This document shows, one piece after another, positions 1 through 50,257 of a DNA stretch of 50,257 nt. The position numbers and the translations under genes were made by a program. Origin of the DNA: a virus; the IMG/VR virus record IMGVR_UViG_3300021090_000030, positions 1-50,257 of that record; one strand, given 5' to 3'. The notes beneath the pieces are model-generated. The model worked only from the letters and a program-made list of their open reading frames with translations, did not search any database and was not told where the DNA came from. The stretch's first letter is position 1; each line of letters begins with the position of its first letter.

Positions 1-12
1 AAGAAAATGGCG
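1..12. repeat. Terminal 12-bp direct repeat (circular closure)
   Basis: The first 12 bases are identical to the last 12 (50246-50257). Joining the ends at this overlap keeps the minus-strand resolvase gene in frame and gives it a stop codon that overlaps the next start codon. The simplest reading is a circular or circularly permuted genome map, with the repeat left over from assembly. A true physical terminal repeat of only 12 bp is less likely. Confidence 0.8.
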
Positions 13-429
13 TAGGAAGAACAGACGTGCGTGTCGGTATGCATCTATCTTGTGGGGGCTGCCTGCAACATACTCAAGATCTTTGTCGAGGACTTGTACT
101 CTAGATATGTCTCCTGGTACTTGGTACACTACCTGCTTGGGTTGTACTTGATTGATATAGCACATTGCTTCGATTATGCCGATGACTTGGGAGCTAGGGA
201 AGTCACTGCCTACCTGCTGCATAGCCTTGTGTGGAAAGAGTCTGAAGGCTTCTACAACGATGTAGTCATCTTCTTGGGCTTTCGTAAATATGTGATAGAT
301 GGTTGCTAGCCGTTCGTCCCAATCTATCTCGAACGAGTTCATAATTAGGAAGTCTAAGCCCTTATCGTCGACTGTCATACGACAAAAGCCCGTGACACGA
401 CCTGGATCAAACGCTAGGATATCCGCCAT
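1..429 (-). CDS. RuvC-like Holliday junction resolvase, N-terminal 143 codons (gene crosses the window ends)
   Basis: Seen: from the ATG at 429, preceded by GGAGACCCAA, the frame stays open to position 1. After circular joining it continues at 50245-50213 for ten more codons and a TGA, giving about 153 residues. The N-terminus has the RNase H-fold signature AFDPGRVTGF with D8. A second acidic residue lies in VVEAF (E60) and a C-terminal one in SPHKIDAYRHA (D129), the D-E-D pattern of RuvC/YqgF resolvases. Family role: metal-dependent cutting of four-way junctions, in phages used to debranch DNA before packaging. Its stop overlaps the start of the 48-residue gene at 50220, so the two are probably co-translated. 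The fold call is by motif only. Confidence 0.8.
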   Translation of the reverse strand, partial: MADILAFDPGRVTGFCRMTVDDKGLDFLIMNSFEIDWDERLATIYHIFTKAQEDDYIVVEAFRLFPHKAMQQVGSDFPSSQVIGIIEAMCYINQVQPKQVVYQVPGDISRVQVLDKDLEYVAGSPHKIDAYRHARLFFLRHFL

Positions 430-437
430 TTGGGTCT

Positions 438-478
438 CCAAAAGGGCTTCCCGGCCATTACTGACGTGGGAAGCCCTT
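438..478 (-). terminator. Rho-independent terminator of the 519-974 gene
   Basis: Perfect 11-bp arms AAGGGCTTCCC (442-452) and GGGAAGCCCTT (468-478). On the minus strand the stem is followed by TTTT. The T-run runs directly into the GGAGAC ribosome binding site of the resolvase gene, so terminator and leader are fused. Confidence 0.75.
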
Positions 479-518
479 CTTGTACACTCGGTTCGGCTGA
501 GCCGGTGAGTTACGACGA

Positions 519-974
519 TTATTTCTTGGTCAGCACTCCTGCTAACCCACTGCGTGCTGCAGGCGCTACCGGGACGACTGGTGTGGTGACGGGAGTGTTG
601 AGGGCCTTCGTCTGAGCCTTGCGAGCCTTGCTCTTAGCCTGGTACGCCTTCATCTTATCGTAGTCGTAGCGTTGCTCGAGCTTGATGCCCTGACCTTCCA
701 AGTACTTCTGGACGGCAGCAAGCTTGTCGCCAGTGACGCGGATCACAAACGCCTTGCCAGCCGCACGTTCGCTGGTGTTGCGGACGCGGGGGGTGGACTT
801 GAAAGCCTCGAGGTCTTTCTTCACGAACATGAGGCGGCCTGTCGTATCGCTTGCCGCAAGGGTTCCGGCGCGGTGAAGCGTACGAACCCTCTGTTCGCCC
901 AGCTCCAAGAAGAGAGCTGCTTCCCGAATGTTCATCTGTTCGGGGAATTGGATTTTGGAGATATCGATTGCCAT
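519..974 (-). CDS. Excisionase/MerR-like HTH DNA-binding protein, paralogue A
   Basis: The start at 974 is chosen because AAAGGAG lies six bases upstream; the longer frame to 1010 has no such site. Product is 151 residues. Residues about 13-50 (MNIREAALFLELGEQRVRTL) form a winged-HTH-like helix pair typical of Xis/MerR-type proteins. A strand-helix segment follows (GKAFVIRVTGDKLAAVQKYL) that matches the C-terminal part of the proteins at 2999, 5583 and 6903. The tail is basic and then Ala/Pro-rich. Likely a transcriptional regulator of the accessory arm. The upstream region carries palindromes at 1008-1020 and 1086-1132. Regulatory role is inferred. Confidence 0.8.
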   Translation of the reverse strand: MAIDISKIQFPEQMNIREAALFLELGEQRVRTLHRAGTLAASDTTGRLMFVKKDLEAFKSTPRVRNTSERAAGKAFVIRVTGDKLAAVQKYLEGQGIKLEQRYDYDKMKAYQAKSKARKAQTKALNTPVTTPVVPVAPAARSGLAGVLTKK

Positions 975-1007
975 TGTAGGCTCCTTTTGTTCAGTCAGGT
1001 TTGGGTT

Positions 1008-1020
1008 CACGCTAAGCGTG
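1008..1020. promoter_or_regulatory. Perfect palindrome CACGCTAAGCGTG in the leader of the 519-974 gene
   Basis: Two 6-bp arms around a single central base, downstream of a possible minus-strand -10 (TATAAT, 1042-1047) and upstream of the ribosome binding site. The position fits an operator or a 5' UTR hairpin. No good -35 is visible for the -10. Confidence 0.45.
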
Positions 1021-1085
1021 GACTGATCGAACTATACTTCTATTATAAAGCAATTTGTAGAATTTGCACGAGTTGAATTGTGTGA

Positions 1086-1132
1086 AACTAAAGTTAGTTA
1101 CTACGCCTAAACATAGTACTAAGATTAGTTTC
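1086..1132. promoter_or_regulatory. Paired operator-like sites AACTAA-NN-TTAGTT
   Basis: Site 1 (1086-1099) is a perfect inverted repeat AACTAA-AG-TTAGTT. Site 2 (1117-1130) has one mismatch. The 15-mer ACTAAGATTAGTTTC at 1118-1132 recurs on the other strand at 9137-9151, and a further perfect copy of the dyad lies at 8185-8198. Site 2 overlaps the stop codon of the 1125-1325 gene. Repeated use in intergenic DNA suggests a shared repressor or activator. Confidence 0.55.
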
Positions 1133-1325
1133 CGTCTCCTTTCTCCTCTTTGATGCCGAATATTCGTTTGATTTCTTTTAGCCCAGGATCGTTCTGGTTT
1201 GCTTTGGATACCACTTGTACGTGCTCCAGTATCCAAGTCACAACCTTCCAAATCTGTTGTTGCTTGTAAGCAACGTAGCCTATCGAAAGCAGTAGCAGTA
1301 ACATAGCGATCGCGAGTTCAATCAA
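1125..1325 (-). CDS. Small single-pass membrane protein
   Basis: 66 residues with a strongly hydrophobic N-terminus (ELAIAMLLLLLSIGYVAY) forming one membrane helix. An amphipathic, lysine-rich cytoplasmic tail follows. It starts two bases before the stop codon of the 1327 gene and is read in the same direction, so it is the last gene of that operon. No family recognised. Small membrane proteins like this are common in phage early regions. Confidence 0.65.
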   Translation of the reverse strand: MIELAIAMLLLLLSIGYVAYKQQQIWKVVTWILEHVQVVSKANQNDPGLKEIKRIFGIKEEKGDGN

Positions 1326-1326
1326 T

Positions 1327-1881
1327 TTATTTGCGCTCCAAGTCTATAGATTTTTCCTGCGCTACCTCTTCCATAATATCCAGGAAGTATGACAAGGCAG
1401 GTTTAGGTTTGTGTTTCAAGTCTCTGTGTGACCGTAGCTGGCGGAACAAGCGAATGAGTTCGTGTGGGTACGAATCGGCCAGCGCTCTAGTTTCGGTCCA
1501 CGATACAATCCAGTCCCACGCAACTACCGGATTGTTCTGTAAGTATTCGGTTAGCGTCTTTAGATGTATCTCGATCAAACGACGTCCTAGATCAGGATAG
1601 TGGGGCGTACCGTCCAACGAACGACGGTAGACATGTAGAGTCTTTAGGGTGTATAGGCAACGTTGAGCCCTAAAAGGTCTCTCCTCAAACCTAGCTGAGA
1701 CGAAGTACTCCTTCATAAGACCTAGCGTATCTGGTATGTAGCCCCAGTCGAACTTGCGTTTCAGAATCAACCAACTAGGTACATACACAATTGCATAGGC
1801 AGAATGATTCAGGAAGACCCTCTCCCCTGACCTTCCTGAATCAACAACTGTAATCTTGGAGCCGTGAGCTTTGGTAGACAT
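1327..1881 (-). CDS. Hypothetical phage protein (184 aa)
   Basis: Soluble, with many aromatic and arginine residues and an alpha-helical look in the second half (RRLIEIHLKTLTEYL). No motif I can assign. The start codon overlaps the stop codon of the 1881-2399 gene (TAATG), so the two are translationally coupled. The open frame, coupling and lack of a competing frame support a real gene. Confidence 0.65.
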   Translation of the reverse strand: MSTKAHGSKITVVDSGRSGERVFLNHSAYAIVYVPSWLILKRKFDWGYIPDTLGLMKEYFVSARFEERPFRAQRCLYTLKTLHVYRRSLDGTPHYPDLGRRLIEIHLKTLTEYLQNNPVVAWDWIVSWTETRALADSYPHELIRLFRQLRSHRDLKHKPKPALSYFLDIMEEVAQEKSIDLERK

Positions 1882-2399
1882 TACCTAACAGCTCCGTGGT
1901 TCTCGCCGTTTAGTATGTCATCAGCCTGCCGGTCGGCTATAGCGTTCTCAAGATAACGGGTTGTCATCTCAAGGACTTCGGTAGCCCACGAGTACATATC
2001 TGCCCCTTCCTCTGCAAAGTAGCCGTACTGCATCAAAGTAACAATTTCTTGGTCTGTGAGGCCTGCCGTTATATCAAGGTAACCTGTTGTCTGCTGACCG
2101 TATGACACAACCTTCTTATGTAGGATTCCCGCCTTTGGAAATGCAATAGGGTTGTCAACGTGCACCATCGTCCAATCGGTACGGATGCCTGACTTGAATG
2201 CGGGAGGAGTATAGCCAAGTTTGCACAGGGCGTGAATTTGCTCCAATACAGGGTCGTGCAGGATAATGGACGACGGATTCCCTGCCTTTACAACAATAAT
2301 CGCAGGGTCACTCGTCATCAAATGAAAAACGGGGGCTTCGTCGCTCTGCAATCCCTTTGAAAGAGGTGAGTCGTTTCCCCATACATAGTAGTGTGTCAT
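1881..2399 (-). CDS. Hypothetical phage protein (172 aa)
   Basis: Begins MTHYYVWGNDSPLSKG; no membrane segment or recognised motif. The central part is beta-rich (PAIIVVKAGNPSSIIL) and the C-terminal third is acidic and helical. An AAAGGAG lies just upstream. Its ATG overlaps the TGA of the small membrane gene at 2396-2530. Function unknown. Confidence 0.65.
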   Translation of the reverse strand: MTHYYVWGNDSPLSKGLQSDEAPVFHLMTSDPAIIVVKAGNPSSIILHDPVLEQIHALCKLGYTPPAFKSGIRTDWTMVHVDNPIAFPKAGILHKKVVSYGQQTTGYLDITAGLTDQEIVTLMQYGYFAEEGADMYSWATEVLEMTTRYLENAIADRQADDILNGENHGAVR

Positions 2400-2530
2400 T
2401 TTGATTCTCCTTTGTCATCGTATTTTCCGTTCATGATTCCTTCCCAGTCCCAATTGGTTGGTTTCTTGTCAGTCAACCTGACTAGGATGAGGATGATAAT
2501 GATTATGGTGCCTGCTGCTATAATTGACAT
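2396..2530 (-). CDS. Small membrane protein (44 aa)
   Basis: Found by reading the minus strand. ATG at 2530 is preceded by AAAAAGGAGTCAGT, a good ribosome binding site, and the TGA at 2396 overlaps the next start (ATGA). The product starts MSIIAAGTIIIIILILV, a single membrane helix with N-terminus outside, then a charged tail with NWDWEG. Tight coupling on its 3' side and a strong site support a genuine small gene. Function unknown. Confidence 0.7.
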   Translation of the reverse strand: MSIIAAGTIIIIILILVRLTDKKPTNWDWEGIMNGKYDDKGESK

Positions 2531-2542
2531 ACTGACTCCTTT

Positions 2543-2755
2543 TTAGTTGTCTAAGTCAGCCATGTCGTCCATGGCTGCCGTAAAGTCTCGTGTGCCGTCT
2601 GACAAATCGTCGCCCACATTAGAGTCAATGGACATGAGGCGCCGTCCTGTCTTGGGCCTTGTCTTGGTAATGAAGAGGTATGTGGCGATAGCAGTTCCAA
2701 CAATCACTACTGGGTAGCATATGATTGAAAGAACTACCATCTCCATGAGGGTCAT
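2543..2755 (-). CDS. Small membrane protein (70 aa)
   Basis: One long hydrophobic stretch (MVVLSIICYPVVIVGTAIAT) spans residues about 6-28, followed by a KTRPKTGRR positive patch and an acidic tail (DDLSDG, DDMADLD). The positive-inside rule places the tail in the cytoplasm. The start overlaps the stop codon of the 2752 gene (ATGA). No family assigned. Confidence 0.6.
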   Translation of the reverse strand: MTLMEMVVLSIICYPVVIVGTAIATYLFITKTRPKTGRRLMSIDSNVGDDLSDGTRDFTAAMDDMADLDN

Positions 2756-3030
2756 GGACGGTATGCCCAGTATCCGATAACTAGGCCGCCACTCTTTCTG
2801 AAAGCATTCATGGCACCATTCTCATAGACTTCTATCGTGCCAATGTACTCTCCATCGCTTACTCCCATACGCCACTCAGACAACGTTGCTTTGTGGTCCT
2901 CACTCAAATGTTCCCAAACAACCTTAGAAATGCCGGCTGCCAAACACTTGACGCCACGAACACCCTCGTTTAGGAAGGCTCGATTGGCGAATTGGTTATC
3001 ACTCGTCTTCTGGTATGTTGTTGTGGCCAT
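2752..3030 (-). CDS. Hypothetical phage protein (92 aa)
   Basis: Soluble, no recognised motif. AAAGGAG lies nine bases upstream of the ATG at 3030. The gene overlaps the end of the HTH gene at 2999 by 32 bases in another frame. Beta-rich C-terminus (GTIEVYENGAMNAF, GLVIGYWAY). Confidence 0.6.
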   Translation of the reverse strand: MATTTYQKTSDNQFANRAFLNEGVRGVKCLAAGISKVVWEHLSEDHKATLSEWRMGVSDGEYIGTIEVYENGAMNAFRKSGGLVIGYWAYRP

Positions 3031-3373
3031 TGAGATACGCTCCTTTCAGGGTTGACGGTAGTATGGTACCAGCCACAATCTTCAGTTGTTCTAGATCGGA
3101 CGTGTACATAACTTCTTTCATGAGCCGGACCTCTTCAGGACTTGCGTAGAAGAACCACTTAGCCCTTCCATCATCACGTCGTGAAGCACGTCGATTATCT
3201 CGGTTGGCAAATTGGTCAAGCGCCTTCTTTGATATCATATGCTTCATGACACGTGAGCCTTTGAAGGTCGGCTCCATTGTGCTCGGTAGGTCACCCATAC
3301 GTATGGCCGTACGTACCCAGGCTTCCGTTACCTTTAGCTCTTTGGCTGCTTGCGGGATCGTGAACTTAGTCAT
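2999..3373 (-). CDS. Excisionase-like HTH DNA-binding protein, paralogue B
   Basis: 124 residues. The N-terminal 40 residues (TIPQAAKELKVTEAWVRTAI) are a typical Xis-type HTH. The block RRASRRDDGRAKWFFYASPEE (residues about 65-84) aligns with REDGRNKFVLYMNADE of the proteins at 5583 and 6903. Family knowledge: such HTH proteins bind short direct repeats and control phage promoters or recombination. Start overlaps the stop of the upstream gene (ATGA) with GAGG upstream. No integrase is present, so a regulatory role is more likely than excision. Confidence 0.8.
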   Translation of the reverse strand: MTKFTIPQAAKELKVTEAWVRTAIRMGDLPSTMEPTFKGSRVMKHMISKKALDQFANRDNRRASRRDDGRAKWFFYASPEEVRLMKEVMYTSDLEQLKIVAGTILPSTLKGAYLNGHNNIPEDE

Positions 3374-3690
3374 CGAACCTCGTCTGGTATGATAGTAACT
3401 TCGTTACGTGGGACAATAAGATAATCAAAGTCGTCGGAGTATATGTAGGCCCAGTCAGCCACCAACACTTCGCCGTTCTTGATGGCTATTGCGTAGCCGA
3501 ACATCTCTTCGTCTGGGTGTTCAGGGTGCTTGAACCTGACACGGTCGTGCATAACTATATGCTCGCCGTTAGGCTGTTCATCTTCGAGGTATGGCCACAA
3601 CGTAACTCTACAGCCGTCGTAGTCTTCTGGTATGTCAATGGGCTCAGGTATTAAGAACGCCTGTACCTCTTCGGGAGTTGCTTGTCTCAT
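3370..3690 (-). CDS. Hypothetical acidic phage protein (106 aa)
   Basis: Start taken at 3690, one base after the preceding stop and with GAGGTGG upstream; an alternative ATG at 3714 would overlap the previous gene. The protein is acidic and Pro/Asp/Glu-rich with several beta-strand-like stretches (HDRVRFKHPE, GYAIAIKNGEVLVADWAY), as in small one-domain beta-barrels. No family assigned. Confidence 0.6.
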   Translation of the reverse strand: MRQATPEEVQAFLIPEPIDIPEDYDGCRVTLWPYLEDEQPNGEHIVMHDRVRFKHPEHPDEEMFGYAIAIKNGEVLVADWAYIYSDDFDYLIVPRNEVTIIPDEVR

Positions 3691-3691
3691 G

Positions 3692-3994
3692 TTACCACCT
3701 CGCCACTTCTGCATAGAACGACCTTTCGATGTTGCGTAACGCCATCACTGCGATCTTCTCGCACAGGGCGTAATACTCAGCATCATCGTCGTCGATTGGG
3801 GCTTTGCGTCCTAAGATGCTACAGGCCATCTTACCAATAGGGTGGCTGACGCTGAAGTCTAACTGATGACGGTTCAGCGCGTCACTCTTCATTGCTTCGA
3901 ACAATGGTATCGCTACTTGTTTGATTAGACGAATGTTAGGTACCATGCTCAGCAATTCGTGCATATGTTTTGTGTCTGGGGTTTTGGTTGGCAT
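3692..3994 (-). CDS. Hypothetical phage protein (100 aa)
   Basis: Mainly helical, no motif recognised. It lies between the KGG-type protein and the 3370 gene in one leftward operon with gaps of only a few bases. A stretch DDDDAEYYALCEKIAVMAL forms a likely amphipathic helix. Confidence 0.55.
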   Translation of the reverse strand: MPTKTPDTKHMHELLSMVPNIRLIKQVAIPLFEAMKSDALNRHQLDFSVSHPIGKMACSILGRKAPIDDDDAEYYALCEKIAVMALRNIERSFYAEVARW

Positions 3995-4000
3995 GTTATA

Positions 4001-4192
4001 TTACCTTATGGCAACGATCTTGCCGGTCACCCGGTCGACCATTGCATATTGGGATTCATTTACCGGCTTCAGGCTGTACAGCTCCCAAGTCTTCTTGGCA
4101 CCCTCTTTGCCTATCTCGCTCATGTGCTCAACGCCATGTTTGGCCACTGTGGCTTTGCCGCCTTTTTGGCCTGCTTTCTGTTTCGCGTTCAT
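4001..4192 (-). CDS. KGG-repeat-like small protein (63 aa)
   Basis: The N-terminal half carries a KGG/GsiB-type signature: KAGQKGGKATVAKHG followed by IGKEGAKKTWELY. Proteins with this hydrophilic Gly-Lys repeat occur as stress-induced proteins in bacteria and as small phage proteins. Their biochemical role is poorly known. The start overlaps the stop of the upstream gene (ATGA). The C-terminus (QYAMVDRVTGKIVAI) looks like a beta-hairpin. Confidence 0.65.
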   Translation of the reverse strand: MNAKQKAGQKGGKATVAKHGVEHMSEIGKEGAKKTWELYSLKPVNESQYAMVDRVTGKIVAIR

Positions 4193-4440
4193 TTGAGTCC
4201 CTCACTGAAGTGTTCTATTTCTTTGTCGTCTTTGTAGACCGTAGTTGATACGGACATCTCTTCGACCTCGACTGTTGTCAGTTCGGCTCTGAAGTCTGTA
4301 TGCGTGACGATAGCGTCGTTGTACTGGTCAACTGACACCGTATGAATGACGATGTCAAACAAATCTAGGTTGGCACCCCACTGTTCTGCCTCGTCATACA
4401 GCTTGTCGAGGGCCTCGTGCATTGCCGCAGTTGCTTTCAT
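4189..4440 (-). CDS. Hypothetical acidic protein (83 aa)
   Basis: Helical N-terminus (AMHEALDKLYDEAEQWG) and then a beta-rich, acidic second half. AGGAGACAATT precedes the ATG, which overlaps the stop of the HTH gene at 4437. Second gene of the operon driven by the promoter at 4773-4801. Function unknown. Confidence 0.6.
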   Translation of the reverse strand: MKATAAMHEALDKLYDEAEQWGANLDLFDIVIHTVSVDQYNDAIVTHTDFRAELTTVEVEEMSVSTTVYKDDKEIEHFSEGLK

Positions 4441-4742
4441 AATTGTCTCCTATTTCGTTCGCTGTCCATCTGGACGGCAAACACTAAATGGCCGTTGTCG
4501 TTACGGCTACCTTCTTCTACCCAGTGCGCCACACCTTCAGGGGTAATGCGTTTCAAATGTTTTGGATAGTGGTTCGCGAATAAAATTAGTTCGGCACCTA
4601 GTATCTTATGATATACTAGACTGCTGTGATACTCTTTCTCAGTCTTTAGTTTGCCATTCTTTATCCAACGTAGCACTGCAGCCCTGTCTCGGCCTACAAT
4701 GTTTGCTACTTCTTGAACGGTGTACAAAGTACCTGATGACAT
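4437..4742 (-). CDS. HTH_17-type DNA-binding protein, first gene of a leftward operon
   Basis: 101 residues. The opening TLYTVQEVANIVGRDRAAVL is a clear helix-turn-helix of the MerR/excisionase type, followed by the wing-like KNGKLKTEKEYHSS. It is the first gene after the strong promoter at 4773-4801, whose spacer is a perfect 22-bp dyad. The protein may therefore control its own operon (inference). It lacks the DGR-K-Y block of paralogues A-D, so it is a separate lineage. Confidence 0.75.
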   Translation of the reverse strand: MSSGTLYTVQEVANIVGRDRAAVLRWIKNGKLKTEKEYHSSLVYHKILGAELILFANHYPKHLKRITPEGVAHWVEEGSRNDNGHLVFAVQMDSERNRRQL

Positions 4743-4772
4743 GTGTCCCTTTCTGTTATTTATGATACTATA

Positions 4773-4801
4773 ATTATAAATTACGTTTACGTAATTTACA
4801 A
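4773..4801 (-). promoter_or_regulatory. Sigma-70-type promoter with a 22-bp palindromic operator between -35 and -10
   Basis: On the minus strand: TTGTAA (4796-4801), a 17-bp spacer, TATAAT (4773-4778). The spacer and edges form the perfect inverted repeat TAAATTACGT-AA-ACGTAATTTA (4777-4798). A dimeric regulator bound there would block RNA polymerase directly. The promoter faces the 4742-519 leftward gene block. Confidence 0.75.
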
Positions 4802-5029
4802 GATAGCTCTTTTTGTCTTTCTTAGATACATGATCATATACGATGATTTGACAAACTGTATTGTGTTGTTGTTGTTGTATTAGTATTCTGTATTTTCCTA
4901 AAAATTCTGCCCCGTTGTAGATAAGCGTTATATCTTTGTAATATACTCATATCTCGTACGGGGCCAAAAATAGATAAATAAAATACAAGAATCCTACTGA
5001 ATACACAAACACAAACACAACACAAGTGT
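4802..5029. other. AT-rich non-coding gap with a large-loop hairpin
   Basis: About 280 bases without a convincing gene lie between 4802 and 5080. It includes a GTT/GTA-rich stretch (4861-4880) and 7-bp perfect arms GCCCCGT (4909-4915) and ACGGGGC (4958-4964) around a 42-base AT-rich loop. On the minus strand the stem is followed by AGAATTTTT. It could be a terminator or a small structured RNA; I cannot decide. Confidence 0.4.
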
Positions 5030-5063
5030 AAAAATGGCCGGACGACCGTCATGCACGTCGTCC
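5030..5063 (-). terminator. Rho-independent terminator after the 5081 gene
   Basis: 7-bp perfect stem GGACGAC (5040-5046) / GTCGTCC (5057-5063) with a 10-base loop. On the minus strand it is followed, four bases on, by TTTTT (5030-5034). It lies just past the stop at 5081. Confidence 0.65.
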
Positions 5064-5080
5064 CTGCCCGCCGGTCGCCG

Positions 5081-5290
5081 TTAGTCTACGAACGCCTCGC
5101 CAATGAAGACTCGCCGCCCGGAGACCAAGCTAGTGAACTCGACCGCCCTGACTTGCTTCGTGACATGCTCGCCGTCCTCAATATGGCTGACGTAGAGTAC
5201 GATCACTTCATAGTTCTTGCCGACCGTCATTCTCTTACACCGTTCCAGTAGCTCCGTATCTGACGGGCCACTACGTTCAGACTTGGACAT
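5081..5290 (-). CDS. Hypothetical phage protein (69 aa)
   Basis: MSKSERSGPSDTELLERC followed by a beta-rich region (NYEVIVLYVSHIEDGEHV). GGAG lies seven bases before the ATG and a terminator follows the stop, so it is likely a real gene at the end of an operon. Function unknown. Confidence 0.6.
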   Translation of the reverse strand: MSKSERSGPSDTELLERCKRMTVGKNYEVIVLYVSHIEDGEHVTKQVRAVEFTSLVSGRRVFIGEAFVD

Positions 5291-5343
5291 GTTGACACTC
5301 CTTCGTGAGTCCGGCCAACGGACTTCACACTAAAGCCCCTGTG

Positions 5344-5493
5344 CTACCGTCCGCAAGGGCCGCCAGGCAAACAACCGTTCAGCGAGCCCAGTATCCACGA
5401 GCCGTCTTCGAACAATGTAATGTGTGGAGCGACGAGGACAATTGTTGCGGCTAAGAGGATTATAACGAGCCAAAACGCTACTCTGTTCTTCAT
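5344..5493 (-). CDS. Small membrane or secreted protein (49 aa)
   Basis: ATG at 5493 follows AAAGGAGATATC, a strong ribosome binding site. The product opens with KNR and a hydrophobic helix (VAFWLVIILLAATIVLV). It ends with a Cys/Gly/Pro-rich tail (NGCLPGGPCGR) whose two cysteines could form a disulphide outside the membrane. No family recognised. Confidence 0.65.
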   Translation of the reverse strand: MKNRVAFWLVIILLAATIVLVAPHITLFEDGSWILGSLNGCLPGGPCGR

Positions 5494-5532
5494 GATATCT
5501 CCTTTCCTGATTCATCTTGTTAGTAAACCACG

Positions 5533-5565
5533 AATACCATCGAGCCTTGTTGACTCGATGGTATT
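5533..5565 (-). terminator. Stem-loop after the 5583 HTH gene
   Basis: Perfect 12-bp arms AATACCATCGAG (5533-5544) and CTCGATGGTATT (5554-5565) with a 9-base loop, 18 bases past the stop codon. The U-tract is weak (CGTGGTTT), but the position fits a terminator. Confidence 0.6.
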
Positions 5566-5582
5566 GGTAGCGCCTAACGATA

Positions 5583-5945
5583 TTACTCGATGGCGGCTTC
5601 GGTCTTCACGTTCGCGCGTGCGACGATGCCGGTGAAGGAACCTTCTGCGATCAAGTTCCGAAGGGCATCAGCCTCATCAGCGTTCATGTAGAGCACGAAC
5701 TTGTTGCGGCCGTCTTCTCGACGGGTGTGGCTGGCTGCAGCTGAGCGCCAGGCTTCGAAAGCCTCGACGGTGAACTCGCGCCGCAGCGTCTTGCTGTTCT
5801 CGGCTACAGGGACGAGCTGGCTGACCAGTGCGCCACTGCGAATCGCCTTACGAATGTATAGCGCGCTCAGACCACTCAGCGCGACGGCTGAAGCTATGGT
5901 CAGGTTGGCCTCATTGGCCTCGGATACTGCGTTCTTCTTGGACAT
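5583..5945 (-). CDS. Excisionase-like HTH protein, paralogue C
   Basis: Start at 5945 is set by AAAAAAGGAGACAACA; the longer frame to 6023 lacks a site. 120 residues. HTH in residues about 15-40 (ASAVALSGLSALYIRKAI). The C-terminal block HTRREDGRNKFVLYMNADEA is nearly identical to that of the 6903 protein and resembles a ribbon-helix-helix strand plus helix. Probably a dimeric DNA-binding regulator. It is preceded by a promoter at 6125-6152 and the 14-bp inverted repeat at 6176-6217, and is followed by its own stem-loop, so it looks monocistronic. Confidence 0.8.
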   Translation of the reverse strand: MSKKNAVSEANEANLTIASAVALSGLSALYIRKAIRSGALVSQLVPVAENSKTLRREFTVEAFEAWRSAAASHTRREDGRNKFVLYMNADEADALRNLIAEGSFTGIVARANVKTEAAIE

Positions 5946-6124
5946 TGTTGTCTCCTTTTTTGTTGCCGGCATGAGCGGACCGGTGGCCGTTTGGGTCGAT
6001 CTTCTGCCCAGACGGCGCTTCAATACTTTTACGAAGCTGACGCATCATGATGCGCGTGTTCAATAAGACATTGAAACGCCGCTTGGAAAGAAGATGTATT
6101 TGGTTGGTAACGTTCTATGTTATT

Positions 6125-6152
6125 ATTATATAACATCTACAAGAATATTGAA
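6125..6152 (-). promoter_or_regulatory. Candidate promoter of the 5583-5945 regulator gene
   Basis: Minus strand: TTCAAT (6147-6152), 16-bp spacer, TATAAT (6125-6130). The -35 is weak. Directly upstream is a half site ACGTGAC and then the 6176-6217 inverted repeat, suggesting regulator-dependent activity. Confidence 0.5.
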
Positions 6153-6175
6153 CGTGACAAAAGTACCATTTTTTA

Positions 6176-6217
6176 CGTGACGTTTGTTCCGTAGCTGATG
6201 GATGAACAAACGTCACG
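6176..6217. repeat. 14-bp inverted repeat carrying the CGTGACGTTTGTTC motif
   Basis: Perfect arms CGTGACGTTTGTTC (6176-6189) and its complement GAACAAACGTCACG (6204-6217) with a 14-base spacer. The same core occurs twice as direct repeats at 7313-7354. No U-tract follows on either strand, so an operator is more likely than a terminator. Confidence 0.7.
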
Positions 6218-6227
6218 CATATTATGG

Positions 6228-6401
6228 TTAGTCTTCCTTGGATTCTGCGTATAGGCGTACGTCGGTAAGGAGGTCTTGGGCATCATCGAAATCCCACCAA
6301 TACTCCTCGCCTTCCTGATGTTCACATTCCGCAATGTACTCCTCAGCTAGGGAGGCAGGAAAGTTTTTTCGTACAAGGGCTAACGCCGCGTTGCGTTCCA
6401 T
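6228..6401 (-). CDS. Small acidic protein (57 aa)
   Basis: Start at 6401 follows AAGGTGTAAC and lies one base past the stop of the 6403 gene. The upstream part of the longer frame is out-of-frame sequence of that gene. Product MERNAALALVRKNFPASLAE... is helical with an acidic aromatic middle (EGEEYWWDFDDAQDLL). Function unknown. Confidence 0.6.
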   Translation of the reverse strand: MERNAALALVRKNFPASLAEEYIAECEHQEGEEYWWDFDDAQDLLTDVRLYAESKED

Positions 6402-6402
6402 G

Positions 6403-6540
6403 TTACACCTTCTGAATCTTGACTTGAACGACTTGCACTTTGAAGATGAGGCGCCGGAGGCCGTAGGTGGGATAGGCCCGCTGGCCCTTATCCGCTTCCT
6501 TGAGCATCTTCTGTATTTCATGTACCGTCTTAGTTTTCAT
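6403..6540 (-). CDS. Small basic protein (45 aa)
   Basis: ATG at 6540 is preceded by AAGGAGACTGAT. The product MKTKTVHEIQKMLKEADKGQ is helical and then beta-rich (LIFKVQVVQVKIQKV). One base separates its TAA from the next ATG. The good site and tight spacing argue for a real gene. No family assigned. Confidence 0.65.
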   Translation of the reverse strand: MKTKTVHEIQKMLKEADKGQRAYPTYGLRRLIFKVQVVQVKIQKV

Positions 6541-6634
6541 ATCAGTCTCCTTACGTACAATGTTGCTGCAATTGGTTGATTATCCAGCGGCGCCACGTGG
6601 AGGCTTGCGTCTGCCGCCTTCCCCCTTGCTGATG

Positions 6635-6793
6635 TTATATGTGAGTGAAGATGAAGCCGAGGATGAGAGCTAGCGCGCCCAGAAGCGGAATTACGATCGC
6701 TGCGCCGCTCGGCGTCCGGCTGAAGTCATACTCGATCTTCTTCCCATTGACGATACCCCTATTGTTGTTCTGGTTGCTGGTGTAAGTATTCAT
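6635..6793 (-). CDS. Small membrane protein (52 aa)
   Basis: ATG at 6793 follows TAGGAGACTATC. The Asn-rich hydrophilic N-terminus (NTYTSNQNNNRG) is followed by a C-terminal membrane helix (AAIVIPLLGALALILGFIF), so it is tail-anchored. No family recognised. Confidence 0.65.
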   Translation of the reverse strand: MNTYTSNQNNNRGIVNGKKIEYDFSRTPSGAAIVIPLLGALALILGFIFTHI

Positions 6794-6902
6794 GATAGTC
6801 TCCTAAATTGAGCAGCTTTGATTTGGCGCAGAGTTTCGGATCTGCCTGCCTGACTGCCTTAGTAGGCTCTTCCCCCCTGCCTACCCGTCGGCTTCGCTCT
6901 TT

Positions 6903-7229
6903 TTACTCGGCTTCGGTTACTTTCTGATTCGTGCGTTGAAGCGTCGTAATGAAATCAGAATCTTTCAGAAGTTGCTGAATCGCGGCTTCTTCGTCGGCAT
7001 TCATGTACAAGACGAATTTGTTTCTGCCATCTTCACGCTTGCTGTGAGCGCCGCTGGATGCACGCCACGTTTCAAAGTCGCCTAAGTCGATCCAATTCTT
7101 CTCGATTTTCGAATCGCCGATCAGCTCTTTGGTTACCGGCAATTTGCCATGTGCGATCGCCTTTCGAATATATGAATTCGATAAACCACTGATTTCGATC
7201 GCTTCCTTGATACTAATTCTTTTGTTCAT
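6903..7229 (-). CDS. Excisionase-like HTH protein, paralogue D
   Basis: 108 residues, start preceded by TAGGAGACTAAA. HTH ISIKEAIEISGLSNSYIRKA, then a strand-helix C-terminus (SKREDGRNKFVLYMNADEEA) shared with paralogue C. Upstream are an AT-rich minus-strand -10 region (TATAAT near 7288) and two 19-bp direct repeats at 7313-7354. Likely a regulator that binds these sites (inference). Its HTH resembles that of paralogue C, so the pair probably arose by duplication. Confidence 0.8.
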   Translation of the reverse strand: MNKRISIKEAIEISGLSNSYIRKAIAHGKLPVTKELIGDSKIEKNWIDLGDFETWRASSGAHSKREDGRNKFVLYMNADEEAAIQQLLKDSDFITTLQRTNQKVTEAE

Positions 7230-7312
7230 TTTAGTCTCCTAAACTATTTTGTTTTTCAGACGACGCTCGTCTGATTTATATAATTATTATAATACACTAT
7301 CGATTTCATCAT

Positions 7313-7354
7313 ACGTGACGTTTGTTACGTTGTTGACGTGACGTTTGTTACGTT
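7313..7354. repeat. Two direct repeats of ACGTGACGTTTGTTACGTT, 23 bp apart
   Basis: Identical 19-bp copies at 7313-7331 and 7336-7354, a period of about two helical turns. They lie just upstream of the 6903-7229 regulator gene and next to an AT-rich stretch. The core is shared with the inverted repeat at 6176-6217. Possible operators or iterons. Confidence 0.75.
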
Positions 7355-7616
7355 ACATCTTTATGAACTTATTGTTATTACTACAATCTAGACAGTAGTA
7401 CGTTGATTCTTCAAAACAACTAAACTTTCCAAATCTACCATAGTTCATCGTAAAATATGTATTACATTTATTACAACGAAAGTTTGGTTCATTACGATTA
7501 TTTAGAAAGTAATCAGCTCTTTTTGGTATGAATCGTTTATTCAACTTCTTTACAGATTGTTTTACAACTTCAGATTCATAATTATTTACATATTGTTTGT
7601 AGTGATTCGTTTTCAT
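7353..7616 (-). CDS. Zinc-ribbon-like small protein, unusually AT-rich
   Basis: 87 residues, basic N-terminal half. It has two Cys pairs, CNKC and CLDC, about 20 residues apart (with an extra Cys between), fitting a zinc ribbon. Base composition is far more AT-rich than the surroundings, with Asn/Lys/Tyr-rich coding, which suggests recent transfer. No clear ribosome binding site precedes the ATG at 7616. It could be a DNA-binding protein or a remnant of an HNH-type protein. The coding call is moderate. Confidence 0.55.
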   Translation of the reverse strand: MKTNHYKQYVNNYESEVVKQSVKKLNKRFIPKRADYFLNNRNEPNFRCNKCNTYFTMNYGRFGKFSCFEESTYYCLDCSNNNKFIKM

Positions 7617-7650
7617 AATACAATAATAACATACAACATAAAGGATTCAC

Positions 7651-7692
7651 CGTGACATTCATCACGTCTTTATGGGTATCTTTGTCACGTTG
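7651..7692. promoter_or_regulatory. Cluster of CGTGA/TCACG half sites
   Basis: CGTGACATTCATCACG (7651-7666) is an imperfect palindrome with 5-bp arms, and TTTGTCACGTTG follows at 7681-7692. The half site CGTGAC matches the core of the repeats at 6176-6217 and 7313-7354. Position is upstream of the 7353-7616 gene. Confidence 0.45.
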
Positions 7693-7709
7693 TATATCCA
7701 ACAATAGGT

Positions 7710-8130
7710 ATGAGAATGGTATGAGAAACCGATGAGAAACCGATGAGTGGAGTCTGAGAAGACCCTGAGAAACCAATGAAGGGAGTATGAAGGGAGTATG
7801 AGAAACCCATGAGAAACCCTCAAGTAGTCTGAGAATGGTATGAGAAGACCCTGAGAAACCAATAAGTGGAGTATGAAAGTAGTCTGAGAGACCTCTCATG
7901 TAGTCTGAGAAACCCATTAGAGGCACGTGAGAATGAGATGAGTGGTGAGGGTCTGGTGTGGTTATATGAGAACAAGATGAAAGGCACATTAGAATAGTAT
8001 AAGAAACCCATGAGTATAGTCTGAAAGACCGATGAGAGGTCGATGAGGAACCGATGAGAATAGTCTGAGAACCATATGAGAAACCGATGAAGGGTTGATG
8101 AGGGGTACGTGAGAATGACGTGAGTTTTTG
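7710..8130. repeat. Array of about 37 degenerate 11-bp tandem repeats
   Basis: Plus-strand units follow the pattern (A/C/G)TGAGAA + 4 variable bases. Examples are ATGAGAATGGT (7710), ATGAGAAACCG (7721, 7732, 8076), CTGAGAAACCA (7765, 7851), ATGAAGGGAGT (7776, 7787) and ATGAGAATAGT (8054). The 11-bp register is kept from end to end except for short units at 7820 and 7895 and a 16-base interruption at 7950-7965. The strand is purine-rich. An 11-bp period is not a multiple of three and all three minus frames stay open only because the repeat lacks stops, so it is not coding. It lies within the only gap longer than 500 bases in the genome (7617-8197). Confidence 0.9.
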
Positions 8131-8184
8131 AGGCCCAGTGCTGTCAGCGTGTCTAATATCTCGACCATACCAAATGCCCATGGT

Positions 8185-8198
8185 AACTAAAATTAGTT
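8185..8198. promoter_or_regulatory. Operator-like dyad AACTAA-AA-TTAGTT
   Basis: Perfect 6-bp arms around AA, located between the 11-bp array and the stop codon of the 8198-9070 gene (overlapping the stop by one base). Same dyad as at 1086-1099. Confidence 0.5.
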
Positions 8199-9070
8199 CA
8201 CGGTCTCAGTTCAAAACCGCGGGCAACTAATATCTGATATAGTGCCTTAGAAGGAATGCGTGTCTTGTCGTATATTAGTCCCAACGTATGTCCCTTACGA
8301 TACATGTCAACTGCCATATCAACCTGTTCGACAGGATAGCTTGTGTTTCTGCCTCTAAGTGCAACACCCCGTATACGTAACTCATGGTAGAGCGTGGTTG
8401 GACTAACTCCTGTCTTGAGAGCTATCTCATTTGTGATTATTCCTGCACAGTACATTTCAACCGCCTTATCGAGTCTCTCAACATCAACATTGTAACCCCT
8501 CTTTGCAATTCCCCTGATAGCTAATGCTTTGTAGAGTACCGTGGAAGTGACTCCCGTCGCTACATAAACAACACTTAGAGTCTCCATTTGGATGTACATC
8601 TTAACTGCCTTGTTTAGCTGCGTCAAGCGGACGTTATTTGTTGAGCGATTTGGCATTCCCAACTTCTCTAGCTCTGCATATAACCCCGAAGGAGAGATTC
8701 CTGTCTCCACATAAATCGAAGATACCTTCGCGCCGGCGTTGTACATTGCTACGGCTGTCTGCTTTCGGGTCTCCGTCACTCCCTGTGCCTCAACTGCGAC
8801 GGCACGAATGGGTACGCCCTTTTTGTCTAGTAAGGTATATAGTGTTGCGGGGTTTAGATGCCATTTCCCTAGTACGTCCTTTACAGGCATATCCGACTGG
8901 TAATCTTTGCAAATGGCGTCTGCGTTGTTTATGTCAGGAGTACGACCGTAGGCTCTTAATATTTTTCTGACCGCTGTCTCAGATAAATCGGTGTTCGTAG
9001 TGAACTCTTGCATATCTCTAATCCCCGCGTCGTACATCTCCAGCACTTCAATATCTTGGTCTGTAGTCAT
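8198..9070 (-). CDS. Tandem helix-turn-helix repeat protein (290 aa, about six HTH units)
   Basis: The whole protein is a string of similar units of 44-53 residues. Landmark tyrosines recur at about 13, 57, 110, 159, 207 and 257 (pattern AVxMY) and at 78, 131, 180, 228 and 278 (pattern TxLYxxL). Typical unit: DKAVEMYCAGIITNEIALKT then GVSPTTLYHELRIRGVALRG. Each has the helix-turn-helix look of transposase or resolvase N-termini (GVSPTTLY as recognition helix) but no catalytic domain follows. AAAGGAG precedes the ATG. The stop is next to the 11-bp repeat array, which suggests that the protein reads that array with one HTH per helical turn (inference). Function otherwise unknown. Confidence 0.85.
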   Translation of the reverse strand: MTTDQDIEVLEMYDAGIRDMQEFTTNTDLSETAVRKILRAYGRTPDINNADAICKDYQSDMPVKDVLGKWHLNPATLYTLLDKKGVPIRAVAVEAQGVTETRKQTAVAMYNAGAKVSSIYVETGISPSGLYAELEKLGMPNRSTNNVRLTQLNKAVKMYIQMETLSVVYVATGVTSTVLYKALAIRGIAKRGYNVDVERLDKAVEMYCAGIITNEIALKTGVSPTTLYHELRIRGVALRGRNTSYPVEQVDMAVDMYRKGHTLGLIYDKTRIPSKALYQILVARGFELRP

Positions 9071-9190
9071 GTTGTGTTCTCCTTTCGATCTTGAATTATA
9101 AATAATTATACAACAGTTAGAAAGAAAAAGCCATTAGAAACTAATCTTAGTCTCCGGGACCTTTGTGTTGCCGTAAGGTACAATTGTGTT
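9071..9190. promoter_or_regulatory. Divergent control region between the two transcription blocks
   Basis: Minus strand shows two TATAAT boxes between 9092 and 9110 for the HTH-repeat gene, without a clear -35. Plus strand shows TACAAT (9179-9184) only seven bases before the terminase ATG. Between them lies GAAACTAATCTTAGT (9137-9151), the inverse of the 15-mer at 1118-1132. The arrangement suggests one regulator acting on both blocks. Confidence 0.55.
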
Positions 9191-9721
9191 ATGAGTGACG
9201 AAGACGAAGATATTGTTAGAGTATGGGATCAACAGCCTGGAGAAGGCGATATATGGTACAGGATATTTACTAAGTACTATTTACCGTTGGGGCAGAAAAG
9301 AAATCTTCGGACTGCATTCGAATATTACCTTCGAATGGAGAAACCTATTGACTACATTGATGTAGATCCCGATAACTTCAAGAACATTCCCGCTCATTGG
9401 ACCCAACATGCATTTAAGTTCGAGTGGGCTAAGCGTGCGTTAGAATTCGATCAGGCCTCTGCTCCGGACTTTTCTATGCTACAAGTAAGTCAAACGTTGG
9501 AGTTCCTACGTGAGCATGCTATGAAAGCTGCATATGCTCTTGTAGAGTCACTAACTAATGAGAGAACTAGGGTCCAGGCAGCCAACTCGATTCTTAATCG
9601 TAGTGGCATTCCTGAGGTTAGTGAAGTAAACCTAAAGTCTGCGGTTTCGATAACTGCAGATGAAATGGCTGCAGCACAAGAAAAGGTCACCGAGTGGATG
9701 ACGCAAAAGAAGAGTGGCTAG
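9191..9721 (+). CDS. Putative terminase small subunit
   Basis: 176 residues, placed directly before the large subunit and overlapping it. Contains FKFEWAKRALEFD and a helical C-terminal half with NERTRVQAANSILNRSGIP, a pattern common in small terminases. Family role: recognises the packaging site and activates the large subunit. No good ribosome binding site precedes the ATG; a TACAAT box ends seven bases upstream, so the mRNA may be nearly leaderless. Call rests on position and weak similarity. Confidence 0.7.
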   Translation: MSDEDEDIVRVWDQQPGEGDIWYRIFTKYYLPLGQKRNLRTAFEYYLRMEKPIDYIDVDPDNFKNIPAHWTQHAFKFEWAKRALEFDQASAPDFSMLQVSQTLEFLREHAMKAAYALVESLTNERTRVQAANSILNRSGIPEVSEVNLKSAVSITADEMAAAQEKVTEWMTQKKSG

Positions 9722-11163
9722 CATGTTCACTGTCGTTCGTATATTTTGTAGATCGGTACGTAAAGATCTACGATGCTACGTCTGGTGGTTGGATTCCGTT
9801 TGAACTTTGGCCCGAACAGGTTCGAGTAGCCGAAGAGCTCGTTAACAACCGATTAGTTGCTATCCTGAAAGCGCGTCAGTTGGGTTTGACGTGGTTGGTG
9901 CTCGCTTACATACTATGGATGATGGTTTTCCATCCGGCAGGCACAATGCTTCTATTTTCTCGTCGTGAAGTAGAAGCTATCTACATGCTGGATAAACGTC
10001 TCAAAGGTATGTATAATCGTCTACCTGAGTGGATGGGAGTACGGTCTATTATTTCGGACAGCGCACACATCTGGGAATTGAGTAACGGTTCAGTCGCTTA
10101 CGCATTCCCAACTACTGCAGGTGATTCGTACACAGCTACTTTGGCTTTTGTAGATGAAGCAGATCTATTGCCTGATCTCGACGATCTGATGTTGGCAGTC
10201 AAGCCAACCATTGATGGTGGAGGCAAGATGATTTTGCTAAGCAGGTCCGACAAAGCAGCTCCGAACAGCCCGTTCAAGAAAATATTCATTGAGGCTTGGG
10301 CCGGCAGAAGTGCTTGGAAAGGTATTTTCCTACCATGGTTCGCTAGACCATCCCGGACTGCTAAATGGTACAAAGACCAAGAAGACGACTTTATGTCTCG
10401 AACTGGAACTAGTGATGGTCTACACGAGCAGTACCCAGCAACTCCTGAAGAAGCTCTGGCACCCAGGTCGCTAAACAAAAGGATTCCGTTTGCATGGTTG
10501 CAGAGATGTTATGTACCAATGAAGGGAACGAGGCATGCTAGTATCAACGGACTTACAGTATACCGAGAGCCACAATTGGCACACTCATACATCATATCAG
10601 GAGACCCGGCTGAAGGAAACCCGACATCAGACGATTCGTCTGCACACGTACTAGATGGTCTGACCCTGGAAGAGTGTGCTATGTTAGTTGGTAAGTTCGA
10701 ACCGCTAATGTTTGCAGAGCAGCTTTTAGAGATTTCGGAGTATTATCGTGACGCAGATATAATGGTTGAACGTAATAATCATGGACATGCGGTTATTGCA
10801 ACAATTCGAACTAAAGAAGACAAAGCACATCTCTTGATGAGAGGTCAAGACGGTCGGTATGGATGGCCACAAACCGGTAAGAGCAAGGCGCACCTTTATT
10901 CAGAGGGTGCTAAGTTACTGAAAGATGGAGCTCCTACGATACATAGTTCGGCAACTTTCCTCCAATTAGCCGATATCGAAGGAAGTACACTAAAAGCACC
11001 AGAAGGAAGTTTCGACGATCAGGCAGTAAGTTATATGTTAGGCGTACTAGCAGCTTCTGCCCCACCAGTACAGAACTTTGGATTCCAGTATGCCAGTAGC
11101 CATAGACACAATTCCAAACTTAACGCCCGTAGACGTCGCCATTCTATCGGCAGTATCAGCTGA
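9694..11163 (+). CDS. terL: Terminase large subunit
   Basis: 489 residues from a GTG start with AAAAGG upstream. N-terminal ATPase: Walker A variant KARQLGLTW (59-67), Walker B LAFVDEAD (150-157). C-terminal RNase H-like nuclease: ISGDPAEGNPTSDD with the first Asp, MVERNNHGHAVI, and GSFDDQAVSYML near the end. It drives ATP-dependent DNA translocation into the procapsid and cuts the concatemer. Overlaps the small subunit gene by 28 bases and the portal gene by 74 bases. Confidence 0.95.
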   Translation: MDDAKEEWLACSLSFVYFVDRYVKIYDATSGGWIPFELWPEQVRVAEELVNNRLVAILKARQLGLTWLVLAYILWMMVFHPAGTMLLFSRREVEAIYMLDKRLKGMYNRLPEWMGVRSIISDSAHIWELSNGSVAYAFPTTAGDSYTATLAFVDEADLLPDLDDLMLAVKPTIDGGGKMILLSRSDKAAPNSPFKKIFIEAWAGRSAWKGIFLPWFARPSRTAKWYKDQEDDFMSRTGTSDGLHEQYPATPEEALAPRSLNKRIPFAWLQRCYVPMKGTRHASINGLTVYREPQLAHSYIISGDPAEGNPTSDDSSAHVLDGLTLEECAMLVGKFEPLMFAEQLLEISEYYRDADIMVERNNHGHAVIATIRTKEDKAHLLMRGQDGRYGWPQTGKSKAHLYSEGAKLLKDGAPTIHSSATFLQLADIEGSTLKAPEGSFDDQAVSYMLGVLAASAPPVQNFGFQYASSHRHNSKLNARRRRHSIGSIS

Positions 11164-12523
11164 AGAAGACGCGTACCAACGGTCGATTGTTACTGCCCGT
11201 AAGTACCATAGAGGTGATCAAGGAGCTAAAATAACTGACCGTCTACGAGAGTTTATTCCTAGTATTGCTTTAGGAGAAGATTTCCGTCTAAATATTTGTC
11301 GTGTAATAGTAAGTGCTATGACCGACAGAATGAGGATTGTTGGCTTCGACTCTCCAGTAGTCCTAAAAATTGAGTGGGCATCGGAAATGTTTGACGACAA
11401 TAAAGGCCCCATTGTGGAATTGGACCTTTACGAAACTCTTTTACGTGACGGTGAAGCGTTCGTTGTAGTAGACGTCGACGTCGAGACGTCAGATATATCA
11501 TGGCACGTAAACCAAAGATATACGTCCTTAGACGTGGAGGGTGATGGTACAGGATGTATGGCTTTTTATGAGAACGATGACCCTAACCAACGTCTTCTGG
11601 TTGTAGTAAAACATTGGGTGACCCTAGACTCTCAAGGTAGAATGGTTCGAAACCGCAATCTTTATTATCCAAATGAAATTATAAAGCAAGTTCATAATGG
11701 AAAGACTTGGATTGAGAGAGAACCACCAGTAAGTTGGGTAGATGTAGAAGGAATGCCATTAGGTGTAGCTGCGATACACTTCTATAATAAAGGGTTCAAA
11801 CGTGAAGCGGAAGACGCGTTTTCTCTACAAGATTCTATCAATAAGACATTTTTAGATTTATTAGCTACTTCAGACATATCTGCCTTCCGGATTTATGTTG
11901 CTCTTGGTTGGATACCTACCACTGACGGTAAAGATCCCAAAGAGGACGGTAGTAATTGGATGGTTGTAGAACCGGGTAGGGTTGTTGGTACAGATAAACC
12001 TAAGTCCGAAGCGTCTTTCGATGCAATTGAGGCATCAGATCCTGAGGCAGCCATCAAGACTGTACAACAGTGTATTTTGTGGGCTAGTATGGTTACGAAT
12101 ACGCCCGCAAGTAGATTCATCTCTACCAAACTTATTGCCAGCGACGAGACGCTCAAACAGCAAGAAGAGCCTCTTGTAGCTAAAATCGATGGTGCCAAAA
12201 CCTTAATTTCTTATTCCTGGCGTCAGGTTCTTTTACTAACAGAACGTATATGGAACGTATTAACGGACGAACCTGTAACTGAAGGCAAACTGAAGCCCAT
12301 TTGGTGCCATTCAGCGTCTATGGAGTCACTCATGGACATACTGAAGTCTAAAAAAGAGTTAGGTATTCCCGAAATTCAGATTTGGCGGGAGTTGGGCTAC
12401 GACGAGCGTAAGATAGTGGCCATGATGGCCGACAAGAAGGAAGCTATGGCCCTAGTACAGCCAGCGCAACCTACTAAACCAAATGAAGGAGTCAGTGATG
12501 GCACTCAAAATCAAGAGAGTTAA
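11090..12523 (+). CDS. Portal protein (SPP1 gp6-like)
   Basis: 477 residues from ATG 11090 (a TTG at 11078 would extend it by four). Shows the N-terminal features of the SPP1 gp6-type portal family of siphophages: KYHRGDQGAKITDRL, then GEDFRLNICRVIVSAMTDRM, and later GVAAIHFYNKGF. Forms the dodecameric ring for DNA passage at one capsid vertex. The 5' end lies inside the terminase gene in another frame and the 3' end overlaps the scaffold gene by 26 bases. Confidence 0.9.
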   Translation: MPVAIDTIPNLTPVDVAILSAVSAEEDAYQRSIVTARKYHRGDQGAKITDRLREFIPSIALGEDFRLNICRVIVSAMTDRMRIVGFDSPVVLKIEWASEMFDDNKGPIVELDLYETLLRDGEAFVVVDVDVETSDISWHVNQRYTSLDVEGDGTGCMAFYENDDPNQRLLVVVKHWVTLDSQGRMVRNRNLYYPNEIIKQVHNGKTWIEREPPVSWVDVEGMPLGVAAIHFYNKGFKREAEDAFSLQDSINKTFLDLLATSDISAFRIYVALGWIPTTDGKDPKEDGSNWMVVEPGRVVGTDKPKSEASFDAIEASDPEAAIKTVQQCILWASMVTNTPASRFISTKLIASDETLKQQEEPLVAKIDGAKTLISYSWRQVLLLTERIWNVLTDEPVTEGKLKPIWCHSASMESLMDILKSKKELGIPEIQIWRELGYDERKIVAMMADKKEAMALVQPAQPTKPNEGVSDGTQNQES

Positions 12524-13139
12524 AAGGTCCTTGTTGGACGAGCTCGGTGATGGGTTCGACATCCTTACCGATGCAGAAGCAACTGAAGCGGGGTTTACAT
12601 TAGCTGACGACGAAGTCATAGCTGTAGAGAAGCCCCAAGCACCACCCCCTTCAGGTGAAACTGCAGATGTGGCTGACTTAAGAGTCAAACTACACAGCGT
12701 GAATTCAGAATCAGCACAACGCCGCCTGGCCTTGAAAGAAGCTAAAGACAAGATTGCTGCTATAGAAGCAGATAATGCGACCCTTAAAAGTAGCGTAGAC
12801 AGCTTTAGACTGAACGAGGCTAAGACCAAAGCAACGACAGTATTCGACGCCATAGTGGCAGAGAAGAAGTTTGTGTTTGCTTCAGATGCTGCAGGTGGCG
12901 ATGTCCGAGAAGAAGTCTTCAGGGGTGTTGACTGGACTAAAGAGGTAACTAAAGAGACATTAGAGCCTCTGGTTAGCAAGTACGTAGAAAAGAAACCGTA
13001 CGTTCTCAAAACTGTTGTACTGGGACCTACGGAGGGTGGTAGGCAAGGCTCAAGCTCAGGCGACGCAATTGACATTGATCTCGAAGAAGTCGCCAACGCC
13101 TTTGGTTTGCCTAAACCACTCGTTCAAAAGGAGTCATAA
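12498..13139 (+). CDS. Scaffolding protein
   Basis: 213 residues. Start at 12498 is chosen because GAAGGAG lies eight bases upstream. Acidic N-terminus, then a heptad-rich coiled coil (about 60-115, including RRLALKEAKDKIAAIEADNA). The C-terminus is helical and acidic, as in phage scaffolds. It guides capsid assembly and is removed before packaging. Position between portal and decoration/capsid genes supports the call; the stop overlaps the next ATG (TAATG). No protease gene is recognised nearby. Confidence 0.8.
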   Translation: MALKIKRVKRSLLDELGDGFDILTDAEATEAGFTLADDEVIAVEKPQAPPPSGETADVADLRVKLHSVNSESAQRRLALKEAKDKIAAIEADNATLKSSVDSFRLNEAKTKATTVFDAIVAEKKFVFASDAAGGDVREEVFRGVDWTKEVTKETLEPLVSKYVEKKPYVLKTVVLGPTEGGRQGSSSGDAIDIDLEEVANAFGLPKPLVQKES

Positions 13140-13519
13140 TGACTGCATTAGTTTTTGTTCCGAAGGCAGTGCGTCTAGCCAACACACATAACGCACTGTC
13201 TCGAACACGTCCACTAGCGGGCACAGCTGGCGTTGGACAGGCGGCTGCTATGGATGCTGAGGGTAATTGGATACTGCGAGCCGGCACAGGCCGAGCAGCA
13301 GGGATCTTCCTGGGCATCACTGATGGACGTCTTGAGGGGAACGTTGGTGACGATGCGGAAGTGTTAATGGAAGGCATTGTTGCCGGTTACGTTGTAGCTC
13401 CGGGTGTAGTGGTGTATGATGGCGGGGATGGAACACTAGAAGACACTGGTACAACCGAGCAGAAGATTGGAGTAGGTTTGAACGATAACTTGCTCTATAT
13501 TCGACCAGATTTGGCCTAA
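13139..13519 (+). CDS. Capsid decoration protein
   Basis: 126 residues, Gly/Ala/Val-rich and beta-predicted, with TGRAAGIFLGITDGR and EVLMEGIVAGYVVAPGVVVY. This matches the small head-decoration proteins (DUF2190-type) encoded just before major capsid genes. They cement the outside of the expanded capsid. Start overlaps the scaffold stop, with AAAGGAG upstream. Confidence 0.75.
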   Translation: MTALVFVPKAVRLANTHNALSRTRPLAGTAGVGQAAAMDAEGNWILRAGTGRAAGIFLGITDGRLEGNVGDDAEVLMEGIVAGYVVAPGVVVYDGGDGTLEDTGTTEQKIGVGLNDNLLYIRPDLA

Positions 13520-13531
13520 GCGAGGTGTGAC

Positions 13532-14623
13532 ATGCCATTCGGAATTAATGACCTTAAGAGCGTGATTCGCATCCCGACGAACTGGGACCTCGCGTATATG
13601 CGCCAATTCCAGACCGCCGACGGCGTAACCTGGGACCGTATAATCTCCCGTATGGGTGCTGCGTTGTCATTGTTCAACCAATCTCTGACACAAGGACCCT
13701 GGGCACCTTTCTATCGTGCTACAACCGACACCGGACTTGAATACCGTTTGGGTGCCGACGGTGGCGAGCTACCCCCAATGCCTGAACACAACCGGCCCGA
13801 CCTGTTCGCAGGTGAGGCTGGTGGTCATATGATCCCAATGCGTGACTACGGCGGTGGGTTGGGTTGGACATCGCTTGCTCTTCGACGTGCATCGGCGAGT
13901 AAGATCGATCTGTCGATTCAAACGCTTATTGATCGTGGCCGCGTTACGTGGAGTAAACGTATGATGGAGCGACTGTACCGCGTTGAATCTGTACGTGTAG
14001 GTGCGGGCGGCGTTTCGTTGCCGTTTATTGACGGCGGTGTTTCTGACGATGAGTACGTAGCCCCTTCATGGGAAGGTGTTGACTTCCCTGCTAATCATAA
14101 CCACTACCATCGATTGGCTGATAGTGAGGCAGGACGTACAGCATCTTTGCTAGCAATGGCGCTAGACTTGCGTGAGCATGGTCACATGCCTCCATACATT
14201 CTGACCATTCCAGAAGTCGATGCGGCCGTTTGGGCGGCACAGCCGGAGTACACACCCCCAGCAAACGCCATTCTCCAAACACAAGGGATCGAAGTCCGTG
14301 CTTTGAGTGTTGATACCAGTTTGTACACAGGTGTGTTCGAAGTTGACCGAGCTTGGGGCTTTATCATGCCCACGTCTCGTCTTCCTGCTAACTATGCAGG
14401 TATGTTTAAGCCCTACGGTTACGGGAACGTAAACAACCCGTTGGTCGTTCGTTACGAGAACGGCTTTCCTCTGGGCTTGTCCCTCGAAGGTCAGGTCATA
14501 ATTTACCCGCTACAAGAAGCGGTAGCCATGTTCACCTTTGGTGTTGGTGTAGGCAACCGTACGAACGGGTCACTGACCTACTTCGCCGCAAGTGGTAACT
14601 ACGTTAGCCCAGTCATAGCATAA
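13532..14623 (+). CDS. Major capsid protein
   Basis: 363 residues, GAGGTGTGAC before the ATG. Position after scaffold and decoration genes, size, and a beta-rich sequence with many aromatics fit a HK97-fold major capsid protein. Segments: MIPMRDYGGGLGWTSLALRR (probable start of the P-domain), HNHYHRLADSEAGRTASLLA, and MPPYILTIPEVDAAVW. No propeptide is obvious, in keeping with a separate scaffold. Confidence 0.88.
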   Translation: MPFGINDLKSVIRIPTNWDLAYMRQFQTADGVTWDRIISRMGAALSLFNQSLTQGPWAPFYRATTDTGLEYRLGADGGELPPMPEHNRPDLFAGEAGGHMIPMRDYGGGLGWTSLALRRASASKIDLSIQTLIDRGRVTWSKRMMERLYRVESVRVGAGGVSLPFIDGGVSDDEYVAPSWEGVDFPANHNHYHRLADSEAGRTASLLAMALDLREHGHMPPYILTIPEVDAAVWAAQPEYTPPANAILQTQGIEVRALSVDTSLYTGVFEVDRAWGFIMPTSRLPANYAGMFKPYGYGNVNNPLVVRYENGFPLGLSLEGQVIIYPLQEAVAMFTFGVGVGNRTNGSLTYFAASGNYVSPVIA

Positions 14624-14994
14624 TGACGTTCACTTACGATACAGGCCTAGCAACCAGCGTCTCATGGGTTCGTCTGCAAATAGGCGACACCAAGGTAGGA
14701 GCTGGTCCCCGTGTTGACGGCACCAACTTCTCTGACGAAGAGATTGAGGCTCTGCTAGGCCTGAACAAAAACGACGTGACTGATGTGACAAGTCAACTCT
14801 TCAACATTTTGGCAACTGAGTGGACGAGAATGGCGATGACCTATACTATAGGCCCACGCAAAGAAGACTACACTAAAATAGCAGACCTGTACACAAAGAA
14901 GGCACTACATTGGTCTAACATTGCAGGTACGCTATTCAAGACATTCTCAGCGGGCACGAAGAGGCTCTCCGATGCTGACGCCAGCATTACGTAG
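14623..14994 (+). CDS. Head-tail connector (adaptor) protein
   Basis: 123 residues. Begins with SWVRLQIGDT and contains FSDEEIEALL and TEWTRMAMTY, features of the gp6/gp15-type adaptor family that sits under the portal. Shares one base with the capsid stop (TAATG). Function by position and these helical signatures. Confidence 0.75.
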   Translation: MTFTYDTGLATSVSWVRLQIGDTKVGAGPRVDGTNFSDEEIEALLGLNKNDVTDVTSQLFNILATEWTRMAMTYTIGPRKEDYTKIADLYTKKALHWSNIAGTLFKTFSAGTKRLSDADASIT

Positions 14995-15307
14995 AGGTAT
15001 TAGGCATTCGGCCTCGATCAGTGCACAGACAACCACTGCTGGAGGGGTTCGGACAACTCCAGAGCATCTCTTTGATTTACTTATCTCGCCCATCGATGCT
15101 GTAGACCCTGACGTGTTGATAAGGTTTGCTTTGCTAACACCGTTCCAGGCAAAGCAAGCCTTTGCGTATCGTCAAGAGGAGATAAAGCCTGGCATGTACT
15201 TAGTTATGGGTACCAAACAATATCCAATCAAGGGTGTAGCAAGTTACCCTGACGATGACGGATACACTTTATACCATATGATTCTTGAGGATGTAATTTC
15301 GAAATGA
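14972..15307 (+). CDS. Head-tail stopper-like protein
   Basis: Start at 14972 (AGAGG upstream; the longer frame begins at a TTG inside the previous gene). 111 residues: basic N-terminus, then a beta-rich core (PGMYLVMGTKQYPIKGVASY) like head-closure proteins of siphophages that plug the portal after packaging. Assigned mainly by gene order. Its stop overlaps the next ATG. Confidence 0.65.
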   Translation: MLTPALRRGIRHSASISAQTTTAGGVRTTPEHLFDLLISPIDAVDPDVLIRFALLTPFQAKQAFAYRQEEIKPGMYLVMGTKQYPIKGVASYPDDDGYTLYHMILEDVISK

Positions 15308-15948
15308 CCTCAAACGTTACTGATAGAAGCGTAATGCGTAAGAAGTTTGCAGGCTTACTAGAGGATGCCTTAGTAGGTAGTGGTAAGCCTGTTAAGGTAG
15401 TATACGACTACCAAGTCGGTGACTTCAGAGGTGAGTCGCCTGTTATTGTCGTTACGAGCACAGGCACCGCAAGAGGTTCTTCTACGGTAACAGGAGTTAC
15501 AGAGTTCTTTCTCGAGGTCCATACATTTATACTATACGCGGCTAAACCTATGATTACTGTTGACAGTCCTGATGCGGGTGTTGATGTGACAATCGCTTTG
15601 GAGGATACGTCGATATATCAGGTAGGAAATACAGTCGTGATAGAAGATGGTACAAATTCGGACATAGCAATTATTACGGATATCGATCCTAACGTTTCGG
15701 TGACTATAGACGTGCTGGTTCATAGTTTCGTAACACCTAAAATTTATATCTGGACAGAGTCACAGTCAGAAGACTTGCTAGATTTACTCGAGAAAGGTAT
15801 CTCTGATGTCATCAAGGACTCTAGCGAAGAAGATCTATTCTTCTATGTTATGAACACTGACCGAAGTGAAATTGATGTGGTCGAAATTGGTGGTGACGCT
15901 TACCGTCACGAAACAGTACCTGTGACTGTAGCAGTAATGGATGTCTAA
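15304..15948 (+). CDS. Neck / tail completion protein (putative)
   Basis: 214 residues. N-terminal helix, then long beta-rich stretches (SPVIVVTSTGTARGSSTVTG, DTSIYQVGNTVVIEDGT). Lies in the connector block between the stopper and the gp10-like gene. No family recognised with certainty; tail terminator or neck protein are the options. Confidence 0.6.
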   Translation: MTSNVTDRSVMRKKFAGLLEDALVGSGKPVKVVYDYQVGDFRGESPVIVVTSTGTARGSSTVTGVTEFFLEVHTFILYAAKPMITVDSPDAGVDVTIALEDTSIYQVGNTVVIEDGTNSDIAIITDIDPNVSVTIDVLVHSFVTPKIYIWTESQSEDLLDLLEKGISDVIKDSSEEDLFFYVMNTDRSEIDVVEIGGDAYRHETVPVTVAVMDV

Positions 15949-16433
15949 TGCCTATCATACCGATACGAGTCAAAAGTGATGCGAAGCTTGTTAGGGCAGG
16001 ACTCCAGGACCTTGCTAAAGCAATACCTCAAGTTGGTAGACTTCAGATATACCAAGTCATGGTACGTTCGAGGACGCGTCTAAAAAAGCCTGGAAAGAGA
16101 GTGAAGTATCCTGTACCTTGGGATAACGTAAAGCAAAAGATAAAAGTCATTATAATGCTTAAAGCGGCCAACAACCTTCCGTATAGACGTACTGGCAACT
16201 ACGGAAACGCCTTTACGATTACAAAGCTTGACGATGGCTATGAACTAGGAAACACGTTGGATGAGGCTGACTTCGTTGGTGGTGACGCCGAAGGCAAAAA
16301 TCAGTCAAGAATTTTTAGAGGTCGCTACCCCATCATGCGTGAAGTAGTTGACGAAGAGTTCAAAAAACTTCCCTCAGCAGTTGTGGAGCACCTAATACTT
16401 GTGGCTGCCGAGAAAGGCCTAGAAGCAAAATGA
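15948..16433 (+). CDS. Tail-completion protein, HK97 gp10-like (putative)
   Basis: 161 residues, basic, with YRRTGNYGNAFTITKLDDGY followed by GNTLDEADFVGG, as in HK97 gp10-type proteins (strand with arginine-rich region, then a Gly turn). These join head and tail. Overlaps both neighbours by a few bases. Confidence 0.6.
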   Translation: MPIIPIRVKSDAKLVRAGLQDLAKAIPQVGRLQIYQVMVRSRTRLKKPGKRVKYPVPWDNVKQKIKVIIMLKAANNLPYRRTGNYGNAFTITKLDDGYELGNTLDEADFVGGDAEGKNQSRIFRGRYPIMREVVDEEFKKLPSAVVEHLILVAAEKGLEAK

Positions 16434-17143
16434 ATGCTGACGACCCCCGACTAAAAATTCTAGAGACAACGCCCATTAGCGAGTGGAGCTATCCTCGTAT
16501 ATTGTTGGGTATTCCCTTAGAGAGGGCTATTAGCTACGCCGACAAGGTATTCTGGCCGTTGATGGGCATAGCATCACAAGGGCCCACCTTCGTTAGTGAA
16601 CCTTACGGACGTATTGACCTTGTTAGAAACAAGTTCGCGATACACCTTTTGAACAGTGACTTTACACACCTATTAATGCTCGATATAGATCACATTCATC
16701 CCCACAAAATTATCCAGAATCTTGCTCGATGGGTCTTGCTCGATCCTAACGTACGAGTAGTTAGCGGTCTAAACTTCAGACGTGGGAAGCCGTTCGACCC
16801 TGTTTGTGGTGTTTACAGCAACGGTCACAAGGAGAGGCTGATGATGACTGATTGGGAGGCAGGCCTAATCGAAGTCAAGGAGTGTGGGTCGGCTTCTCTT
16901 TTAGTTCATCGTAGTGTGTTCGAAGAAATGGAGCCGCCATGGTTTTTCAACATATATGACGAGATTTGGGAGAACAGCTGGCCGGGCGAAGATATCGGGT
17001 TTAGCCGTAAGTGTCAAGAAATGGACATCCCAATATATGTGGACACTACAGTATCATCTCCTCATTGCATCGATAGTACTGTGACTGAAGACACTTTTCG
17101 GCGCTATATACAATTACACCCCCAAGAGGTGAAAGATGTATAA
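16430..17143 (+). CDS. GT-A fold glycosyltransferase
   Basis: 237 residues. DxD metal/nucleotide-sugar motif LMLDIDHIHP (D85, D87), then VSGLNFRRGKPFDPV, CGSASLLVHRSVFEEM and WPGEDIGFSRKCQE, the typical late acidic motif of family-2-like enzymes. Transfers a sugar from a nucleotide donor; acceptor unknown. First of three sugar-related genes set between the tail-completion and major tail protein genes, overlapping both neighbours, so it is expressed with the virion proteins. Virion protein glycosylation is the leading idea; glycosylation of DNA or host envelope is possible. Confidence 0.8.
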   Translation: MNADDPRLKILETTPISEWSYPRILLGIPLERAISYADKVFWPLMGIASQGPTFVSEPYGRIDLVRNKFAIHLLNSDFTHLLMLDIDHIHPHKIIQNLARWVLLDPNVRVVSGLNFRRGKPFDPVCGVYSNGHKERLMMTDWEAGLIEVKECGSASLLVHRSVFEEMEPPWFFNIYDEIWENSWPGEDIGFSRKCQEMDIPIYVDTTVSSPHCIDSTVTEDTFRRYIQLHPQEVKDV

Positions 17144-17768
17144 TCTGTACGACAGATTCAAAGGAGAAACTTGTATTGTGATAGGTAATGGACCCAGTCT
17201 AAAGGACGTTTCCAACGAGTATCTAGTAACACACCATACATTTGGCTCCAATAGAGTGTACCTTAAGTACGTACCTACCTTCTTCGTGTGTGTCAATCCA
17301 TTAGTTATACAACAGAACTGGGTCGACATTGCAAGCATGAATACAGAGAAGTTTGTACGTGAGGGTTCAGAAATTGATGACGCGTACGAGCTCCATCCCA
17401 TATCCTTACCCATGTTCTCTTATAATCCGTACAAATGGCTGTACGAGGGCCACACAGTTACATTTGTGTCGTTACAGTTAGCATTCTTCATGGGATTTCA
17501 TAAAGTAATACTTGTAGGAGTCGACCACAGATACAAGTTTGAAGGTAAGCCCAACGAAGAACGACTTATGGAAGATGACGACCCCAACCACTTTGATCCG
17601 GAGTACTTCAAAGGAATGAAGTGGCACAACCCCGACCTAAGACGTTCGGAAGAGGCCTACATGATGGCCAAGGAGGCATATGAAAGTGATGGTAGAGAGA
17701 TAATCAACATAACACGTGATAGTGCTCTAGAAGTGTTCAAGAAAGAGGAACTAGTATGGGTACCGTAA
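17136..17768 (+). CDS. DUF115/MptE-like or sialyltransferase-like protein
   Basis: 210 residues. Opens with CIVIGNGPSLKDV (about 13-25), followed by a beta-alpha repeat ending FGSNRVYLKYVPTFFVCVNP. This N-G-P-S-L signature occurs in DUF115 (MptE-like) proteins and in CST-I type sialyltransferases, which use a Rossmann-like fold for CMP-sugars or related donors. Later HKVILVGVDHRYKFEGKPN. The placement between two glycosyltransferases favours a sugar transfer or sugar donor role. Substrate unknown. Confidence 0.7.
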   Translation: MYNLYDRFKGETCIVIGNGPSLKDVSNEYLVTHHTFGSNRVYLKYVPTFFVCVNPLVIQQNWVDIASMNTEKFVREGSEIDDAYELHPISLPMFSYNPYKWLYEGHTVTFVSLQLAFFMGFHKVILVGVDHRYKFEGKPNEERLMEDDDPNHFDPEYFKGMKWHNPDLRRSEEAYMMAKEAYESDGREIINITRDSALEVFKKEELVWVP

Positions 17769-18430
17769 CCGCTATTGTTTCTGCCTACTATGCGTATAAG
17801 TTCCTGCCAGGCCGTATAGCGAACCTAAGGGAACAAAATCCCCCGCCTCGGATCATAGTTGTGGCTCAACAAGGGTCACGAGAAGCTGAGATAGCAGAGC
17901 AGTGCAAAGTAGTTACACTACTAACTCCCGACATACCAACTATCTATGCTGCATGGAACATGGCCATACGTTTGACCAAAGAAAGTGAGTACATAGTAGT
18001 GGCTAATACGGACGATCGTTTTCATATAGGAGGACTCAAAGTACTCTCCGACGCCTTGGACAGCAACCCCGATATTGCCCTGTGCTATGCTGACAATGAT
18101 ATTGTACTACAGATAGATGGAGACCCCGTCAATCGACATAACTGGGCCAGTGGAGGCTTTGATGAATTGAAAGAGATGTGTTTTATTGGTCCCATGCCTA
18201 TGTGGAGAGCTTCGTTACATTCAAAGCACGGGTACTTTGATGATTTGATGAAGTCAGCTGGAGACTATGAGTTCTGGCTCCGTATAGCAAGTCGAGGCGA
18301 GAAGTTCATGCATCAGCCACGTTCGATAGGAACGTACTTGTATAGAAAAGACAGTGCAGAACGAAGGGAACCTCTTAGGGGTGTTTGGGAGAGTGCTAGA
18401 GCACGAAGTCGTTACATAACCAGATTATAA
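17756..18430 (+). CDS. Family 2 glycosyltransferase
   Basis: 224 residues. N-terminal TVTAIVSAYYAYKFLPGRI (Rossmann half), DxD-like VVANTDDRFH (D86, D87), then CFIGPMPMWRASLHSKHGYF and AGDYEFWLRIASRGEK, the acceptor-side and catalytic-base motifs of GT2 enzymes. Third member of the sugar cassette; overlaps the preceding gene by 13 bases. Followed after 11 bases by the major tail protein with its own AAAGGAG. Confidence 0.85.
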   Translation: MGTVTAIVSAYYAYKFLPGRIANLREQNPPPRIIVVAQQGSREAEIAEQCKVVTLLTPDIPTIYAAWNMAIRLTKESEYIVVANTDDRFHIGGLKVLSDALDSNPDIALCYADNDIVLQIDGDPVNRHNWASGGFDELKEMCFIGPMPMWRASLHSKHGYFDDLMKSAGDYEFWLRIASRGEKFMHQPRSIGTYLYRKDSAERREPLRGVWESARARSRYITRL

Positions 18431-18441
18431 AGGAGTATCAA

Positions 18442-19245
18442 ATGTCCGCGAGTGGATCACAATTAGCAGTAGGGGTGAAAAGAGCCGTCATCTATGAGTT
18501 GGATACGGACGGCTTTCCGTTAGCAACTGGAACAACTCCGTACACTGGGATTGAAGTGGTGGGGCCTAAAGCCTTTGCACTTACGGTCCCTGAATCACGG
18601 AAGATTTCACACGTAGGTAACGATCGAGTACTGGCCATCGACTACTTGCCGCCAATCGAAGGTATGTCAGGAGAGTTGAGGGTCGCCTCGAACGACCTGA
18701 ATGCTAAAGCAGCCATTGCCGGCGTAAATGTATTCAATGTGGGTAGTGCAGCAATAATGCCTTGGGGTACAGACAAGCAAGGATTTGAGGTCGACGCTGG
18801 GCTTCTTTTGTTCCAGCAATCCCTCGATACGGTCACGAAGTCACGACGTTGGAAGTACTATCTCATTCCCAAGGCTCGTCTGATACCGTCACCTGCTAGT
18901 ATGGACGAGAATCCTGCTGAAGACAGGTATACCGTTGCACCCAACCCCACAACTAAACATTTATGGGGCACTACTCTTGTTGAAGGTACAGAGGGTGCTC
19001 TAGAGATGGCAGTAGGAGAGGGTATGGGTATTGGCCGTCCTAATATCGTAGCCTTTAAGGGAAACGGTACAGAAGACACTTTCCTATTGCCTGTCGACAA
19101 GCCCTCTTCGAACGTCACCAACATTGTTGTATGGGTTGATGGCGTATTGCAAACAACCGAGTTGGGTATAGTTACCCTAACTTCAATACCGTTTGATGTA
19201 GCCCCTGCTACGGGTGCTATTATAGTGGTGTACTACGAATACTAA
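18442..19245 (+). CDS. Major tail tube protein
   Basis: 267 residues. Acidic/beta-rich sequence with GVKRAVIYELDTDGFPLATG at the start, as in many siphophage tube proteins. The last part (about 205-267: AFKGNGTEDTFLLPVDKPSS, VVWVDGVLQTTELG) looks like an extra beta-domain decorating the tube. AAAGGAGTATCAA precedes the ATG. Position just before the frameshifted chaperones is the standard order. Confidence 0.85.
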   Translation: MSASGSQLAVGVKRAVIYELDTDGFPLATGTTPYTGIEVVGPKAFALTVPESRKISHVGNDRVLAIDYLPPIEGMSGELRVASNDLNAKAAIAGVNVFNVGSAAIMPWGTDKQGFEVDAGLLLFQQSLDTVTKSRRWKYYLIPKARLIPSPASMDENPAEDRYTVAPNPTTKHLWGTTLVEGTEGALEMAVGEGMGIGRPNIVAFKGNGTEDTFLLPVDKPSSNVTNIVVWVDGVLQTTELGIVTLTSIPFDVAPATGAIIVVYYEY

Positions 19246-19262
19246 AAGAAAGGCGTGATGCC

Positions 19263-19625
19263 ATGCCGTACGAACTACAAAGTGAAAAAATTGTGATATG
19301 TGGCGAGACGTTGACCGTCTTGCAAGCGTCCAACGCTATGGAGATTGATCGCTCCATGCTAATTTCAGAAGCAGATAAGAAGTGGCCTGAAAACGCGGTG
19401 GATACAAAAGATAAATACAATCAGTACGTCGAGACTCTTTTGTATCCATCGCTAGTCGCTTGTACGGTGGGACCTGTACCTACTGTACAGGAGTTTATGT
19501 ATAGCATACCCACTGCTGACTCAGATAAATGGGTCGAGACGGCGATGCGAATAAACCCACTTTGGTTTACCTTCATTTCGGATACTGACGAAAAGGAGAC
19601 TGAACGGGAGGAAAAAAAAGACTAG
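19263..19625 (+). CDS. Tail assembly chaperone, short form (gpG-like)
   Basis: 120 residues, located between the tube and tape measure genes. Ends in a charged stretch EKETEREEKKD just where the ribosome can slip (19612-19619). Chaperones of this class coat the tape measure protein during tail assembly and are absent from the virion. Some ribosomes shift frame to give the longer form. Confidence 0.85.
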   Translation: MPYELQSEKIVICGETLTVLQASNAMEIDRSMLISEADKKWPENAVDTKDKYNQYVETLLYPSLVACTVGPVPTVQEFMYSIPTADSDKWVETAMRINPLWFTFISDTDEKETEREEKKD

Positions 19626-19894
19626 CCGCAAACGAGATATTCTCTCGTCTTGCGGGCTTAGTCGACAAGAGTGAGAACGACGACAGTCTCCCAGAGACAG
19701 TAGATACGCCTCTAGAGATTTTAGAGAAGTATTATGATTTATGGCTTTGGTGGCGTGCAACGGATAGGAAGTTCCTCCCGTCTCAAATTTTGGAGCAAGC
19801 TTCAGAGCCATTTACGGTTATGTTAGAACTAGACAGTTATTATGAACGTATTATAGCACAAAAAAGGAGCACAGACAGTGGCGAAACAAGCTAA
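19263..19894 (+). CDS. Tail assembly chaperone, long form made by -1 frameshift (gpGT-like)
   Basis: After codon 119, a -1 shift at eight A residues continues the frame with RLAANEIFSRLAGLVDKSEN and on to a TAA at 19892-19894, giving about 210 residues. The extension contains YYDLWLWWRATDRKFLPSQI and LELDSYYERIIAQ, the aromatic style of T-domain extensions. It has no start codon of its own and overlaps the tape measure start by 17 bases. This matches the conserved G/GT arrangement of siphophages. Confidence 0.85.
19612..19619 (+). other. Programmed -1 frameshift slippery site
   Basis: A run of eight A read in frame as GAA-AAA-AAA-GAC-TAG, i.e. slippery A-AAA-AAA followed by G. The zero frame stops four bases after the run (TAG 19623-19625), while the -1 frame is open for 91 more codons. 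Confidence 0.85.
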
Positions 19895-22562
19895 AGTCAA
19901 GGTAGCAATTGTTCTCGATGAAGTCGAAGCTCAGAAAGTATTGGCGAGCCTTGAAGCTGTCGCTGCTGCTACTAAGAAGGTAGAGGGAGAGGGTGCTGAA
20001 AAACAAACTACTGAACAGAACAAAGTAACAGAAGCAGCCAGAAAGACTGTTGGTCAGTATGATGCTCAAATCGACCGACTGAAGAAAGCCGTTGCTGCTG
20101 CTAAAGAACTAATGGCTGTAGAACAGGTCAGGGAGGCTAGACTTGGTGCACCCGGTAGTGTTCCTCTAACAAGCCCGGTTCTCGAAAAGATACGACAAGA
20201 GAATTTGGGGACTATCGGTGCAGACCCCGAAAAGATAAAAATTGCGGCTGCGGCTATTGCAGAGCAGGCAAAGGGTCAGTACAACGTTTCGGCTGCCATT
20301 AAAGACTCCATAGTCCAGTATGAATTCGAAGATGAGGCTCTAAACAAGCTACTCCGTAAAGCCCGTGAATTGGGGAAAGACGAACAGTTCTATGCAATCT
20401 TACATAAAAAAGGGTACGTAGAGGGAAGTGTAGCAATTCAAAAGATGTTGGGCTTGAAGGCTAAAGACATAGGGATGACCAAAGAGCAAATCAAGGAGAT
20501 CCAACGTCACGCAACCATTCTAAGACACGAAAGTATTGCACTACGTAGGTCGGCTGCAGACTTACATTTGTTTGCTCAGAGTGCGTTTATTGCAGGTTCA
20601 GCCACAATAGGTGGAATACTACTACTTGCCAAACAGTATTCTGACCAAATGGGGGACACTACGAAAGTCTCCAGAGAGTTCCTTGCTGCACAGGAGCAAC
20701 TGAAAGCTGCTAAGAATAGGATAGGGGAAGTCTTCGCTCGGGAGAGCGTTCCATTTATCAGAGAAGCAACGAAGATTCTAGACAGGGCGGGTAAGTTCAT
20801 ACAAGAACATCCTGAGATAGTATCGGCAGCCCTTAAGGGTGGTGAGATACTTATTGCTGTCGGGCTTTTAGGTAAGGCCGTTGCTACAGGAACAAGACTT
20901 ACTGCTGATGCCTTAGCCATCCATTCGTCCATTCTAAGAATCATAGCTACCAGAGCTGAAGAAGAAGTGGCAGCAGCCAAACAACTAGCAGCAGCGGAAC
21001 TAATGAATGCAGCTGCCGACAAACAATTAACGGCTGCCGAAGGTATGGTTGTTAGTCCCGCTCCGGCAGCGTCTAAACTAGCGACAGCATTAAATACACC
21101 CACTGCAATTGTTGGCTTGATAGTAGCAATCGGTCTCGTTAGCTACAAGACTGCACAGCAATTGGAGAAGTTAGAGGACATCTTCAAGGCGCTTGAGAAG
21201 AGGGGTGGACGTTTCGCAGCTGTTTGGGCCCCTCTATACAAGATAATAGAGTCAGGTACACTGGCTGTCAATCCGCTAGCTATTTCTATCAAAAACTTCA
21301 AGGATAACCTCGACAGAGATATTCCCCTCATTACAAAGTTGTTCAACGACTTTACAGGTACTACCAAAGATGCCGCAGCGAATGTTACACCCTCTGTAAT
21401 ATTCTCTGAACAGTTTAGTGCAGTACTCAAGGCCTACGAAGACTACACAGCTGATGACTTGAAGTTAGTCAAAGATCACTATGCTGAACGTGAAGACATT
21501 GTACGAAAGGGTCTTGACGCTGAAAAGAAAGAAAACGAACAAAATCTCAAGCGTCTAGAAGACATACGTGCACAAGCTAATAAAGCCACAGCAACACTCA
21601 GAAGAAACTTTGCTCGCCAAGAAGCGGACGACGAACGTGATTACGCACGCGACAGAGCCAAGATACTCAAAGATGCTGGTGAAGATGCCCTACAAGCTGA
21701 GGCCGACCTACAGGAAAAGCTCCGTAAGCTACGACTAGAGTATGAGGAGAGAGAAGTCGACCTTCTGGCTGCACGTGATGCTGTTGGATTGGTCAAGAAT
21801 CGACTGAAATACATTCAAGACCGTGCCGAGGCAATAAGAGAAGCCAATCTCGAGATTGCTAAGAAGCGCAAGGACATTGCTGATCGGTTACGTATTCTAG
21901 ACGAAGAATTTGACATACAGAGACAACGTAGACAAGAGGACTTTGAAACTCGTCTGGAAGAGATTCAACGGGAAGCACGAGAGAAGCTCATTGAACAGCA
22001 AAAGGCGCACACAGAAGAGATTGCGGCTATTAGGAAGAACACCGCAGAAAAACTCAGAGACGAACTTGTACAGTTCAATGAAGAACGTAAGAGAAGGTAT
22101 CAGGACTTCCTACAGAGAATACGAGACCTTGATGCGGGTTTGCTAGGCGAGAAGGCACTACGTAAGAAACGACAAGACGAGATGATAGCCGATCTCGATG
22201 CGTTCTTGGCGGCCTATCGAGCTAAGCACAAGACACTACTTACCACAATTTCTGCCACTGCAGGAGTAGGCACTCGAGCCACTGGTGGATATGCTACTTT
22301 CGGTACTTATCTCTTAGGCGACAAACCTACAGGCGGAAGGGGTGATGCTGAGTTTGTTTTGAGGGGACGTACTACCAGAGCAGCTGAGACTATTATAGGT
22401 GGACGTCTGACTCAAGAAGGAATACTAAGAGCTATGTTAGCTGGTGGGCAGAAAAACGTTACATTGAACGACCATCGTAGATTCGACAGTAGACTGTCTG
22501 TGGAAGACCGACGAGCAATCTTACAGGACACTAAACAAATGCTTAGTGAGTTGGTGAGCTAA
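19878..22562 (+). CDS. Tape measure protein
   Basis: 894 residues from GTG, with AAAAAGGAG upstream. Alpha-helical throughout. Ala-rich hydrophobic segments lie in the middle (residues about 230-250, 310-345, 405-425), and a long charged coiled coil at about 530-780 has repeated Glu/Arg/Lys heptads. It sets tail length; at roughly 0.15 nm per residue the tail would be about 130 nm. Longest helical protein of the genome and placed right after the chaperones. Confidence 0.92.
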   Translation: MAKQAKVKVAIVLDEVEAQKVLASLEAVAAATKKVEGEGAEKQTTEQNKVTEAARKTVGQYDAQIDRLKKAVAAAKELMAVEQVREARLGAPGSVPLTSPVLEKIRQENLGTIGADPEKIKIAAAAIAEQAKGQYNVSAAIKDSIVQYEFEDEALNKLLRKARELGKDEQFYAILHKKGYVEGSVAIQKMLGLKAKDIGMTKEQIKEIQRHATILRHESIALRRSAADLHLFAQSAFIAGSATIGGILLLAKQYSDQMGDTTKVSREFLAAQEQLKAAKNRIGEVFARESVPFIREATKILDRAGKFIQEHPEIVSAALKGGEILIAVGLLGKAVATGTRLTADALAIHSSILRIIATRAEEEVAAAKQLAAAELMNAAADKQLTAAEGMVVSPAPAASKLATALNTPTAIVGLIVAIGLVSYKTAQQLEKLEDIFKALEKRGGRFAAVWAPLYKIIESGTLAVNPLAISIKNFKDNLDRDIPLITKLFNDFTGTTKDAAANVTPSVIFSEQFSAVLKAYEDYTADDLKLVKDHYAEREDIVRKGLDAEKKENEQNLKRLEDIRAQANKATATLRRNFARQEADDERDYARDRAKILKDAGEDALQAEADLQEKLRKLRLEYEEREVDLLAARDAVGLVKNRLKYIQDRAEAIREANLEIAKKRKDIADRLRILDEEFDIQRQRRQEDFETRLEEIQREAREKLIEQQKAHTEEIAAIRKNTAEKLRDELVQFNEERKRRYQDFLQRIRDLDAGLLGEKALRKKRQDEMIADLDAFLAAYRAKHKTLLTTISATAGVGTRATGGYATFGTYLLGDKPTGGRGDAEFVLRGRTTRAAETIIGGRLTQEGILRAMLAGGQKNVTLNDHRRFDSRLSVEDRRAILQDTKQMLSELVS

Positions 22563-22933
22563 TGGCCGCACACGAATATAAAATAGGTACATCGAGTGGT
22601 AGTATGACCTTACTATCTAGTTTAGGCATACCTGCACCCCATCAAAACTTTATACCTTACTCTACAGAGGTTACATTGGGTAATGGAAGGATTCAAGGAC
22701 ATGGTTGGCCGGAAGATGAATGGTACTGGGGTTTCCTTACAGGTTCCCAACGGGCTACCTTACGAACCTATATCTCAGGTAGAGGCTCCCACGTCTTCGT
22801 TCGAGATCTTATGGACGACGGTCTTACTTGGGAGGACTTTGAGTGTGAGGCTACTTGGATGAAACAAGAAGATAGACAGGCAGGCCGCCGTATCGGATTC
22901 ACTCTAAAATTGGCGGCAATGGAAGTAGTGTGA
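22562..22933 (+). CDS. Minor tail protein, distal-tail region (putative)
   Basis: 123 residues. Starts directly at the tape measure stop (TAATG). Contains WYWGFLTGSQRATLRTYISG and the beta-rich DGLTWEDFECEATWMKQEDR, a pattern of small tail-tip proteins related to distal tail adaptors. Followed by an overlapping GTG start of the large tail-tip protein. Confidence 0.65.
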   Translation: MAAHEYKIGTSSGSMTLLSSLGIPAPHQNFIPYSTEVTLGNGRIQGHGWPEDEWYWGFLTGSQRATLRTYISGRGSHVFVRDLMDDGLTWEDFECEATWMKQEDRQAGRRIGFTLKLAAMEVV

Positions 22934-25920
22934 CTTACGCACCCGTACGTCCCGCAACCTCTCCCGAACTCACTTACCTACGAACGATGGGTCAGTGGAG
23001 TAAGTTATTCCTTGCAATTTTCAATCCCAACGTAATATACACAGCAGTAGCTGTTCATCCAGGTGTGGCGGACAGAATAGTTCAAATCGGTTTTACGGGC
23101 GGATCGGGTACTCTTGCTAACGTCAAAAAAGACATGACAATGTATGCTGGATCAACACCGGGTGCCTATGACCTGGGTGTTGTTCGGATCCGCAAAGCCC
23201 CCATAGCTGGAACATTCTATATCGGCGAAGAGAGTGACGTCAATTGGCAGACAACTACTTACCTTACCGTCGTAGACGATTTTGATATATGGGCTAGACA
23301 TATACAGACGATAAGCGATACAGAGTTCCGTATGGACTACGATGTCACATTTAGTGACCAGAATACTAACTTCGACCCTGTACCAATTATGGGAGGTCAT
23401 CGGGTTGTAAAACTGACGGGTGTGAGTGTTACGTTAGCGTTTGACTTCAGCAACAGTTACGTTATTGATTCGACTATTACTGGCTACTCTCTAACTTCTC
23501 CAGATGCATCAGCGTGGACAGGCGTAACCACTGCAACTCCCACTCTTACATTTAATACAACAGGCTGGCATGCCTTCTACCTTCAAGTTACCGCAGCAAA
23601 CGGCAAAATATATGAGGGAGTACGTTACGTTTTCGTTTATAGCGATGCTGATATGCCCGCCACAGTATTTCAGTTGGGTGATTGCTCTATAGACTACGAT
23701 ACAGGCGGCTGGTCATTTAGTGTTACTATGCAAGACGAAATCTCACTCGCTAATGTCCCCGAAAGAGCCCTGTGCATCCTGTTCGCAGAAGACCATTACG
23801 GAGCTACTAAGACATCTATTGGACAGTTAGCTGGTTGTGAAAATATTCTAGCTGTTGGCAAGATAGCTGAAGAGTCTATTACACTCAATCCTGAACAGAG
23901 TGAGATAACACTACGTATCCAAAGTTACCACTACTGGTTGAACAAGGTATACGGGTTTCCGACAGGTGTAATTCAGGTTACTGGAACACCCACGAATTGG
24001 GCTGAGATGCAATCACCTACAGTCGACAAAGTGGTACATCGCCTACTTCATTGGGGGTGTACCGCAACCACTATAATGGATGTGTATCTAACGAACGACG
24101 TTCGTTATGCTTCTGAATTGATAAGCCCCACATCGAGTCTATGGACACAACTACAGGAGTTGGCGTTTGCTTCTATCCAAGCACGTCCTGGAGTAGACAG
24201 ATTCGGAAGACTATTTGTAGAGGTAGAACCGCAACTAGTTCCTGTTGCATCCCGTACTTGGGCTTCAGTTATGACTCTTACAGACGTTGATTGGCATGGT
24301 TCTATAAACATGCAAAGGGTCGTAGTTACACCTGTAGGATTGGTTAATATGTCTGGTGTAGTAGTTACCTCTGTAGGCACAGGCAGTGCTTTATTCTCAC
24401 TAACTCCTGGGCACGTATTCAAACACTATGGAGGTACAGAAGTCCTAGATAGGATGCTTTTGTCTACACAGGCTCTAAGCAATCAACTAGCAGGACTGGT
24501 ACTCGGATGGAGAAACAATCCATTCCCTAATAACGAAGCTCCGTTGTTGAACAATCGGATGGTCGACTGCTTCCCCCGTCAAGCAGTTACGTGGGCTGTA
24601 TCTGCAGAAGACAATCCACGTGGGTTCTCGTTCAATGCAAGGTTCATACCTCGTAGGGTGGAATTACGTTGGGATCCTACAACAGGCTTCCTGCAGACCT
24701 TCGTATCTCTCGAGATGGAAGGTGTTGAGAACGTCTCAGCTGATGGAGATATTCCAGGAGCCGGATCGGGAGATTTGTCTATTCCTCCTGCTCCTCCACC
24801 GTATCCCCCCATTCCGTCTTTTCCGATCGTTCTTCCAGGAGATATTGCTGAACAGAGTGTAGTTAGTAAGATCTTGTTGCATGATACTACATATGGGTTA
24901 CTATATACTACAAGTTTTGATACTTCTAATCCGCAGTGGATTACTGTGAATTCAGGCTTGACCACTGTACAGTATCAGAAAATCAATGCAATTTCTATAA
25001 CACCTTCTGGTCAGATTTACGTAGCGTTTCGTGAGGCAGATTATCCTGGACATTTGAGGCCTGACATTTTTATCGCTTACGCTCCTTACATAGGAGGTAC
25101 ATTTACCATTTTAGAGGACCTGACATCCTTAAAAGTCAAATTCCCCACGCCAACATACAGTGAATGGGCAGTGCGAGCCTTGGCTGTCAATAGTTTGAAC
25201 GGACAAGCGGCCTATCTTATAGTGGGAAAAGGTGGAGGTAGTACTGCAAAGCTTTATGTTGGCAGTGGAGCAACCTGGACGTCAGGACTTGAAATAAGTA
25301 CCTACTCGGCAATTAATTATGTAGCCTCCCTCTCTTATGGCTTTGGCGCTTGGCTTCTGACCGGACCTGGTGCTGCCTTTGTCCGTGCGAGACAATGGAC
25401 AATCAACCCGGTAGGGACGTCCGTTATCTCATCCTCAGACTTACTTCTGTCTGGAATGTTCCAACATTTCCGAGCAGGTACTACGGACAAAGTTTTTCAC
25501 AATGTGGATGGCAGTGCGGGTGTATGGTATTCGTCTACCGGGAATGGAGCAACGTATTCTTCTGTTTATTCTGCCGCACTAGATACAGATTACAATACTA
25601 TCGGACCTCTTGGAGCGAATCCTCATGTAGAAAATTATCAAGACTGTGACCCCACAGGTACATACCTTATGTTAGATGCGTTTACCACTGCACACAAAGG
25701 GAAATCTAGTGACGGAGGTGCAACTATTGTTGCGTTAGCAAGTCTACCACCCGGAAACTGGCACTTTAGGTATGCTGGATCGATACAACGGTGGGTAGCA
25801 GCTGGAGGAACTTCGGTGAGACTCACACAAGACTTTGGCACTATTTGGCTCAATCGAGAAGGGAACTACACCGCAGATTTTCCTTCTGGCAGCATAGACA
25901 TGGTAAGATTTGTAGGATAA
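22930..25920 (+). CDS. Large tail-tip / minor tail protein with C-terminal beta-propeller-like half
   Basis: 996 residues from GTG overlapping the previous stop. The N-terminal ~615 residues are beta-rich tail-hub-like sequence with an Ig-like module near 160-240 (DASAWTGVTTATPTLTFNTT). A proline-rich linker follows (PPAPPPYPPIPSFP, about 620-635). The last ~350 residues show repeated blades with aromatic ends and an Asp-box-like SSDGGATI near the C-terminus, suggesting a propeller for receptor binding. The exact role (Tal, hub or fibre) cannot be fixed from sequence. Confidence 0.75.
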   Translation: MTYAPVRPATSPELTYLRTMGQWSKLFLAIFNPNVIYTAVAVHPGVADRIVQIGFTGGSGTLANVKKDMTMYAGSTPGAYDLGVVRIRKAPIAGTFYIGEESDVNWQTTTYLTVVDDFDIWARHIQTISDTEFRMDYDVTFSDQNTNFDPVPIMGGHRVVKLTGVSVTLAFDFSNSYVIDSTITGYSLTSPDASAWTGVTTATPTLTFNTTGWHAFYLQVTAANGKIYEGVRYVFVYSDADMPATVFQLGDCSIDYDTGGWSFSVTMQDEISLANVPERALCILFAEDHYGATKTSIGQLAGCENILAVGKIAEESITLNPEQSEITLRIQSYHYWLNKVYGFPTGVIQVTGTPTNWAEMQSPTVDKVVHRLLHWGCTATTIMDVYLTNDVRYASELISPTSSLWTQLQELAFASIQARPGVDRFGRLFVEVEPQLVPVASRTWASVMTLTDVDWHGSINMQRVVVTPVGLVNMSGVVVTSVGTGSALFSLTPGHVFKHYGGTEVLDRMLLSTQALSNQLAGLVLGWRNNPFPNNEAPLLNNRMVDCFPRQAVTWAVSAEDNPRGFSFNARFIPRRVELRWDPTTGFLQTFVSLEMEGVENVSADGDIPGAGSGDLSIPPAPPPYPPIPSFPIVLPGDIAEQSVVSKILLHDTTYGLLYTTSFDTSNPQWITVNSGLTTVQYQKINAISITPSGQIYVAFREADYPGHLRPDIFIAYAPYIGGTFTILEDLTSLKVKFPTPTYSEWAVRALAVNSLNGQAAYLIVGKGGGSTAKLYVGSGATWTSGLEISTYSAINYVASLSYGFGAWLLTGPGAAFVRARQWTINPVGTSVISSSDLLLSGMFQHFRAGTTDKVFHNVDGSAGVWYSSTGNGATYSSVYSAALDTDYNTIGPLGANPHVENYQDCDPTGTYLMLDAFTTAHKGKSSDGGATIVALASLPPGNWHFRYAGSIQRWVAAGGTSVRLTQDFGTIWLNREGNYTADFPSGSIDMVRFVG

Positions 25921-25921
25921 T

Positions 25922-28279
25922 ATGGCAGTCCGAAAAAGCATCAATCAGATAAAATCTGAACTCCAAAATAAGATATTCAAGGGTGGAGAGTACTGGATTG
26001 AGAAGCAGTTTGCCGATTTGGGTAACTATTCTGGAGTTGTAGAAGTCCCTAACACACAAAATATGGTCTATGCCCGCCTGGCTAACGGACAAGTTGTAGA
26101 AGTCTTCAATAACGTTGCTCCGAACATTTACAACTGGAAAGTATCCATAGGTAGGGACAAATCGCAACCGTCTCTTGTAAAGGTTGTCGAAGTACGTTGG
26201 GTGTATAACATTAGAGAAACGATCGCCTATATACTGTTCCATCACAAACAACACGAATACCCTAACCCAGATACAACATGGATAAGTCGTGACAATTTTT
26301 TGCCGTTGTTGGTATTACCTAAGAGTGGATTTACTGTTAGACTGTACGGAGATGTCATTTATTCGTCTAGTATGCCGTATCCGGTACGTGTACTGGATGT
26401 CGATGACTTAGACGTATCATCTTACGTAGTTAGTGCAGGAGCTAGATACGTCTTGCTCGAAGCCGACTCTACTGGAGCTCTAAATTACGTCGTTGGAGAT
26501 ACAGTCACTTCACGAGAAGTTTTATATACTCAACCGTTGCCAGTTCCTACTCTAGGCTCGTTCCCTATTTGTGCTTTCATCTTCTATGAAGGACAAACCG
26601 AGCTGAGAAGGGATAGCGTAGAGAGAACAATTATTGACCTACGCATGTTTACGTCAGATAGTAGCTTGAATGTTGCTGCCCAAATTCATGCCGCTACAGG
26701 TAAAACTACTCCAGTAGACGCTGACGAGTTTGGACTTACGGATAGTGTAGCAAGTTGGATATTGAAGAAGGTAACGTGGACTAACATCAAAGCCACGCTC
26801 AAGATCTACTTTGACACATTATATTCGGCACTTGGACACGTTCACGACGCAGCAGATGTAACCTATACACCTGCGGTGCTTGCAGATTGGGATGGATCTG
26901 CCGATCCTGGGGATGTAGACCAGGCACTGGATCAACTGGCCGAACGTATGACGACGGGGGGTGGTGGCCTACCCAATCCCTTTGCACTAACTGCCGATAT
27001 TACTCCAACTCCACTCTCGGCAAGCGTGAACGACTACGATCCCACAGGATTGTCTACTGCCGATATTATCAGAATTGACGCGGATGATGAACCTTATTCA
27101 ATTACAGGTCTTGTGGGTGGAGCCGATGGCAGGATCGTCATTTTCCATAATGTTAGCAATGATTGGACGATTGATTTTCCGAAAGAGAGTACGTCATCCG
27201 CAGCCGCTAACAGATTCGACTTCCCGAATAGCATCCGGCTCCGATCGAAGCGAACTCTGGTCATTCAGTATGATGCGGCTATATCCAGATGGAGAGCAAT
27301 TGCCAGTGACGATGCAGTCTCAATTCAAGGTGTAGCAATAAATCCGGGTTTGGCATCTCTTCTGGATGTGAACGAGACCCTTGTCTTCGATGGCGAAGAA
27401 CTTGTACCTGCTCCATTTCCCACAGATGAGAGTATTCAGGATATTGTCGGAGCAATGTTTAGTGGAAACACAGAGACAGGCATCACGGCTACTTACCAGG
27501 ATGCTGATGGAACTATCGACCTGGAAGTCACAGGCAGTGGGTATCCCCCCGGACATTTGTTTGGCTGCGAACTGTCGAACAACGGAACCGATCCGACCAA
27601 TGACATTGATATAACTGCCGGGAACTGTCGGGACAGTACAAACGCAGTAGATATGACCATACCAGCACGCATAAAGCGCCTTGATGCGTCGTGGGTGACC
27701 GGGACGAATCAGGGTGGTCTTTCCTCATCTCTAACCATTGCCAATATCACTTATCACGTTTTTGCGATCCGAGTGGCAGGCGTGGATGATGTGGGTTTTG
27801 ATACCAGTGTAGCAGCAGCCAATCTTATTGCGGACCATTCTGCTACCCACATAAGGAGACTCGGCTCTATTATTCGAGTTGCTGGTGTGATTCTGCCGTT
27901 CACCCAGGTAGGTGATTACTTTGAGCTACAGACTCCTGTAAGAGATGCGAATGACGTAGCCGGAGAACTTGGTACTTCATCTAGAACCTATACTCTTGCT
28001 AGTGTTCCGACAGGAATTGTGCTCAGGACAAATATCACCGGCTTTACGTGGAAGGTTGCCAATTATGCTGCGGTGTATGTCCGGGCACTTACTCAGGTGG
28101 ACGTAGCAGCAGCCTACAACACTAACGCGAATGTCTACGATGTCTCAGGTGGAGCCGGAGCATCAAGTAATCTTGTAGTCTGGACAAACACCAGTGCGCA
28201 GATCGCTGCACGGTCGAATGTTACATCTACCAACCTTATTATCATTACTCGCGGCTGGATCGACACACGAGGTCGATGA
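25922..28279 (+). CDS. Tail fibre / baseplate protein
   Basis: 785 residues. N-terminal ~270 residues look like an anchoring domain (RKSINQIKSELQNKIFKGGE). A linker with HVHDAADVTYTPAVLADWDG (about 297-316) follows, a motif typical of phage fibre repeats before the knob, then SDPGDVDQALDQLAERM-like helix and beta-rich C-terminal domains. Probably trimeric and used for receptor contact. Starts two bases after the previous stop. Confidence 0.75.
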   Translation: MAVRKSINQIKSELQNKIFKGGEYWIEKQFADLGNYSGVVEVPNTQNMVYARLANGQVVEVFNNVAPNIYNWKVSIGRDKSQPSLVKVVEVRWVYNIRETIAYILFHHKQHEYPNPDTTWISRDNFLPLLVLPKSGFTVRLYGDVIYSSSMPYPVRVLDVDDLDVSSYVVSAGARYVLLEADSTGALNYVVGDTVTSREVLYTQPLPVPTLGSFPICAFIFYEGQTELRRDSVERTIIDLRMFTSDSSLNVAAQIHAATGKTTPVDADEFGLTDSVASWILKKVTWTNIKATLKIYFDTLYSALGHVHDAADVTYTPAVLADWDGSADPGDVDQALDQLAERMTTGGGGLPNPFALTADITPTPLSASVNDYDPTGLSTADIIRIDADDEPYSITGLVGGADGRIVIFHNVSNDWTIDFPKESTSSAAANRFDFPNSIRLRSKRTLVIQYDAAISRWRAIASDDAVSIQGVAINPGLASLLDVNETLVFDGEELVPAPFPTDESIQDIVGAMFSGNTETGITATYQDADGTIDLEVTGSGYPPGHLFGCELSNNGTDPTNDIDITAGNCRDSTNAVDMTIPARIKRLDASWVTGTNQGGLSSSLTIANITYHVFAIRVAGVDDVGFDTSVAAANLIADHSATHIRRLGSIIRVAGVILPFTQVGDYFELQTPVRDANDVAGELGTSSRTYTLASVPTGIVLRTNITGFTWKVANYAAVYVRALTQVDVAAAYNTNANVYDVSGGAGASSNLVVWTNTSAQIAARSNVTSTNLIIITRGWIDTRGR

Positions 28280-28330
28280 CTTAGAAACATTCCCAATATG
28301 TTGGGATGAAAAACAAAAGGAGTAAATAAC

Positions 28331-28585
28331 ATGTCAGCATTACCTAATTCAAGATCGACTTTCGGGGTTATAGGGGCGGTTGAGATCACACCAGACGATG
28401 ATGTTGATCTCGAAAAGGCCACACGTGGAATTTACGTGGGCGTCGCCGGAAATTTGAAGGTAACTCTGTTGAATGGGGATACAGTCACCTATGTAAATCT
28501 CGCCGCTGGAGTTACACATGCAAAGCAGATAGTAAGGGTATGGGATACCGGTACAACCGCAACTAATATTATCGGAGAATACTAG
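28331..28585 (+). CDS. Spike base protein, RCAP_Rcc01079-like
   Basis: 84 residues. The sequence DDDVDLEKATRGIYVGVAGN, then LKVTLLNGDTVTYVNLAAGV and VWDTGTTATNIIGEY matches the small spike-base family first named from a gene transfer agent protein. These form a trimeric platform for spikes. Good site AAAAGGAGTAAATAAC; small hairpin (TCCCAA...TTGGGA) lies in the 51-base gap upstream. Followed at once by an adhesin-like gene, consistent with a spike base and spike pair. Confidence 0.8.
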   Translation: MSALPNSRSTFGVIGAVEITPDDDVDLEKATRGIYVGVAGNLKVTLLNGDTVTYVNLAAGVTHAKQIVRVWDTGTTATNIIGEY

Positions 28586-30130
28586 ATGAAAATAGACATT
28601 GGGTTGTCACTTGGGTCAGGAAGAAAAACAGGGTCGTCTGATGTCATTCAGCCAACTGTGACAATTACCGTTGTGGGTGGAAGTCCTAATGCAAGTCTGC
28701 CCCTTGTTATCGAATTTGCTCTTAGTGAACCATCACCGGATTTCATTTCTAGCTGTGTCGATGTTGATGGTGGAACAATTGCTAATTTTGGAGGGTCTGG
28801 CACTGCCTACACTTGCGAAGGCATGCCTGCTTTGCCAAACGGGACGATGACCTTTGACATAGCTGCCAACGCTTTTCACGATATGGTGGGTAACGGAAAT
28901 GCAGTCGCGACCCAACTGGTTGTGGTGTCAAGTGCGTTTGAGCTTGCCGATGAATTTACCGATACGGTAGCTCCAGGTGCAGTGAATGGATCGACTGCGA
29001 CGCCTACAGGTCAAGCAAGAACAGCCACAGACACAAACTCGAAATTATCCATTGGTTCCGGAGTTGCTAATTTCGCAACGGGTGGTGCCGCAGCAGGAAA
29101 CCCGGGGTTATGGTATCCAGGTAGAGCAAGGGTTGCAGGCAAGGCGTTGATTGCACGTATAGCAGGTACGAACACCAATTACTCTGTTGGATGGGATTCT
29201 AATGCCGCTGGTGGAGTGTCTCAGGCGCTCAACTTTTTCACAACGGGTGTTGTACGTGCGTTCCTTTATGCGATTGTGCCGTTGACAGTTGGTGCGAACC
29301 CTACATCAGGAGCAAATGTATATTGTGCAATTCTCCTGAGAGCCACCGGAGCACGCTTTTTCATTAAGGAGGCAACTGCCTTCTCGAAATGGAGGTTCTT
29401 GTATCCTGATAAGAACGGAGCCGACGCTACAGTATATGCTTCTCTGAACTCACAAGGTGTGACTGCTGTATTCACTTCGGGTTTCATCCGCATTCCTGAA
29501 AATCTTATTATTGCTCCTCCCCTTGCATCGGATGCCTTCACGCGTACAAACGGTGCGTTGGGTAATACAGGTGGGGGAGGTTCAGAAGAATCAGGTGGAA
29601 GTGGTTTGGCTTGGACAAATCAGCTGGGAACAGTTCAGATCTCTGGCAATAAAGCAATGGCGACTGTACTGAGTGGCGATAGAGCTATCTGTACTGTACC
29701 TGTTGGTTCGGAGAGCGCGTTTCTTGAAGCAGCGGTAACTCGTGGAACGACCGGAGTCGGGTTGGTGCTACAATATGTAGATGCAGACAACTATGTTTAT
29801 GTCAGGCGTACTGCTGCAAATGTACAGTTGATAAACCGTGTAGCCGGTGTAGAAACCACTACCATAACCGGAACTCCTGCCGAAGTGAACGGCTCAAGGT
29901 TGATGGGCGTCATTACAGATATAACCACAGAAATAGTTGTACGCACTTACTACAATGAAGCTCTAGTTGGTGGCGAACAATATCTGTCGAATTTTGGCGG
30001 ACATGGAACGTCCGGCGACAAAATGGGTTTGATTTTCTTTGACCTTGACAGTAGTGTTGATAATTTCGTTTGTTGGGCAAGGGGCGTTGAAGATGAGTAT
30101 GAAGATGTGTTCAACAAGTACGCGTTGTAG
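28586..30130 (+). CDS. Spike/adhesin-like structural protein with a Bap-type Ig domain
   Basis: 514 residues, starting right after the spike-base stop. Residues about 22-112 form a bacterial Ig-like (Bap-type) domain: PTVTITVVGGSPNAS, EFALSEPSPDF, GTMTFDIAANAFHDMVGNGN. The rest is Gly/Thr/Ala-rich beta-sandwich sequence with two related halves (GYxxx-poor, FTDTVAPGAVNG... and FTRTNGALGNTGGGGSEESG), resembling concanavalin-like surface-binding domains. Likely binds the host surface. Binding target unknown. Confidence 0.7.
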   Translation: MKIDIGLSLGSGRKTGSSDVIQPTVTITVVGGSPNASLPLVIEFALSEPSPDFISSCVDVDGGTIANFGGSGTAYTCEGMPALPNGTMTFDIAANAFHDMVGNGNAVATQLVVVSSAFELADEFTDTVAPGAVNGSTATPTGQARTATDTNSKLSIGSGVANFATGGAAAGNPGLWYPGRARVAGKALIARIAGTNTNYSVGWDSNAAGGVSQALNFFTTGVVRAFLYAIVPLTVGANPTSGANVYCAILLRATGARFFIKEATAFSKWRFLYPDKNGADATVYASLNSQGVTAVFTSGFIRIPENLIIAPPLASDAFTRTNGALGNTGGGGSEESGGSGLAWTNQLGTVQISGNKAMATVLSGDRAICTVPVGSESAFLEAAVTRGTTGVGLVLQYVDADNYVYVRRTAANVQLINRVAGVETTTITGTPAEVNGSRLMGVITDITTEIVVRTYYNEALVGGEQYLSNFGGHGTSGDKMGLIFFDLDSSVDNFVCWARGVEDEYEDVFNKYAL

Positions 30131-30142
30131 AAAGGAAAAACT

Positions 30143-31360
30143 ATGACAGAGGAACGTACAACACAAGCAGGACGACTGAGACCAGCCTACAACGCGAACA
30201 CTCTGGTCAATCAACTATTCGCCAAAACTACTAAAGTAACGATAGCAGAGGGAGTAGCTGAAGAGTTTCCTGACGTCTCCTTCTACCAAGCCGTCATTGA
30301 CTGGAACTTGATGAGTGCCCACACCCGGTCAATCATTATCCGTGCAGGCCAGAGGAATTGGGTAGATGAGAAGTTCAAGACCAACTGGGTAGAGGCAAAG
30401 CGTCGAAAACTGTATCGTGGAGTGTACTGGCTCTACGATGGAAGGGAGAGTCCAGGCTTCCAAGCTAATCTTTTGAAGTCTCTAATAGAGCACGACATAC
30501 CTGAGATGGAGATATGGGTAGATTGGGAAATAAACTATAAAGGCTCGTACGAAGGACTCAAGAATGTCGTAGCCATGATGCAAGCTCTAGAAGCTATGTT
30601 CCCAGGAAAGGAAGTAGGTTTGTATTTAGGCTATTATTGGATGATTGCTAATAGCAACGTATTACTCAATTACTCTCAGTACCAGTACTTAAAGACTCGT
30701 CCGCTATGGTTAGGACAATACACACCTTCGCCTATAACTAACTTGCTAATACCGGCACCATTTAGTCTATCAAACCTGCGGCACCACCAATACGGTACGC
30801 CAGTAAGAGGCAAAGAGTTCGGTTGTAGTGGTTCGTACGAGATAGACATGAACCGATACGCAGACCAACAAAAGACATATGCTGAACGTTATAACGTAAC
30901 TACCCCACCAATCGTAATATCAAACGGAGGAACAATGGCTGGAACACCTATTACCCCTTTATGGATGGAAGTAACTGCAACCAAATTGAACGTTAGAAGC
31001 TCTGCGGGCGGTACTGTCCCCGAAACAGATTTGGGCGACCTATACCTACACTCAAAGGTCTTAGTAGACCAAACCTACATGCTCGGAACAATAACCTGGT
31101 ACAGAGCAGTAAAGGCCTACAGCCCCGACGGTAAGCAAGTACTTTTGGCTGACAAAACTCCTTTGGAAGGACATACGAATTGTTGGCTCAGTGGTACGTA
31201 CTTGACTCCCTCGTCAGCCCCTGTGCCCATACCGGACCCTACTCCTGCTCCTATACCCACAGCCGATGAGCTGCATATTGACGTGAGTATTGTAGGCGGA
31301 AAGATAACTGGCTCCCTTGAAGGGGTAGCACAGGGCAAACCATTTACCATAACATACTAA
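30143..31360 (+). CDS. Endolysin: GH25 muramidase with SH3-like domain
   Basis: 405 residues, site GAAAGGA. Catalytic GH25 domain at about 38-245: FPDVSFYQAVIDW (D44), RGVYWLYDG, EIWVDWEI (D127, E129) and later LWLGQYTPSP, HHQYG and SGSYEIDMNRYA, the conserved barrel motifs. An SH3b-like cell-wall domain follows at about 270-350 (TATKLNVRSSAGG, NCWLSGTYLTP), then a Pro-rich linker and a short beta-tail. Cuts the beta-1,4 bond between MurNAc and GlcNAc. No signal peptide, so a holin should release it. Confidence 0.88.
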   Translation: MTEERTTQAGRLRPAYNANTLVNQLFAKTTKVTIAEGVAEEFPDVSFYQAVIDWNLMSAHTRSIIIRAGQRNWVDEKFKTNWVEAKRRKLYRGVYWLYDGRESPGFQANLLKSLIEHDIPEMEIWVDWEINYKGSYEGLKNVVAMMQALEAMFPGKEVGLYLGYYWMIANSNVLLNYSQYQYLKTRPLWLGQYTPSPITNLLIPAPFSLSNLRHHQYGTPVRGKEFGCSGSYEIDMNRYADQQKTYAERYNVTTPPIVISNGGTMAGTPITPLWMEVTATKLNVRSSAGGTVPETDLGDLYLHSKVLVDQTYMLGTITWYRAVKAYSPDGKQVLLADKTPLEGHTNCWLSGTYLTPSSAPVPIPDPTPAPIPTADELHIDVSIVGGKITGSLEGVAQGKPFTITY

Positions 31361-32124
31361 TGAGCACCATACGATTCAACTACAGGGGCCTCGGAAGTAA
31401 GCAGTACGTGAAGCTACTTCCGGATACTAAAGTGCCCCAATGGGACTACAAGTGTCGTTCCCTATTTAGTCATTCTGACGGGTTACTAGACAATCACGGA
31501 TACCCGCAAATGGTACCTCTAAAGAGTCGTCATGGTACCAAACTAACTGAATCGTGGCAGCGTTATTTGATGGATGTCCAGTGTGTTTATTACTTTGGTA
31601 TTCCATTCGACTTGCTCTCTAAGGACCGCAGAGATAGGATGATACGGTGGTTTAGTAGTATGTACGACGGTAATAGGTTCATAACTAACAATGCGGGTGT
31701 AGACACTCGTGAAAATGTATTTACGGGTGCACATGAAGGGGCTGGATGGCCTATGGCTCAAGAGGTTGTGTGTGCTGTAAATCTGTTAGAGCTTGACAGC
31801 TTGGAGCCCGAAACAATTGCAGGTGATTTGTGCTACAGAATAAAGACTTTGAACGGAAGTCAACATCCGCCAAACTTTATGAGGGTCAACTACACAACCA
31901 GTCCTGCATATATACATGTTGCCGTTACATGGCTTTATAACGACGATCCTAGCATAACCACGCCTGAGCAAAGATTCAAGACGGGGAACTTCCCCCAAAT
32001 GGAGAATGTAGGTTTTGCTGGTCATTCGCTGTACCCGAATATAAGTCCTGAGGGAATTAATTGGGTAGAAGTAAGTCGTGTTGAGTTAGTTACGTCAGAA
32101 CATATCAATCATTTCGAGGTATGA
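31360..32124 (+). CDS. Hypothetical protein between endolysin and HD-GYP genes (254 aa)
   Basis: No family recognised. Soluble, aromatic-rich, with a stretch YYFGIPFDLLSKDRRDRMIR and a beta-rich C-terminus. Its ATG overlaps the endolysin stop (TAATG), so it is coupled to lysis or tail genes. Could be a late structural protein or a second host-takeover factor. Confidence 0.6.
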   Translation: MSTIRFNYRGLGSKQYVKLLPDTKVPQWDYKCRSLFSHSDGLLDNHGYPQMVPLKSRHGTKLTESWQRYLMDVQCVYYFGIPFDLLSKDRRDRMIRWFSSMYDGNRFITNNAGVDTRENVFTGAHEGAGWPMAQEVVCAVNLLELDSLEPETIAGDLCYRIKTLNGSQHPPNFMRVNYTTSPAYIHVAVTWLYNDDPSITTPEQRFKTGNFPQMENVGFAGHSLYPNISPEGINWVEVSRVELVTSEHINHFEV

Positions 32125-32125
32125 G

Positions 32126-32701
32126 ATGATAGACGACATCGAACTGAAAGACCTCGTAAGGCTATTGAATGCGTTGTCAGATGCTCACGAGCCTGAAACT
32201 ATGGACCATGCTAGGCGCTGCCGAGAAAGTACCATTCGCATAGCTACGCAGTTAGGTATAAAGGGTATGGAGTTGAGGTATATGGGGTACGCAGCGGATA
32301 TTCATGACATAGGTAAGGTAGGAATATCATCAGACATTATACGTAACCCGGGACAGCTTACTCACTCAGAAAGAGCAGCCATTGAAACACATTGCGACAT
32401 AGGCTACAGAGCTTTAACTCTAGGTGGGGTACCTAAACTTATTACTGAAGCAGTGCTCTACCATCAAGAACATTGGGACGGTTCAGGTTATCCGGAAAAG
32501 CTAGAAGGCATACAGATACCTGTAGGAGCTCGCATCATATGTATTGCAGACATGTGGGACGCGCTGCTAAGCCAAAGGCCCTATAGACCAGCCAAAACAT
32601 TTAAAGAGGGTTTGGAGATCATGAATGAAAATATAAACTGGTTCGACCCAGAAATATACGCTATATGGATAAAACTAGCATACGAGGAGAAACATGGATA
32701 G
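32126..32701 (+). CDS. HD-GYP domain phosphodiesterase
   Basis: 191 residues, almost wholly an HD-GYP domain. Visible metal and substrate residues: E24 and H28 (PETMDHARR), H60-D61 and K64 (DIHDIGKVG), H89 (ETHCDIGYRAL), H113-Q114 (YHQEHWDG), the signature G121-Y122-P123, D142 (IADMWDALLSQRPYR). All core ligands are present; the second His of the usual HHE is Gln, as in a number of family members. Family role: cleaves cyclic di-GMP to pGpG/GMP, and some members cleave 3'3'-cGAMP. No receiver or membrane domain is attached. Sits in the late operon next to the lysis genes. Target nucleotide is not known. Confidence 0.9.
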   Translation: MIDDIELKDLVRLLNALSDAHEPETMDHARRCRESTIRIATQLGIKGMELRYMGYAADIHDIGKVGISSDIIRNPGQLTHSERAAIETHCDIGYRALTLGGVPKLITEAVLYHQEHWDGSGYPEKLEGIQIPVGARIICIADMWDALLSQRPYRPAKTFKEGLEIMNENINWFDPEIYAIWIKLAYEEKHG

Positions 32702-33122
32702 CTTGACAGTATCTCAATTCTTATCAGGCGTAGTAACCATCATCATTGTACAGCTGTTCGCTATGTGGAATAACAACCGTAATCTGAAGGCACAGGCGCC
32801 TCTAACAAACGCTCAGTCAGAGAGTGAGATATCCGAAGCATGGGAAAGAGTTGCTAACGGGTACGCAAAGCAAATTGAGACTCTTCGAAACCTAGAAACA
32901 GAAAATGCAGAGTTGCGACCCCTGGTACTCAAGCTGGCACTCCAGGCAGAAGCCATAAAGCAGACTCAACGTGATAAAGAGGACTGGAAACGGTATGCAG
33001 AGAAGCTAACTAAACAAGTCGAGGATTGTGGCCAGATGCCCATTCCTTTCCGTCGACTTCCCACTAGTAATGGAGATACGGGACCTTACAAACCTGTCTC
33101 ACCCGTACTTCCCGCAGAATGA
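32694..33122 (+). CDS. Membrane-anchored coiled-coil protein (spanin- or holin-associated)
   Basis: 142 residues. N-terminal membrane helix (FLSGVVTIIIVQLFAMW, about 8-25), then a charged coiled coil (about 45-112, with LRNLETENAELRPLVLKLAL) and a Pro-rich tail (PYKPVSPVLPAE). This is the architecture of inner-membrane spanins and of some holin partners. Starts inside the last codons of the HD-GYP gene. Lysis role is inferred from architecture and position. Confidence 0.65.
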   Translation: MDSLTVSQFLSGVVTIIIVQLFAMWNNNRNLKAQAPLTNAQSESEISEAWERVANGYAKQIETLRNLETENAELRPLVLKLALQAEAIKQTQRDKEDWKRYAEKLTKQVEDCGQMPIPFRRLPTSNGDTGPYKPVSPVLPAE

Positions 33123-33146
33123 CTATACCTACGAAAGGAGGTATCC

Positions 33147-33524
33147 ATGAAAAAACTACTGTTCTTGTTTGTGCTTGTTGTGTTGGTTGGTTGTGCTCCC
33201 GTAGAAGTAAGTCCGACCAGTATCGCAGTCCAAATCCCAATTGAGATTACGACAGCCCTTAGCATAGGCTTCGTTGCCCTCATGACACTCGGAACTGCTT
33301 GGCTACTACAGAAGATCGGACTCGACCTTACAGGATTCGCAACGCCTGTCGCCATGGCTGTTAGCATTTGGGTCGTGGCTGAGCTACAAAACATCATCAA
33401 CACCATCTCTGAGACGTACGATCCCATCTTGAATATTGTTCTCAAGATCATCGTAGTCGTGTTGGGATCGGTTGGCGGTCTTGCTCTACGCCATCGACCG
33501 ACATCAGACACTAGACTGATATAA
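33147..33524 (+). CDS. Holin-like membrane protein with a lipoprotein signal
   Basis: 125 residues after the strong site GAAAGGAGGTATCC. N-terminus is a lipoprotein signal peptide: MKKLLFLFVLVVLVGC with lipobox LVGC (Cys16). Three further hydrophobic helices follow (about 34-57, 64-86, 94-113), and a basic tail. Last gene of the rightward block, after endolysin and the coiled-coil protein, so a holin is likely. A lipidated multi-pass holin is unusual; the signal may instead be just the first membrane helix. Confidence 0.7.
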   Translation: MKKLLFLFVLVVLVGCAPVEVSPTSIAVQIPIEITTALSIGFVALMTLGTAWLLQKIGLDLTGFATPVAMAVSIWVVAELQNIINTISETYDPILNIVLKIIVVVLGSVGGLALRHRPTSDTRLI

Positions 33525-33566
33525 GAAAAACGGCTGGTATCTACTTCTGATACCAGCCGTCCTTTT
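33521..33566. terminator. Strong bidirectional terminator at the meeting point of the two transcription blocks
   Basis: Perfect 12-bp arms ACGGCTGGTATC (33530-33541) and GATACCAGCCGT (33549-33560), 7-base loop. Followed by CCTTTT on the plus strand and TTTTTCTTAT on the minus strand, so it can end transcription from both sides. Confidence 0.9.
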
Positions 33567-33579
33567 CTTGATTGAAAGG

Positions 33580-33909
33580 CTATTCAGTTGGCCCCTCCAT
33601 GTATATGGTTGTTCGTACCCAAATAATGAACCTCTGTACACTCTCATTGATCTCTCCGTCAAAGCTTTCAAGTAGCTTATACAAGCCCACCAAGCTCTTT
33701 CTCTTACCAGTCATCCAACACCATCCCCCTCGTTGTCTGTATACATTACCCCCAAAGATAAGCATGCTGGTACAGTGAACGTAGTGCTTAGAGAAGAAGT
33801 ATAGTTGATGTGCATCACCAGACCTAGTTGTATGAACATAGAATTTGGCAAACTTAGCAAGCACTTCTATGCGGTTCGGTGAAGCAAGTTCATCATACGA
33901 TCTGCTCAT
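33580..33909 (-). CDS. Hypothetical protein downstream of DNA polymerase (109 aa)
   Basis: Last gene of the leftward block. MSRSYDELASPNRIEVLAKF followed by basic, aromatic sequence with several Cys/His (HYVHCTSMLIF, RGGWCWMTGKRKS). No recognised motif. Overlaps the polymerase stop by 17 bases, so it is translated with it. Confidence 0.65.
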   Translation of the reverse strand: MSRSYDELASPNRIEVLAKFAKFYVHTTRSGDAHQLYFFSKHYVHCTSMLIFGGNVYRQRGGWCWMTGKRKSLVGLYKLLESFDGEINESVQRFIIWVRTTIYMEGPTE

Positions 33910-36238
33910 AAAGGACTCCTTCAGGTCTCTTTGCCCAAGTTAGCCTTCTCTCTCCGTTGGCCTTCCACTTAACCTCCGGTAAGTACCTAACACCCATTTC
34001 CTCCATAACTTCAACTCCATACCGTTCCATCTTGTCTGCATCATTGATGTCGACTTCAAGTACTATGCTGTCGTGTACTGTCAGAACGACATTGTGTACT
34101 GACTCCTCAACTTCACAAGCAGACATGAGCGTCAAGTCACTGGCAGTGCCTGCTACGGGAGCATGAACAGCTGCTTTGCGTGCTTCATCCATGTTTACTT
34201 TCGTAATTATAGGGAAATGACGACGTCTACCGAACCTGGACTGTACGAAGCCTTGTACAGCCATCTTGTCGAGCTGCTCCTGCTTGTAGTCGTGAAGTCT
34301 TGGCATTAGTCGATTGTAGTCTTTGACGAATTGTTTCGCCTCCGCAAGAGGCAGTCCAGCGTCACGAGCGAAGCTGTATTCGTTGCCACCATATATGTAT
34401 GAGAAGTTGAACATTTTAGTTCTTACACGCTGTGGCTTGGTATACGCAGATGTGTACATGCCAATGGCTACCTCTGAATGTAGGTCTCTGTCGTCGTCGT
34501 ATACCTTGATGAGGAACGGCTCCATCGCTTCAGCTGCTATCACACGTAGTTCTGCTTGTGAGTAGTCGACGATGAGTAATATCTTCCCGTCTTCAGCAAT
34601 GAACGCCCCACGTATAAGTGCACCAAATACATCATCCGGACGTGGTATGGTTTGCAGAGCAGGATTACGAGCAGACAATCTGCCCATCTCCGTTCCATTC
34701 ATTAAGAACGTTGCATGCACGCGACCGTTGATATCAACTGCTTCTAGAAGATTGTCTGCGTAGGAGTTTTTCATCTTTGCGATACGTCTATACTCCTGTA
34801 GATGGTCGATGAAAGGATGCCTGCCCGACAAAGGCTGCATTGCTTCATGATTAGTAGATCGAGGACCCAACTTCCTACTTCTCTGTAGAGGGAATCCTAA
34901 TGTATCGTAGACAACAACAGCCACTTGCTGAGTAGAACCTAAATTGATTTCCTGTATATTCACCGACTTACAAGCTGCTTCGGTTTCCTCTTCCATCTTA
35001 TTTTCTAGGAACTTTTGAACCTGCTGTAGATAAGGTACGTCTACTCTGATTCCACGAATTTCAATATCGACGAACGCATTCGAGCCGCGCATAGGTATGT
35101 TCTGGAATGGCCACTCATAACGATTCTGTTCCCTGAGTACTTTCGAAAACACCTTTTTTAGTTGTAGTGTTAGTATAACGTCTATACTACCATACTTACT
35201 TAATTCTTCGAAAGGTATCTTCGAGTACCGATCATTACGACTCTTTAGGTACTTCTTAATCAAATGTTCTTCGTAGTCTGGTATCCCGAAGTACTCGTAG
35301 ACAAGAGGTTTCAGGCCGTGCTTTGAATTCTCGTCTATAATGGAATGAGCTAGCATTGTATCGAAATCAAGATGTACGTTTATGCCTAAATGTGTTTTGA
35401 GAAAGATCTGGTCGAATTTGCCGTTGTGCGCTACTGTCTTGACCCTCGCAAAGAACTGACTTAGTATATGCCTCGTCTCTGGAACGTCATACAGCATTAT
35501 ATCATCTAGTACTACGGCATAATCCTCGGCCCAAGCAATTTGTAACATTAGGATGGGGTCAGGAGGCGTTCCGTCGTAGCGTTGGTACCAACGAGTTTGA
35601 TCAGTCTCGATGTCGAATGACACCCACGTATCATTTGGGACTTGACTTAGTACTTCCTCTAGACGTTGAGGAGTCTCGATATGCATGACGTAAGGGTCGG
35701 TCCATTTAGGATTTACAATAACGGGTGGGTCAACAAAACGTTTGACGTCACGCAAGAAGATACCGGCATCGTTTGGAGTACGGAGCACGTAAGCGGGATG
35801 ATATGTATGCATGTATGTCCTTCCTTCAATCTCCGCTAATATTCCTCTACCAAATGACTCTAGATCTAGAGTCTCCGAAGCAGTCCGTCCAAGAGCTAGC
35901 ACAGGGGCGTTCAGGTGGGCCAACTCTAGCATGAGCCTCGGACGGCATGCTTCGACTTCCTCAAACATCGGTTCGCGATTGTTGGGAGGTTTGCACATTA
36001 CTGCATTAGTCTTGTAGACCTCTTCCGTACTAATGTTGGTTTGGCTCAAAGCATAATCCAACAATGAGCCGCTAGGTCCCACGAAAGGCTTGCCTTGCTC
36101 AACTTCCACATTGCCGGGTGCTTCTCCAACTACTATCATCTTGGCGTTCTTAGGTCCAGATGGAGGAACGACAGGGCAAGCCTGTAATGAACATTCGTGA
36201 CATAAAGCGCCAGGTAGTTTACTTAAATCTAAAGACAC
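33893..36238 (-). CDS. DNA polymerase I family protein with N-terminal uracil-DNA-glycosylase-like domain
   Basis: 781 residues from GTG with CGGAGG upstream. Residues 1-170: family-4 UDG-like, with 4Fe-4S ligands C13, C16, C82, C98, GEAPG (39-43) and HPAYVLR (147-153). Residues about 190-370: 3'-5' exonuclease, SFDIETD (D209, E211), VAHNGKFDQIF, SKYGSIDVILTL. Residues about 385-781: PolA polymerase with motif A VDYSQAELRV, motif B TKMFNFSYIYGG (Phe at the sugar-discriminating site) and motif C TVHDSI. No 5'-3' exonuclease. It replicates the phage genome; the UDG part could remove or sense uracil at the fork. Glycosylase activity is untested. Confidence 0.92.
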   Translation of the reverse strand: MSLDLSKLPGALCHECSLQACPVVPPSGPKNAKMIVVGEAPGNVEVEQGKPFVGPSGSLLDYALSQTNISTEEVYKTNAVMCKPPNNREPMFEEVEACRPRLMLELAHLNAPVLALGRTASETLDLESFGRGILAEIEGRTYMHTYHPAYVLRTPNDAGIFLRDVKRFVDPPVIVNPKWTDPYVMHIETPQRLEEVLSQVPNDTWVSFDIETDQTRWYQRYDGTPPDPILMLQIAWAEDYAVVLDDIMLYDVPETRHILSQFFARVKTVAHNGKFDQIFLKTHLGINVHLDFDTMLAHSIIDENSKHGLKPLVYEYFGIPDYEEHLIKKYLKSRNDRYSKIPFEELSKYGSIDVILTLQLKKVFSKVLREQNRYEWPFQNIPMRGSNAFVDIEIRGIRVDVPYLQQVQKFLENKMEEETEAACKSVNIQEINLGSTQQVAVVVYDTLGFPLQRSRKLGPRSTNHEAMQPLSGRHPFIDHLQEYRRIAKMKNSYADNLLEAVDINGRVHATFLMNGTEMGRLSARNPALQTIPRPDDVFGALIRGAFIAEDGKILLIVDYSQAELRVIAAEAMEPFLIKVYDDDRDLHSEVAIGMYTSAYTKPQRVRTKMFNFSYIYGGNEYSFARDAGLPLAEAKQFVKDYNRLMPRLHDYKQEQLDKMAVQGFVQSRFGRRRHFPIITKVNMDEARKAAVHAPVAGTASDLTLMSACEVEESVHNVVLTVHDSIVLEVDINDADKMERYGVEVMEEMGVRYLPEVKWKANGERRLTWAKRPEGVLYEQIV

Positions 36239-36437
36239 GGTAAGCCTCCGAAGGTTGTAAGGATTTGAAGGAGTACGGAGCGACGATTATAATCTCGTCC
36301 ACTTTCAGGGCTCTGGCTACTGTCAACGCCTCAGCTAAAAACTCTTCAGTATTAGCTAATACCACACACGTTTTACTTATACGTGAGTAAAAAACCACCG
36401 AATAAGAGACAGAGTTTCCAAAGGAGATCTCAGGCAT
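36219..36437 (-). CDS. Hypothetical protein between dpdA and polymerase (72 aa)
   Basis: Start at 36437 chosen for GGGAGACAAG upstream; the longer frame to 36596 lies inside dpdA. Rossmann-like beta-alpha pattern (KTCVVLANTEEFLAEALTVA, VDEIIIVAPYSF). Overlaps dpdA by 8 bases and the polymerase by 20, so all three are coupled. Function unknown. Confidence 0.65.
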   Translation of the reverse strand: MPEISFGNSVSYSVVFYSRISKTCVVLANTEEFLAEALTVARALKVDEIIIVAPYSFKSLQPSEAYRVFRFK

Positions 36438-37170
36438 CTTGTCTCCCAGAGGTCCAAGCAAGTAGTGACAAAGCGTTGTCGTAGGCAAGCCCGGAGTCGA
36501 AGTGCTCGTTCCATACATGCGATATATGTTCTGACTTAACCCTAATAGATCGGCCCTTCTGTGCGTAGGCGAAGGGAGCTGCAGTATCGATTCCACGAAC
36601 CCATGGGGCTATGGCTTTGAGTGCTGGTACTTCGATTCTAGGTTCTCCCCAAACACCTAACAAGTGGATGTTGTAGCTGTTGTGCCAACCCATTTGCTGG
36701 ATGAACGTTAGGATGTTCACTCTACCGTCGCCAAACTGTTCAGTGTGTTTAGGTATACACATGGTAGCAAACTCCATGTTTGATACGAAGAAGTTAGCAC
36801 AGCCCGTCCATTCTTCAAACGTCTCTCCCTGTGGTACCACAGCTCGCATTCTAGCAGGTATGATCTCTAGAACGTCTCGGTCCATGGTTTTCTCGATGGT
36901 AGCTTCGGCATCACGAAGAACGTCAGGCAGGACTACTTCGTCCACATGAAGCATCTGCATTGCGTCGTAAAGTTGTTTAGATGTTAGGAGAGACCCTTCT
37001 GCGGCGCCGTTGTCCATCATTATGAAGTCACCACGACGACTACGTTCTTTATAGAACTCAGCGTACTGAGTATCTTCAAGAAGATATTGGGCTAATACTA
37101 AGTGGTAGGTCAGTCTCATAGAGTTCAGTATCCCGAGACCAGCAAAATCGCTAATCAGTGCCAGTTTCAT
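36430..37170 (-). CDS. dpdA: Phage-type DpdA: 7-deazaguanine DNA transglycosylase
   Basis: 246 residues, much shorter than tRNA-guanine transglycosylases but with their two key Asp motifs: MMDNGAAEGS (D53, counterpart of DSGG) and VRGIDTAAPF (D195, the likely nucleophile), plus HLLGVWGEPRIEVPAL before it. Family role: exchanges guanine in DNA for a 7-deazaguanine, protecting phage DNA from restriction. Encoded in the same leftward cluster as folE, queE, queD and queC, which make the substrate. Overlaps folE by four bases. Confidence 0.87.
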   Translation of the reverse strand: MKLALISDFAGLGILNSMRLTYHLVLAQYLLEDTQYAEFYKERSRRGDFIMMDNGAAEGSLLTSKQLYDAMQMLHVDEVVLPDVLRDAEATIEKTMDRDVLEIIPARMRAVVPQGETFEEWTGCANFFVSNMEFATMCIPKHTEQFGDGRVNILTFIQQMGWHNSYNIHLLGVWGEPRIEVPALKAIAPWVRGIDTAAPFAYAQKGRSIRVKSEHISHVWNEHFDSGLAYDNALSLLAWTSGRQDA

Positions 37171-37712
37171 ACGCCTCCTACTAGATGTAGAAACTCTTGA
37201 CGTGCTTCCATAGACGTTAGAAACGCTCCGCGCATCTCACTTGTAACCATAGACGCGTTACGTTCTTTTACTCCACGACATGACATACACGTATGTACAG
37301 ACTTTACGATTACAGCCACGCCCTGTGCCTCTACAGTGTCTTTTAAGAAAGACGCTATGGCACGAGTAAACGTTTCTTGTGTACTTGGACGTGCCGCGAA
37401 GTGATGGACGATGCGAGGAATCTTGCTCACGCCTATCATCAACTTGTTAGGTATGTAACCTACATGGGCAGTGCCCGAAAACGGAAATAAGTGGTGTGCG
37501 CACAGGGCAGAGAACTCGATGCCCCTAACCACTATCAGCTGATTGGCTGTGGCTTTGAACGTTGTCGGATTGAAGTCAACGACCGAGCTTGTCTTGAACT
37601 CGTTCATTGCCTTCATCCAACGTTTGGCCGTCTCGTTGACTGAGTCGTCCCAAACAGTTTCGCCGAACGTGTCGGCTAAGAACTTTGCTAGTTGCTTCTC
37701 AAAAATTGCCAT
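37167..37712 (-). CDS. folE: GTP cyclohydrolase I
   Basis: 181 residues; start preceded by TAGGAGACCAAC. Zinc site ALCAHHLFPF and HTCMSCRGV, substrate-binding GTAHVGYIPN and KIPRIVHHFAARPSTQE. Converts GTP to dihydroneopterin triphosphate, the first step to 7-deazaguanines. In this genome it feeds QueD, QueE and QueC. Shorter N-terminus than the E. coli enzyme, otherwise complete. Confidence 0.95.
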   Translation of the reverse strand: MAIFEKQLAKFLADTFGETVWDDSVNETAKRWMKAMNEFKTSSVVDFNPTTFKATANQLIVVRGIEFSALCAHHLFPFSGTAHVGYIPNKLMIGVSKIPRIVHHFAARPSTQETFTRAIASFLKDTVEAQGVAVIVKSVHTCMSCRGVKERNASMVTSEMRGAFLTSMEARQEFLHLVGGV

Positions 37713-37721
37713 GTTGGTCTC

Positions 37722-38405
37722 CTATCTCATATTGAGTCTATATTGTAGTCGATCACCGAAGCGTGGTTGATACTGATGGTAATTAACCTGTCCCTGAGTA
37801 AGGAGTTCCATGGTCTTCTTTATGGACTGAACTCCTGGAGGACATCCCTCAGGCATCAATACAACACCTTCTAGAGTCTTGTCGTTCTCGAAGTAGAAAT
37901 AGTCTATCACTCCCTGCATATCTAGAACTGAGATTTCGTCGTCGACTACGAATTTGATTTCGTTTGTGATGTCTTTCAGCTCTGTAGGAGCTTGGAAGTT
38001 TAGATTCTTTTTCGGCGACCAAGTCACCCAATCTGGCGTTAACGTACCGACAAGGTTTTTGAGTCCCGACGTCTCAAGTTGTGTTGTATATCCCAAAGCC
38101 TTGCACGCCGCCAATATAGGGTCTAAGTTCCAAATGGTGGGTTCGCCCCCTGTAATAATAACGTGCCTTTCGTGGATAGCGTCCATAATCTCCGTTAAGG
38201 TCTTCACCTCACCACCAGGACCCCAAGTGTTTGCCGTCATGCCATTTGTACGACGCTTACCTTCTAACCAATTGGCTAAGGGTCCTGAATCACACCATGA
38301 ACAACCGACAGGACATCCCTGTAACCGAATAAATGTGGCCGGTATGCCCGTTAGAAGGCCTTCCCCTTGTATTGAATCGAACTGTTCATTCACTCTGTAG
38401 TTCAT
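37722..38405 (-). CDS. queE: 7-carboxy-7-deazaguanine synthase
   Basis: 227 residues. Start at 38405 (AGGAAG upstream) fits the family start better than the longer frame to 38483, which lies in the membrane gene. Opening VNEQFDSIQGEGLLTGIPAT, radical-SAM cluster motif C31-x3-C35-x2-C38, and ITGGEPT for S-adenosylmethionine binding. Uses SAM to turn 6-carboxy-tetrahydropterin into 7-carboxy-7-deazaguanine. Confidence 0.95.
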   Translation of the reverse strand: MNYRVNEQFDSIQGEGLLTGIPATFIRLQGCPVGCSWCDSGPLANWLEGKRRTNGMTANTWGPGGEVKTLTEIMDAIHERHVIITGGEPTIWNLDPILAACKALGYTTQLETSGLKNLVGTLTPDWVTWSPKKNLNFQAPTELKDITNEIKFVVDDEISVLDMQGVIDYFYFENDKTLEGVVLMPEGCPPGVQSIKKTMELLTQGQVNYHQYQPRFGDRLQYRLNMR

Positions 38406-38406
38406 G

Positions 38407-38961
38407 TTAGCTTCCTGTAGCCCCGTCAAACAACTCACGTAAGACAGGGAATATAATGATGCTGGTTGCAGCGAGTGGCTCACCTATAAGTGAAATACCT
38501 GCAATTAGTATTCTAAATAGTAGATGAGGCATCTGTTCTGCCCCAGTCAAAGTAACGGCCAAGTCAACGAAAGAACCGAACCGAAGGATGTCTGGTGCCA
38601 AGTAGTCAAAGTAAACGTCTATACTTATAGGTATCAAGGCAACCACACATACTGCTATCAAGATACCTCCATTCCATTGTTCTTTGACTCCGTATAAAAC
38701 CGTTCCCATCAAAGCCATTATTAGTCCTGTTGTAGCCAGGGATGTGAACCACCCTACTTGGTTGTTCGACATATGTTCTACACTTACTTGGCCTGCTAGC
38801 ACGTCTATGCCTATCAAGGAGACCAAAGCCGAAACAGCAACCAGGAACGAAAAGACAGCTAGGATGTACGGTCCTAAATCGAACATTCTAGCCAGCAACG
38901 TTGAATTCCTTTTAGTAGCGTAGCCTTGAGGTGTGTGTGGTCTTGCATTTTGATACGTCAT
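38407..38961 (-). CDS. Polytopic membrane protein inside the deazaguanine cluster (184 aa)
   Basis: About five membrane helices (about 30-52, 72-90, 98-115, 130-145, 152-178). N-terminal soluble Arg-rich tail. One base separates its stop from the queE start. No family recognised. It could be a host-envelope protein or unrelated cargo; its cellular role is not evident. Confidence 0.65.
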   Translation of the reverse strand: MTYQNARPHTPQGYATKRNSTLLARMFDLGPYILAVFSFLVAVSALVSLIGIDVLAGQVSVEHMSNNQVGWFTSLATTGLIMALMGTVLYGVKEQWNGGILIAVCVVALIPISIDVYFDYLAPDILRFGSFVDLAVTLTGAEQMPHLLFRILIAGISLIGEPLAATSIIIFPVLRELFDGATGS

Positions 38962-38963
38962 GT

Positions 38964-39224
38964 TTACTCTCCTTTCAATCGTTCAGCCATCTGCTTACAT
39001 AGTGTCGCATAACCTATGATGTCGTCGTAGTTATCAAGATGATACGGGTCGGACAGCATACGTATAAGCTTGGATAACATAAGTACCCAATTGTGCGAGA
39101 ACATGGGTGCTGTGTTAAGCATAGCCAAAAACGGGTCTGTCAGGGCACCCATAACCATTCCTGTTAGCTCGTGTGCATTACCGTAATGCTTTTCCTTCTC
39201 GTCGAGTAAGGATTGAATGTTCAT
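38964..39224 (-). CDS. DUF6378 / nucleotide-modification-associated domain-like protein
   Basis: 86 residues. Pattern EKHYGNAHELTG near the start and KLIRMLSDPYHLDNYDDIIG then YATL at the end, which recalls the small phage family with K-x-R-hydrophobic ... D-N-x-x-D-x-x-G-Y-A (DUF6378, related to the nucleotide-modification-associated domain DUF1599). Its position inside the base-modification cluster supports the link. Activity is not known. Confidence 0.6.
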   Translation of the reverse strand: MNIQSLLDEKEKHYGNAHELTGMVMGALTDPFLAMLNTAPMFSHNWVLMLSKLIRMLSDPYHLDNYDDIIGYATLCKQMAERLKGE

Positions 39225-39637
39225 TTGTTCATCTCCAGGTACATTATAGCATTCTGTAACTTTACAGGATCGTCGTCGAACCTACCAAGTCCATGATTGC
39301 ACTTTGCACATAGAAGTCCTCTTACCTTACCCGTCTTGTGGTCGTGATCGATCACCAACTTCTGACCTACACGAGTACATATCCCACAACCCCCTTCTTG
39401 TCGTTCAAACATTTCGTTGAACTGCTCAATGGTAAGGTTGTACAGAACTTTGAGGTTCGACCTTCTATGTATCTGCTTCGTTCGGTTAGCCTTGTGATAC
39501 GCCTTGTGTGCATCCTTTTCGCACTCTTTACAGCGGTTAGAAAGTCCGTCCTTAGAAGCTTTCCTACGATAGAACTCGCTAATAGGCTTCAGTATAGGAC
39601 GGTTTTCTCGCGCCGTGCATCCTGGACATAACTTCAT
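39221..39637 (-). CDS. HNH endonuclease, recombination endonuclease VII-like
   Basis: 138 residues. Zinc cysteines CPGC and CKEC at the N-terminus, then the HNH core CGICTR...KLVIDHDHKTGKVRGLLC...CNHGLG. This is the endonuclease VII-type fold, which resolves branched DNA in T4, but many free-standing phage copies act as homing nucleases. It sits between genes of the deazaguanine pathway (queE side and queD), overlapping the 38964 gene by four bases. Confidence 0.88.
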   Translation of the reverse strand: MKLCPGCTARENRPILKPISEFYRRKASKDGLSNRCKECEKDAHKAYHKANRTKQIHRRSNLKVLYNLTIEQFNEMFERQEGGCGICTRVGQKLVIDHDHKTGKVRGLLCAKCNHGLGRFDDDPVKLQNAIMYLEMNK

Positions 39638-40069
39638 TTAGACTCCTTCGTAAACAGCTACGCTTTTGGGGGTTTCATGTACGATAACTCTTACGTTTTC
39701 GACTTGTAGCATGAAGGCATTACGAACCCATCCATGGATAAGATGTGCTAGGGTCTCAGCCGTACTGTTGGGTACGCCCAAAATGAAAGCATCTCCGCGT
39801 TCGCTGGCAATGACTGCATACGGGTCACCGTGTCGAGTATTGCTCTGCGAGACGAGATACCGATGGTCCATCTGATCTATTAGTGGCTTGACGGCCTGGT
39901 CGAGAAGGCCATAGTCCAACACCATACCCTGTACGTCTAGCGTACCTGAATTTATCTCGACAACAACCTTATAGTTGTGTCCGTGAAGACGACCACACTT
40001 AGGATGTCCTTCGATCCTGTGCGCAGCTGAGAACCAATATTCTCGGGAGATTGTATATCTGTTATACAT
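39638..40069 (-). CDS. queD: 6-carboxy-5,6,7,8-tetrahydropterin synthase
   Basis: 143 residues. Zinc-binding FSAAHRIEGHPKCGRLHGHN, with the catalytic Cys in KCGRLHGH and the second motif MDHRYLVSQ; ETPKSVAVYE near the end. Converts dihydroneopterin triphosphate to 6-carboxy-tetrahydropterin. Overlaps queC by eight bases. Confidence 0.94.
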   Translation of the reverse strand: MYNRYTISREYWFSAAHRIEGHPKCGRLHGHNYKVVVEINSGTLDVQGMVLDYGLLDQAVKPLIDQMDHRYLVSQSNTRHGDPYAVIASERGDAFILGVPNSTAETLAHLIHGWVRNAFMLQVENVRVIVHETPKSVAVYEGV

Positions 40070-40850
40070 TGGGCCACTCCTCTAAGTCCTCAGTTGGAAC
40101 TTCTGGTCCCAGTATGTCGACCAACGAAATGTTGTAGCCTGTTGGGTCGTAGAAACCACACTCAGCAAAGGCATTAGCTCGCTCAATACAAGTAGGGCAT
40201 CGACCACAGTGAATGTACTCGTTCAATTCGGTTGTTACTGGATTGTAGCAAGACCAAGTTAGCTGCAGCGGAGCATCCAATTCAACTGCACGAGATACGA
40301 TGTCAGCCTTCGTCATCCAAATAAATGGGAAGACTAGACGGACCTTGTCGTACGTACCAACTCGTATAGCATTTGCCATCGCACCTAAGAACTCAGGTGT
40401 ACAATCTGGATACGCCCAGTCGTGTGCATCATCTCCGTGCGCTCCAATGTATACGTAATCGAATCCTCGTGCATCGGCTAACGCAGTTGCTATACTAAGG
40501 AGATTGGCATTACGGAAGGGTACGACTGTTGGGGAAGGACCTACTGACCCTTTGATTTCCCCATAAGTCATGTGAGGCATCTCAATCTCACCCATCAAAG
40601 CCGACCCGTGTCCATTGCTTGAGAAGATTTCGCTCGGCAAGTCGAAAGTAATACGGTGGATGTCGCACACAAATTCGTACTGCTCTTGGTACCATGCAAC
40701 TATCTGCGCTGCTGCTTGACTCTCTGCTTCGTTATGTAGACCGCCATACCCAATAGATACGGCTAGGATTTCGTCTGCTCCGTCAACGATTGCCTGAGAC
40801 AGTAGTGTGGTACTATCCAAGCCCCCCGAATGCAAGACGACTGCTTTCAT
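40062..40850 (-). CDS. queC: 7-cyano-7-deazaguanine (preQ0) synthase
   Basis: 262 residues. ATP pyrophosphatase loop VVLHSGGLDSTTLL near the N-terminus and a C-terminal four-Cys zinc site (SCYNPV, HCGRCPTC). Turns carboxy-deazaguanine plus ammonia into preQ0 in an ATP-dependent way. No amidotransferase domain is fused, unlike the gat-queC fusions that lead to archaeosine-type bases. Makes preQ0 the likely final substrate for DpdA. Confidence 0.95.
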   Translation of the reverse strand: MKAVVLHSGGLDSTTLLSQAIVDGADEILAVSIGYGGLHNEAESQAAAQIVAWYQEQYEFVCDIHRITFDLPSEIFSSNGHGSALMGEIEMPHMTYGEIKGSVGPSPTVVPFRNANLLSIATALADARGFDYVYIGAHGDDAHDWAYPDCTPEFLGAMANAIRVGTYDKVRLVFPFIWMTKADIVSRAVELDAPLQLTWSCYNPVTTELNEYIHCGRCPTCIERANAFAECGFYDPTGYNISLVDILGPEVPTEDLEEWPNV

Positions 40851-40884
40851 TATTGCTCCTCTGTTACGGTTGAACGCTCCGTAA

Positions 40885-43314
40885 CTAAATACTGATCCTT
40901 ATTTCCCGAGAGTTCATCGAGGACGGCACGTCTAGGCCAAGTTGGACTGCCGCCTCGAGACGAACTCCAAACATCCAAACGCCGGCCACGATTTGAGATG
41001 TAACCTGATAAGACGACTCCGAGAACTGTGTCTTCATGGCGTCTTTCTCAAGTACACCCCGACCTTGGCGGCGCCTAAACGCAACCCAATCATCATAGGC
41101 AGGCGCAAGCTGAAAGTAGAAGTTTCCGTTCTCTACTGTATACTTGTACATCGCACCACCATTGTTTGCCTTATTGATGACGTACTCTATCATATCATCA
41201 ATCAAGGTACGTGACCTACCTGCTTGCATGTCGAATACTGACGATATACTGTCACTCAAGACTGTAGCATCAGGTGGTTCTGATTGTGTTATCTCGCACC
41301 ACAGTAGTATTCCAAAGTATGCAACGATGTGATTATTACGTACCCTGTCTGGTAACTTGTTCGGGAACGCAACAAAGACGGCCTCTCTTGCACGTTTCAG
41401 TATGTCTTCCCAACTCGCCTCGAGCTTTAGCAGAAGCGTAATCAGTGTACCTCCCATAAGAGGAACCCCACCCATACTGAACTCCATTTCCTTAAACGCA
41501 TTATACGCAGGCGAGCCTTCTTCAATAGTAGAAGGATGTACTCGTACGACAACAATGCGTTCACGTGCTGCAGCGTCATCTATTAAGTCTTCACCGTCAA
41601 GTACGAAAGGAGCAACTAGTGGATAGTCTTGTGTCGTCTGGTCAGCTCTGCCTCTTGCATCATGTCCAGTATCGTATGCTAACAAAACGAATCGAAGGAA
41701 CCTTTGAACTGCATCGACACGGAACTCTGAGAACGATACTGGTACTGCGTTCGAACCCCCCATCAAAGTTAGAGCGACGAAGTGTGTAGTACCACTATCA
41801 TAGGCAATTGGATTGGGTTGACCCCATATAGGCATGAACACCCGTTGGATAAGAGTTGACTTACCTGAGCCACGTGTACCTGCTACATTCAGAATTGGGA
41901 ACCTATACTTGTGTTGTTCAAGCCACGGCTTTAGCACAGCGGCTGTATACCAACCTATCATGGGCCAAATCGCACCTAGCTCGTTCAGTTGTGGAATGAG
42001 CCGGCCCAACACACGTACGTCGTGGTCGGAAGATACTTCGAGTTCCATGTCTGGGTGCTCGATCTTACTAGGCGTCCAAGCCAACGGTCCTTCAAAGCCC
42101 TGCCACAGGTCATTACAACCCACCGTCTGTTTGTCGCCCAAGAACAACCACTTACCAGCAACCTTATGAAGACCTAACATCTTGGTGGCTGCCACTCGAG
42201 GTAAACCCTTCTTCTTTAGTTTGTCAAGAAGATGTGGTAGTAGTTGCTTAACATCTTCGTCTTTACCTAGCCACTGCCATGCAGCTACAGGAGTTGCGGT
42301 AGCCATCTTCGATACTGAGTTAAAAACTGTCCTATTGAACGTTATGGCAGGCCATGTATATGAGTCCGAATAGACATCACAAACAATAGAGTCTTCTGCT
42401 CCGAACGGCGAACCGTCTAGTAGTAAAGTCGGCTCCAACAGAAAGGTACTAACCCGTTTCAATGCTTTTCGATAAGGGACATAGTACCCGTCAACGCCTT
42501 CTACGATTGTTGTTCCGCCTTCAACTTTATGTTCGTCTGCGTCGTCATCCCCATCCTTAGTTTTAGCTTTGACTGGATTTTTCGATCGTATCCTTTCCAA
42601 CGAGTGAAGCAGATAATGGTTCGATCCAGTCTCCCTGTGCTTATCCCCACAAGGTTGGTTCTCGAACAAACAAACGATAAGGTCATCAGAGACGCCTGCA
42701 ACGACCAGATCAGTTAGTATAGCCCAATCCCTCTCGCTTCTACTTCGATACCCACGAGAGTCACCAGTCGCTATCTTGTGTCTGGTTTTTTTGGGTATGT
42801 CCTTGAGCATGAAGATCTCGTCCATTGTGTAGCGAACACCGAGAGTATACTTTATTTCAACAGGCACAGGGACATCTGCAATCTTAGTGTTTGTTGTACC
42901 AGGTACTCTGAGTACTCGGTTCACATTCCAACATCCTGGGTCACCACCCAAGTCATTTGTAAGCATCTTGTTGGCAGTCTCTATTTCATCTGGATCGAGA
43001 CATGGTTTGTCTAAAAGCCAGTAACAATGCCACCCATGTCCAGAGAATACTGCATATGTGGGAGGTATAGTCCATCGAGGCTTTTCTTCACTCTGGTCTA
43101 CATCTACCCATAAGGCAATAGAACCCAATACATCTGTCTTCTCGTCTCCCGAAGTTTTTCGCATAGCGACCCCGAAGTAGACATCTTTATTTTCAGGTAT
43201 TGTAGGCAAAGCATCTAGTGTTGTATAAATTGCATCCTTAGCCTTGGGGGAACCTATTCCAAGACTGATAAGACCCCCAAAAGCAAATTGTTTCAAGAAC
43301 TCATGATTATCCAT
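40885..43314 (-). CDS. AEP-type primase-helicase
   Basis: 809 residues from ATG 43314 (GAGG upstream). The longer frame to 43353 starts inside a terminator stem, so it is not used. N-terminal archaeo-eukaryotic primase module: LWVDVDQ (D71, D73), FSGHGWHCYW (H93, H96) and RVLRVPGTTNT. C-terminal ATPase: Walker A AGTRGSGKST (478-487), later FVLDGEDLIDDAAARERI, in a DUF927-like helicase arrangement. Primes and unwinds DNA for the polymerase downstream of it. Motor subfamily is uncertain. Confidence 0.85.
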   Translation of the reverse strand: MDNHEFLKQFAFGGLISLGIGSPKAKDAIYTTLDALPTIPENKDVYFGVAMRKTSGDEKTDVLGSIALWVDVDQSEEKPRWTIPPTYAVFSGHGWHCYWLLDKPCLDPDEIETANKMLTNDLGGDPGCWNVNRVLRVPGTTNTKIADVPVPVEIKYTLGVRYTMDEIFMLKDIPKKTRHKIATGDSRGYRSRSERDWAILTDLVVAGVSDDLIVCLFENQPCGDKHRETGSNHYLLHSLERIRSKNPVKAKTKDGDDDADEHKVEGGTTIVEGVDGYYVPYRKALKRVSTFLLEPTLLLDGSPFGAEDSIVCDVYSDSYTWPAITFNRTVFNSVSKMATATPVAAWQWLGKDEDVKQLLPHLLDKLKKKGLPRVAATKMLGLHKVAGKWLFLGDKQTVGCNDLWQGFEGPLAWTPSKIEHPDMELEVSSDHDVRVLGRLIPQLNELGAIWPMIGWYTAAVLKPWLEQHKYRFPILNVAGTRGSGKSTLIQRVFMPIWGQPNPIAYDSGTTHFVALTLMGGSNAVPVSFSEFRVDAVQRFLRFVLLAYDTGHDARGRADQTTQDYPLVAPFVLDGEDLIDDAAARERIVVVRVHPSTIEEGSPAYNAFKEMEFSMGGVPLMGGTLITLLLKLEASWEDILKRAREAVFVAFPNKLPDRVRNNHIVAYFGILLWCEITQSEPPDATVLSDSISSVFDMQAGRSRTLIDDMIEYVINKANNGGAMYKYTVENGNFYFQLAPAYDDWVAFRRRQGRGVLEKDAMKTQFSESSYQVTSQIVAGVWMFGVRLEAAVQLGLDVPSSMNSREIRISI

Positions 43315-43333
43315 TATGCCTCGTGGTTTCAGG

Positions 43334-43370
43334 AAAAAGAACGGGAGGGACATGTCTCAGCCCCTCCCGT
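43334..43370 (-). terminator. Rho-independent terminator between the DUF669 and primase genes
   Basis: Perfect 9-bp arms ACGGGAGGG (43341-43349) and CCCTCCCGT (43362-43370), 12-base loop. Minus strand continues TCTTTTT. It lies between two genes read in the same direction, so it likely reduces rather than stops transcription into the primase gene. Confidence 0.8.
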
Positions 43371-43398
43371 AGAATTTAGGACTGGCGGCTTATTGGTA

Positions 43399-43869
43399 TT
43401 ACTTGCGGGACTTCGCCTTGTTTATCACAACCTCGGTAGGCGGAGCTAAAGACTCGAGAGCTGCATTACCTTGGCCATACCTAGTTGCTGAGCGAATCTT
43501 GCGGACCTTGTTGCGAGGCGGATAAGGATTGCCATCGTCGTCGGTCTTACCAGAGTCTTCGATACTCAAAACAATGGCTGCTTCGCGGTTCATAAGCGAC
43601 TCAGCTGTAATCTCACCTTGGTAGGTGCTGTCGAAACCCATACCGACCAACAGAAGCTTAGTACGGTATTGGGCATCAGGATGGAAGGACAGGATATCGA
43701 AAATCTGTCGACCTGCAAACGGAGCGGGGGCAATCACTTCCCAACGCATCTCAATCTTCGGATGGTTGGACGAGCTCAAACCTTCTTCCGCGAAGACAAC
43801 CTTTGCGAGGTATTCTCCAACGGGGATAGGCTCGAGGCCTTTCACTTGGGTAAAATCGATTATGGGCAT
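43399..43869 (-). CDS. DUF669 single-stranded-DNA-binding-like protein
   Basis: 156 residues. MPIIDFTQVKGLEPIPVGEY, then KIEMRWEVIAPAPFAGRQI and LSFHPDAQYRTKLLLVGMGF match the DUF669 family found beside Sak4-type recombinases and primases in many phages. These are thought to bind single-stranded DNA (OB-like). Charged C-terminal tail. AAGGAGTACCTGAA precedes the ATG. Confidence 0.8.
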   Translation of the reverse strand: MPIIDFTQVKGLEPIPVGEYLAKVVFAEEGLSSSNHPKIEMRWEVIAPAPFAGRQIFDILSFHPDAQYRTKLLLVGMGFDSTYQGEITAESLMNREAAIVLSIEDSGKTDDDGNPYPPRNKVRKIRSATRYGQGNAALESLAPPTEVVINKAKSRK

Positions 43870-43958
43870 TTCAGGTACTCCTTGGGTTTTTGTGGATTGA
43901 TTGTTTTAGGGTGCCGCCAGGCTCCCAAATTTTCAGTTAGTCACCAACTGTAGCTTAC

Positions 43959-44201
43959 CTATGTGGCAGGATAACTAGCACCACACCTTGTACAGACTGG
44001 ATAGAAGGCCACATAACCACAATTGCCGCAGACTCCCGTTACGTCAGGTACAACAGGTGTTGGAACGCACGATACTACGCCCAATTGTTTTGGCAAAGTA
44101 ATTACACGACCATCGGCCAAACGGATCACGGCTTCAATCTCTGCCGCACGTACTTCAATTTTGCTATTCTCATCGAAAACGAATTCAATTCTATATTTCA
44201 T
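43959..44201 (-). CDS. Small zinc-ribbon protein (80 aa)
   Basis: N-terminal beta-rich half (KYRIEFVFDENSKIEVRAAE) and C-terminal zinc ribbon CGNCGYVAFYPVCTRCG. Starts four bases inside the Sak4-like gene's stop, so it belongs to the recombination operon. May be a DNA-binding accessory protein. Confidence 0.7.
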   Translation of the reverse strand: MKYRIEFVFDENSKIEVRAAEIEAVIRLADGRVITLPKQLGVVSCVPTPVVPDVTGVCGNCGYVAFYPVCTRCGASYPAT

Positions 44202-45025
44202 ATGCGTTCCAATTCGAGAATCTTGCTCCAGATTTCCTCGATGGTTGGGTCGTACATGTATCTCATCAACTGACCCCCACTGTCAAGCATGCCGTACTGG
44301 TCTTTGGCGTAGAAGCTACTTGTTGCTCGTGTGAAGCCAATAATCTGTGAAGCGTTTGCTGCTTCCAAGTCTGCTGCAACGACAGACTTCGATCTGGTGT
44401 CGATTGTTTCTGTCTGAGTCAGTCGCATCACAAGATAGACGTACGACGCAATTTCACCTTGAGACTGTCCCCATAGCAACGGTCTCCTATAGATGTTGCC
44501 AACCTTGTCTTGCTTCTCGTTCTCTAATGACGTCAAGATGACATGCATGTCTAACTGTATATACTTGTAAGCCCAGTTCGTCATGATTTGCAGCACTTTG
44601 TAGAAGTCCCGAAGTTCGATGTCAGTCGGTAGGGCTCCAGGTTCAACATCCAAACCCGGTTTGATCGCCCTGAATGCGAAACGCTGTATTTCTGTCATGC
44701 CATCAGATATGACTGTTCTAAAGGGTTGTTTAGGCAAGTCTATCTCTGCAGCCTCACATGACTTGATGAACGGATGGTCAGCAGGCTGACCTTTGAAAAG
44801 CCAGTCATAGGGTAACGAGTAGTCAGACAGTTTTTCCATCGTAAAGATGGTTGGTTGAGGAACATAGCTACGAACAGACATTGGATTGCCAGCACTTTCC
44901 AACATTAGTACTGGACTAAAGTCGTCTACGAAGACGGCTGACGCTGCGGTACGGGTCTTGGTAGAACCTGGTGCGCCATAGAGTAGTGCCTTCAGGTACG
45001 GAGAACTAAGATCTGCTTGTTTCAT
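44198..45025 (-). CDS. Sak4-like RecA-type recombinase (AAA_24)
   Basis: 275 residues. Walker A LLYGAPGSTKTRTA (about 14-27), LMLESAGNPMSVRSY as the following strand, Walker B-like RTVISDGMTEI. This is the single-domain AAA_24/Sak4 group of phage ATPases that work in single-strand annealing with an SSB partner. Neighbouring DUF669 and Cas4-like nuclease genes fit a recombination module. Overlaps both neighbours by four bases. Confidence 0.82.
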   Translation of the reverse strand: MKQADLSSPYLKALLYGAPGSTKTRTAASAVFVDDFSPVLMLESAGNPMSVRSYVPQPTIFTMEKLSDYSLPYDWLFKGQPADHPFIKSCEAAEIDLPKQPFRTVISDGMTEIQRFAFRAIKPGLDVEPGALPTDIELRDFYKVLQIMTNWAYKYIQLDMHVILTSLENEKQDKVGNIYRRPLLWGQSQGEIASYVYLVMRLTQTETIDTRSKSVVAADLEAANASQIIGFTRATSSFYAKDQYGMLDSGGQLMRYMYDPTIEEIWSKILELERI

Positions 45026-46107
45026 TCTACCTCACGGAAGCTCTCTGCTCTTACACGTTGTTGGTACTCAGCCTGTAATAGCGATTGGAAGTTACCACCT
45101 TTACTCATAGTTAGACAAGGTGCTCGGAATGAACAAAAGTTGCATTGGATGAAGGTCGGCGCAGGGTATGCTTTCACTTCCGGATTTATCATTTCCATAG
45201 CCGTCCAGTACAAGTTGTCCTGTAGTTCTTTAATTTCGTACTGATTACGTCGTATAGGTAATCTGACAAAGAAACCATTATCCCCTATACTCATGTTATA
45301 GAACATATCCCCGTAATGTTGTTCTAAGAACTTCCAATCAACATCTGCCCCGTGATGCTTACGTAGGTCTGCTATGTATGAGAATGCAGTAAAGTCGCCT
45401 TTGGCCTTCGAGAGCATACCCGTATTGATTTCTCGTGGGTGGACTGGAGCCTTCTTACGCATGATGTTGTACAGAACACCGGATATCTTAATGTCCTTCA
45501 TTTGCTGTGCAGCAAAGACGTATGCTCCTGCCTGCTCGTCATTCTCCAATGACTTAGCAAGCTCTCCAATTGAACGCGCCGTCTTACATTCCCATATCCA
45601 ATAAGTGTGACTGGGCTTGTGGTATACTATACCATCAAAGCGCCCCTCTAGCCGTACACGAGGGTCGGGGATGCCTGTATCGGGATCGTACATTGGTACG
45701 TTGAATGGCACCTCGAGGTCCATGAACTCCAAAGTTTCATCTCGGAACTCTGATGTATCAACCTGAATCCATAACATGTAATGTTGAAGCACTTCGGAGA
45801 TAAGAGCGACACTATCGTCCCATTGTTGTTGTTCGCCCTTCCAAAGGTTACCAGCAATCTTAGTCTCGTTCGCCAAGTACGCATCCAAAGAGTCCCAGAT
45901 AGATTGTCCTTTCCCGTAGTACTCTTCTAGAGCGTAGTGCACTGCTCGACCAACAAAGAACGGGGCATATGGTACACTAGGTTCTAGGTTTTGACGTAAG
46001 CCACTTGAGAAGTCCCACTTCCTACGACAAGACCGAAACGTACGTATGTCACTAATGTGTATGTTGGTTGGTTGGTTGAAGGATGGTATGGTAGTTAGTT
46101 GTTTCAT
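45022..46107 (-). CDS. Cas4/RecB-like PD-(D/E)XK exonuclease with 4Fe-4S cluster
   Basis: 361 residues. N-terminal Cys (C27 in RSCRRKW), GRAVHYALEEYY, active site RLEGRFDGIVY (D158) and WIWECKTA (E173, K175), and a C-terminal cluster CNFCSFRAPC. Four cysteines would hold an iron-sulphur cluster as in Cas4/AddB-type nucleases. No CRISPR array is nearby; here it likely processes DNA ends for Sak4-mediated recombination. First gene behind the promoter at 46136-46164, with TAGGAGACAC before the ATG. Confidence 0.88.
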   Translation of the reverse strand: MKQLTTIPSFNQPTNIHISDIRTFRSCRRKWDFSSGLRQNLEPSVPYAPFFVGRAVHYALEEYYGKGQSIWDSLDAYLANETKIAGNLWKGEQQQWDDSVALISEVLQHYMLWIQVDTSEFRDETLEFMDLEVPFNVPMYDPDTGIPDPRVRLEGRFDGIVYHKPSHTYWIWECKTARSIGELAKSLENDEQAGAYVFAAQQMKDIKISGVLYNIMRKKAPVHPREINTGMLSKAKGDFTAFSYIADLRKHHGADVDWKFLEQHYGDMFYNMSIGDNGFFVRLPIRRNQYEIKELQDNLYWTAMEMINPEVKAYPAPTFIQCNFCSFRAPCLTMSKGGNFQSLLQAEYQQRVRAESFREVE

Positions 46108-46135
46108 GTGTCTCCTATAATGTAACTATACAAGA

Positions 46136-46164
46136 ATTATAACTGAATGTAAGCCAAAAAGCAA
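46136..46164 (-). promoter_or_regulatory. Sigma-70-type promoter of the recombination-replication operon
   Basis: Minus strand TTGCTT (46159-46164), 17-bp spacer, TATAAT (46136-46141), about 30 bases before the ATG of the nuclease gene. Best -35/-10 match in this part of the genome. Likely drives genes 46107 to 33580. Confidence 0.75.
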
Positions 46165-46198
46165 GTTAGATTTTGATATTACTTTACATGAACTAACC

Positions 46199-46375
46199 TT
46201 ACTTCGTCGTTTCGGGTAAAGGATTCTCTCTAACATAGGTTTGGGCTTCTGCTATTGCCTCATCACTCGTATCGTATTTCTTCTTGGTGGTGTACAGCAC
46301 TTCACTTTCGAATGTGGTTACGACAACCACATACTTATTACGAGGAGTCCGCCTTACGTTGAATATGATTCTCAT
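46199..46375 (-). CDS. Small basic protein (58 aa)
   Basis: ATG at 46375 is preceded by TTGAGGAATCA. Product MRIIFNVRRTPRNKYVVVVT is a beta-hairpin-like start followed by TTFESEVLYTTKKKYDTSDE and a short helix. Resembles small phage proteins of unknown function. The frame and spacing next to the 46383 gene support it. Confidence 0.6.
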   Translation of the reverse strand: MRIIFNVRRTPRNKYVVVVTTFESEVLYTTKKKYDTSDEAIAEAQTYVRENPLPETTK

Positions 46376-46382
46376 TGATTCC

Positions 46383-46601
46383 TCAATTCAGTGGTGCCCA
46401 ACCTATCCACACTATAGGAAAGGATCTTTGACTCATTACATTGACAGCACTACCAAGAGTCATAAAGAAGATCGCCATACATGTTGATGCTCGTTCGTAA
46501 TCCTTACGCCACAAAAAGTACAAAAGAAATACAAAACTCCCGAAGCACAGGGCAAGGAGGCCGGAGTCAAGCAGATAACCTACCCTCACGTCAAGATACA
46601 T
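46383..46601 (-). CDS. Small two-helix membrane protein (72 aa)
   Basis: Hydrophobic segments LLALCFGSFVFLLYFLW (about 15-31) and STCMAIFFMTLGSAVNVM (about 39-56), with WRKDYER between them as an inside loop. Overlaps the helicase stop by 11 bases. No family assigned. Confidence 0.6.
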   Translation of the reverse strand: MYLDVRVGYLLDSGLLALCFGSFVFLLYFLWRKDYERASTCMAIFFMTLGSAVNVMSQRSFPIVWIGWAPLN

Positions 46602-47880
46602 TGGCCCTACGTACGAAGTTCAACAACATGTTCTGCTCGGATAGCTTGTTCGTCACCGCGTCCATTACTTGTGTGTCAACATCTGCTGAGTTCAGATAGT
46701 AAATTAGTTTCGGGGATATGATGTCGATACGATGTACTCGGTCGACCGCTTGCTTCATCTTCGTTGTTGACCAATGTTGGTCTAGAAAGACTACTGCATC
46801 TGCCATTCCCAAGTTCAAGGACTCTGACATGCCATCAATCGTTCCGGCAAGTATACGTCCCTCTCCTTTGATGAACTGATGTGATTCATCCAAACCTCCT
46901 ATGACCCGAAAGGCCCCTGTGCAATTGTGGACATGGTTCACCATCTCACGATACTTAGAGAAGACCAGTACATTCAGATTGGGGTTATTGTCTAAGAAGT
47001 CCAGTAGCCACTCTATTTTTGAGGACCCAGCCTTTAGACCTAGTAGTCCAGGCCAGGAAGCTATCTGGTGCAGTCGTGTGAATAGGGTCAAGGCGTTCGT
47101 AATGAGGAGTTGTTTGTCTTCTATGGCGACCAAAGCATCTATGGATTCGTAGAGCATATTATACTCAGCTTCTTGTTCGGGTGCCATCAGTATGGGTACA
47201 AAGGACTCAATCTTAGGTGGAAGCTCGGGGGCTACTTGCTCTTTCAATCTCCTGATTACATACGGCATAACTTGGGCCTGATACTCTATCAGATCAAGAG
47301 GGTCTCCAATGTTCCAACCCCCAAAGTAACCTTTCTTATTCTCGAACGTCCTTTTTATCCAGACCCAATAAGACGGAAAGGCTTCCCTGTCTAGCCACTT
47401 TAGCACAGGCCAGAGCTGACCACCATGTCGTTCAATCGGTGTCGCCGATAGTGCGATTTTCTGTGCCCCCATAAGCTTGGTTACGTTCTTCGAACGTTGC
47501 GTTGTTGCATTACGTATTTTATGTGCTTCGTCTAGAATGATGCTGTTCCATACTATTCGGGCAACAGGATATAGGATAATATTAGGTACCAATTCATCAT
47601 AAGTGGTTATAAACCAAGCATCCAGATTCTTAAAGTCATATGGTAGATGTTCGGTCATGATGACTGTCGCATCAGGTACTTGTTCTAGTATTGCCTCACG
47701 CCATTGTAGCTTAGCACTCTTCAAACATACCACTAAGACTTTTTTATGTTCGTTACCTGCTGCCTTTACTGCTTCTATTGAGGTTAGAGTCTTGCCGAGG
47801 CCGCAGTCGTCACACAAGTACGTATTGTGACTTGTCATATAGTCAATAGCGAACTGTTGAAAAGGGTAAGGAGTTTTCAT
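46591..47880 (-). CDS. SNF2-type superfamily 2 helicase/translocase
   Basis: 429 residues. Walker A DDCGLGKT (24-31), DEAH box IILDEAHKI (117-120), motif III region IALSATPIERHGGQ, motif V/VI VVFLDQHWSTTKMKQAVDRV followed by HRID. A compact two-lobe SNF2-like ATPase without accessory domains, as found in many phage replication regions. Probably a DNA translocase in replication or recombination. Confidence 0.88.
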   Translation of the reverse strand: MKTPYPFQQFAIDYMTSHNTYLCDDCGLGKTLTSIEAVKAAGNEHKKVLVVCLKSAKLQWREAILEQVPDATVIMTEHLPYDFKNLDAWFITTYDELVPNIILYPVARIVWNSIILDEAHKIRNATTQRSKNVTKLMGAQKIALSATPIERHGGQLWPVLKWLDREAFPSYWVWIKRTFENKKGYFGGWNIGDPLDLIEYQAQVMPYVIRRLKEQVAPELPPKIESFVPILMAPEQEAEYNMLYESIDALVAIEDKQLLITNALTLFTRLHQIASWPGLLGLKAGSSKIEWLLDFLDNNPNLNVLVFSKYREMVNHVHNCTGAFRVIGGLDESHQFIKGEGRILAGTIDGMSESLNLGMADAVVFLDQHWSTTKMKQAVDRVHRIDIISPKLIYYLNSADVDTQVMDAVTNKLSEQNMLLNFVRRANVS

Positions 47881-48062
47881 TAATTGTACCTGTATCTCAA
47901 GACTTGAATGAATCTACGCTCGTCGGGCGTGTTTGGATGAAAAGAGGCGTTGGTTGTTATGTAATAGAGTATTAGCATACTTTCATCACTCAATTCACCC
48001 AACCATTGGAGTAGGGCTAAAGGCCCTCCAATCGTATATATCAATAACATGTTGCCTATCAT
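47880..48062 (-). CDS. Small hydrophobic protein (60 aa)
   Basis: First part hydrophobic (MLLIYTIGGPLALLQWLG), then polar. Shares its last base with the helicase start and its first four with the next upstream stop, so coupled on both sides. Function unknown. Confidence 0.6.
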   Translation of the reverse strand: MIGNMLLIYTIGGPLALLQWLGELSDESMLILYYITTNASFHPNTPDERRFIQVLRYRYN

Positions 48063-48481
48063 CGAGATCTCTGCTTCACTCTATGCCTGACTAGCTGTCC
48101 TACTTCCTTTTGAGAGCCAGTCATATACGGCCCTATATTTCTACCGTTCACATCAATCTGCTGTACGTACGTCTTACCGTTTTCGTACTTGGATACCAAG
48201 AAGCGTGGTCCCTCTACTGTACTGAGTATGAAGGTATTGTTGTCTAGGGGTTCAACTTTTGCACCCGTAGCTAGCTTCTCTTCATCAACATCAAGGTGAA
48301 AGGGTTCGTGTTCGTCAGGCCAAGGTAAAAACATACTACCCACGAAGAACAAAATAATAGATCCTATAACAATCAACCAGATGACAGGAATATGAAGTCC
48401 GTCGTAGGCTACAGCTAACCCTCCTGCAGCAAACCCGAGCGCTATGACTGCTACAAGGCAACCAGCACCTGCATAATTCAT
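48059..48481 (-). CDS. Membrane protein with two N-terminal helices (140 aa)
   Basis: Helices at about 5-26 (GCLVAVIALGFAAGGLAVAY) and 31-51 (IPVIWLIVIGSIILFFVGSM), then a soluble beta-rich domain of about 85 residues with a basic C-terminus (RHRVKQRSR). No family recognised. Confidence 0.62.
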   Translation of the reverse strand: MNYAGAGCLVAVIALGFAAGGLAVAYDGLHIPVIWLIVIGSIILFFVGSMFLPWPDEHEPFHLDVDEEKLATGAKVEPLDNNTFILSTVEGPRFLVSKYENGKTYVQQIDVNGRNIGPYMTGSQKEVGQLVRHRVKQRSR

Positions 48482-48882
48482 CGTATCATCCCCCGACCCT
48501 TAGCAAACTGATATGCATCTGCTAAACATCTATGATAGCGACGGGGAATCATATCCCACATCTCTGGCGTCATGAGACCAACATATGTAAGAAACAACGG
48601 GTGACTAACCAACATAATACAAGAGTCGACTTGTTGGATTTTGGCTACCGCATCGTCGTCATGATTGAACGCATAGTGTGTCAAAGCAGATTCACGCTCG
48701 TCGTGCGCCCATTTGACCATATCGACCATGAAATTGACATACGAGTGTCCGTAAGTAAACTGTTCTGGTTCGTGCTTCTCAATGCGTCTAAACCTTCTTG
48801 ATATGAAACGGGGTAACTCACCTAACGGGTCAACCATTGTATTGGGGTTAGGCATGGGGGGTTGTACAAAGTACTTCGGCAT
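48478..48882 (-). CDS. Hypothetical soluble protein (134 aa)
   Basis: Start at 48882 is set by AAAGGAGGCAAA; the longer frame to 48924 has no site. Pro-rich N-terminus (KYFVQPPMPNPNTM), then a helical domain with RFISRRFRRIEKHE and ADAYQFAKGRG. Function unknown. Confidence 0.65.
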   Translation of the reverse strand: MPKYFVQPPMPNPNTMVDPLGELPRFISRRFRRIEKHEPEQFTYGHSYVNFMVDMVKWAHDERESALTHYAFNHDDDAVAKIQQVDSCIMLVSHPLFLTYVGLMTPEMWDMIPRRYHRCLADAYQFAKGRGMIR

Positions 48883-49150
48883 TTTGCCTCCTTTGGTGGT
48901 CGTAACGTGCCTCAAGGTTACCATTCACCAGACACTGTACGGCGTTACATATTGCGGGATGGATGTCTGCTAGTTTGACAAGATACGCCATTGTCTCTCT
49001 ATCACCGACTGTAGCAACGTAGATTGCCTCAATTATGCTGACGTAGTAGTCCTTTGGTAACAGCATGATAGGCTTGTTCTTAAGGACCTTGAGGACCCAT
49101 TGCTCCTCAGTCGTCAAGGGTTCATTCAACGATTTACAAGCCCTGTTCAT
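48848..49150 (-). CDS. Hypothetical helical protein (100 aa)
   Basis: All-helical, EEQWVLKVLKNKPIMLLPKD and AYLVKLADIHPAICNAVQC. Start overlaps the stop of the upstream gene (ATGA) and the end overlaps the next gene by 35 bases. No family assigned. Confidence 0.6.
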   Translation of the reverse strand: MNRACKSLNEPLTTEEQWVLKVLKNKPIMLLPKDYYVSIIEAIYVATVGDRETMAYLVKLADIHPAICNAVQCLVNGNLEARYDHQRRQNAEVLCTTPHA

Positions 49151-49395
49151 TGTCTGGGCTTGGGACTAACTACATGTCGGTAGGCTTGACCCATTGGGGC
49201 GTTTGTTACGTCGATGACTGGGTACTTGTGCTTACGACAGTAACGCTCACCTTTCTCGTCCATGTAAGTATCGTCTCGTAGTAAACACCCGTTATGTATG
49301 CGACAGAAGTAGATGTTCTCTATGTCCATCTTCGATGTTGTCGAGGGGTCGAGCAAGTCAGGGTCTGGTTTAGGTTTGAGTATATTTATAGTCAT
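49147..49395 (-). CDS. Zinc-finger-like small protein (82 aa)
   Basis: Possible metal ligands FCRIHNGCLL and RYCRKHKYP (Cys/His pairs about 18 residues apart). N-terminus is Pro/Asp-rich. Coupled to both neighbours by ATGA overlaps. Could be a treble-clef-like binding protein; function unknown. Confidence 0.6.
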   Translation of the reverse strand: MTINILKPKPDPDLLDPSTTSKMDIENIYFCRIHNGCLLRDDTYMDEKGERYCRKHKYPVIDVTNAPMGQAYRHVVSPKPRQ

Positions 49396-49616
49396 GGGGT
49401 CTCCAAAGGCGTAAAGGGGTTGCGTATGGGTCCTGACCAGTAAGTGTCCGGTTCAGGTTTGACATAGATGCCCCCGAGCTCTCCTGCTTCCCAGTAGAAT
49501 AACTCGGTTGGGGCTGTGCTTATCATAGGTTCGACAAGTACTACCTGGTCAACGACCGTGATGTCTTGATTGAGTCCGCGTCGCCAGTAGTACCCCGACT
49601 GTGTAGGTATGTCCAT
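49392..49616 (-). CDS. Hypothetical protein (74 aa)
   Basis: Start at 49616 follows AAGGAGACAC. Opening MDIPTQSGYYWRRG is the P-x-x-x-G-Y-Y-W pattern of many small phage proteins, followed by a beta-rich middle (ELFYWEAGELGGIYV). Function unknown. Confidence 0.65.
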   Translation of the reverse strand: MDIPTQSGYYWRRGLNQDITVVDQVVLVEPMISTAPTELFYWEAGELGGIYVKPEPDTYWSGPIRNPFTPLETP

Positions 49617-49695
49617 GTGTCTCCTTGTTGAACTTTTCAACTATCTGCTTAGCCGCATCGATGCGCTGGTCTCGTACAACGGCTCGCGTGAGCTG

Positions 49696-49899
49696 CTATA
49701 AATTACGCCATGCATTATCTTCTTCGGGCGTATCCCAATCGCGGGAAATTGGATCCCGTTTGGAAATAGTCCGCTCCACGCTTTGTTGGGCGGTGTGCCA
49801 TGCTTGCCACGCTAAATCATACGCTTCTGGTGTTGGCTTCTGAAAACACACACGACGTAACCATTCTTCAAATTCTTTATGCTGTTCTTCAACATTCAT
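49696..49899 (-). CDS. Small phage protein with AWQAW motif, possibly truncated by an amber codon
   Basis: 67 residues: FEEWLRRV near the start and AYDLAWQAWHTAQQS, the common phage layout F-x-x-W ... A-W-Q-A-W. The TAG stop at 49696-49698 is followed in frame by about 48 codons with protein-like sequence (QLTRAVVRDQRIDAAKQIVE) before TGA. This may be a recent nonsense mutation or a readthrough site. Function unknown. Confidence 0.6.
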   Translation of the reverse strand: MNVEEQHKEFEEWLRRVCFQKPTPEAYDLAWQAWHTAQQSVERTISKRDPISRDWDTPEEDNAWRNL

Positions 49900-49935
49900 A
49901 ACTTGCTCTTAGTATAGTTTGGTGGGTCCGATAGA

Positions 49936-49995
49936 TGAGTACTGTACGGAAGGTCGGTCCGTAGACGGTCACTCAACCATCATGTACAGTACTCA
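49936..49995. repeat. Perfect 12-bp inverted repeat with 36-base spacer
   Basis: TGAGTACTGTAC (49936-49947) and GTACAGTACTCA (49984-49995). It lies in the 174-base gap upstream of the 49899 gene, where its promoter should be; only a weak TATACT is seen nearer the gene. Possible operator pair or DNA hairpin. Confidence 0.6.
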
Positions 49996-50023
49996 CTTAC
50001 AGGACTCACATACCCCGGAATGA

Positions 50024-50056
50024 CCCTTCCAGAGGAGGAGACTTCCTCCGGAAGGG
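50024..50056 (-). terminator. Stem-loop after the 50074-50220 gene
   Basis: CCCTTCC (50024-50030) pairs with GGAAGGG (50050-50056), with an inner GAGGA/TCCTC pairing. No U-tract, so termination strength is uncertain. Confidence 0.5.
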
Positions 50057-50073
50057 CCGTATGAGGCTTAGTC

Positions 50074-50220
50074 TTACTCGTCGGCCTCGGAATTGGTTGA
50101 GATATACAGTACGTCATCAAGTGACAACTGAGTAAATACAGGTGTTATGCTTGGAGGTGGTTCTGGTTCTGGCACGGCGGGATTCATCGGAACAGTAATT
50201 ACGGGTATGGGGTCATTCAT
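50074..50220 (-). CDS. Small acidic Pro-rich protein (48 aa)
   Basis: ATG at 50220 follows CAGGAGGCTCATA, the best ribosome binding site of this region, and overlaps the resolvase stop (ATGAATGA). Product MNDPIPVITVPMNPAVPEPE, then a short helix-like LSLDDVLYI and an acidic end. Function unknown; possibly a linear motif peptide that binds another protein. Confidence 0.65.
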   Translation of the reverse strand: MNDPIPVITVPMNPAVPEPEPPPSITPVFTQLSLDDVLYISTNSEADE

Positions 50221-50257
50221 TATGAGCCTCCTGAAAAGGGTTTGAAAGAAAATGGCG
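50213..50257 (-). CDS. C-terminal end of the RuvC-like resolvase (continues from position 1)
   Basis: Reading minus from 50257 gives RHFL (the 12-base overlap, also encoded at 1-12) and then SNPFQEAHNE and TGA at 50213-50215. It completes the resolvase that starts at 429. Its end lies in the ribosome binding site and start of the 48-residue gene. Confidence 0.8.
   Translation of the reverse strand, partial: RHFLSNPFQEAHNE

Follow-up and report, generated by a model that had tools for sequence, protein, structure and literature searches.

An HTH-only bead protein beside a phased 11-bp repeat array: a candidate Cbp1-like regulator at a phage divergent hub

Genome organization and the divergent hub

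The window, which is the whole stretch of DNA analysed here, comprises the 50,257 bp of one virus record. Its two ends have 12 bp in common (1-12 and 50246-50257) and an ORF, RuvC-like by eye, reads across the end junction as far as the start of the next gene, so that the window very probably represents an entire genome, closed into a circle of about 50,245 bp. Its genes form a leftward arm, running from about 33.9 kb via the junction to 9,070, and a rightward arm, running from 9,191 to about 33.5 kb. The first gene of the leftward arm encodes a string of HTH units (the bead protein) and faces terS, terL and the portal gene. Behind its stop codon follow, in order, an 11-bp repeat array, a zinc-ribbon-like gene and a gene for an excisionase/MerR-type HTH protein. 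The features of the locus are listed below; G001, G002 and G003 are related phages.

5583-6023, minus strand: paralogue of the 6903-7229 protein (sequence comparison)
6903-7229, minus strand: 108-aa excisionase/MerR-type HTH protein with a REDGRNKFVLY motif, a rival candidate for binding the array; neighbour kept in G001, G002 and G003
7353-7616, minus strand: 87-aa zinc-ribbon-like protein (CxxC..CxxC) adjoining the array; homologues also in phages without the array
7711-8131, plus strand: array of 33 phased units of TGAR+7 nt, spaced 11 bp apart (pattern and phase counts)
8198-9070, minus strand: bead protein, six tandem trihelical HTH units and no other domain (repeat HMM, Pfam, PHROG, AlphaFold2)
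8199-8221, minus strand: terminator-like hairpin where the bead gene ends, ahead of the array (consensus match only)
9071-9190, no strand assigned: divergent intergenic region between the bead gene and terS, a candidate operator with a common TTAGAAAC/TTAGAAAA element
9191-9721, plus strand: terminase small subunit-like gene (terS), the divergent neighbour kept in the group (PHROG 6299, E 5e-5)
9694-11163, plus strand: terminase large subunit (terL; PHROG 2, E 1e-23), 71-73% identical in G001/G002

The TTAGAAAC element of the intergenic region recurs in G002 and in locus L183, and its counterpart in G001 is TTAGAAAA. Rfam gave no match within positions 5000-10000 of the window. Elsewhere on the minus strand, 33893-36238 encodes a 781-aa family A DNA polymerase with a 3'-5' exonuclease and an N-terminal uracil-DNA-glycosylase domain (PF03167, E 2.5e-24), and GTP cyclohydrolase-like, QueE-like and QueC genes occupy 37167-40850. 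The phage DNA may be modified with 7-deazaguanine, and proteins could then read G in the array differently.

Architecture of the bead protein

The bead protein has 290 residues. A repeat HMM places its HTH units at residues 4-47, 48-91, 101-144, 150-193, 198-241 and 248-290, a spacing of 44-53 aa, and AlphaFold2 returns six helical triads, in agreement with the six units of about 44-53 residues proposed in an earlier, sequence-only reading of this DNA. Pfam identifies HTH families only (HTH_7, E 2.3e-11; HTH_23, E 1.6e-6), and the protein matches PHROG 1303, 'DNA binding protein' (1e-26). Neither Pfam nor PHROG revealed a non-HTH domain, which bears out the earlier claim that the protein consists of HTHs alone.

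Structure prediction without an alignment was poor (pLDDT 57), and a 15-member family alignment was used instead. The resulting AlphaFold2 model contains 18 helices arranged as six groups of three, with a mean pLDDT of 85.7. The pTM is 0.35 and confidence dips at most linkers; the low pTM is as expected with beads joined by flexible linkers. The model describes a string of six trihelical beads on flexible linkers, and the single globular fold that would have spoken against the earlier reading was not seen. Base-contact positions of Hin-type HTHs (Hin, gamma-delta resolvase) served as a guide to recognition residues. By this analogy, the putative base-contact residues differ between the six beads, even though the TGAR core of the array is constant.

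A phased array of direct repeats

TGAR recurs at exact 11-bp spacing in three blocks (7711-7821, 7830-7906 and 7967-8131), which are separated by phase breaks and one degenerate stretch and contain no internal indels. All 33 phased units lie on the plus strand, at 75/kb in the array against 0.4/kb elsewhere, and 15 four-unit matches were observed against 0.00 expected from shuffles. The array is unique within the genome. Its last unit ends at about 8131 and the bead gene stops at 8198; the gap of 67 bp fits the earlier estimate of fewer than 70 bases.

In the 32 units that could be parsed, T1 and A3 are invariant, G2 is kept in 28 and position 4 is a purine in 31, while the remaining seven positions vary. 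The unit length corresponds to about one helical turn. The repeats are direct, tandem and of fixed length, as in iterons, and follow one another without the spacers that part the repeats of a CRISPR array. An antisense ORF spanning the array has no PHROG family match and looks like a by-product of a stop-free strand.

Higher-order structure was sought in the tails of the units. A super-period of six or seven units (66 or 77 bp) was absent from the window and from the G001 array described below, both arrays being short and the power of the comparison low. A 44-bp (four-unit) repeat is strong in both arrays, but we rejected it as a protein footprint: p is 0.05-0.19 under unit shuffling for a lag picked post hoc, and the period needs no footprint because segmental duplication suffices. 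The idea that the array is an amplified operator of the bead gene was likewise abandoned, as the best site of the array PWM at the bead promoter ranks only 439.

The bead family in related phages

Single-protein scans yielded no relatives, and single HTH units were too variable to be used for scanning by alignment; the array pattern and alignments of other proteins succeeded. G001 (locus L162) came from an IMG/VR-wide scan for runs of eight TGAR units and turned out to be a relative, G002 and G003 were found via alignment of the excisionase-type HTH protein, and 24 loci via alignment of TerL. A TerL search of prokaryotic genomes returned no relatives; there was one weak bead-like match in a MAG.

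After removal of near-duplicates, a bead gene lies divergent to terS in 15 distinct phage loci, and L219 is a sixteenth, more distant one. The encoded protein has three HTHs in 12 of the 15 loci, six in the window and seven in G001 (367 aa) and G002. When the units were scored against separate profiles for the first, second and third unit of the three-HTH proteins, the extra units of the long proteins scored best with unit 3; by this comparison the added beads stem from the final HTH. Units 6 and 7 are common to G001 and G002 but have no clear partner in the window in a unit-by-unit comparison, which indicates that members of the clade have both acquired and lost beads. The TerL tree has the form (G002,(window,G001)), with support of 1.0 for the clade and 0.936 for window plus G001.

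TerL is 71-74% identical in the near relatives. Between the window and G002, identity is 73% for TerL, 70% for portal, 66% for the primase, 61% for the excisionase-type HTH protein and 57% for TerS, but 32% for the bead protein, which on these sequence comparisons places it among the fastest-changing shared genes. The bead proteins of the window and G001 are 34% identical.

The 2.5 kb downstream of the bead genes are repeat-rich across the group (TRF cover 3.6% versus 0.33%), with repeats that are unrelated to one another. In G003 (L173), GGCGTCYCG occurs 11 times between 491 and 3188 in one orientation, partly at multiples of 18 bp, and once elsewhere in 48.5 kb. The early region of the distant relative L219 holds eight direct CCCGTGTA repeats in 29-30-bp steps (8950-9216).

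Occurrence of array and bead gene

The TGAR array is present in two of 13 group records, the window itself and its sister G001. The G001 array adjoins the seven-HTH gene and carries other tails (TGAGAACCACA, TGAGAGACACA and others) in mixed orientation, with 17 phased units on one strand and six on the other. None of the 11 other related records, several of which are fragments, has even three consecutive TGAR units. G002, with its seven beads, has no TGAR triplet anywhere, and its only other tandem array is a short one within the bead gene; the three-bead relatives scanned have no TGAR array either. G002 branches outside window plus G001; the array therefore belongs to the window/G001 lineage, a subgroup of the clade with added beads.

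Two expectations of the sequence-only reading are not borne out by this distribution. Homologues do not always sit beside 11-bp arrays, most being without one, which is largely the outcome that the earlier reading had itself named as refuting it. The number of HTHs (three, six or seven) does not change together with the array, as seven-bead G002 illustrates. The converse pairing fails too: no bead gene lay beside the arrays among the first 120 TGAR-array stretches listed from IMG/VR, and a fuller IMG/VR scan found one in the flanks of G001 only. The pairing is not obligate in either direction. The distribution amounts to at most one or two evolutionary events and is no proof of a functional pairing.

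We also discarded the notion that TGAR arrays are a common class of phage element with bead proteins as readers, as a reversed control motif is nearly as common (IMG/VR stretches with eight units: 52 for TGAR, 42 for the control). Only arrays with degenerate tails are somewhat enriched (nine versus two). The zinc-ribbon gene at 7353-7616 was rejected as an array-specific partner, being also present in G004 and G006, both of which are without the array.

Comparison with known systems

The PDB entry best matched by the bead family profile is 2LVS (E 4.3e-7), which scores above resolvase HTHs, and Foldseek also places 2LVS first, with a probability of 1.00 but an E-value of only 0.02. Profile and predicted fold agree on a relationship to 2LVS, of which a common HTH superfamily may be the whole reason. 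Archaeal Cbp1 and Cbp2 (2LVS; PMC10883916) resemble the bead proteins in consisting solely of tandem HTHs that arose by duplication, and they bind DNA repeats with the HTHs collinear along the site; in HTH-only Cbp1, the three HTHs line up collinearly with the repeat (PMC10883916). They differ in having two or three HTHs and in binding, in archaea, CRISPR repeats parted by spacers, whereas the window and G001 proteins have six or seven HTHs and occur in phages beside a spacer-less 11-bp array as candidate binders predicted from sequence. The Cbp1 type is the closest known kind of protein. In the strict sense the bead protein falls outside it, as the neighbouring repeats are no CRISPR array and its binding to them is a prediction.

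Among phage proteins, PHROG 1303 members of SPO1-like phages (for example BSP15_149 of Bacillus phage BSP15) have the same HTH unit, Y..G......G(I/V)S...LY..L...GV..RG. They carry two such units and a C-terminal extension, and no TGAR array was found in the whole genomes checked. A GIY-YIG endonuclease of Burkholderia phage BcepSauron has four tandem HTHs of the same module and a repeat tract of ~19 bp just upstream of its gene. It differs in possessing an N-terminal nuclease part (it is annotated as an endonuclease), and its repeats are CAAAAACTTTTG palindromes, not TGAR. This CAAAAACTTTTGA-type tract of ~19-bp repeats lies at 2260-2600 of L123 (BcepSauron), upstream of the four-HTH protein. 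No partition NTPase, as sought for a centromere of the ParMRC, TubZRC or ParABS kind, was found among the window proteins scanned.

A model for the locus

Our favoured reading, which we put forward tentatively, takes the bead protein to be a rapidly evolving, Cbp1-like regulator that binds DNA at the divergent hub and, in the window/G001 subclade, binds the iteron-like array as well. The protein is phage-specific, of Cbp1-like, HTH-only architecture, and is encoded divergently from terS where the two gene arms meet; its sequence-specific binding of DNA is predicted. The ancestral three-HTH form would bind a composite site near its own promoter in a sequence-specific manner, and thereby control the hub and its own gene. 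In the expanded clade, added beads would lengthen the DNA footprint. In the window/G001 lineage, the TGAR array, with one site per helical turn, would have arisen beside the bead gene, and the protein may coat it, building a nucleoprotein complex through which the hub (transcription, the start of replication, or both) is regulated.

Some form of binding of the array by the bead protein is quite possible, if short of probable. The proposal draws on the architecture, the 2LVS match, the collinear HTHs of Cbp1, the synteny with terS in 15 loci, the helical 11-bp spacing, the nesting in the TerL tree and the retention in G001 of bead gene, array and excisionase-type HTH gene despite differing repeat tails and bead proteins that are only 34% identical. 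Against it stand seven-bead G002 and the three-bead relatives without an array, the low-ranking promoter site, the missing super-period and the presence of other DNA-binding proteins nearby. The synteny of window and G001 could also reflect common descent only.

The favoured reading does not imply a fixed code of one bead per unit. A register of one HTH per 11-bp repeat, as first proposed for this locus, gains from the seven-HTH homologue beside the G001 array and from the collinear HTHs of Cbp1; it is at odds with the lack of a 66- or 77-bp period and with recognition residues that differ while the TGAR core is constant. A looser scheme, in which several beads per molecule span several turns, is compatible with all observations. 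A fast-changing reader with fast-changing sites would be an attractive hypothesis. A true modular, evolvable reader, one that grows and shrinks by duplication of the last bead, reads helically phased 11-bp sites along the array and co-evolves with it in bead composition in the window/G001 lineage, we regard as distinctly unlikely.

HTH-only proteins with three, six and seven beads in one genomic position form a natural series, and two long bead proteins beside a phased array and one seven-bead protein without an array offer a ready comparison of lengthening and specificity change. As a phage parallel to archaeal Cbp1, the family could be a source of simple modular DNA readers. By itself it does not establish a new class of system, and a modular code is not demonstrated.

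Alternative explanations for the array

The array could serve as a replication origin of the iteron type. Its reader would then be a replication protein, for instance the RepB/AEP-like 822-aa primase, or else the bead protein in the role of initiator. The direct repeats look iteron-like and, as in phage and plasmid origins, are about one helical turn long; arrays of six TGAR units elsewhere in IMG/VR sit in genes that by eye are replication-initiator-like and often precede a DnaC-like gene. The cumulative GC-skew minimum (7665) and maximum (33031) lie about half a genome apart, but masking the array shifts the minimum to 9155, the strand-switch point. The skew therefore mostly tracks gene orientation, and we set it aside as proof of an origin. 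In contrast to iteron arrays, the window array is not kept among near relatives, its absence from G002 and others being odd for an essential origin, and 11-bp tandem repeats in general abound in phage contigs, as the control motif shows. We consider an origin unlikely, although not far-fetched.

A binder other than the bead protein is conceivable in the excisionase/MerR-type HTH protein (6903-7229) or its paralogue (5583-6023), the bead protein then binding only its own promoter region. The gene of the former flanks the array in the window and G001, and its product is better conserved, at 56-61% identity across relatives against 32-34% for the bead protein. However, it is equally present in G002 and G003, both without the array. 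Palindromes resembling GTGAtctttgTCACG occur in the same tract of G001 and G002, with related ones in the window; they are its likelier sites than direct repeats, and this explanation is improbable. The GTGAtctttgTCACG-like palindromes lie upstream of the excisionase-type HTH gene (window 7300-7360 and 7650-7700; L171 9600-9730; L162 600-740) and are likely operators.

Slightly less credible still is a lineage-specific tandem-repeat expansion without any dedicated reader in a repeat-prone, noncoding early region. The unrelated repeats behind bead genes throughout the group would suit it. Yet T1 and A3 never change and G2 hardly does, while the tails vary, and core and spacing persist in G001 with different tails, a pattern that looks like selection on a bound core. 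Least probable is a pac/cos-like packaging tract for the terminase small subunit, since the location about 1 kb from terS/terL and the weak match of 6903-7229 to a terminase-small-subunit PHROG (E 2.9e-5) are countered by a circularly closing contig that lacks a fixed end at the array, by a TerL of the T4-like type, and by relatives with 71-74% identical TerL that differ in array presence.

Repeat arrays in other phages

Arrays of 11-bp TGAR units of the TGAGTCCTCAG type lie antisense within replication-initiator-like genes in L007, L008, L009, L013, L022, L024, L050, L056, L069, L070, L081, L088 and L170, several of them near a DnaC-like gene; both gene assignments were made by eye from sequence. 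These in-gene arrays are probably iterons. In L071, L074, L083 and L105, a 28-unit, 11-bp array of the TGAGTACTGTT type lies inside a gene that follows a ParA-like gene and is possibly an in-gene centromere.
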